From: Candidatus Omnitrophota bacterium
GTDB taxonomy: Bacteria > Omnitrophota > Gorgyraeia > Zapsychrales > JAHFGK01
Direction: 5' to 3'
Assembly: GCA_023247475.1 (NCBI GenBank)
Contig: JAHFGK010000005.1
Location: forward strand, 1 to 34,872
DNA: 34,872 nt
Each line of letters begins with the position of its first letter. Position 1 is the first letter of the stretch. Position numbers and translations under genes: made by a program. Positions 1-34,872 of this stretch are shown here, in pieces. A model generated the notes under the pieces. The model ran no database searches. It worked only from the letters and a program-made list of their open reading frames with translations, and was not told where the DNA came from.

Positions 1-2
1 GC

Positions 3-1373
3 CCAACGGTTCTTGCCGCGGCTATTATGCGCATCTTTATGGTTTATAAAATCCAGCATTTTCGTGTCACGGGGTACCGTGTTTACACGAACACCCCCAT
101 CAGTGGAGCCATGCGCGGATTTGGAGGTGTGCAATCCGGATTTGCCATTGAATCCCATATCGACCTTTTAGCGCGTGATATTGGGATGGACCCTATCGAA
201 TTTCGTCTCAAAAATGTTACCACTCCTAACATGGTGACTGTCAATAAAATGATTCTCACCTCTAACGGTTTAAGGGAATGCATTGAAAAAGCTACCGAGA
301 CGGCAGACTGGAAAAATAAATATGGTAGAGAACACTACGGAAAAAATAAACACCTTCGTCGAGGAATAGGCATTGGGATTGCGGCGGATGTTATGGGATC
401 GAAAATGTATAAATCGCATGAGTCGGCTGGTTCGATTGTGAAGATTGAGGAGGATGGCTCCGTGTATCTATTTACTGGAGCGGCCGATACGGGGCAAGGA
501 TCTAATACTGCTCTTTCCCAAATTGCTGCCCATGCCTTAGGAGTCAGTTATAATCGCATTAAATGTAAAGCTGGTGATACAGAAATAACTCCTTTCGACA
601 CCGGAAGTTTTGCCAGCCGTGTGACATTTATTTCCGGGAATGCCACGTTACGCGCTGCCAAAGATGCCAAGATGCAAATTCTGGAAGTGGTGGGGCAAGA
701 ACATAACCTCGATCCCAATGATTTAGACATTATTGCTGAACAAGTTATCAATCGCAAAGACAAGTCCATTTTAATGAATTTTGATAAGGCTATTGAATTA
801 TGTTATTCCTTCAATTACGGAAAACAAATTATTGGGCGTGGAAGTTATAACCCTAAAACTACTCCGGTGGATTTCCGAACAGGGGAAGGGAATGTTTCGG
901 GTAGTTATGGATTCGAAGCACAAATTGCGGAGGTTGAAGTCAACACCGAAACGGGCGAAGTAAAAATCGTGAAAATGTGGGATGCCCATGATATTGGTAA
1001 GGCGATCAACCCTCAATCAGTCGAGGCCCAGATTGAAGGGTCATTGATGATGGGAATTGGTTATACCTTCTATGAAGATTTAAAATTTAAAAACGGACGT
1101 GTGGTGAATCCTAACTTCGCCAATTACCGTCTCCCTCGCTCCATTGGGACCCCTCCGATGGAAACTATTCTCATTGAAACCAATGACCCGGAAGGTCCAT
1201 TTGGGGCTAAGGGAATGGGGGAGGCGTCGCTGCTTCCCACTTCAGCTGCTATCGCCAATGCTATTCATGATGCCGTTGGAATACGTATTAAGGATTTACC
1301 TATTACTCCCGCCAAAATCTTAAAGGCCTTGAAGGAGCAAGAGGAAGCAGAAAAACAAACTTCAAACATTTAA
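3..1373 (+). CDS. Xanthine dehydrogenase family, molybdopterin-binding subunit (C-terminal part; runs off the 5' window edge)
   Basis: The open frame continues upstream of the ATG at 27 (PTVLAAAIMRIF...). Mo-hydroxylase motifs GYRVYTNTPISGAMRGFGG, GAADTGQGSNT, DAHDIGKAINPQSVEAQIEG and GAKGMGEASLLPT. Confidence 0.93.
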   Translation, partial: PTVLAAAIMRIFMVYKIQHFRVTGYRVYTNTPISGAMRGFGGVQSGFAIESHIDLLARDIGMDPIEFRLKNVTTPNMVTVNKMILTSNGLRECIEKATETADWKNKYGREHYGKNKHLRRGIGIGIAADVMGSKMYKSHESAGSIVKIEEDGSVYLFTGAADTGQGSNTALSQIAAHALGVSYNRIKCKAGDTEITPFDTGSFASRVTFISGNATLRAAKDAKMQILEVVGQEHNLDPNDLDIIAEQVINRKDKSILMNFDKAIELCYSFNYGKQIIGRGSYNPKTTPVDFRTGEGNVSGSYGFEAQIAEVEVNTETGEVKIVKMWDAHDIGKAINPQSVEAQIEGSLMMGIGYTFYEDLKFKNGRVVNPNFANYRLPRSIGTPPMETILIETNDPEGPFGAKGMGEASLLPTSAAIANAIHDAVGIRIKDLPITPAKILKALKEQEEAEKQTSNI

Positions 1374-1393
1374 ACTTTCAAGAATAAAACACT

Positions 1394-1795
1394 ATGAAAC
1401 ATTTAATAAAAAATATCCTCTTAATAATTTATCTGACCTTGGTTACTTCCGCCTGCAGTATCTATCACATTGATTCTCAAGAATTGACAGATAAAATTTA
1501 CCCTCCAAAGGATTCTCCTCGCCAAGTAGCCTATTTGGAAACCGTGACCGCACCCTACGAGACCATTGGCACTGTAACTGTGACCACAGAAAGGAAAAAG
1601 GCTTTAAGTGAGGTTATCGAGAAGATGAAAGCCCAGGCTGCTATTTTAGGAGGAGATGCCATCACCAATATCAAAACTGATTCCACTGGGGCATGGAAGA
1701 AAATCCCACCACATAAGCTAATGGCCAATGCCTATATTCGCGCTAATTTTACCGCAACGGTTATTGTTTTTAAAAAACCGCCATCTCAAGATTAA
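1394..1795 (+). CDS. Putative small lipoprotein
   Basis: 133-aa ORF with an N-terminal hydrophobic stretch ending in a lipobox-like VTSAC; ILGGDAITNI motif reminiscent of YbjQ/DUF4156-type proteins. Confidence 0.7.
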   Translation: MKHLIKNILLIIYLTLVTSACSIYHIDSQELTDKIYPPKDSPRQVAYLETVTAPYETIGTVTVTTERKKALSEVIEKMKAQAAILGGDAITNIKTDSTGAWKKIPPHKLMANAYIRANFTATVIVFKKPPSQD

Positions 1796-2379
1796 AAATC
1801 TTTCTTTAATTGAATAAATTCTTGAAGGGTATTAAAACTGCGTAAAATACCAGGATCATCAACCATTAAAAGCTTAGTGTCGGATGGATGTCGATGGGTG
1901 ATCGTATTGAGACCAAACGTATTATCCAAAGCAAGAAACTCACTTTTCAATTGAACGTTAAAAATAGGCGGATGGCCCTTTTTTTGTTGAAAGGTGGGGA
2001 TTAAAACAAGAGAGGAGTCTTTTAAAAAAGCTTTGACTAAAGAATCAAAAGTGCTCCTTTTAATGACTGGAAAGTCAACGGGTAAAAGCATAATTCCTTT
2101 TGTATCTTTGTGAATGGCCGAAAGGCCCACTTTAAAAGAGGATGTTTGGCCAAGATTATAATCTTTGTTATGGACAAACTTAATCTTTTTATGTTTTAAT
2201 ATGTGCGGCTTTATCTTATCGGCCTCAGCACCGAGCACAACGACAATCTCATCAATTGATGATTGAAGCAGGACTTGTTGTTCATAATCTATAACCGTTA
2301 GACCGTTAAGCTTGGCTAAAGCCTTGGGGGATCCAAATCGTAAGCTTAAACCGGCACAGAGAAGAATACAAGAAATCAT
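1792..2379 (-). CDS. MobA/MocA-like NTP transferase (molybdenum cofactor nucleotidyltransferase family)
   Basis: N-terminal ISCILLCAGLSLRFGSPKALAKLNG (nucleotidyltransferase glycine-rich loop) and a LLPVDFPVI acidic motif; located next to Mo-hydroxylase and XdhC genes. Confidence 0.85.
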   Translation of the reverse strand: MISCILLCAGLSLRFGSPKALAKLNGLTVIDYEQQVLLQSSIDEIVVVLGAEADKIKPHILKHKKIKFVHNKDYNLGQTSSFKVGLSAIHKDTKGIMLLPVDFPVIKRSTFDSLVKAFLKDSSLVLIPTFQQKKGHPPIFNVQLKSEFLALDNTFGLNTITHRHPSDTKLLMVDDPGILRSFNTLQEFIQLKKDF

Positions 2380-2487
2380 CTTTTTCCCTCAAAATGAATA
2401 CTAAGTTTGATTTAGAAGTATTATAAAATCCTTTAATTTACTGTCAATGATTAAACATTTTAAACTCACAAGAAAGGACATCTATTT

Positions 2488-3987
2488 ATGACGATGTTTT
2501 TTTTCTATATTGGACTAGGAATTATGGCTATTGGACTAGGCCTTGTTAGTTGGTTATTACTTAGTGAAAAAAAAGAGCCCGAGAAGTTAGCTGAACCTAA
2601 GAAAGAAGACAAAAAAGAAAAAACCATCCAAGAAACTCCGGAAAACCTACTCGTCCGTTTGGGTTTAGAAAAAAAGAGCGCGAAGGAGAGCAAACAAATT
2701 GGCTCTCCCCCCTTAATTAGTCTCTTTAAAAAGTTCACCTCCCTCAAAAAGAGAGGTCCAGAGGAGCGACCTGTTTTACCAAAATTTGATACCTCTCTCA
2801 ATAGCCCGTCTCAAACAGGGACAGCGTCACTGCGTCTTAATGAACCGACCCAAAAATCAAACCAACCGGTGCTCAACCAAGCCAACGTTGCTCCCTTACC
2901 GAAGGAATTCGATGCTCAACAAAAATATGAAAAACTAGAGATTCTTTTAAAAGAAAAAACAGAAGCCTTAGAGAGCGCAGAGAAAACCTTATCCCATGAA
3001 TTAAAAGCGCAAAAGGAATTTAATAAAGTTAGAGATATCTTAGAGAAGGAAATCAAGGATAAAAAAGATCAAATTCGGAAATTGGAAGTTGAATTGACAG
3101 AGGTTCACACGGAAGTTAATTCTCATTTAAAACGTATCGATCAATTAGAAGAAAAGGTCAAAAAATTAGAAAAGGAGATTCGTGATAAAGAAATAGATAT
3201 TAAAAATGCTCAAGAGGATATTCAAAAAGAGAAAAACCGATACGCCCAATTAGAAGGAAAAAATACGGAGCTTGAAAAAACTATTCAAGAGAAGGACAAA
3301 AAAATTGGGGATCTAGTCAACCATCTAAAAGCGGTGGCCAGTTCACCCGCAGCAGAAACGACGACTGCTCCAGAAAGGACAACAACAACAACTCTACCCC
3401 AACAACTGCCAGCGCAACCTACCGAATCACAAAATAAAGTTACCCAAGAATCACAACTGGTTGATTCTTCTCCAGAGTCATCCACACAGCCTGAAGATAA
3501 AAAGGAGGTATCCGCCGAGACAAAAACAGAAACAAACACTAATATTGAAAATCCTCAAAAATCGTTGACCGAGCAATCGAAAGATGAAAATAAAGAATTC
3601 CCGCAGGGGCTCGAAACAACCCAAGAAAGTAACTACAAGGAAAAATCTATACCTTCAACGGCATTAGTTCAAAAGCCAGTTATACACAGTGCCTTAGAAT
3701 CCGGGGCACCTAACACAACTCAATCAGATCAATTAAAACCCAAGAAAGACGATCCTAAACCAGAATCAAATCACAAAGAGAATCGTACCGGTGACTCTGA
3801 AAAATTGACTTTATTGCCCGATATTGCTAAGCAAAATTCGGAACAGGCCAATTCCCCACCGATACCTACCCCAATTGCTGATGATCTTAAGAAGGCTAAT
3901 GACCAAACAGATGATAAGGACAATAGAACCGCGAATACTGACCCAACAACTAATAATGAAAAGAAATCATCTGATCCAGCAGTTTAA
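2488..3987 (+). CDS. Membrane-anchored coiled-coil protein with a low-complexity polar C-terminus
   Basis: N-terminal TM segment (FFFYIGLGIMAIGLGLVSWLLL), long Lys/Glu heptad-like region, then a Q/T/P/E-rich tail. Confidence 0.7.
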   Translation: MTMFFFYIGLGIMAIGLGLVSWLLLSEKKEPEKLAEPKKEDKKEKTIQETPENLLVRLGLEKKSAKESKQIGSPPLISLFKKFTSLKKRGPEERPVLPKFDTSLNSPSQTGTASLRLNEPTQKSNQPVLNQANVAPLPKEFDAQQKYEKLEILLKEKTEALESAEKTLSHELKAQKEFNKVRDILEKEIKDKKDQIRKLEVELTEVHTEVNSHLKRIDQLEEKVKKLEKEIRDKEIDIKNAQEDIQKEKNRYAQLEGKNTELEKTIQEKDKKIGDLVNHLKAVASSPAAETTTAPERTTTTTLPQQLPAQPTESQNKVTQESQLVDSSPESSTQPEDKKEVSAETKTETNTNIENPQKSLTEQSKDENKEFPQGLETTQESNYKEKSIPSTALVQKPVIHSALESGAPNTTQSDQLKPKKDDPKPESNHKENRTGDSEKLTLLPDIAKQNSEQANSPPIPTPIADDLKKANDQTDDKDNRTANTDPTTNNEKKSSDPAV

Positions 3988-4021
3988 TTTAAGATGCATA
4001 AACTAAAAATGAGGGGTATCT

Positions 4022-4597
4022 ATGTTAAAAATAACTTTAAGAATATTTTTGCTCATTCTTGTACTCAACTTTCTTTCTTATCTGTCATCGATGGCTGAAG
4101 ATAATACCATGCAGACATCTAACCGCCCCATTGTCGTTTTGGAAACTACCCAAGGAACGATTGAACTAATTTTATACCCGGAAGCAGCACCGAAAGCCTG
4201 TAAAAACTTTGTGGCTCTTGTCGATAAAGGCTATTATCATGGCACCATTTTTCATCGTGTTATCAAAAACTTTATGCTTCAGGGAGGGGATCCTACGGGA
4301 ACCGGAAGGGGAGGTACAAGCGTTTGGGGAACAACGTTTGAGGATGAAGTTAGTACTGACGTCAAGTTTGATCGTAAAGGACTATTAGCTATGGCCAATG
4401 CTGGCCCTAGTACCAATGGTAGTCAATTTTTCATAACAACGGCACCAACTCCCTGGCTTAATATGAAGCATACCATATTTGGAGAAGTTTTAAGTGGTTA
4501 TGAAGTAGTTCAGAAAATAGAAGCAATTCCTACCGATTCACAAGACAGGCCCCTAGAAGAACAAAAAATCATAAGGGCTTATATTAAAAGAAAATAA
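4022..4597 (+). CDS. Peptidyl-prolyl cis-trans isomerase, cyclophilin type (exported)
   Basis: Signal peptide; FHRVIKNFMLQGGDPTGTGRGG and AMANAGPSTNGSQFFIT cyclophilin motifs. Confidence 0.95.
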   Translation: MLKITLRIFLLILVLNFLSYLSSMAEDNTMQTSNRPIVVLETTQGTIELILYPEAAPKACKNFVALVDKGYYHGTIFHRVIKNFMLQGGDPTGTGRGGTSVWGTTFEDEVSTDVKFDRKGLLAMANAGPSTNGSQFFITTAPTPWLNMKHTIFGEVLSGYEVVQKIEAIPTDSQDRPLEEQKIIRAYIKRK

Positions 4598-4609
4598 AAA
4601 AGATCAGCT

Positions 4610-5410
4610 ATGGATGAAGTTATTAAAAAGGCTTATGAAGCAGCTCTCAAAGGCCAAAGTTATGCCTTTGCCACCATAATCGAATCTACTCTAAAGGGCA
4701 CCCCCCGCAAAACCGGGGCAAAGATGGTCGTTTTAGAAGATGGCTCCCTTTATGGCTCCATCGGAGGGGGGCGCAATGAAAAAGGCGCCATGATTCAATG
4801 CCAGAAGGCTATAAAAACCCGGAAATCCACCATGGTCACATATAATTATTTTGGAGGAAAAGGACAATCCGTATGTGGTGGCCAAATTAAGGTCTTTATT
4901 GAACCCTTTATTGGACAGCGACAATTTATTATCTGTGGGGCTGGGCATATTGCGCTTCCGTTATCATTTTTAGGAAAATTGCTAAATTTTAGGGTTATAA
5001 TCATCGATGACCGTAAAGTGTTTGCTAACAAAAAGAGATTTCCACACGTTGATACGATAATTGTGGGAAATCATGCACAAAAATTAGCCGAGCAAGTTAT
5101 CAATGAAAACACCTACATTATGGTTGTCACTCAGGGTAATGAATATGATTTTGAATGCCTTAGGACAGTTATTTCGTCAAAAGCAGCCTATATTGGGGTG
5201 ATTTCCAGTAAGGCCAAACGCATTAAATTCTTTAACCGCCTTAAAGAAATGGGGATTTCTGATAAGCTTCTCAATAAAATTAAAATTCCGGCTGGGGCAG
5301 ATATTGGTGCGCAAACTCCAGAAGAAATTGCTATTTCTATAATGGCAGAGATCATTGCTGAATATAATAAACCTTTCTTAGGGTCAACAAAATTTAAAGA
5401 AAAGAACTAA
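4610..5410 (+). CDS. XdhC/CoxI family protein
   Basis: N-terminal GTPRKTGAKMVVLEDGSLYGSIGGG and C-terminal Rossmann region (IICGAGHIALPL, YIGVISSKAKR), characteristic of XdhC family proteins. Confidence 0.92.
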   Translation: MDEVIKKAYEAALKGQSYAFATIIESTLKGTPRKTGAKMVVLEDGSLYGSIGGGRNEKGAMIQCQKAIKTRKSTMVTYNYFGGKGQSVCGGQIKVFIEPFIGQRQFIICGAGHIALPLSFLGKLLNFRVIIIDDRKVFANKKRFPHVDTIIVGNHAQKLAEQVINENTYIMVVTQGNEYDFECLRTVISSKAAYIGVISSKAKRIKFFNRLKEMGISDKLLNKIKIPAGADIGAQTPEEIAISIMAEIIAEYNKPFLGSTKFKEKN

Positions 5411-5452
5411 TATTTAAATTTTAAAAGTCGAGGGGGGCGAAAGGAGTGGTCG

Positions 5453-5863
5453 ATGACGAAGGAAGAAATTATTGATTTAATTAAAGATGCTGGCTTTGGG
5501 GTTTTAGCCACATTGGAAAACAATCAACCTAAAGCGCGGCCGATGATGCCTTACTTGGATGAAAATGGAAATTTATTATTAGCTGTTTTGTCTCATTCCC
5601 GCACTATCCCACAAATAAAGAAAAACCCCCATGTTGAAATGTGTTATATTGATCGGAAAATGTGTTTTGCGCGTATCTCGGGAAAGGCTAGCGTAAGCAT
5701 CGATATCCCCAAAAAACAAGTCGCTTGGGATAATATTCCGATGTTACGCCAATATTTTGCGGGGCCAGAAGACCCCAATTTTGTCCTTATTGAGATCGAT
5801 ACAAGTACAGTGGAGGCTATGACACCACGCCAGAAGACACCGGATGTCCTTAGTCTTAAGTAG
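5453..5863 (+). CDS. Pyridoxamine 5'-phosphate oxidase-fold family protein
   Basis: FGVLATLENNQPKARPMMPYLDENGNLLLAV and NPHVEMCYID pattern of the PNPOx-like FMN-binding split barrel. Confidence 0.85.
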   Translation: MTKEEIIDLIKDAGFGVLATLENNQPKARPMMPYLDENGNLLLAVLSHSRTIPQIKKNPHVEMCYIDRKMCFARISGKASVSIDIPKKQVAWDNIPMLRQYFAGPEDPNFVLIEIDTSTVEAMTPRQKTPDVLSLK

Positions 5864-6291
5864 AAAAATCCTCAGTTTAAAAATTGCTTAGAGGATTGTA
5901 CAAAAAGCCAAGCAAAGCCTAGAATAAGTCAATTATTCTCGAAACCTGCCTCCTAAAACCACAGGCATGTCCTCATCAAATCAAGTACAAAAACTGATAA
6001 AAACTTAAAAAATTTTCAAGTTCTTTCGAAAATCTTCACAAAATCATATAACAATGAACATAAACAGGTATAACAAAGAAAGAATAGAAGAAAGCTGATA
6101 TATCTTATAAATTCTTTATAAATAAAGTAAGTTTGTAGGTGATTTTCCACAGGATAATGCTAAATTCTCTTAACCTTAAGCTTTTAAAGCAGTTTTGATA
6201 AATTATCAATCATTATGTACTTTACATAACATATATTATATGAAATTATATATAACAGCAGTTAGCAGATTTTTACAGAACTCTTCACTAA

Positions 6292-6699
6292 TTATCGGCG
6301 ATTAGTCAAAATTTTGGCGGGTTCCAACACTTTCAAAGCCTGAACCTTGAACCTTTGGAGCTCTTTTTGCAACGATTCTGCCGTAAATTCCTTGGATCGA
6401 ACTCCTACCTGAACGTCACCCATATGAATCCTAATTGACTTTCCATTGACCAAGGCATCGGCAAGCTTTTTGCGAGCCTCCCTCAAAATTCTTCCAAAAC
6501 TAGCCCTCGAGATGCGCATAGCCACCGCTCCTTGCGATTGATCAAATTCTTGGTGATCAGCCAGTTTGATGGCCTCAAATTGGTCTAGAGTTAATTCAAT
6601 TTCATCAGGCCGGCCAGGTTTACCTCTAGGGCTAAATTGAACTATATTGGGCATTTTCTGTATAAATCGTACTTTTTTGGGACGACCTTTCTTATTCAT
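6292..6699 (-). CDS. DUF134 (UPF0251) DNA-binding protein
   Basis: MNKKGRPKKVRFIQKMP...LTLDQFEAIKLADHQEFDQSQGAVAMRISRASFGRILREARKKLADAL, a typical DUF134 HTH arrangement. Confidence 0.9.
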   Translation of the reverse strand: MNKKGRPKKVRFIQKMPNIVQFSPRGKPGRPDEIELTLDQFEAIKLADHQEFDQSQGAVAMRISRASFGRILREARKKLADALVNGKSIRIHMGDVQVGVRSKEFTAESLQKELQRFKVQALKVLEPAKILTNRR

Positions 6700-6723
6700 A
6701 TTTTCCTCAACGAAATAATTACA

Positions 6724-6776
6724 TTTATTATGAGCGCATGCTCATAATAAATGGTACATTCTATTAAGCATATGCT
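6724..6776. promoter_or_regulatory. Two related palindromes upstream of the DUF134 gene; candidate autoregulatory operator
   Basis: TTTATTATGAGC-GCAT-GCTCATAATAAA (6724-6751, perfect 12-bp arms) and AGCATATGCT (6767-6776), sharing an AGC..ATGCTC core. Confidence 0.65.
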
Positions 6777-6869
6777 CAAAATATCGCACTCTTAATTTAT
6801 ACCACAAATCCTTAATATAAAAACTTTTTTCTTTTTAATTTTAAGAGGGAATTCGTTTAAAGTCGTTGC

Positions 6870-7913
6870 TTAAATGTTGACAGCAGTAAATGTAGCAGAA
6901 ATGAGTTTAGAGAGATGTTGCAGATTCTCAAGCCCATCTTCAATTTTTGACTCTTCTTTCTTAGTGTGTAAATTCAAAACCCCGTAAACCTTGTTTTTAG
7001 AACTGAGGGGCATCACAATGGCTTGTTTTATCTCGGGTCTTTTTAACAAATGCTTGATCCTATTTTCTCCCTGGGTGCCTTTAATAAGAAACGGAGAATT
7101 GTCCTTGGCAGCCAATCCCGCAATCCCTTCCCCAAGCTTAAGACGTGTATTTTGAACCCTAGTCTCATCCAAACCACGGGAAACTTTAATAATAAGCTCT
7201 CCTTTCTTTTCATCTAAAATCATAATCGAACCGCACTCTGTCTTGGTAATATTTAAAGCCGCATCCAATAAGGTTACCAATAATTCGTCCATATGGATAG
7301 AGGCATAAATTTCCTCGGCTGCCTTTCGGAATTTCTTCGACAATCCATCTTGAGCTAAATTAATGCTATCTAGGTTATATTGCTCTAATTTATGCTCAAT
7401 CACATCTCTGATAAGGGCCGCAAGCAGATCCAATATCGATTGAATAGTCAGAAACGAGACAACGCGAATCTCATTAATAGCTCCCATCAAATCATCACAA
7501 CTAAAATTCAGTCTTTTAGCTATTTCTTGATACTCAGTATGCTCTAATCGCTTATTTAAGATGATTGGTCCAAGAATCACATAGGCAATCGTTTTTCCTC
7601 CTTCTTTGATGACACTCACCGGAATAGCAAAAGTATGCAAATCAAACGGATCTTTCAACTCATAATAGGATCCTATTCTTTCAAATCGTTGGATAAATTC
7701 CTCTGGTTTAATGGTAGCCCCCATCCCAAACGGTGAATTAGTGAGAAGCTCACAACCATAGGACAATTTGTTTCCCTGTCCTTTTACTGGTGCTATAAGA
7801 ATATGTCCATCATGATCCACCAGAAACATATTAATTCTTAAAACATCAACAAAGCGGTACATAATATCGGCCCACTTTGTCTTATCAATTAATTGTTCAG
7901 GGAATTGTTTCAT
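6870..7913 (-). CDS. PocR-type ligand-binding domain plus GAF domain sensor protein
   Basis: N-terminal half resembles PocR (DVLRINMFLVDHDGHILIAP...CELLTNSPFG...FDLHTFAIPV...AYVILGPIIL); C-terminal half is GAF-like (CGSIMILDEKKGELIIKVSRGLDE...VYGVLNLHTKK). Confidence 0.78.
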   Translation of the reverse strand: MKQFPEQLIDKTKWADIMYRFVDVLRINMFLVDHDGHILIAPVKGQGNKLSYGCELLTNSPFGMGATIKPEEFIQRFERIGSYYELKDPFDLHTFAIPVSVIKEGGKTIAYVILGPIILNKRLEHTEYQEIAKRLNFSCDDLMGAINEIRVVSFLTIQSILDLLAALIRDVIEHKLEQYNLDSINLAQDGLSKKFRKAAEEIYASIHMDELLVTLLDAALNITKTECGSIMILDEKKGELIIKVSRGLDETRVQNTRLKLGEGIAGLAAKDNSPFLIKGTQGENRIKHLLKRPEIKQAIVMPLSSKNKVYGVLNLHTKKEESKIEDGLENLQHLSKLISATFTAVNI

Positions 7914-7953
7914 TTTATTCTTAATCTAGCTTAATCTGCTTAAAAAAATAAAA

Positions 7954-9357
7954 TTATAACTTTGTTGGCTTTACAAAAGAAATATTGTATTTTTTCATTT
8001 TGTTATAAAGTGTTGTCCTATTGATGCCTAACACGGCTGCAGCCTTATTGCGGTTCCAATTACATTCATGCAAAACGGATAGGATAAGATCCTTCTCAGG
8101 TTGTTCCAAAACTTTTTTTAGTGATTTTCCATTCGTTGGAGCCAGTGATGCTGTGCTCATAAATTTGGATACATTCGGGATATCCCACTTATTGATAATT
8201 TCAGTCTTGGCCATAATAACTGCTCCCTCAATAGCATTTTCTAATTCCCGAATGTTCCCCGGCCAATGATATTCCATAAATAGAATCCTCATCTCATCTG
8301 AAATACCTTTTATCTTCTTATTATTTTTTTGGCTATATTTTTCAATAAAATATTTAACCAAAAAATCAATGTCCTCTTTACGTTCATTTAAAGGCGGCAG
8401 CTCAACAAAAATTACATTGATACGATAGTAAAGATCTTCGCGAAATTGACCTTTAGACACGAGGTCATTGAGATCCCGATTTGTAGCCACAATTATGCGA
8501 GCATCCGTCTTTCTGGTGGTGTTGTCCCCTACCTGCTCAAATACCCCATCTTGTAAGACTCTTAAGAGTTTGACCTGTAAAGCTGGGGAAAAGGCATCAA
8601 TCTCATCTAAAAAAATCGTCCCCCCTTTAGCATATTCAAAACGACCCTCTTTATCTCGGATAGCACCTGTAAATGCCCCTTTCACATGCCCAAAAAGTTC
8701 GCTTTCCAGGAGGGTTTCAGATAAGGCACCACAACTAACCTCAATAAAAGGTTTATCCTTTCTATTGCGATCACAGTGATGAATGGCTCGGGCAACCAAT
8801 CCTTTACCTGTACCACTTTCTCCATTGATCAGAATCGTTGCATTACTACTCGCGACGGATTCAATCATCTGATAAATTTTCTGCATCTTTTCGCTGATGC
8901 CAATCATCCCACAGAAAGAATCCCGATGCGTCTTCTGAATAATCTTCCGCAAATTTTTATTTTCTTCTAAAATCTGCTTTTTCTCAGTAATTTTACGGAT
9001 AATCATCTTGATTTCATTATCATTGATTGGCTTGGTAATGTAATCATAAGCGCCTTTTTTCATGGCTTCCACAGCTGTTTCGATCGTGCCGTACCCTGTG
9101 ATCAAGATCACCTCAATCTCTGAGAAATCTTCTTTAACCCTCGTTAGTAAATCAATTCCACTCATATGAGGCAACTTTAAATCCGTTACGACAATATCTA
9201 CTTTCCCCTGTTTAACAATCTCAAGAGCCTCCTCCCCACTTTGTACCATTTGTGCCCGATATCCCTCAATGCGTAAGATCTCATAAAGAGACTCGCGAAT
9301 CAGAGGCTCATCATCTACAAGTAAAATATGGTATCTGTTATAAATCTCTTTATCCAT
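7954..9357 (-). CDS. NtrC-family sigma-54-dependent response regulator (receiver-AAA+-Fis HTH)
   Basis: Receiver domain (LLVDDEPLIRE, DIVVTDLKLP), Walker A GESGTGKG, sigma-54 contact loop GAFTGA, Fis-type HTH (NRNKAAAVLGINRTTLYNKMKKY). Confidence 0.96.
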   Translation of the reverse strand: MDKEIYNRYHILLVDDEPLIRESLYEILRIEGYRAQMVQSGEEALEIVKQGKVDIVVTDLKLPHMSGIDLLTRVKEDFSEIEVILITGYGTIETAVEAMKKGAYDYITKPINDNEIKMIIRKITEKKQILEENKNLRKIIQKTHRDSFCGMIGISEKMQKIYQMIESVASSNATILINGESGTGKGLVARAIHHCDRNRKDKPFIEVSCGALSETLLESELFGHVKGAFTGAIRDKEGRFEYAKGGTIFLDEIDAFSPALQVKLLRVLQDGVFEQVGDNTTRKTDARIIVATNRDLNDLVSKGQFREDLYYRINVIFVELPPLNERKEDIDFLVKYFIEKYSQKNNKKIKGISDEMRILFMEYHWPGNIRELENAIEGAVIMAKTEIINKWDIPNVSKFMSTASLAPTNGKSLKKVLEQPEKDLILSVLHECNWNRNKAAAVLGINRTTLYNKMKKYNISFVKPTKL

Positions 9358-9361
9358 CAGA

Positions 9362-10651
9362 TTAAACCGGAATGGTAACGATGAAACTCGTTCCCTTTTT
9401 GAGCTTGCTTTCTACATTAATTCCACCATTATAACTTTTGACAATCTCATTGACAATCGTCAACCCCAATCCGCATCCTTTATCAATGTCTTTGGTGGTA
9501 TAGAATGGCTCAAATATCTTTTCTATATTTGCTTCAAGGATTCCACATCCGTTGTCACGAACTTCAATGGAAATCGCATCATCTTTAAAAAAAGTAATAA
9601 GATGGATAGTGCCTCCATCGTCCACGGCATCAATAGAATTGCGAATGAGATTGGAAACAACTCGCTCTAGCCCCAGATCAATAATTTTAGGAAGTTTAGA
9701 AGTTAAATCCTTTTTTAAAATGATATTTTTCTGGTAAATTTCTGATTGTGAAGTCTGTAGAGCCATATCGATGGCATGATTCGGATCAATCTTTTCCATG
9801 GCCGGTGGGCTACTGCGTGAACAGGCCAACAGACTACGCACAATATTTGCCATGCGATCTAAACCATGTTTAATTTCTAAAAGATAACCGCGTATGACCT
9901 CATCGTCTTTAACGTGCTCTAAGCAAAGGTTGGTGTAGCGCATAACACCATCCAAAGGATTATTAAATTCATGGGCTATTCCACCAGCTAATTTACCGAT
10001 AGTTGCTAATTTTTCCTGTAGGACAATTTGTTTCTTGAGATGCTTGGCTTCTTGACTGCTTTTCCCTAATTCATTTTTGAGTGTTCTTGATTTTTTAACA
10101 ACAATTTTAAACTTCTCATAAAGTTGTATTCGTCGATAGTTTAAGGCGATCTGACTAGAAATAAAATCTAGCAGTTGTAGTTCTTCTGTATTAAAAGGGC
10201 AACCACTCTCTTTATCCGTAATATTAATAACACCAGTGAGTTTATCCTTCACCAAAAGTGGAGCACAAATGAATGAAGTGGTTTTGTAGCCTTTCCGAGC
10301 CTTGTACCCTCGGAAACGACTATCTTGGGATATATCATCCACACAAACTGGCTTTTTAAGTTCCGCCACCCGGCCTACAACCCCCTCTCCTATTCTTTTA
10401 ACCATATTTTTCTGTTCTGAGGCGGCCATCCCACAAGCTATCTTAAGAATCAAGTCCTTGCCATTTTCCTTAAGTATAAAGATAGAGCCCCGCTTAGCAC
10501 CAAATAACTCCATAGTCTTTTTTAAAGAAACCTCCAGGAGCTCCTTAGCGTTGCTAACTGTATTGACTGCAGTACAGATATCGCTAACCTTTTCAAAAAC
10601 TTCTGCCTGCGACAGTCCTTCAACAATGTGTTTTGAATCCCTGGTCTTCAT
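9362..10651 (-). CDS. GAF domain sensor histidine kinase (no obvious TM segment)
   Basis: GAF region (AKRGSIFILKENGKDLILKIACG), H-box GGIAHEFNNPLDG, HATPase motifs (NSIDAVDDGG, VRDNGCGI, GCGLGLTIVNEIV). Confidence 0.94.
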   Translation of the reverse strand: MKTRDSKHIVEGLSQAEVFEKVSDICTAVNTVSNAKELLEVSLKKTMELFGAKRGSIFILKENGKDLILKIACGMAASEQKNMVKRIGEGVVGRVAELKKPVCVDDISQDSRFRGYKARKGYKTTSFICAPLLVKDKLTGVINITDKESGCPFNTEELQLLDFISSQIALNYRRIQLYEKFKIVVKKSRTLKNELGKSSQEAKHLKKQIVLQEKLATIGKLAGGIAHEFNNPLDGVMRYTNLCLEHVKDDEVIRGYLLEIKHGLDRMANIVRSLLACSRSSPPAMEKIDPNHAIDMALQTSQSEIYQKNIILKKDLTSKLPKIIDLGLERVVSNLIRNSIDAVDDGGTIHLITFFKDDAISIEVRDNGCGILEANIEKIFEPFYTTKDIDKGCGLGLTIVNEIVKSYNGGINVESKLKKGTSFIVTIPV

Positions 10652-11550
10652 CCTGGTTTTTGGTTGGTTACAGCATTTTTACTTTTTAATTCACCCAAAG
10701 ATTTAATCATCTGTCTTAGAATATTGGTCATAGGGTGTTGAGGATGCTTGTTAATAAATTCTTGGTAAATTCCAATGGGAATGTCGTAATTTTGAAGTTG
10801 GGTTACTGAGACAGTATTGATAAATTTAATAAGCAAGCTAGCTCTTGCAGAATTAAGATACTCTTGAGATGGATAATTATTGAGGATTTTCCCCAAAACC
10901 TCAACTCCCTCCCGCCAATTCTTACGACTAAAATAACAGGTAGCTAAAAGCCGCCATGCGTTGAATTCCATAGGAGAACTTGGATATCGATTAGAAACAT
11001 CCTTATAATAAGAAATGGCCGTGTCAAACGCCTTTTCTCCTTGAGTCAGGTCTCCATTTCTTTGGTAATAGCTGGCTATATAAAGAGGCATATTCAAACC
11101 AGTCATCGTCAAGGGATATTCGTCTTGCACCTTTTCATAAATATTCAGAGCCTCAGTCCAATTATTCTCTCGCTCGTAAGTTTGTGCGGTCCCTACTAAA
11201 GCTTCAGCACAAAGTTCCTGATTTTCTGGATATTTACTAATTATTTTAAGATAACTTTCTCTCGCTCTTGTAAAATCTTTCTTAAGAAGATAAACATTCC
11301 CTATTTGAAGATAAATCCTAGGAGTAAGCTTCGCCTTGGGATAATTTTGGACGATTTCGTCATACTGATTAGCGATTCGCTCAAACTCATTATCAGGTAC
11401 AAACTTAGGATCCTTTTTCGTCAATTTTCTATATTGATTATTAACCCGCCATAGGCTCCGTTCAACTTTATAATCACTTGTGTCTATCTCAGATAAAAAA
11501 ATATAAAGCCCAATAAGTATTAGCCCAAATAATACAAGGAGTTTCTTCAT
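10648..11550 (-). CDS. TPR-repeat outer-membrane-assembly/tol-pal-like protein
   Basis: Repeated TPR-like units (RIYLQIGNVYLLKKDFTRARESYLKIISKYPENQ, EALNIYEKVQDEYPLT, AWRLLATCYFSRKNWREGVEVLGKIL), N-terminal TM/signal. Confidence 0.8.
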   Translation of the reverse strand: MKKLLVLFGLILIGLYIFLSEIDTSDYKVERSLWRVNNQYRKLTKKDPKFVPDNEFERIANQYDEIVQNYPKAKLTPRIYLQIGNVYLLKKDFTRARESYLKIISKYPENQELCAEALVGTAQTYERENNWTEALNIYEKVQDEYPLTMTGLNMPLYIASYYQRNGDLTQGEKAFDTAISYYKDVSNRYPSSPMEFNAWRLLATCYFSRKNWREGVEVLGKILNNYPSQEYLNSARASLLIKFINTVSVTQLQNYDIPIGIYQEFINKHPQHPMTNILRQMIKSLGELKSKNAVTNQKPG

Positions 11551-12428
11551 GTTGTTTCTTTCTTAAAAAGGTAATAGATGGTCATGGCAGTATAAATCAT
11601 GGTATCAATCACAATCAAAAGAGTGAGACTAATCACAAGAATGATCACACGTAGTTCCGGGAAAACGGTATCCGAAAACTTAACTATAGTTGTTCTCAAC
11701 AATAAAATAGTCCCAAATGGTACATGTGCCAGAATAACAATAGCCAGCACTAACCAAAAAGATCGTACTATCATTCTGAAATTTAACGCCAGTGCCTTAA
11801 AAAATTTTCCTTTTTCAATTACAATAATTGGAAGAACAAAGGCAAATAAGGTGGTAATAAAAATACCGATTAATAAACTAAGATATGGTGCTCCATCGAC
11901 AACAATCATTTTAACTACATAAAGGATCCCCTTTTGCGGGTCAATAAGAGAAGCTTGTTGAACTACCATATCATAAAGTTTTATTAAACCGACGTAAGAG
12001 ACGGAGATAACACACGCGGCCATAGATATGGAAACATACATCCGCAATGTTTCTATAAATTTCTTTCCTAAAATTATTTTTTGACCACGGTTAATATCAG
12101 TAATCACGGCGATGGCAACAGCCATCAAATAGTTGGAAAAAAATATATAGATTGGAATTTGAGCCAATTGAAACTGTTCCGCTAGCTCAATTAGATTGAA
12201 TGGATAGTGTAAGTATTTCTCCCCCCAGAAGGTTTGAACAATAGGACCAAAAAATGTAGATAATGGATACCGTGGGGCAAAATATAATAATTCTAATACA
12301 AGTAATTGAATAAAAAGTATTATAATAGCCGGCACCCATATATCCTGATAACTCTCCAAAATATAAATGGTCTGCCGTAATAAAAGAAAGGTATGTCCTT
12401 GTTTAACTTTCTTATCCATGAAAGCCAT
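11547..12428 (-). CDS. Polytopic membrane protein
   Basis: Several hydrophobic segments. Overlaps the TPR gene by 4 bp. Confidence 0.75.
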   Translation of the reverse strand: MAFMDKKVKQGHTFLLLRQTIYILESYQDIWVPAIIILFIQLLVLELLYFAPRYPLSTFFGPIVQTFWGEKYLHYPFNLIELAEQFQLAQIPIYIFFSNYLMAVAIAVITDINRGQKIILGKKFIETLRMYVSISMAACVISVSYVGLIKLYDMVVQQASLIDPQKGILYVVKMIVVDGAPYLSLLIGIFITTLFAFVLPIIVIEKGKFFKALALNFRMIVRSFWLVLAIVILAHVPFGTILLLRTTIVKFSDTVFPELRVIILVISLTLLIVIDTMIYTAMTIYYLFKKETT

Positions 12429-12504
12429 GAGATCAGGAGATTAAAACCCGGGTTCCCCTATTTCAATATTTAATAACCTATTTAACATGAATATCTTAGG
12501 ACAA

Positions 12505-12533
12505 ATTTTATCATAGGGGTTTCTAGATGTCAA
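12505..12533 (-). promoter_or_regulatory. Sigma-70-type promoter for the 12428-6870 regulatory operon
   Basis: Minus strand TTGACA - 17 nt - TAAAAT (-35 perfect, -10 with one mismatch), about 75-100 bp upstream of the first gene. Confidence 0.65.
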
Positions 12534-12556
12534 ACAGAATCCCACGGAATATGCAA

Positions 12557-12593
12557 AAAAAAGGCAGGTTACATTTATTAACCTGCCTTTTTT
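12557..12593 (-). terminator. Intrinsic terminator (apparently bidirectional) downstream of the PEP-CTERM lipoprotein gene
   Basis: 15-bp perfect inverted repeat AAAAAAGGCAGGTTA / TAACCTGCCTTTTTT with a 7-nt loop. Confidence 0.9.
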
Positions 12594-12633
12594 GGGCTTC
12601 TCGTTACATTTAATGACGAGCTATATTAATTTC

Positions 12634-13017
12634 TTATACTCTACGATTTTTCCTCTTTTTAGAATATGCCATTGCCATCAAACCCGTGCCCAACAATAAC
12701 ATACTTGTTGGCTCAGGATTTACAATGCTCGCTATCTGGTCACCAGAACCACTCCCTCCGCCAACTCCACCACTCCCTCCGCCAACTCCACCACTCCCTC
12801 CTGCGGCCACACTACCAGCGGAATCCCCACTGCCGCCACCGACAATTCCAGCAAAGGTACTTTCACCACTGGATGAGCTGCCACTTCCACCACTATCTCC
12901 GCTAAACAAGCTACCCAATCCCCCACCACCGCCTCCACCACCTTTACACCCATAAACACAGGGAAGAAGCAATGAAAGGATAACAACACCTAACAAATGA
13001 TTAAATTTTGTTTTCAT
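12634..13017 (-). CDS. Gly/Ser-rich putative lipoprotein with C-terminal PEP-CTERM sorting signal
   Basis: N-terminal signal with a VYGC lipobox-like site; Gly/Ser-rich middle; C-terminal NPEPTSMLLLGTGLMAMAYSKKRKNRR (PEP motif, TM, basic tail). Confidence 0.85.
   Translation of the reverse strand: MKTKFNHLLGVVILSLLLPCVYGCKGGGGGGGGLGSLFSGDSGGSGSSSSGESTFAGIVGGGSGDSAGSVAAGGSGGVGGGSGGVGGGSGSGDQIASIVNPEPTSMLLLGTGLMAMAYSKKRKNRRV
12751..12801 (-). repeat. 21-bp coding tandem repeat (about 2.4 copies) encoding GGVGGGS units
   Basis: actccctccgccaactccacc at 12751-12771 and 12772-12792, then a partial copy to 12801. Confidence 0.85.
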
Positions 13018-13083
13018 TTAGACTGCCCCCCCCTTTATTTTGCTTTCTATACCGTAAAATCTTGATATATTCATGTCGTATCC

Positions 13084-13929
13084 TCATCTGGCCCCTTCTC
13101 CGGTAAATATAACTCTAATTGTTCTTAGTATAATCCTTAGATCCGTCCACAAGCAAATTTTCCTAATATATAAGATATCATATTTTATTTTCTTTCGTAC
13201 ATCCTCAATAGTCTCATCATATTTGTGCCATACCTGAGCTAATCCTGTTATTCCCGGCTTTACCACTAAACGCTTTTCATAATCCCTTATTTCTTTTCTA
13301 AATCTTTCAACGAACATTGGCCTTTCTGGTCTAGGGCCGATAACACTCATCTCTCCTTTTAAAACATTTATAAATTGGGGAATCTCATCAATATGGGTCC
13401 TGCGTAAAAATCCACCCACCGGAGTAAGACGATTATCATTTTGGGCAGCCCAGATCGGACCTGTTTCTTTTTCCGCATCAACACGCATGGTACGAAATTT
13501 ATAAATTTTAAATACCACCTCATCTTTTCCCACGCGTTCTTGAGTAAAAAGTATTGACCCCCTAGATGTCAATTTTATAAGAATAGCTGTTGCCAACATT
13601 AGGGGTGATAATACTATAAAAGCTAAGACAGAAATCATAATGTCAAATACCCTTTTCGCGATGGCATAGGTTCTTCGAACAAAACTTATGATCATTCCTA
13701 ATATTCCACTGCCAAAAAGAGCCATTGTCGATGGTTCCGGTGCTCGTGCTTTCGAAGTTTCCGAAGATTTTAAATTAACGTTCGAAATTTTAAAATTATC
13801 TTGTTGATCATTACCAGGAAAATCAAATATGGTCGAAGCGGCCTGTGCAGTAGAAATAACAAACCAACTCAAAAGGCTAAACAAGATAATAAGATATAAA
13901 TTTTTCGCATGCCTTTCTGGTTTTTTCAT
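13084..13929 (-). CDS. PEP-CTERM domain fused to an undecaprenyl-phosphate sugar transferase (EPS-initiating phosphoglycosyltransferase)
   Basis: Signal peptide (NLYLIILFSLLSWFVISTAQA), APEPSTMALFGSGILGMIISFVRR PEP-CTERM signature, then the bacterial sugar transferase core (KRVFDIMISVLAFIVLSPLML, FTQERVG, YKFRTMRVDAE, RRTHIDEIPQFINVLKGEMSVIGPRPERP, KPGITGLAQV). Confidence 0.93.
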   Translation of the reverse strand: MKKPERHAKNLYLIILFSLLSWFVISTAQAASTIFDFPGNDQQDNFKISNVNLKSSETSKARAPEPSTMALFGSGILGMIISFVRRTYAIAKRVFDIMISVLAFIVLSPLMLATAILIKLTSRGSILFTQERVGKDEVVFKIYKFRTMRVDAEKETGPIWAAQNDNRLTPVGGFLRRTHIDEIPQFINVLKGEMSVIGPRPERPMFVERFRKEIRDYEKRLVVKPGITGLAQVWHKYDETIEDVRKKIKYDILYIRKICLWTDLRIILRTIRVIFTGEGAR

Positions 13930-13966
13930 ACTTTAGAATCCCTTTCGATTCCAACATTGATTAATA

Positions 13967-13982
13967 AGCAAGTTCTATGCCA
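13967..13982 (-). promoter_or_regulatory. Sigma-54 (-24/-12) promoter
   Basis: Minus strand TGGCATAGAACTTGCT: GG-N10-GC spacing and TGGCA/TTGCT elements, about 38 bp upstream of the sugar transferase ATG. Confidence 0.8.
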
Positions 13983-14071
13983 ACTTTTTAACTCTAATTG
14001 TATTTTTTAATATTTATGTAACTACTTGATAATAAATGATTTATATTTTATTAAAATTGCAAATTTATGAT

Positions 14072-14143
14072 GACATTATATGACAGTCCTAGACAATATT
14101 AGACAATCATTGTCAAGTTAATGTCGAAATTATTAAACTTGTC
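14072..14143. promoter_or_regulatory. Cluster of GACA/TGTC half sites; candidate enhancer (UAS) for an NtrC-family activator
   Basis: GACA at 14072, 14082, 14092 and 14102 (exact 10-bp phasing), TGTC at 14111, 14122 and 14140, and perfect palindrome GACAATCATTGTC at 14102-14114, about 90-160 bp upstream of the sigma-54 promoter. Confidence 0.6.
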
Positions 14144-14228
14144 TAAATTATTAACAAGTAAATAATACTAATTTACTATATATTAGGAGTTTTGCGTGAA
14201 TATGAATAGGAAGGAAAACATGAAATTT

Positions 14229-14873
14229 CTAAAGAAGGTAGGTTAACAAAAACGGCATAATTTGCTGGCTGAATTCTTTAAGATCACTTAACGCCTTTTG
14301 TTCAGAATCCTTGATAGTAATGGAAACTCGAATTAAAGCGCTACTTGCAGATTTGCCAAAAAAAGTTTTCAAAGCAATTAAACCTTGTTGTTGCCAATAA
14401 TTGGTTGTAAAAGAATTCCCAACCTTAAACCAATAAAATGATATTTGTCGTAAATCTCGCTGCTCTAGAAGTAACTTATTGACATTGACAACCAAGGGTT
14501 GCGAACTGTTCGTATTAACATTGAAGCTGTCACGATAGTTTCCTAAAATGGTCACGCCACTGCCGGTATAACATATCTCAGGGGGATGGGATACCTTCCG
14601 GTTATTCTGTGAATACACAATCAATAAATAAACTTCTTTACCATAGGGGGTAAAATATCTTCGCGCAAAAGCATTTCTTGTTTCTAGAATGGCATATTCC
14701 TGATCAGTAATCAATAAATCCTGGGATGTCCAATCCCCTATCGTTTTAGGGAATTGATTAATATCAATGGTATCTTTCTGCTGATAGACTTTAAAATAAA
14801 GAGTCCAGGAAATGACCCCAGACAGAATGAAAAGAAACAAAATCAATTTGTAACTTTTACCTGATTCTTTCAT
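14229..14873 (-). CDS. EpsI family exosortase-associated protein
   Basis: One N-terminal TM, FPKTIGDWTSQDL, and SHPPEICYTGSGVTILG typical of the EpsI family. Overlaps the exosortase gene by 4 bp. Confidence 0.88.
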   Translation of the reverse strand: MKESGKSYKLILFLFILSGVISWTLYFKVYQQKDTIDINQFPKTIGDWTSQDLLITDQEYAILETRNAFARRYFTPYGKEVYLLIVYSQNNRKVSHPPEICYTGSGVTILGNYRDSFNVNTNSSQPLVVNVNKLLLEQRDLRQISFYWFKVGNSFTTNYWQQQGLIALKTFFGKSASSALIRVSITIKDSEQKALSDLKEFSQQIMPFLLTYLL

Positions 14874-15709
14874 TCGATTAATTTCACCATCCCATATAGC
14901 AAAATAAAAGCCAATCCGAAAACCAAAAGCCCAGTTGCATTATGAAGAAAACCAATAGCATATCGAGGCCCCCAAATTTCACTAACAGAAGACAAAACTA
15001 TAACACGAAAAACATTGGTCACAACAGCAATGGGAATCGTTGATAAAAAAACTAAAATGCGTTTGAACGTTGACCCCTTCATCCAATAAGCAAAGATACT
15101 ACCCAATGCCATTAAGGAAATCAGTGACCGTAAGCCACTACAGACATCATCAACAATCACATACGCACGAGACATTTTGATAATACTTCCCTCCTGAACA
15201 GCATGCAGACCCATCGCATTGAGAATCAAAGCAGCAAGATGAGCAGCAAATAATTTTAATTTAAAGCTTATATTGACAACAACGACGAGGGGCAATGGCA
15301 TCATAAAAATTAGGAAACAAACGGGAAAAGCAACCTTTCTAAAAACAGTCTTTCCATAAAAGTGAAGAATTATGCCGGCTAAAACGATCATCATGGAAAA
15401 ACTAGAAGAAAAGTAAACGCGGAAAAAGGAACTCAAAATATGAATACAGAGCCCTAAAACAATTAACCACACTCCCCAAGGGGACGGTTCAATAGGAGTG
15501 GATACGATATCTCTTCTTTTATACCAAATGAGGTATCCTACTACGAGAGGAATCAAAATGCCGTGGCTATAATAGGAATCCCTAACAAACCAACGATCCC
15601 ACATCCATAAAAGCGTTGGAAAATAGGTTAGAATAAAGACGATACCTAAAATAACTTGCCTCTTATGGCGTACAAAAAAATTATTGCCTATATTCACTGC
15701 ACCATTCAC
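14870..15709 (-). CDS. Exosortase (EpsH/Xrt family)
   Basis: Polytopic; YYSHGILIPLVVGYLIW, putative catalytic Cys in DDVCSGLRSLISL, Arg in TNVFRVIVL, His in GFLHNATG. Confidence 0.95.
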   Translation of the reverse strand: MNGAVNIGNNFFVRHKRQVILGIVFILTYFPTLLWMWDRWFVRDSYYSHGILIPLVVGYLIWYKRRDIVSTPIEPSPWGVWLIVLGLCIHILSSFFRVYFSSSFSMMIVLAGIILHFYGKTVFRKVAFPVCFLIFMMPLPLVVVVNISFKLKLFAAHLAALILNAMGLHAVQEGSIIKMSRAYVIVDDVCSGLRSLISLMALGSIFAYWMKGSTFKRILVFLSTIPIAVVTNVFRVIVLSSVSEIWGPRYAIGFLHNATGLLVFGLAFILLYGMVKLIE

Positions 15710-15710
15710 T

Positions 15711-16862
15711 TCACTTACCCCGCGCTTTCTCCCAGGTGATTTCTTGCTTGGCCCCTAAAAATCTTAAAAAACCGATCAAAGCGGAAAAATTTAGTAAACA
15801 AAAAACATACGGCACGAAACATACCTTCGAAACGAGCCTTAGAATACCATATTTTTGATTCCTTGCCAAGGCTCCCAGCATAGCCATAAGATAAAAAAAA
15901 ATTTGAAGAAAAAAGAATTTAGCAAAAATCGGCTCATCCTTAAGTGCCCAATTAATAAAAAAAATTACAATTAAAAAAAACGGGATAACTACGCGCAAAA
16001 ATTTGTGAGAAAACAACTGAATTGCAATCGGACTTTTTAAGGGGATAAACATCCCCGAGAAAAGAAAAAATATCTGATAATTCCCATAGAGGGTTCTGGC
16101 TTTGCGTCTATGTTCTTCCCGGGGACTATCTGCCACTTGATCATAAGCTTTCGCTTCTTCGTCGAAAATCGCGCGATAAGCTCTTTGAATAACTTTGAGA
16201 GGAATATACATGTCATCCAGCACCACACGCTCGGGCACTTGGGTAAATAACTCACGCCGAATGGCATAAATTGCACCGGTTGCTCCCAACATAGAATGGA
16301 TTTGACTTTCATTTTTTCTAATCAATTTTTCATACTTCCAATACAAATTAATTCCCTGAGCGGTCCCTCCTTCTTTTTTGAAAAAAATCAATTCCCCACT
16401 AACACAACCAATGGTAGAATCAGCAAAATTATTTACCAATTGCCTGACAGCATCTTTCGCAAATATCTGCCGCGCGTCGGTAAAAACAATAATCTCATTT
16501 TTTGCTTTCTGCACCAAATCATTGATCGTGATGCTCTTTCCCATTCTCTGGTCTCGTTCAAATAAATGGATTCTTGAATTCATAAACCTTTTGACGATAT
16601 CATTCGTCTGATCTGTTGAACCATCAGAACCAATAAGAATTTCTATTCTATCGGGGGGATAATCTAAAGCCAAAAAATTTTTGATCTTCCCTTCAATGAC
16701 ATCCTCTTCATTATGTAACGAAAGAACTATCGAAACAGTCGGCTCAAAAGCAGATTTACGAACTGGTTTTGCCCTCCATTGCGCCATTCCGCTTAAGATC
16801 AACGGATAACCAAAATAACAATAAATGATTAAAAATAGAAGTATCCAAAAGATAGTTTTCAT
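15711..16862 (-). CDS. Glycosyltransferase family 2 with C-terminal TM helices
   Basis: PTVSIVLSLHNEEDVIEGKIKNFLALDYPPDRIEILIGSDGSTDQTNDIV, VFTDARQIF, multiple C-terminal hydrophobic segments. Confidence 0.92.
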   Translation of the reverse strand: MKTIFWILLFLIIYCYFGYPLILSGMAQWRAKPVRKSAFEPTVSIVLSLHNEEDVIEGKIKNFLALDYPPDRIEILIGSDGSTDQTNDIVKRFMNSRIHLFERDQRMGKSITINDLVQKAKNEIIVFTDARQIFAKDAVRQLVNNFADSTIGCVSGELIFFKKEGGTAQGINLYWKYEKLIRKNESQIHSMLGATGAIYAIRRELFTQVPERVVLDDMYIPLKVIQRAYRAIFDEEAKAYDQVADSPREEHRRKARTLYGNYQIFFLFSGMFIPLKSPIAIQLFSHKFLRVVIPFFLIVIFFINWALKDEPIFAKFFFLQIFFYLMAMLGALARNQKYGILRLVSKVCFVPYVFCLLNFSALIGFLRFLGAKQEITWEKARGK

Positions 16863-16867
16863 TTCTT

Positions 16868-17635
16868 TTACTTCAATAAACGATTCCGCAATTGATCATA
16901 CCCTTTACCGCCTAAAATCTTTTTGGCGAACCCTTTTACCGAATTCGTCAGTGACTCATTCAATGGGACATTGCCCTGCAGCGCCAACTCAAATCTCTTC
17001 AAATCCCAATTTTTTTTGACGGCAATTCGCCCTAGGCAAAAATCATCTCGATCTTTTTTATCAGAAACAAATACCTTTTTATATCCTGCCTCTTTAGCGA
17101 GCGTAAGTATATTTTGATCGTAAAATCCTCGAGGAACAGAGAAGGTATCTACAGCAATCTTAAGATTCATTTCTAAGATGGCCTTTGATTCTATCAATTC
17201 TCTTTCAATATGCTTTTGCTTCAAGGTCGTTAAAATCTCGTGACTCAAACCATGGGATCCTATCAACATTCCTGCATCACGCAGTTCCATCAACTGTTCC
17301 CAATTCATATAGCCTGGTTTATTGATACGATTAATTGTGACAAAGAAATAGGCGAGAAATTTAAATCTATTAAGGACTGGAAATGCGTTTTCGAAGTTAT
17401 TTCTCTCGCCATCATCAAAGGTAATGACGATCTCTTTTTCAGCGTATCTTTCTGAGTCTCCTGAATATATTATTACCTTATAACTCCGATCCTTTAGCCA
17501 GCTCATTTGGCTTTCAAAATTTTGTGAAAAGACATCATACAACTCGGCCCCTATCTCCCGTTCGTGGGGAATAAAAGAATGATCAGCAACGATCCCATGA
17601 TACATCAAAATGACAGGACTTTTTTCACTCAGCAT
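16868..17635 (-). CDS. Polysaccharide deacetylase (NodB-like)
   Basis: ILMYHGIV, IVITFDDGERNNFENAFPVL, IGSHGLSHEILTTL motifs. Confidence 0.92.
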   Translation of the reverse strand: MLSEKSPVILMYHGIVADHSFIPHEREIGAELYDVFSQNFESQMSWLKDRSYKVIIYSGDSERYAEKEIVITFDDGERNNFENAFPVLNRFKFLAYFFVTINRINKPGYMNWEQLMELRDAGMLIGSHGLSHEILTTLKQKHIERELIESKAILEMNLKIAVDTFSVPRGFYDQNILTLAKEAGYKKVFVSDKKDRDDFCLGRIAVKKNWDLKRFELALQGNVPLNESLTNSVKGFAKKILGGKGYDQLRNRLLK

Positions 17636-17643
17636 AATGAATT

Positions 17644-19068
17644 TTAGTTGGTACAGCCCAAATTATCTGGTGTGGGATCTGGTCCTTGATTAGGAAATGG
17701 CGCTCGTGGTTGCTTACCACCCGCAAAAAGATAAAACAAAGTGTAAACGGGATCGGAAATATCGACCTCTCCATCATCATTGGCATCGGCGGCCTCAACG
17801 CACTTGACTGAGGGTTGACGAAGAAAAAGATAGTTCAGTGTAGCGAGGACATCGGCAATGTTGGTAGCCCCATCTCCGTTAGAATCTGACCGAATAAATT
17901 CCGGGATAACCGGCGTTGCCCGGACTATTGCCTGGGATGACTCAGTACGGGCCCAAAAAGCGATTTGCCCTTGGTTATTAATCGGATCATAGACCGAAAT
18001 ATCCTGAAGAGTCCCAGGCAATGGGTCTATACTCTTTCCAACTTCGGTGATCAAAACTGGCTGGGAAATTTGCGGGGCATTTCGATCAGAGACATCAACA
18101 TCGATAGCGTATAGCCCAAGTCGACCATTGGTTGAACTATTCGCCAAATAAGCAACCGTATATTCAAAATTCTTTCCGCTCGGTGAATGATTAATTCCCA
18201 CCCGAAGATCGATATTACTATTGTCAGAAATATCCGTAACTGGAAAAGTCACACCCGGCAATTGATCAACAAAACTAGCATGTACAGCTGCGTCATTATT
18301 CTTATCTTTGGCCAGGAAAGCCATGACCTGACCGTCATCACTAATTCCTGGCTTCTGCCCCATCGCGTTAAAATCTTCGGGAAGCGCAAGATTAACTGTA
18401 TTACTATCCAACCAAAGGACGATTGGTGCCGTTTGATCTCCCCCCATTCGGACAACCGTTCGATTATCATTAGAAACCATCGGAAATAATTCTGGTAATC
18501 CCAGTAAAAAATCCGAAACATTATGGTCTCCTACCCCACCGACTCGTGTCGCTAATACCGTGTGATCAATATTGCGGATTGCGCTAATGACACCTCTCCC
18601 GTTATCATTAAGCGTTGCCCACGGTAAAACCTCATCAAAATGTCCTTGGAGTCTCGGCGTCCGTGAACCGATGGCGATGACCTCTCCGGAATCAGCCGTA
18701 TCCAATCTTATGACATTGGTAACTAACCCATCATCCGAGGCATCGTGAAAGATGACTTGATCGGAATTATTGATCTGGACAAATTCCTGTATTGTGAAAG
18801 GCTCAAGTGATGGGAATATTCGTTCCAGCACGCCATTATTGACGATAATAACTTTACCTCTTGACCAGGTCGCATAGGAGATAAAAGCAATCTTGCCCTG
18901 GTCATTAATGGAAAGTCCTCGGCCAAGCCCCCCAGCAGGAGGGACATCAACTTTGACTATGACTTCGGTGCGATAATTAGTTGCTCCAAAAGCAGTTGAG
19001 AAAGCTAAAGTCTGAAAACAAACAATAAAAATGATTTGCGATAAACGTTGCAAAAATATTTTTCTCAT
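17644..19068 (-). CDS. Secreted protein with NDxG-type repeats and a C-terminal dockerin-like EF-hand pair
   Basis: Signal peptide; repeated INDQGKIAF / LNDNGRGVI / ISDDGQVMAF; C-terminal RSDSNGDGATNIADVLATLNYLF and DANDDGEVDISDPVYTLFYLF. Confidence 0.8.
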   Translation of the reverse strand: MRKIFLQRLSQIIFIVCFQTLAFSTAFGATNYRTEVIVKVDVPPAGGLGRGLSINDQGKIAFISYATWSRGKVIIVNNGVLERIFPSLEPFTIQEFVQINNSDQVIFHDASDDGLVTNVIRLDTADSGEVIAIGSRTPRLQGHFDEVLPWATLNDNGRGVISAIRNIDHTVLATRVGGVGDHNVSDFLLGLPELFPMVSNDNRTVVRMGGDQTAPIVLWLDSNTVNLALPEDFNAMGQKPGISDDGQVMAFLAKDKNNDAAVHASFVDQLPGVTFPVTDISDNSNIDLRVGINHSPSGKNFEYTVAYLANSSTNGRLGLYAIDVDVSDRNAPQISQPVLITEVGKSIDPLPGTLQDISVYDPINNQGQIAFWARTESSQAIVRATPVIPEFIRSDSNGDGATNIADVLATLNYLFLRQPSVKCVEAADANDDGEVDISDPVYTLFYLFAGGKQPRAPFPNQGPDPTPDNLGCTN

Positions 19069-19120
19069 TTTATTTTCCTATTCATAATCGTGGTTATAGT
19101 TGTTTTTGTTGACGCTTTTC

Positions 19121-19672
19121 TTAAAAATCTTTTTTAAAATCAATCGCCTGAACATTATCCCCCAAGTGAAACGTATCTTTCTTGTTTTGAATTGAAGTGG
19201 GTTGGAGAGATTTTGTCTCACTTTGGGTCTTTGGGGGGGAAGCTAAATTCTTGTTGGTCGAACTAATCAGTGCATTATTGACATAAAATTCCTCACCAGC
19301 GATCTGCCCATCTTTATCATAATATCTAACGATCCCATCGAGTTTATCTTTGTTAAAATTTCTGATCACCCAAAGCCTTCCCTCTTTTGTATAAATCTTG
19401 GAAGTGCCGTGTTTTTTCCCATCCACACAGGAGGTTTCATCATAAACTTGGCCAGTCGCATAGTACTGTTTGTGAATTCCATTCTGATGTTCACCCGAAC
19501 ACGGTTTCACTAAACCCGAAGGAATCATCAGAATTCCTTCTGAACCGGAATTCCTTTCAAATGCCTTTTCAGCTGTCGCGCTCCTCCCCATAGACGGGAA
19601 CGCTAACAGAAAAAATAAAAAAATAAAATATAATCTTTTCATATTCTCTATATCTCCTTTCCGATTAATCAT
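19121..19672 (-). CDS. MORN/YwqK-like repeat exported protein
   Basis: Repeats such as GEHQNGIHKQYYATGQVYDETSCVDGKKHGTSKIYTKEGRLW...DGIVRYYDKDGQIAGEEFYVN. An alternative start at 19642 also has a plausible SD. Confidence 0.75.
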   Translation of the reverse strand: MINRKGDIENMKRLYFIFLFFLLAFPSMGRSATAEKAFERNSGSEGILMIPSGLVKPCSGEHQNGIHKQYYATGQVYDETSCVDGKKHGTSKIYTKEGRLWVIRNFNKDKLDGIVRYYDKDGQIAGEEFYVNNALISSTNKNLASPPKTQSETKSLQPTSIQNKKDTFHLGDNVQAIDFKKDF

Positions 19673-19681
19673 TCCCTTCTC

Positions 19682-20623
19682 CTATTTCGCCATAGTCATC
19701 GCAATCGACTTGAGCTTCATTGATCCTTGGTAATAATTCTCGTGCGGATCACCGACGACAAAATAATCTTTGTGATTCTCGTCTTCATTCCAAATATTTT
19801 TAAGATCGACCCTCGCTTCTCTTACTAAATTATCTTTCTCATCGTAAATGCGCAAGATAAATTGACGATTCGTTTTTTCGATTTCGGCACGATACCAGCT
19901 TTGGGGATTATAAGTGGCCGCTTTCTTCCATTCGGATTGCCATCGCTTGGTTTCGCCATCGAACGCCACCAACTTATTATTCTCATTAAAGTATACCATA
20001 AAAATCGGATGCGGCATCCCATGTCCCCAAACATTATTATCCACGTCTATCACAACCTTTCGATGCTGATGCCACCAGATGTTCGTGTGATGACCGGACG
20101 GTTCTTCGTCCGTGATCGCGACAAGATAACAGCCATTTTCATTTTGGGGCCCTTCCGGATACTGGGGATCTTTTGGCAATCCCGCTATTTTGTCCAAATC
20201 ATAATCAATATCTCCCACCACGACGCGGATTTTATAAGTTTTCGGTAAAGCCCGCGTTGAACGGATGATGGCCACATCTCCATAATGATCTGATTTCTGC
20301 CAGGAAAAATTAGATTGACCGTCTATGAGAAAAGTTCCGCCATGATACAATTCAAATGTCAACTGCCCATATTTCCCGAAACTTTTTCCATTCTTTACCG
20401 TGATCGATTTTGAAAAATCTTCGACCCACGGAGTATATTTCTGAAAAGGCATAAAATTAAACTTAACGTGGATCTTTTTAATCCGAGAAACAATTTGCCT
20501 CAATTTCAAATGATTGTGGCCTTTCGCCACCTTATACAAACATACCCCCCCGATCAACGCTATCAATATACCAATAAAAAATCCAATGATAAAAAATTTC
20601 AATTGATAGTTTGAACCTTTCAT
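19682..20623 (-). CDS. Membrane-anchored protein, probable concanavalin/jelly-roll fold (carbohydrate-active or -binding)
   Basis: N-terminal TM; beta-rich ectodomain pattern. The fold assignment is by impression only. Confidence 0.45.
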   Translation of the reverse strand: MKGSNYQLKFFIIGFFIGILIALIGGVCLYKVAKGHNHLKLRQIVSRIKKIHVKFNFMPFQKYTPWVEDFSKSITVKNGKSFGKYGQLTFELYHGGTFLIDGQSNFSWQKSDHYGDVAIIRSTRALPKTYKIRVVVGDIDYDLDKIAGLPKDPQYPEGPQNENGCYLVAITDEEPSGHHTNIWWHQHRKVVIDVDNNVWGHGMPHPIFMVYFNENNKLVAFDGETKRWQSEWKKAATYNPQSWYRAEIEKTNRQFILRIYDEKDNLVREARVDLKNIWNEDENHKDYFVVGDPHENYYQGSMKLKSIAMTMAK

Positions 20624-20640
20624 CTAAAAATTTACCCCCC

Positions 20641-22428
20641 TCAATGGCCTGGAGCGGTTAATAATTTATTTATTTCCACAATAGTTTGAGCGATATCATT
20701 CCGACGATCTTTTAGGATTTTTTCATTTTTAGTAAATTCAAAAATGGAATTCACGATGGATTGATCAATTTCCAATAACTGTTCACTCTTTCTCAATAAT
20801 CCTTTTGCCTTGCTTTCCTCTTCACCAACGAATGTCTTGCTCAACAATGATTGTCTTCCTTCTTTAAGCAAATAAAAATATTCATAATCCTCCATGCCGT
20901 CGCGAAAAACTTCTGTTCGTAAGGAATCAAGCGGGCCATTGGCTCCCGGATAAAATAAAAGGCCATTGCCATTTTGCTCCCACTTCGTGTTGGCGGCACT
21001 CTTAAACGGATTTACTAAAGGCCACCAGTTGACGCACCAATATAAAAATCCCTTAATGTCATATTTCCAGCACATCCAGGGAATAATACGGTAATCCATC
21101 GAATCAAAGTCAATGGCCAAATTCGGACTGCCTGTGCCTCCGGGACCAGAAATATACATCCAAATTTCTTTGCCTGCTGATTTCAACTTTGCGATTTTGT
21201 TTTCATTAAATTTATCAATTTGAAAAGTCCAGATATCAATATCCTTAAGCCATTGTGGGTCTTGATCCGGATCCCAAATCCCTTGATAACAGACCATATT
21301 CTTTAAGCCCGGGTAGGCTCGATGAATCATAGAAGAAATCTTCGCCACCCATGAATTACCCATCTCTCCTTCATCCCATGTATAAATATAGGTGTGCTGT
21401 AACATCCTATTGAGCTTTAACATTTCTCCATAGGTTCGATAGAGATCAAATAAATTTTCAATTTCTCGATCATTTTTGGGCCAGTTATTGTTAAACGTTC
21501 CTCCTATTTTCCCAATCGCAAAATTATTTAAACCAAACACACGATAACGGTCAACCCTTCCCAAATCACTTTCCGAAGTCGGATCAATATTGAGAATAGG
21601 ATTCATTCGATATTTGAGCATTTCAATGATAAATTTGTCATTCAATTTATTGATCCGACTTTGGTAAGTTTCTTGTGATTCGTTTCCTTCTTGAGGATAA
21701 CGGCTGTGGGTCACATGCCCATAAAAATCAAAGGCTGTTTTTAAATGGCTTTCCAAAGGTAAAATAAAATCATACACATGAAGCTTAATGGGAATTTCTC
21801 GCGAGTGAGTTCCTTCGAAAGTAACGATAATGGTTCCTTGATAATTTCCGGGAACAACATCTTTAGGTACATAAACTGTCACCCAAAATGGCTGAGTCAC
21901 ATTGGGCTGAATATCCATATTATTGAAAGGAAGCAAAGGGTCAGGCCAAAAACCGACATACTTAACCGGATAATAAGGTTTTTTAGTTGGCACATATCCA
22001 ACGACGCGCCAGGTTAAATTGCCTTTATCGATTTTCGCTCCTGTTTCTGCATTAATTAAATCAGAAATCTCAGGCTGAACCGATTTTAAAGCCTCTTGGC
22101 CACTTTTCACCACTACTTGAAATGACTCGTACTCATTCTTGGCCGATGATAAATTGGCCAATTCAGAAAAATTTGGTTTAAGCAAAGTCTTACCATCTTT
22201 AAAAATTTTATCCAAACTGGAAACAATAAAAATTTGGAACCCTTCCTTGGAAGGTACTGTCGGCGCTTTTACGTCGTAACGTGTAGTTTGTTTTACTTCT
22301 TCTAAATATTTTTTGTTGTTATAAAAGATGTATACGCCTATTCCAGTCACGGCAAAACCAGTTAATATCCCTGCGAGCAAAAATCCAATCCTGTCTTTAT
22401 TTTTTTTAGCCACGGATAATTTCCTCAT
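20641..22428 (-). CDS. Membrane-anchored DUF4091-type glycoside-hydrolase-like protein
   Basis: WMYISGPGGTGSPNLAIDFDSMDYRIIPWMCWKYDIKGFLYWCVNWW resembles DUF4091; N-terminal TM. Start taken at Met19 of the listed ORF, which reduces overlap with the upstream GT gene. Confidence 0.78.
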   Translation of the reverse strand: MRKLSVAKKNKDRIGFLLAGILTGFAVTGIGVYIFYNNKKYLEEVKQTTRYDVKAPTVPSKEGFQIFIVSSLDKIFKDGKTLLKPNFSELANLSSAKNEYESFQVVVKSGQEALKSVQPEISDLINAETGAKIDKGNLTWRVVGYVPTKKPYYPVKYVGFWPDPLLPFNNMDIQPNVTQPFWVTVYVPKDVVPGNYQGTIIVTFEGTHSREIPIKLHVYDFILPLESHLKTAFDFYGHVTHSRYPQEGNESQETYQSRINKLNDKFIIEMLKYRMNPILNIDPTSESDLGRVDRYRVFGLNNFAIGKIGGTFNNNWPKNDREIENLFDLYRTYGEMLKLNRMLQHTYIYTWDEGEMGNSWVAKISSMIHRAYPGLKNMVCYQGIWDPDQDPQWLKDIDIWTFQIDKFNENKIAKLKSAGKEIWMYISGPGGTGSPNLAIDFDSMDYRIIPWMCWKYDIKGFLYWCVNWWPLVNPFKSAANTKWEQNGNGLLFYPGANGPLDSLRTEVFRDGMEDYEYFYLLKEGRQSLLSKTFVGEEESKAKGLLRKSEQLLEIDQSIVNSIFEFTKNEKILKDRRNDIAQTIVEINKLLTAPGH

Positions 22429-23653
22429 AAATTTTATGTAATTTCTCTCCGATAATATTCCAATCATAGAGAGCGCAAACAAGTTTTCTCGCTGATTTTA
22501 CCATTTGTGCTGTTGTTTCAGAATCGTTGGATAAGGCAATGACTTTATCGGCAAAATCCTGCGGTTGATCCGCCAATAAAATGTCTTTTCCTTCGGTATA
22601 TGCAATTCCTTCGGCACCAAGAGTCGTCGATACAATCGCCCTTTCCATGGCCATCGCTTCCAGAATTTTAAGGCGGGTCCCCCCACCGACTCGAATTGGG
22701 ACAACAAAAACCTTCGCCTGCGATATGAACGGACGGACATCATCGACCCGACCGGTGACAACAATGCGCGGATCCTGCGCAGCCAAATTCATGATCGCCC
22801 TTGATGCCCCCTTTCCCACCACGTAAAATTTTACATCACTTTTCTTTTGCCAGATTAACGGTAGAATCTCTTTACAGAAAAACAAAACCGCATCTTCATT
22901 AGGAAGCCAATCGAGAGATCCAGTAAAAACTAAGGACTCGTGTGGTCCCCCAGAATCCCAGTGTCCCAGGGGCCCATTCCTTTTTTCTGGGTCGCTGGAG
23001 CGCTGGGGTTCTGGGGCACTAAAGTATTCCGTATCCACCCCATTGGGAATCACCGCGATCGGCGTTTGACCGTCAACTAACCTGTTCAAAATTTCTTTAT
23101 CATATGCGGAGACCGCTAAACACTGATCAATTTCTTTGACTTTCATCGCTTCAAATTGCTTCATTTTCTTGGCTTGATTTAAAAAAATCTTTCTCTTAAT
23201 GAATGATTTCTCTACCTCGGTGCAACGTTCAAGAATTTTATATTCCACATTGTGCTCATCCAAAACACACGGAAGGTCACTCAAACAGTCTTGATATTGA
23301 GCCAGGTGAAGATGATCGATATGAACGGCATCGAATCTGGTGGAATGAATCAGAGGGAGTAAAACGTCTTGCATTTGTTTCGAATAATATTTGCTAATGG
23401 AATGCGGGAGAAGACTTACTAAAATATTGTTAACTTTACTGATTAGTGTTGCTTCTTTAAGGGGAACAAGTGACGCATTCACGCCCATCATTTCTAATCC
23501 CCTCGCCCACTCAATATCTTCCTTTTCAAATGAAAAGCAGACCAAATGCACTTCCGCCCATTTCATCAATTGTTTTAGAATATTGAGGGTCCTAATTTTT
23601 CCGCCTGTGTCAGCAGGCAAAGGTAATCGGGGGGCTAAAAAAAGAATCTTCAT
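22406..23653 (-). CDS. Glycosyltransferase, PEP-CTERM/EpsH1-associated Stp1-like (GT4 type)
   Basis: MKILFLAPRLPLPADTGGKIRTLNILKQL, VLDEHNVEYKILER, VIPNGVDTEYF, VVPIRVGGGTRLKILEAMAMERAIVSTTLGAEGI. Confidence 0.88.
   Translation of the reverse strand: MKILFLAPRLPLPADTGGKIRTLNILKQLMKWAEVHLVCFSFEKEDIEWARGLEMMGVNASLVPLKEATLISKVNNILVSLLPHSISKYYSKQMQDVLLPLIHSTRFDAVHIDHLHLAQYQDCLSDLPCVLDEHNVEYKILERCTEVEKSFIKRKIFLNQAKKMKQFEAMKVKEIDQCLAVSAYDKEILNRLVDGQTPIAVIPNGVDTEYFSAPEPQRSSDPEKRNGPLGHWDSGGPHESLVFTGSLDWLPNEDAVLFFCKEILPLIWQKKSDVKFYVVGKGASRAIMNLAAQDPRIVVTGRVDDVRPFISQAKVFVVPIRVGGGTRLKILEAMAMERAIVSTTLGAEGIAYTEGKDILLADQPQDFADKVIALSNDSETTAQMVKSARKLVCALYDWNIIGEKLHKIYEEIIRG
22942..23019. repeat. 78-bp imperfect palindromic element inserted in frame in the glycosyltransferase gene
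   Basis: Left arm GTGGTCCCCCAGAATCCCAGTGTCCCAG and reverse complement of right arm GTGCCCCAGAACCCCAGCGCTCCAGCGACCCAG match with small differences. It encodes Pro/Gly-rich APEPQRSSDPEKRNGPLGHWDSGGPH. Confidence 0.75.
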
Positions 23654-23701
23654 TGTTTAAAATCCTTGGTACATATTTGCAGTTCTCCTTGGAAATACAA
23701 C

Positions 23702-24913
23702 TTATGAACTCAACAACTCATCAACTTCTAATTTTCCCACCGATTCCATTTCAACTTTAATCATTCTGATTATATACGCCAAATGAGTTCGTTCCAAATC
23801 TTGATGAATCGGCAAACATAAATTTTGATTGGAACACATTTCGACAAATGGGAATTGTGATTTAGGTAATGACGGATGGGGTTCCCTCCCAAACACAAAT
23901 GTTTCTATTCCTCTTTCCTTCAATCTATTGTGCAGACGATCCCGGTTATCAACCAAAATTGGCAAAAATAAAGGACAAACTCCCATGGGCAAAGTGCGAT
24001 AAAACAATCTTATGGATGGTGTGTTGTTTAGCCTTGCTAATAAAAACTGAAAATTATCTCTACGTTTATTAATGATATCCCGAACATCAGCTTTTTTAAT
24101 AATCCGCATCGACAGCTCCGACATCCCCATCAAAGCTTGTTTAGTATCAAAATCACTTGTCATCGATGCTCTTACCATAAAGGATCCCTTAGGAGTTCTT
24201 TTAAGTACTCTCCATAGAAAATTGGTTGGTTTAATAAAGGTCCAATCTAACATTTGAAAACACTCTTCCGAAAACGTTCTTAGACGCTCCAGAAGAATTA
24301 AAGCCACTTCTCGTGCCACCATTAGGAAACGCGGTTTTTCAACAGTGGTGATAATCCGAACTCCGTCCCTGTTGACAATAAGGGCTCCCCCATCTGGAGT
24401 CGGTAGACTTTTATGGAAGCTAAAAATACTAATATCTCCAAGTCGACCCAACAACCTGTCTTGAAAACGGCTATACAAAGCCTGGGAACAATTTTCAATT
24501 AAGTAGAGCCGTTTTTCTTCGCAAAATTTTTTAATGTCTGGCAGAGGTTGGGGGAATCCGAAATAATGAGCAATAAAAAGCACTTTTGTCTTTCCATCAA
24601 TCCTGCGGTTAATATCATCCAAATCGACTTCTAGTTTTTCTGTTACATTGTAAAATTTGACTTTGACTCCTGCTGCTAAAATTGCTTCTACTTCCATCCC
24701 ATCATGATAAGCCGGCATAAGGATATTTTCCTCGGAATCCAAATTCAACATTTTTATACCATTAAAAATGGCATTCGCCCCACGAAAATAATAATACGTA
24801 TTGGCTGTATTGAGAGGAGGAAAATTTATCTGATTTTCTCCTCCTTGGAAAAGATCAAATAGGGAAAATGTTGGAAAAGCAGGAATATACATTTTGTTAG
24901 TATCCGAATACAA
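23702..24913 (-). CDS. DegT/DnrJ/EryC1/StrS-family PLP-dependent aminotransferase
   Basis: NILMPAYHDGMEVEAILAAGVKVKFYNV, LFIAHYFGFPQPLPDIKKFCEEKRLYLIENCSQA, GDISIFSFHKSLPTPDGGALIV with the probable PLP lysine. Met8 is an alternative start. Confidence 0.86.
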   Translation of the reverse strand: MYSDTNKMYIPAFPTFSLFDLFQGGENQINFPPLNTANTYYYFRGANAIFNGIKMLNLDSEENILMPAYHDGMEVEAILAAGVKVKFYNVTEKLEVDLDDINRRIDGKTKVLFIAHYFGFPQPLPDIKKFCEEKRLYLIENCSQALYSRFQDRLLGRLGDISIFSFHKSLPTPDGGALIVNRDGVRIITTVEKPRFLMVAREVALILLERLRTFSEECFQMLDWTFIKPTNFLWRVLKRTPKGSFMVRASMTSDFDTKQALMGMSELSMRIIKKADVRDIINKRRDNFQFLLARLNNTPSIRLFYRTLPMGVCPLFLPILVDNRDRLHNRLKERGIETFVFGREPHPSLPKSQFPFVEMCSNQNLCLPIHQDLERTHLAYIIRMIKVEMESVGKLEVDELLSS

Positions 24914-24952
24914 ATCTCAAATTCGTTTCTGCCACCAGTGGTATAGCAACCC

Positions 24953-25015
24953 AAAAAAGAAGGGTCATCCTAGCCACATGATAGAAAACTCCTAGTCAAT
25001 CAGCCAGGTGACCCT
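24953..25015 (-). terminator. Long hairpin terminator downstream of the beta-helix operon
   Basis: Minus strand AGGGTCACCTGGCT ... GGCTAGGATGACCCT forms a stem (one A bulge, G-U wobbles), followed by TCTTTTTT. Confidence 0.7.
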
Positions 25016-25052
25016 AATATTATAATCTATTCAAAGAATATTCAATTTTTAT

Positions 25053-26930
25053 TTAATTATGGTGTTTCCACCAACCTTTCCCTTGGCGAGGCGGAGGAGT
25101 TGTCGTAGTGGTTGTGGTCGTTGGCGCTATGGTTGTAATCGTTGTAGTTGTAATTGGTGGTGCTACGGTTGTGGTAGTCGTTGTTGTCGTCGTAATTGGT
25201 GCTACGGTTGTCGTTGGTGGCGGTGGTAATGTCGTAGACGGAGGAGGAGCTGTAGGGATCGAACCATACTCTAATGCCCCACCATCCCATGCCGTTCCTC
25301 TATAATAATCATTAAAGTCATACGGAGCTACACCATTTAATATCGTTGCCTCATTAATAGCTGGGCTTATGGATTGTAAATAAAGATTGTATTCGTTCCC
25401 ATTATAATACTTCACGATTGGTCCCACAAATTTGGGATCTTGGCATTTCGAATGAGCCCCTGTGCAATCCGTCGACAAGAATTTCGTTCCCCAGATCAGA
25501 GAATAGTCATCATCAAGGGATAAAGTTCCACAGGACCCATCACCATTACCGGTTGCTCCTGCAGCAAAGTATAAATCGGATATATCAGCTCCACCCGTAT
25601 TAAATTCTGCTCCACCTAAATAAATATTGTTTCTGGAGGTAACTTTTTCCGTTCCATTACAAGTCGAACCACCGGAGGCCACAATCACATCCCCATTACT
25701 TGTCAACGTAGAATCATAAATACTAACGGTCATGCCTGCTTTAAAGGAAAGATAAGTAGAATTTCCCCCCGCCCGGCAATTATTAAAGGCCGTGGGTTGA
25801 CCACTTGTATTTGTGGTTGCTGTAAATGGTTGCCCATAAAAATAAGCACAATTCCCTACCAGGAATGAATCCTCAATAACGGTTGGGGCTGCGACCTTGA
25901 CTTGATTTCCCGCATTACCTTCAAATCTCGATTGCGTAATGGTGATTGTTCCTGTCCCATCATGGTATAACAAATCGAGTCCATCGGAAGTATTATGACT
26001 AAAGTTACAATTATTAAATACCCAATTTGCACCGGTCTTAGCCGTTCCTAAACCATCTCCATATCCACCTTGATCTTGACTATAACAATGATGGGGTTGA
26101 AGATCAGGATAGGTTTCTCCACAACCGTTAAATTGTATTCTCACATTATTGAAGATTATTGTCCCTGAGTTGGAAGAGACAGTAGATCCAATGTCCCCAT
26201 CCCAACCAACAAAAGAATTTCGAATAATATCCACATTCTCTAACGTCCAGTCCGTCAAACGACCAGCGTCAATACCACTATGGAGACCATGAACACTGAC
26301 ATTTTTTAATAAAACATTTTTACTATCGGATGCCGCTATCCCAATGGATGCCCAATGACCATAGGGGTAGCTCGTCCGATTACATAACGTTGCATAATCA
26401 GGACCAAATTCCATACAACTAGAATGATCCGTGACATCTAGACATTGAATTTGGACATTACTGCTTCCGCGTAAGTCAACGATATCCGCAGCTCTTTCCG
26501 TACCCCAAAGTTGGGGTCTACTAATGCATCCTGTATCCCATCCTTTTCCAAGGATTCTCGTAGGATGAGTAGCATCTGGACCGGAAGGAATAGATCGCAT
26601 ATGGCAATCCCAAGGCCAAGAACTGGAACATGGTCCTGTATTCGGTGCTCCATAGCCCATCATATATTCTCCCGGGCTTATGATAACGGTGTCTCCCCCC
26701 ACCATCTTTGTCGGGGCACCAGATACTGAAATGGCCCAAAAAGGATGATTAAATGCGCAAGCCTGTCCTGTGCCTGATCCGGGATAAGGGGCATCAGTTG
26801 TCCCCGTACATTGAGTTACTGTTCCACCGTCTGTTCGAACATAATAAGTCGTAGCGTATGAGGGCCCTATCAGAACAAAACAAAAAATAATGAACGCTAT
26901 CATTCTCAAAATTATCATTCTATAAATCAT
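25053..26930 (-). CDS. Secreted right-handed parallel beta-helix protein with Thr/Pro-rich tail (paralog 2)
   Basis: Signal peptide ending SYATTYYVRTDGG; beta-helix-like core; tail TTTTTTTTTVAPPITTTTITTIAP... ending GKGWWKHHN. Start taken at Met6, behind GGAGG. Confidence 0.85.
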   Translation of the reverse strand: MIYRMIILRMIAFIIFCFVLIGPSYATTYYVRTDGGTVTQCTGTTDAPYPGSGTGQACAFNHPFWAISVSGAPTKMVGGDTVIISPGEYMMGYGAPNTGPCSSSWPWDCHMRSIPSGPDATHPTRILGKGWDTGCISRPQLWGTERAADIVDLRGSSNVQIQCLDVTDHSSCMEFGPDYATLCNRTSYPYGHWASIGIAASDSKNVLLKNVSVHGLHSGIDAGRLTDWTLENVDIIRNSFVGWDGDIGSTVSSNSGTIIFNNVRIQFNGCGETYPDLQPHHCYSQDQGGYGDGLGTAKTGANWVFNNCNFSHNTSDGLDLLYHDGTGTITITQSRFEGNAGNQVKVAAPTVIEDSFLVGNCAYFYGQPFTATTNTSGQPTAFNNCRAGGNSTYLSFKAGMTVSIYDSTLTSNGDVIVASGGSTCNGTEKVTSRNNIYLGGAEFNTGGADISDLYFAAGATGNGDGSCGTLSLDDDYSLIWGTKFLSTDCTGAHSKCQDPKFVGPIVKYYNGNEYNLYLQSISPAINEATILNGVAPYDFNDYYRGTAWDGGALEYGSIPTAPPPSTTLPPPPTTTVAPITTTTTTTTTVAPPITTTTITTIAPTTTTTTTTPPPRQGKGWWKHHN

Positions 26931-26973
26931 CGCTCCTACCTCCATTCAAGGCAACTATTCCCCTTCATTTCTT

Positions 26974-29964
26974 TTATTTATGTGCTTCGGTCTTCTTGCC
27001 CTTAAACACTTTATGAATTGTTTCTCTGACTTTTGTACTTAAGTTATTATAAGTTCGTTTAATTCTGTCCCAAAAACTTAACTTTTGAGTTTCCCTTTTC
27101 TCACCTTCTTTCGTGCGAATTGTTGTGGCAGATATTCCACCCCCTTGAGTTTTATCTTGCTCTGCTATGGTTTTTGATTCTGATGTTGTCCCTAATGTCT
27201 CTGAAGTATCCAATGCAATCTGTGTCTGAGATGTTGCCTGGGATGCTGTTGTCGTCATTCTTCTAGATAAATTTGCCTGCGCCAATGTAACTGTTTGCTC
27301 TGGTGATGCAACTGGTGCTGGTGGGGCAACTGGTATTGGTGGTGTTACCGGGTTCGGTGACGCTACATTTGTCGGTGATGCCACGGCTATCGGTGATGTT
27401 ACAGCGGTAGATGATGACGCTGTTGAACCTGATGAACTCGGTCTATTTAAATTCGGTGTAGAGGATGCCACTTGTGTTGGTGACGCAACTGGAATTTGAG
27501 GTGCTACTGGTCTTGCTGACGCTGCTGGTGTTGGTGATGCAACAACTGTGGGTAATACTGCCGACGTTGAAGATGATGATCCTTTCGGTGAACTTGTCTT
27601 ACCCAATTGTGATGTCAAGGATGTTGTTTGTGTTGATGGTGCAACTGGAGCTGGCGAAGCCACTGGGGTCGGTGAAGCGACGGGTATTGGTGATGCTACT
27701 GGTGCCAATGGTACCACTGGTACGGGCAGTGAAACAGGTGTTCGAGAAACGGCTGGTGTTGGTGATGCAACTGGTATCGGTGATGCGACTGGTGTTGGGG
27801 ATGCTACTTGAGTAGGAGTCGAGACTGATGTTGCGGATGAAGATCCCGATGATGTAGTCCCCCCCGATGATGGTGTTGATGATGTTGTTGTCTTTGGAGC
27901 ACTGGTGGTTGACGTACTCGATGATGTTGATGTGCCCGATGATGATGTCCCCGTCCCTGATGTCGTTGAAATCAAACTTGGTGATGTAATGGCGGAGCCT
28001 GTCGATGATCCCGGTGTTGGTGAAGAAGAACCCGATCCTGACGAAGATCCTATCGATGATCCAGAACCAGGAGAGGAAGTCCCTGTCCCTGATAAAGTCC
28101 CTGAAGATGTTGAAATAGTTCCCGTTGTTGAGGAACCGGATACTGGTGATGTCGTTGTTGAAGTTGAACTAGTCGTTGTCGATGAACTTGATGTTGACGA
28201 AGAGGCTAAGCTTGTTGATAACGAGCCCGATGTTGTCGAAGATGAGGATCCTGGTGATGCTAAGGACAATGAAGTTGTCGGTGTCGTAGGAACTGAGCCA
28301 TACTCTAATGCCCCAATATCCCACTGATTGCCTCGATCAAAACCATTAAAATCTACCGAGGCTACTCCTGATAAAATCGTGGCTGCATTTCTCGCTGGAC
28401 TTGAGGATTGTAAGTAGAGATTGTACTCATTGCCATTATAATACTTGACGATCGGTCCCACCAATTGAGGATCTTGGCATTTCGAATGAAGACCTGCACA
28501 ATCCGTTTTCAAAAATTTTGTTCCCCAAATAATAGAGTAATCATCATCAAAGGGGATATTACCACAAGGCCCATCACCATTACCACCGGCGCCTGCCGCA
28601 TAATATAAATCGGCTATATCAGCCCCAGCCGTATTAAATTCTGCCCCACCAAGATAAATATTGTTTCTAGAGGTAATTTTTTCCGTTCCATTACAACTTG
28701 AGCCAACCGAACTAACAATCGTATCTCCGTTACTTGTGATTGTCGAATTATATACCGTGGCTGTCATACTGGGGTGAAACGCAAGATGCAACGGATCCCC
28801 ACCCGCTCGACAATTGTTAAACGCGGTGGATTGAAAACTCGTACTGGTCGTTGACGTAAAGGGTTGATCTTTAAAATAAGCGCAATTTCCGACAAGGATT
28901 GAATTCTCAATAACAGCAGGGGCAGCTATTTTGACTTGATTGCCGGCGTTGCCTTCAAACCGTGATTGTTTAATCGTCACTGTTCCACTACCATCGTGAT
29001 ATAACAAATCAAGGCCATCAGAAACATTATGGCTAATGTTAGAATTAATCAATACCCAATTTGCACCTGTCTTAGCCGTTCCTAGGCCGTCCCCATACCC
29101 GCCTTGATCTTGACTATAACAATGATGGGGTTGAAGATAAGGATAAATTTCCCCACAACCACTGAATTGAATTTTTACGTTATTAAATGTGATAGTCCCG
29201 GAATTTGAAGAGACAGTCGCACCAATATCACCATCCCAACCTACAAAGGAATTGCGTAAGATATCTACATTCTCCAATGTCCAATCCGTTAATCGACCAG
29301 CGACAATACCACTATGTAAACCATGCACACTGACATTTTTCAATAAAACATTTTTACTATCGGATGCCGCTATTCCAAAGGAAGCCCAGGGACCAAAGGG
29401 GTAAGTATTACGATTGCATAGCGTTGCTATATCCGGGCCAAATTCCATGCAACTGGAGTGATCGGTCACATCTAAACATTGAATTTCAACATTACTGCTT
29501 CCCTTCAACTCGATAATATCCGCTGCTCTTTCCGTTCCCCACAATTGGGGTCTGTTTGTGCATCCTGTGTCCCAACCTTTTCCTAAAATTCTCGTTGGAT
29601 GACTCGCATCGGAACCAGAAGGGACTGATCTCATATGACAAGCCCAAGGAAAAGATTTAGAACATGCTGCTGTGTTGGGCGCTCCAAAACCCATCATATA
29701 TTCGCCAGGGCCTATAATGAGCGTGTCACCCCCTGACATCTTTGTTGGGGCCCCCGATGTTGAAATAACCCAAAAGGGATGATTAAAGGCACAAACCTGT
29801 CCTGTGCCTGACCCAGGGTAAGGAGCATCCGTCGTTCCCGTGCATTGTGTGGTTGTCCCACCATCTGTTCTCACATAATATGTAGTGGCGTATGAGGAAT
29901 TCACCAAAACAAAACCTATGAACACCCATGCGATCAGTGTCCTCATTAAAATTTTCTCTCTCAT
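26974..29964 (-). CDS. Secreted right-handed parallel beta-helix protein with long Ser/Thr/Pro-rich stalk (paralog 1)
   Basis: Start taken at MREKILMRTLIAWVFIGFVLVNSSYATTYYVRTDGG (signal peptide), not the listed 30093 start, which lies in riboswitch RNA. The N-terminal domain is a close paralog of the next gene. Confidence 0.87.
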   Translation of the reverse strand: MREKILMRTLIAWVFIGFVLVNSSYATTYYVRTDGGTTTQCTGTTDAPYPGSGTGQVCAFNHPFWVISTSGAPTKMSGGDTLIIGPGEYMMGFGAPNTAACSKSFPWACHMRSVPSGSDASHPTRILGKGWDTGCTNRPQLWGTERAADIIELKGSSNVEIQCLDVTDHSSCMEFGPDIATLCNRNTYPFGPWASFGIAASDSKNVLLKNVSVHGLHSGIVAGRLTDWTLENVDILRNSFVGWDGDIGATVSSNSGTITFNNVKIQFSGCGEIYPYLQPHHCYSQDQGGYGDGLGTAKTGANWVLINSNISHNVSDGLDLLYHDGSGTVTIKQSRFEGNAGNQVKIAAPAVIENSILVGNCAYFKDQPFTSTTSTSFQSTAFNNCRAGGDPLHLAFHPSMTATVYNSTITSNGDTIVSSVGSSCNGTEKITSRNNIYLGGAEFNTAGADIADLYYAAGAGGNGDGPCGNIPFDDDYSIIWGTKFLKTDCAGLHSKCQDPQLVGPIVKYYNGNEYNLYLQSSSPARNAATILSGVASVDFNGFDRGNQWDIGALEYGSVPTTPTTSLSLASPGSSSSTTSGSLSTSLASSSTSSSSTTTSSTSTTTSPVSGSSTTGTISTSSGTLSGTGTSSPGSGSSIGSSSGSGSSSPTPGSSTGSAITSPSLISTTSGTGTSSSGTSTSSSTSTTSAPKTTTSSTPSSGGTTSSGSSSATSVSTPTQVASPTPVASPIPVASPTPAVSRTPVSLPVPVVPLAPVASPIPVASPTPVASPAPVAPSTQTTSLTSQLGKTSSPKGSSSSTSAVLPTVVASPTPAASARPVAPQIPVASPTQVASSTPNLNRPSSSGSTASSSTAVTSPIAVASPTNVASPNPVTPPIPVAPPAPVASPEQTVTLAQANLSRRMTTTASQATSQTQIALDTSETLGTTSESKTIAEQDKTQGGGISATTIRTKEGEKRETQKLSFWDRIKRTYNNLSTKVRETIHKVFKGKKTEAHK
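27297..27820 (-). repeat. Degenerate tandem coding repeats (about 18-bp unit, VASPTP/VASPIP-like hexapeptides)
   Basis: Plus strand recurrences of GGTGATGC[AGT]ACTGGT[GA]T[TC]; protein ...VASPTPVASPIPVASPTPAVSRTPV... Confidence 0.8.
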
Positions 29965-30008
29965 AGCCCCTCTCTTTTTCGTATTTCTATCCGTAATATC
30001 TTTGCCAT
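29961..30008 (-). CDS. Possible 15-aa leader peptide (MAKILRIEIRKREGL)
   Basis: AGGAG at 5-nt spacing before ATG; its TGA stop overlaps the ATG of the beta-helix gene (ATGA). Lies just downstream of the riboswitch terminator. Confidence 0.4.
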   Translation of the reverse strand: MAKILRIEIRKREGL

Positions 30009-30023
30009 TAATTCTCCTAAAAT

Positions 30024-30064
30024 AAAAAAAACCTATTCTCCTTTTACAATTTTGGAAAATAGGT
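30024..30064 (-). terminator. Intrinsic terminator in the riboswitch expression platform
   Basis: Minus strand ACCTATTTTCC-N12-GGAGAATAGGT (11-bp stem, one wobble) followed by a T7 run. Confidence 0.85.
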
Positions 30065-30079
30065 ACATGCATGTTAACC

Positions 30080-30200
30080 CTCCTGTTTGGCAACTGGCTA
30101 CCCCGCTTTTTGCATTCTGCAAAGATGCGACTGGGGCCCTCTAGCTTTGCGTCCCCGGGTTACCCCGGGTTTGCCTTGATCAACCAGACTGGGTTGATAT
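30080..30200 (-). promoter_or_regulatory. Cyclic-di-GMP-I (GEMM-I) riboswitch
   Basis: Minus strand AAGGCAAACCCGGGGTAACCCGGGGACGCAAAGCTAGAGGGCCCC...GCGGGGTAGCCAGTTGCC: conserved GGCAAACC, GNRA-capped P1b hairpin (CCCGGG-GTAA-CCCGGG), GACGCAAAGC and GGGTAGCC..GTTGCC. Confidence 0.9.
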
Positions 30201-30216
30201 TTTTATTACCAAGTGA

Positions 30217-30246
30217 AGTATAACATACTGTACCGAACCTAGTCAA
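30217..30246 (-). promoter_or_regulatory. Sigma-70-type promoter of the riboswitch/beta-helix operon
   Basis: Minus strand TTGACT-18 nt-TATACT; the predicted TSS (about 30210) is just upstream of the aptamer. Confidence 0.7.
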
Positions 30247-30312
30247 GTTGGTTAAGTTTCATTCTGACATCAAAGGATGAGTATTCAACGATTTCTCGTC
30301 CATAAATTTCCA

Positions 30313-32556
30313 TTACTCAGAACCCAAGACTTCTTTATAAATTTCTGAATAATGCTTGACCATACTCATGACACTAAAATGTTCACACACATCCCTGTGC
30401 GCTTGGTCAGCTAACATGTTACGCAACTCCGGTCTATCGATTAAAGCACAAATCTCTCTGGTTAAGCCAGCATCATCACCGGGATCTAATAAAATTCCAT
30501 TCTCACCCTGTCGAATGACTTGCGGCACGGCGCCTACACGTGTCGCGATGATACAAACTTTGGAGGCCATCGCCTCCAAAATGGTTATCGGGAGTCCTTC
30601 GATGAACGAAGAATTCACCAAGATATCGCATATTGAATAAACCTGGGGCATATCATTCCGAACCCCGGTAAAAACCACTTTATCGGTTAAATTATTATTT
30701 TTCACTTCTGACGCAAGGATTTCTTTAAGAGGTCCGTCCCCAACGATTAAAAATTTAATATCACCTCTTCTTGTGCTGACTTCTTTCGCTGCCCTTAAGA
30801 ATATATGATGCCCCTTCTCTTTACTCAGTCGACCCACAATGGCAACGACAATATCATTATTTTTAATACCGAAAGAATGTTTATAGTCATCGCTAGTTGA
30901 TCGATTATCGAATAAAGATATATCAATCCCATTATAAATGACTTTTACTTTATCGTTGTTAATCCGTTTCGTGATTAAGTCATTTTTTATTTCATCAGAG
31001 ACAGTTAAAACTTTATGTGCAAATTTTAGGACAAAAGCATCCATCCTTTCATAAATCTTAAGCTTTGCATCCGTGTTATGCCAAACATGGTTTGTGGCAA
31101 TCCACTTTTTGTTGGCTAATCTCGATGCCAAAAAACCAATAATATCAGACTTGTAATTATGGGTGTGGATAATATCAATATCGTTGTCTTTGAGGAATTT
31201 TGTTACTCTCCCGACAGTTCCTAAGTCAAACTGGCCGTATGAATTAAAAATAACCGTTCTTAATCCCATCTTTCTGGCTTCCTCAATAATTTCGAGGTGT
31301 GGATTATGATAATTCCTTAACGCTCCCACAATTGGAACCGTACCATTATTATTATGACCAGCTAAATTTAAAATGACCCTCTCTGCCCCGAAAAGTCCGC
31401 CACTACTGACTAGATGCAATAATTTCACTGTCTTTGGTCTCAAAGAATTAGTGAACAATTTGTCATAGGACACTACCATTTGATTCATGGAAAAATATTC
31501 TTGTGCTCTCTTGAATCCATTTGATCCCATCTCTTTTCGTTTATTTTCATCTTTAATAAGAATAATTAAAGCATTTTTTAATTCTCCAACATTTTCTTGG
31601 GCCACTAATAGACCATTAAATCCTTCTTGAACTAACTCGGGATTTCCACCCACACGAGTTGCAATCACCGGTTTACCCGCGGCCATATATTCTAAAATCG
31701 CATTCGACATTCCTTCACTTACGGATGGTAAGACACAAATATCCGCGGCGGATAATAAGCGCCCGACATCATTTCTTTGGCCGAGAAAAATAATTTTGTC
31801 TTCAATTCCCAATTCCTTAGCCTGTTTTTGGATGGCCCCGTTGAATTCATCTTTACCAATTAATACTATTTTTATCTTAGGATATTCGTTGATTATTTGA
31901 GCCACGGCTTGTAAAAAATAAGTATGGCCTTTCACCGGTTTTAAATTCGCGACATGCATAATTACAATCTCATCATCTTTAATTTCTAATTCCCTTTTGA
32001 GACTGGTGACTGGTGAAAGCTCCACCCCGTTATAAATCACCTCAATCTTTTCTTGTGCAACGTGCTCGGTTGCTATCACCATGTTCTTTACGGATTCAGA
32101 AACCACCACGATTTTCTTAACCCATCGATTAACGATTCGGTACGCAGCGACATGCCAGCTCATACGCCAAAATCCCATATCTCGTCGATTCGACAGGATG
32201 ACCGGGACACCGGCTAACCGTGACCAAAATGTTCCCCACATATCCGAACTGAAATGATAAGTCATCACCATGTCTACTTTCTCCTGTTTGAGGAACTTTA
32301 AGAATTGTAAACCTTGCCTTAGGCCGGAAAATCCGTAGACCCGAACTACTCTAAAAATAATTAATCGACAACCAATCGACTCGATCAACTGACTGGAAGC
32401 CTTTCCGACACAATCTAGACTGACTACCAGGACATTGTATCTGTTTTTATCCAATCTCTTGGCCAGTTCAAAAATCTGTTTCTCCGCCCCACCAGCCAGA
32501 TCGGCAAGACAATCCGTGAGCAAAACGATATTTACCTTTTTAGATACAGTCTGCAT
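30313..32556 (-). CDS. Two-domain glycosyltransferase (GT4-GT4 fusion)
   Basis: Two full copies of the GT4 signature: NIVLLTDCLADLAGGAEKQIFELA...VIYNGVE...LPSVSEGMSNAILEYMAAGKPVIATRVGG and LLHLVSSGGLFGAERVILNLA...VIYNGIDISLF...NSSFIEGLPITILEAMASKVCIIATRVGA. Confidence 0.92.
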   Translation of the reverse strand: MQTVSKKVNIVLLTDCLADLAGGAEKQIFELAKRLDKNRYNVLVVSLDCVGKASSQLIESIGCRLIIFRVVRVYGFSGLRQGLQFLKFLKQEKVDMVMTYHFSSDMWGTFWSRLAGVPVILSNRRDMGFWRMSWHVAAYRIVNRWVKKIVVVSESVKNMVIATEHVAQEKIEVIYNGVELSPVTSLKRELEIKDDEIVIMHVANLKPVKGHTYFLQAVAQIINEYPKIKIVLIGKDEFNGAIQKQAKELGIEDKIIFLGQRNDVGRLLSAADICVLPSVSEGMSNAILEYMAAGKPVIATRVGGNPELVQEGFNGLLVAQENVGELKNALIILIKDENKRKEMGSNGFKRAQEYFSMNQMVVSYDKLFTNSLRPKTVKLLHLVSSGGLFGAERVILNLAGHNNNGTVPIVGALRNYHNPHLEIIEEARKMGLRTVIFNSYGQFDLGTVGRVTKFLKDNDIDIIHTHNYKSDIIGFLASRLANKKWIATNHVWHNTDAKLKIYERMDAFVLKFAHKVLTVSDEIKNDLITKRINNDKVKVIYNGIDISLFDNRSTSDDYKHSFGIKNNDIVVAIVGRLSKEKGHHIFLRAAKEVSTRRGDIKFLIVGDGPLKEILASEVKNNNLTDKVVFTGVRNDMPQVYSICDILVNSSFIEGLPITILEAMASKVCIIATRVGAVPQVIRQGENGILLDPGDDAGLTREICALIDRPELRNMLADQAHRDVCEHFSVMSMVKHYSEIYKEVLGSE

Positions 32557-32580
32557 ACAATCCTTTTTTGATCTTTTCCT

Positions 32581-33384
32581 TTAGGATCTGTTTTCTCCAC
32601 TGGAATCCATTACAATATCCGGTGCTAATTTTCGCATAAAATCAGTACGGCCATCTCTTCCATCGGCAGAGATTCTTTTTAATTCGATAGGATTTTCGTG
32701 CGGACAATTAATTCCATAATTAGTGGTTAAAGCAATTTTTATTCGTAATTCTTTCATGATTTTTAGTGTATCCTCATTATATTCCCCATAAGGATAACAA
32801 AAAACGGATTTAGCAATCTCTTGGGATAATTGTTGGTAAAGCGTATGCATGCTACTTTCAATTTCAACCCTTTGCTCAGTATAATTTAATTCGCACAAAT
32901 GCGGATGAGAGGTGGTATGCGGACCAAAAGTTATGTTATTCTCCTTCATGATTTTAACTTCTTCCCAGCTCAGCATATCCGGTACCGGCATGTGTTCGTA
33001 GCGCAGCATCCTTTTATCTGTCCCAATAAACCCGGTTGCTAAAAAAATGGTCGCCGGTAAATTAAATTCCCTAAGAATCGGATAAGCGTTAAGGTAATTA
33101 TCTCGATAACCATCATCGATCGTTATGACCACCTGTGGTCGTCTTCTACACCTCATCCCTTTATTCTCAAACATATGACACAATTCTTCTATCCCAACAA
33201 CGTCACAATACTTTTTAAAATACTTCATCTGTTCCCAAAATTTTTTAATGGAAATAATAAGATCACTGGGGGGGAAATCATCATTGATGCGGTGATACAT
33301 AAGAATGTTAACGCCTTTGCTGTTACTCAATAGATGTAATAAAGAATGATACCCATTTAAAATAGTTCCAAGGATAGCTTTCAT
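32581..33384 (-). CDS. Polysaccharide deacetylase (NodB-like)
   Basis: ILMYHRI, VVITIDDGYRDNYLNAYPIL, FGPHTTSHPHLCEL, VFCYPYGEYNEDTL. Confidence 0.93.
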   Translation of the reverse strand: MKAILGTILNGYHSLLHLLSNSKGVNILMYHRINDDFPPSDLIISIKKFWEQMKYFKKYCDVVGIEELCHMFENKGMRCRRRPQVVITIDDGYRDNYLNAYPILREFNLPATIFLATGFIGTDKRMLRYEHMPVPDMLSWEEVKIMKENNITFGPHTTSHPHLCELNYTEQRVEIESSMHTLYQQLSQEIAKSVFCYPYGEYNEDTLKIMKELRIKIALTTNYGINCPHENPIELKRISADGRDGRTDFMRKLAPDIVMDSSGENRS

Positions 33385-33405
33385 TTTAAAATTTACGCAT
33401 ACTTC

Positions 33406-34755
33406 CTATATAATTTTTAACTTTCTTATTTTTTTTGAATTTTTCTGTAAAGAAATTTTCTCTTGATAAGCTTGACTCGGTAAGACCCTGAGTCTAGATG
33501 CTAAACCAGCATAAATCCACAGATAAGCACTTAATTCTAAATAAGACCACCGATCACCAAAAATATTATTGACCAACAAAACAATAATACTTATCGCTAG
33601 CCCTAAACCTAATCCTCGGCTTAAGTCATCGTCACCCTTGCGGTACAAACGAGACCCTTCGTAAATAAAACAGAGTACAACCAATAGAAAGACGACTAAT
33701 CCAACTATTCCTTGTTCAACCAAAATTTTTACATAGATATTATGGGTATCTTTCAAACTAAACCCTAAATTTCGAAAAACACCGAAACCCACTCCCACAA
33801 TTGGATTCTCTTGAAATATTTGCATACCCGCCGTCCACATCTCCAGTCTTCTTTCTGTGGAAAGATCCAATTCCCCATATACATTGGTTGTGCCTTGGAT
33901 ACGTTCTATTGCCTTTTCGGGCAAAACGATTTGCCAAAAAATAGCGGCGAGAAGCAAAGGAACCAGCAACACCCTTTTCTTAAAAGCGAATAAAAAGAAC
34001 AGTCCTACGGCAAATGCAATATACCCTCCTCGGGAATAAATGAAAAGCAAACAATAAAGATTCGCCAAAATTAACAGTATCAGTAGCGTTTTATTAAGGC
34101 CCTTTTTCATGAAAAACCAGACACTTAACAGAATAATCGAACACTCATTTAAAAACGCCGCCACTTCATTAGGTCCCAAGAATTGAAATGTCCCATTAAT
34201 CTTAACTCGTGATACTAGAGCGGAGTACCAGCTTATTTGATTAAACGTATAATATGCCATGATCGCCATAGAAAAACACATCACCGTAAATGTTCTCCAC
34301 ACCCACTTTTTATCTAGAATAATATTAAACGTTAAAAAGTATAAAAGGGGTAAAAGACAAAAATTCTTCCAATCCTGAACGCGTGGGTCACTGACATCAA
34401 AATGACTAAAAGTTCTAAGATATTCATTCCCCAGTTGGAGGGAGATAAACGTGTAAATGACAAGAAAAATGGATGTGATACTTAGCGGGGACTTCTCCAT
34501 CAATTTTATTCTCTGGGTTAAAGCTGATAATGGCCACCCGATAAGCATCCCTATAATCAAAATGTCGATATACTGATTGCCGAGTGGAAATGCTTGCAGT
34601 CGATCGACAATGTTTCTTAAAGGTAATAAAAGGACAACCAACAAAAACGCCCAACGAGGTTTCCCAATTAAAGCCATCAAGAAAAAACAGATTCCGACAA
34701 CGTAAAGGACTAAGGGGGCGATACTTTTAATCGTTACTAATATTCCCGTTCCCAT
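33406..34755 (-). CDS. O-antigen ligase/polymerase family membrane protein
   Basis: Many TM segments and an IFQENPIVGVGFGVFRNLG...DTHNIYVKILVEQGIVGL O-antigen ligase signature. Confidence 0.9.
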   Translation of the reverse strand: MGTGILVTIKSIAPLVLYVVGICFFLMALIGKPRWAFLLVVLLLPLRNIVDRLQAFPLGNQYIDILIIGMLIGWPLSALTQRIKLMEKSPLSITSIFLVIYTFISLQLGNEYLRTFSHFDVSDPRVQDWKNFCLLPLLYFLTFNIILDKKWVWRTFTVMCFSMAIMAYYTFNQISWYSALVSRVKINGTFQFLGPNEVAAFLNECSIILLSVWFFMKKGLNKTLLILLILANLYCLLFIYSRGGYIAFAVGLFFLFAFKKRVLLVPLLLAAIFWQIVLPEKAIERIQGTTNVYGELDLSTERRLEMWTAGMQIFQENPIVGVGFGVFRNLGFSLKDTHNIYVKILVEQGIVGLVVFLLVVLCFIYEGSRLYRKGDDDLSRGLGLGLAISIIVLLVNNIFGDRWSYLELSAYLWIYAGLASRLRVLPSQAYQEKISLQKNSKKIRKLKII

Positions 34756-34872
34756 TTATCCTTGCCTCACAATTTTAGCCGGTATTCCGACAACCGTTGC
34801 CCCATCCGGGATATCTTCCAAGACAACGGCGTTAGCCCCAATTTTGACATTATTGCCTATTCGGATTCTGCC
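34756..34872 (-). CDS. Hexapeptide-repeat acyltransferase, serine-acetyltransferase-like (C-terminal end only)
   Basis: Manual translation [38 protein letters not shown], not in the ORF track; typical left-handed beta-helix acetyltransferase C-terminus. Confidence 0.88.

Follow-up and report, generated by a model that had tools for sequence, protein, structure and literature searches.

A putative composite sigma-54 promoter ahead of a PEP-CTERM/sugar-transferase fusion gene in an order of Omnitrophota

Genes and features of the locus

The window analysed here is the whole stretch of 34,872 nucleotides at positions 1 to 34,872 of contig JAHFGK010000005.1 from a Candidatus Omnitrophota bacterium (assembly GCA_023247475.1); its features, and related ones elsewhere, are listed in Table 1. 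The promoter stretch has minus-strand orientation and lies between the exosortase/EpsI genes (14229-15709) and a fusion gene (13084-13929), which is predicted to start polysaccharide building and to carry an exosortase sorting tag. Residues P64, E65 and P66 of the fusion protein are invariant in 28/28 orthologues (loci L007-L034) and the hydrophobic and basic stretch that follows them is well kept, suggesting that the tag matters for this sugar transferase. Among the matches listed from other lineages, the sugar transferases of loci L111, L145, L152, L170 and L183 align from query residues 24-52, and these might be carriers of related fusions. By eye, a short hairpin (GAATC..GATTC) that holds an AAAGGG ribosome site in its loop could form in the leader (13930-13966) ahead of the fusion gene's coding sequence, at the 5' end of the transcript.

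On the same strand, 66 bp beyond the end of the fusion gene, is a gene for a glycine-rich PEP-CTERM protein, and the two would constitute a single two-gene transcription unit, probably closed by a hairpin with a U tract (12548..12600) that is predicted to act as an intrinsic terminator, although it is absent from the output of a simple scan. The regulator operon is separate from this unit, and its gene order (unknown protein, TPR protein, kinase, activator, PocR/GAF protein) is kept in the relatives inspected. The first of its products (11547..12428, 293 aa) has no match in Pfam or NCBIfam. The NtrC-family regulator (7954-9357) contains a receiver domain (PF00072, with D59), a AAA+ domain (PF00158, with GAFTGA at residue 227) and a Fis-type domain (PF02954).

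Table 1. Position of the elements and genes discussed (window coordinates unless a locus or contig is named; distances are relative to the -24 element)
Feature	Position	Strand	Description or basis
Sigma-54 promoter, -24/-12 element	13967..13982	-	TGGCATAGAACTTGCT; sequence; conserved in 26/28 fusion orthologues
IHF-consensus match	14019..14031	-	TATCAAGTAGTTA; between array and promoter, at -49
Four TGTC decamers	14072..14105	-	exact 10-bp steps; proposed array for a BldC-like or other direct-repeat factor
Palindrome	14102..14114	.	GACAATCATTGTC; present; overlaps the first TGTC decamer
Dyad	14122..14139	-	AGTTTAATAATTTCGACA; at -157; one mismatch from TGTY-N10-RACA; proposed activator site
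Second dyad-like site	14140..14156	-	TGTTAATAATTTAGACA; N9 variant, 17 bp; at -174
EpsI and exosortase genes	14229..15709	-	PF11984, PF09721; directly upstream of the promoter region
Fusion gene (target gene 1)	13084..13929	-	signal peptide, PEP-CTERM and bacterial sugar transferase, 281 aa; PF07589, PF02397
Glycine-rich PEP-CTERM protein (target gene 2)	12634..13017	-	127 aa; PF07589/TIGR02595
Hairpin with U tract, intrinsic terminator candidate	12548..12600	-	-22.3 kcal/mol, z -5.85
Regulator operon promoter, sigma-70-type	12505..12533	-	TTGACA-N17-TAAAAT, 11/12 match
First gene of the regulator operon	11547..12428	-	293 aa; co-conserved
TPR protein, regulator operon	10648..11550	-	domain match; co-conserved
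Histidine kinase, GAF-HisKA-HATPase	9362..10651	-	domain matches; co-conserved beside the activator
NtrC-family response regulator	7954..9357	-	receiver, AAA+ with GAFTGA, Fis HTH
PocR-GAF sensor-like protein, last gene of the regulator operon	6870..7913	-	PF10114, GAF; co-conserved
BldC-like MerR and polysaccharide-export-like operon, window's genome	L085:1-900, contig C155		sigma-54 site, TGTC array, dyad
MerR-like protein	L085 309-476	-	copy of the window's genome has a 10-N gap
10-bp-phased TGTC arrays abutting -35 boxes	L228 (C47:6414-6428), L226, L230, L233-L235, L237, L245-L247, L249

The -24/-12 element and its probable activator

The element TGGCATAGAACTTGCT stands on the minus strand at 13982..13967, 37 bp ahead of the ATG of the fusion gene. 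A near-perfect TGGYAY-N5-TTGCT is found upstream of 26/28 fusion orthologues (all of one order and counting that of the window), in which the GG-N10-GC core characteristic of sigma-54 promoters sits in a TGGCAY-N5-TTGCW context. The bare string is not rare, since the strict pattern has 5 matches in the whole genome (2.45 Mb) and 4 in the reversed control, and the element is taken as real because it is conserved; strict matches on contigs C9 and C188 fall within open reading frames and were regarded as chance. As judged from its sequence, this -24/-12 promoter is conserved across the whole bacterial order, and it almost certainly drives the fusion gene. The first-pass annotation had already placed a GG-N10-GC element just upstream of this gene and made it the promoter of the PEP-CTERM/sugar-transferase unit, and both statements are supported by the conservation in orthologues and the presence of rpoN. 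It had also held that a genome without rpoN would speak against the promoter; one rpoN gene is found (PF04552, E 1.4e-53, contig C155).

The regulator encoded at 7954-9357 is the sole convincing sigma-54 activator of the genome (PF00158, 229.5 bits), and the next three PF00158 matches (34 bits or less) resemble other AAA+ proteins. Its orthologues occur in 26/54 genomes, plus a fragment in G032, mostly as one copy per genome and mostly near the fusion gene. Over the 54 genomes, rpoN is found in 25 and the activator in 27, with 24 common to both, and the fusion gene in 28, of which 24 also have rpoN; Fisher tests of this co-occurrence, which ignore shared ancestry, give p values of about 1e-9 to 1e-10. 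The comparison genomes are draft assemblies (76-98% complete), so that single gene absences weigh little. In G034, the genes for the unknown and TPR proteins remain beside the fusion gene and those for the kinase and activator are gone from a continuous, otherwise syntenic stretch; neither rpoN nor the MerR-like gene described below was found in this genome, and its fusion gene has no sigma-54 site. The fusion gene of G030 also stands without a sigma-54 site, no activator being detected in this genome, which keeps the MerR-like gene. G030 is unusable as a MerR-positive, rpoN-negative case, because 4000 bases of N lie beside that gene (L218, C22:32000-36000). Two genomes count against the model: G018 has rpoN and the sites and no detected activator, and G027 has the activator and no detected rpoN. 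The assignment of this GAFTGA-containing regulator as activator of the fusion-gene promoter, also made in the earlier reading, is very probably correct.

The dyad and the IHF-like site

Words of the type CAACATGTGTT are enriched in these promoters and resolve into a dyad, TGTY-N10-RACA, which is present in 17/26 fusion promoters and in 16/21 of the promoters divergent from rpoN (33/47 in total, against 1.4 in shuffled sequences). No spacing other than N10 exceeds 3 loci in the fusion set, where most dyads start between -151 and -159 and are often accompanied by another copy 20-21 bp upstream. When the dyad is combined with a sigma-54 site, the genome-wide search gives 44 matches versus 2 in the reversed control, nearly all of them in genomes with both rpoN and activator; those in G020 and G022 were taken as chance. 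The promoter of the window itself is not matched by this pattern; its dyads are degenerate, although the one at 14122..14139 is in register with the exact dyads at -151 to -159 of the relatives. The half-sites at 14122 and 14140, overlooked at first, are parts of these dyad-like sites. Thus, the better preserved element in the window is the TGTC array, which is perfect.

An exact match to the consensus of IHF sites, WATCAANNNNTTR, lies in the window between the enhancer and the promoter, and was likewise missed in the first reading. Same-strand IHF-like matches at -46 to -51 number 11 over the 26 promoters, whereas in shuffles the best 6-bp stretch has 1.8 on average and at most 6. The palindrome at 14102-14114, which had been proposed as part of the enhancer, is present as described, but its spacing is not conserved in orthologues and it is probably incidental. 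In G040, the sigma-54/dyad regulon seems to be enlarged (contigs C122, C133 and C189), with a divergent promoter pair at C122:10364-10693.

The phased TGTC array and its occurrence at sigma-70-type promoters

GACA starts at 14072, 14082, 14092 and 14102, exactly as first described, and corresponds to TGTC on the gene strand, the 5' ends lying at -93 to -123 relative to the -24 element. When the window's 240-bp upstream region was dinucleotide-shuffled 20,000 times, a run of three 10-bp steps never arose. Conservation of this cluster in relatives had been put forward as a check, and it is indeed conserved: TGTC-N6-TGTC is found in 17/26 orthologous fusion promoters (mean 0.135 and maximum 3 in shuffles). 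Same-strand TGTC pairs pooled over the 26 promoters are separated by 10 bp (n=25), 20 bp (n=17) or 30 bp (n=7), the other short distances being nearly empty. The phased array is therefore far above chance. A search for the array only gives 29 matches versus 6 in the control. Matches to the array pattern at the dnaX start were discarded as coding coincidences; a tighter pattern (TGTC-N6-TGTC-N60-90-sigma54) returned few sites because the actual spacings are wider, and was abandoned.

About half of the array matches lie away from sigma-54 sites. Twelve intergenic arrays are followed, 17 or 26-28 bp from the first TGTC, by a -35-like hexamer, in most cases TTGACA, and these sigma-70-type arrays stand mostly before genes for signal-peptide or exported proteins, at least 4 of them PEP-CTERM proteins, including a gene on contig C47 of the window's genome. 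A dyad is near only 1/14 of the sigma-70-type array loci, and no sigma-54 site is present there. Hence it is the dyad, and not the array, that goes with sigma-54. A complementary pattern is seen in G036, which has rpoN, the activator, the dyads and the sigma-54 site and contains neither the MerR-like gene nor an array. Together, these distributions point to the activator acting on the dyad and another factor acting on the array: the array binder is quite probably a protein other than the activator and, with slightly less assurance, the dyad is likely to be the activator's site.

The rpoN-divergent operon and a BldC-like protein

A sigma-54 promoter divergent from rpoN precedes an operon for a MerR-like HTH protein in 21/24 genomes inspected, and two further genomes have the promoter with the operon on another contig. 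This operon, conserved in most rpoN-positive relatives, also encodes, where read, a polysaccharide-export protein (PF02563). The sequence TGTC-N6-TGTC-N3-GACA is found in 18/21 of the rpoN-divergent promoters (about 0.1 expected), and in most cases a dyad comes after it. The MerR-like protein has a core of 61-70 aa that matches PF13411 (43 bits), lacks the dimerisation coiled coil, as is characteristic of BldC, and retains K-T-x-x-R-W in its recognition helix. The proteins of the order match the BldC structures 6amk and 6ama (E 2.6e-4 and 3.3e-4), and their gene co-occurs with the TGTC arrays. BldC binds direct repeats head to tail as oligomers, with one tract per helical turn (PMC5859096). 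These features make the BldC-like protein the marginally favoured candidate for the array binder.

Proposed mechanism and alternatives

The stretch 13967-14156 would be a composite, activator-dependent sigma-54 promoter for the unit of the fusion gene and the glycine-rich PEP-CTERM gene. The two-component system formed by the kinase (9362-10651) and the regulator (7954-9357) would sense a signal, and the regulator, presumably phosphorylated, would bind the TGTY-N10-RACA dyads, located at about -157 and -174 relative to the -24 element. Bending of the DNA, which an IHF/HU-like protein at 14019-14031 could aid, would let the regulator meet the RNA polymerase-sigma54. A second regulator, which would also act at PEP-CTERM genes with sigma-70 promoters, would occupy the four TGTC decamers in head-to-tail fashion, with one decamer to each helical turn. 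The best candidate for it is the BldC-like MerR protein of 60-70 residues encoded together with the polysaccharide-export gene divergently from rpoN. In this way, the initial step of polysaccharide assembly, as well as export, would be coupled to the PEP-CTERM surface proteins. Comparison of sequences supports the promoter, the dyad, the array, the position of the IHF-like site, the single activator and the co-occurrence, and the pairing of each protein with its element, the direction of the array effect and the phosphorylation are what we infer from them. As a whole, a composite promoter with the activator on the dyad and a second factor, plausibly the BldC-like protein, on the array is on balance the likelier account. 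The narrower version, in which a sigma-54 circuit with one activator, distinct in kind from PrsK/PrsR, is combined with a BldC-like protein that coats the 10-bp TGTC arrays, is tentative, its chances falling a little short of even.

The first-pass annotation had taken the 10-bp repeats as the enhancer of the NtrC-type regulator, which would itself bind them in the manner of PilR, perhaps along with the dyad. Of the elements in the window, the array is preserved best; its position, -93 to -123, is usual for an enhancer, and TGTC arrays are concentrated in activator-bearing genomes. In addition, PilR, an NtrC-family protein of Pseudomonas, has sites described as a NifA-like TGT-N11-AGA sequence with nearby GTCT elements as hallmarks (PMC6058289), so that one activator might use both elements. 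However, the arrays abut sigma-70-type -35 boxes where there is no sigma-54 site and almost never a dyad, and because of this the repeats are probably not the activator's enhancer. Furthermore, the fusion promoters of G010, G036 and G040 combine a sigma-54 site with a dyad (exact in G036 and G040, with one mismatch in G010) and have no array, and a dimer with a Fis-type HTH is expected on dyads, of which a conserved one exists. Binding of the array by the regulator itself is consequently considered unlikely.

Rather less likely still, the array could be bound by a third direct-repeat factor, for instance of the OmpR/PhoB type, that is neither the activator nor the BldC-like protein. An array just upstream of the -35 box resembles the class II activator sites of OmpR/PhoB regulators, and G007 has a sigma-70-type array with the MerR-like gene, the activator and rpoN all undetected. 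Against such a factor, G007 is only 84% complete, the promoter of the MerR-like gene itself has the array in 18/21 cases and this gene co-occurs with arrays, and G036 lacks both the gene and the array. Finally, the sites could be due to chance or be an inactive remnant, with transcription of the fusion gene coming instead from a sigma-70 promoter or from the exosortase operon upstream. The frequency of the bare -24/-12 string in the genome is compatible with this explanation, but four elements are kept in register over many genera, and the promoter is absent where rpoN, the kinase and the activator are absent, which makes it highly improbable.

Comparison with known systems

Proteobacterial PEP-CTERM genes with sigma-54 sites, together with PrsK, PrsR and PrsT, have been described in Haft 2006 (PMC1569441), where a 17-nt motif ending in TTTACA precedes the -24/-12 element by about 63 nt (32-92). 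In addition, pepA transcription is RpoN-dependent (PMC9850573). As in the PrsK/PrsR-RpoN system, the locus combines a sigma-54 promoter and an upstream activator site before PEP-CTERM genes with an NtrC-family regulator and a kinase near polysaccharide and exosortase genes, and a TPR protein is encoded nearby. The regulator, however, scores 409.8 bits against PrsR (TIGR02915), below the cut-off of 502.6, the kinase 90.7 bits against PrsK (TIGR02916, cut-off 300), having a GAF-HisKA-HATPase arrangement instead, and the TPR protein 30.6 bits against PrsT (TIGR02917, cut-off 312.2). The proteobacterial PEP-CTERM box, taken from its description in the text of Haft 2006, has no counterpart at the locus, the nearest conserved dyad being at about -157 and having a different core. 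Moreover, the TGTC array is shared with sigma-70 promoters and the main target is the sugar-transferase fusion, unlike in that system. The PrsK/PrsR-like circuit proposed earlier can thus be maintained as an analogy and not as membership: by comparison, the circuit would work like PrsK/PrsR-RpoN without belonging to it.

The similarity to PilS/PilR of Pseudomonas and Geobacter lies in the NtrC-family regulator and in the format of the site (NifA-like sequence and GTCT), whereas here the target is not a pilin and the repeats are strictly phased at 10 bp and occur also at sigma-70-type promoters. Upstream dyads and an IHF-like site between the enhancer and the -24/-12 promoter are shared with NifA/NtrC enhancers. 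NifA dyads have the spacing TGT-N10-ACA, whereas it is TGT-N12-ACA here, with an extra direct-repeat array in between. With BldC of Streptomyces (PMC5859096), the MerR-like protein shares a short winged HTH without coiled coil and, as its candidate sites, direct repeats in variable number, one per turn; BldC contacts bases via Lys26 and Arg30, and the MerR-like protein has K-T-x-x-R-W in the recognition helix. The repeat is nevertheless TGTC and not AATTXXXX(C), the gene is divergent from rpoN and accompanied by a polysaccharide-export gene, and the protein is a candidate binder only.

Haft 2006 (PMC1569441) did not settle which factors and motifs serve PEP-CTERM genes beyond the proteobacterial PrsK/PrsR set. 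The arrangement described here is a candidate answer for a whole order: one rpoN, one activator, few sigma-54 targets (the fusion gene, the operon for the MerR-like and export proteins next to rpoN and, in part of the genomes, a further PEP-CTERM gene) and, as a second layer, TGTC arrays that also stand at sigma-70-type promoters of PEP-CTERM proteins. It also tells apart two cis-elements that otherwise merge into one enhancer. Since the same arrays stand at sigma-54 and sigma-70 promoters, one small regulator may link the start and export of polysaccharide to PEP-CTERM proteins. To our knowledge, a BldC-type filament within a sigma-54 enhancer loop would be, if true, a new promoter architecture.

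The start of rpoN

A sigma-54-like match at the start of rpoN, TGGTATACTTTTTGCA, was rejected because transcription from it would begin within rpoN; an extended -10 element, TGGTATACT, is a better reading than a sigma-54 site. The rpoN start reads accordingly as a putative extended -10 promoter that would give a nearly leaderless rpoN mRNA. Directly before the rpoN ATG stands TGGTATACTTTTTGC (L085:874-892), and similar sequences are found in about 10 genomes.
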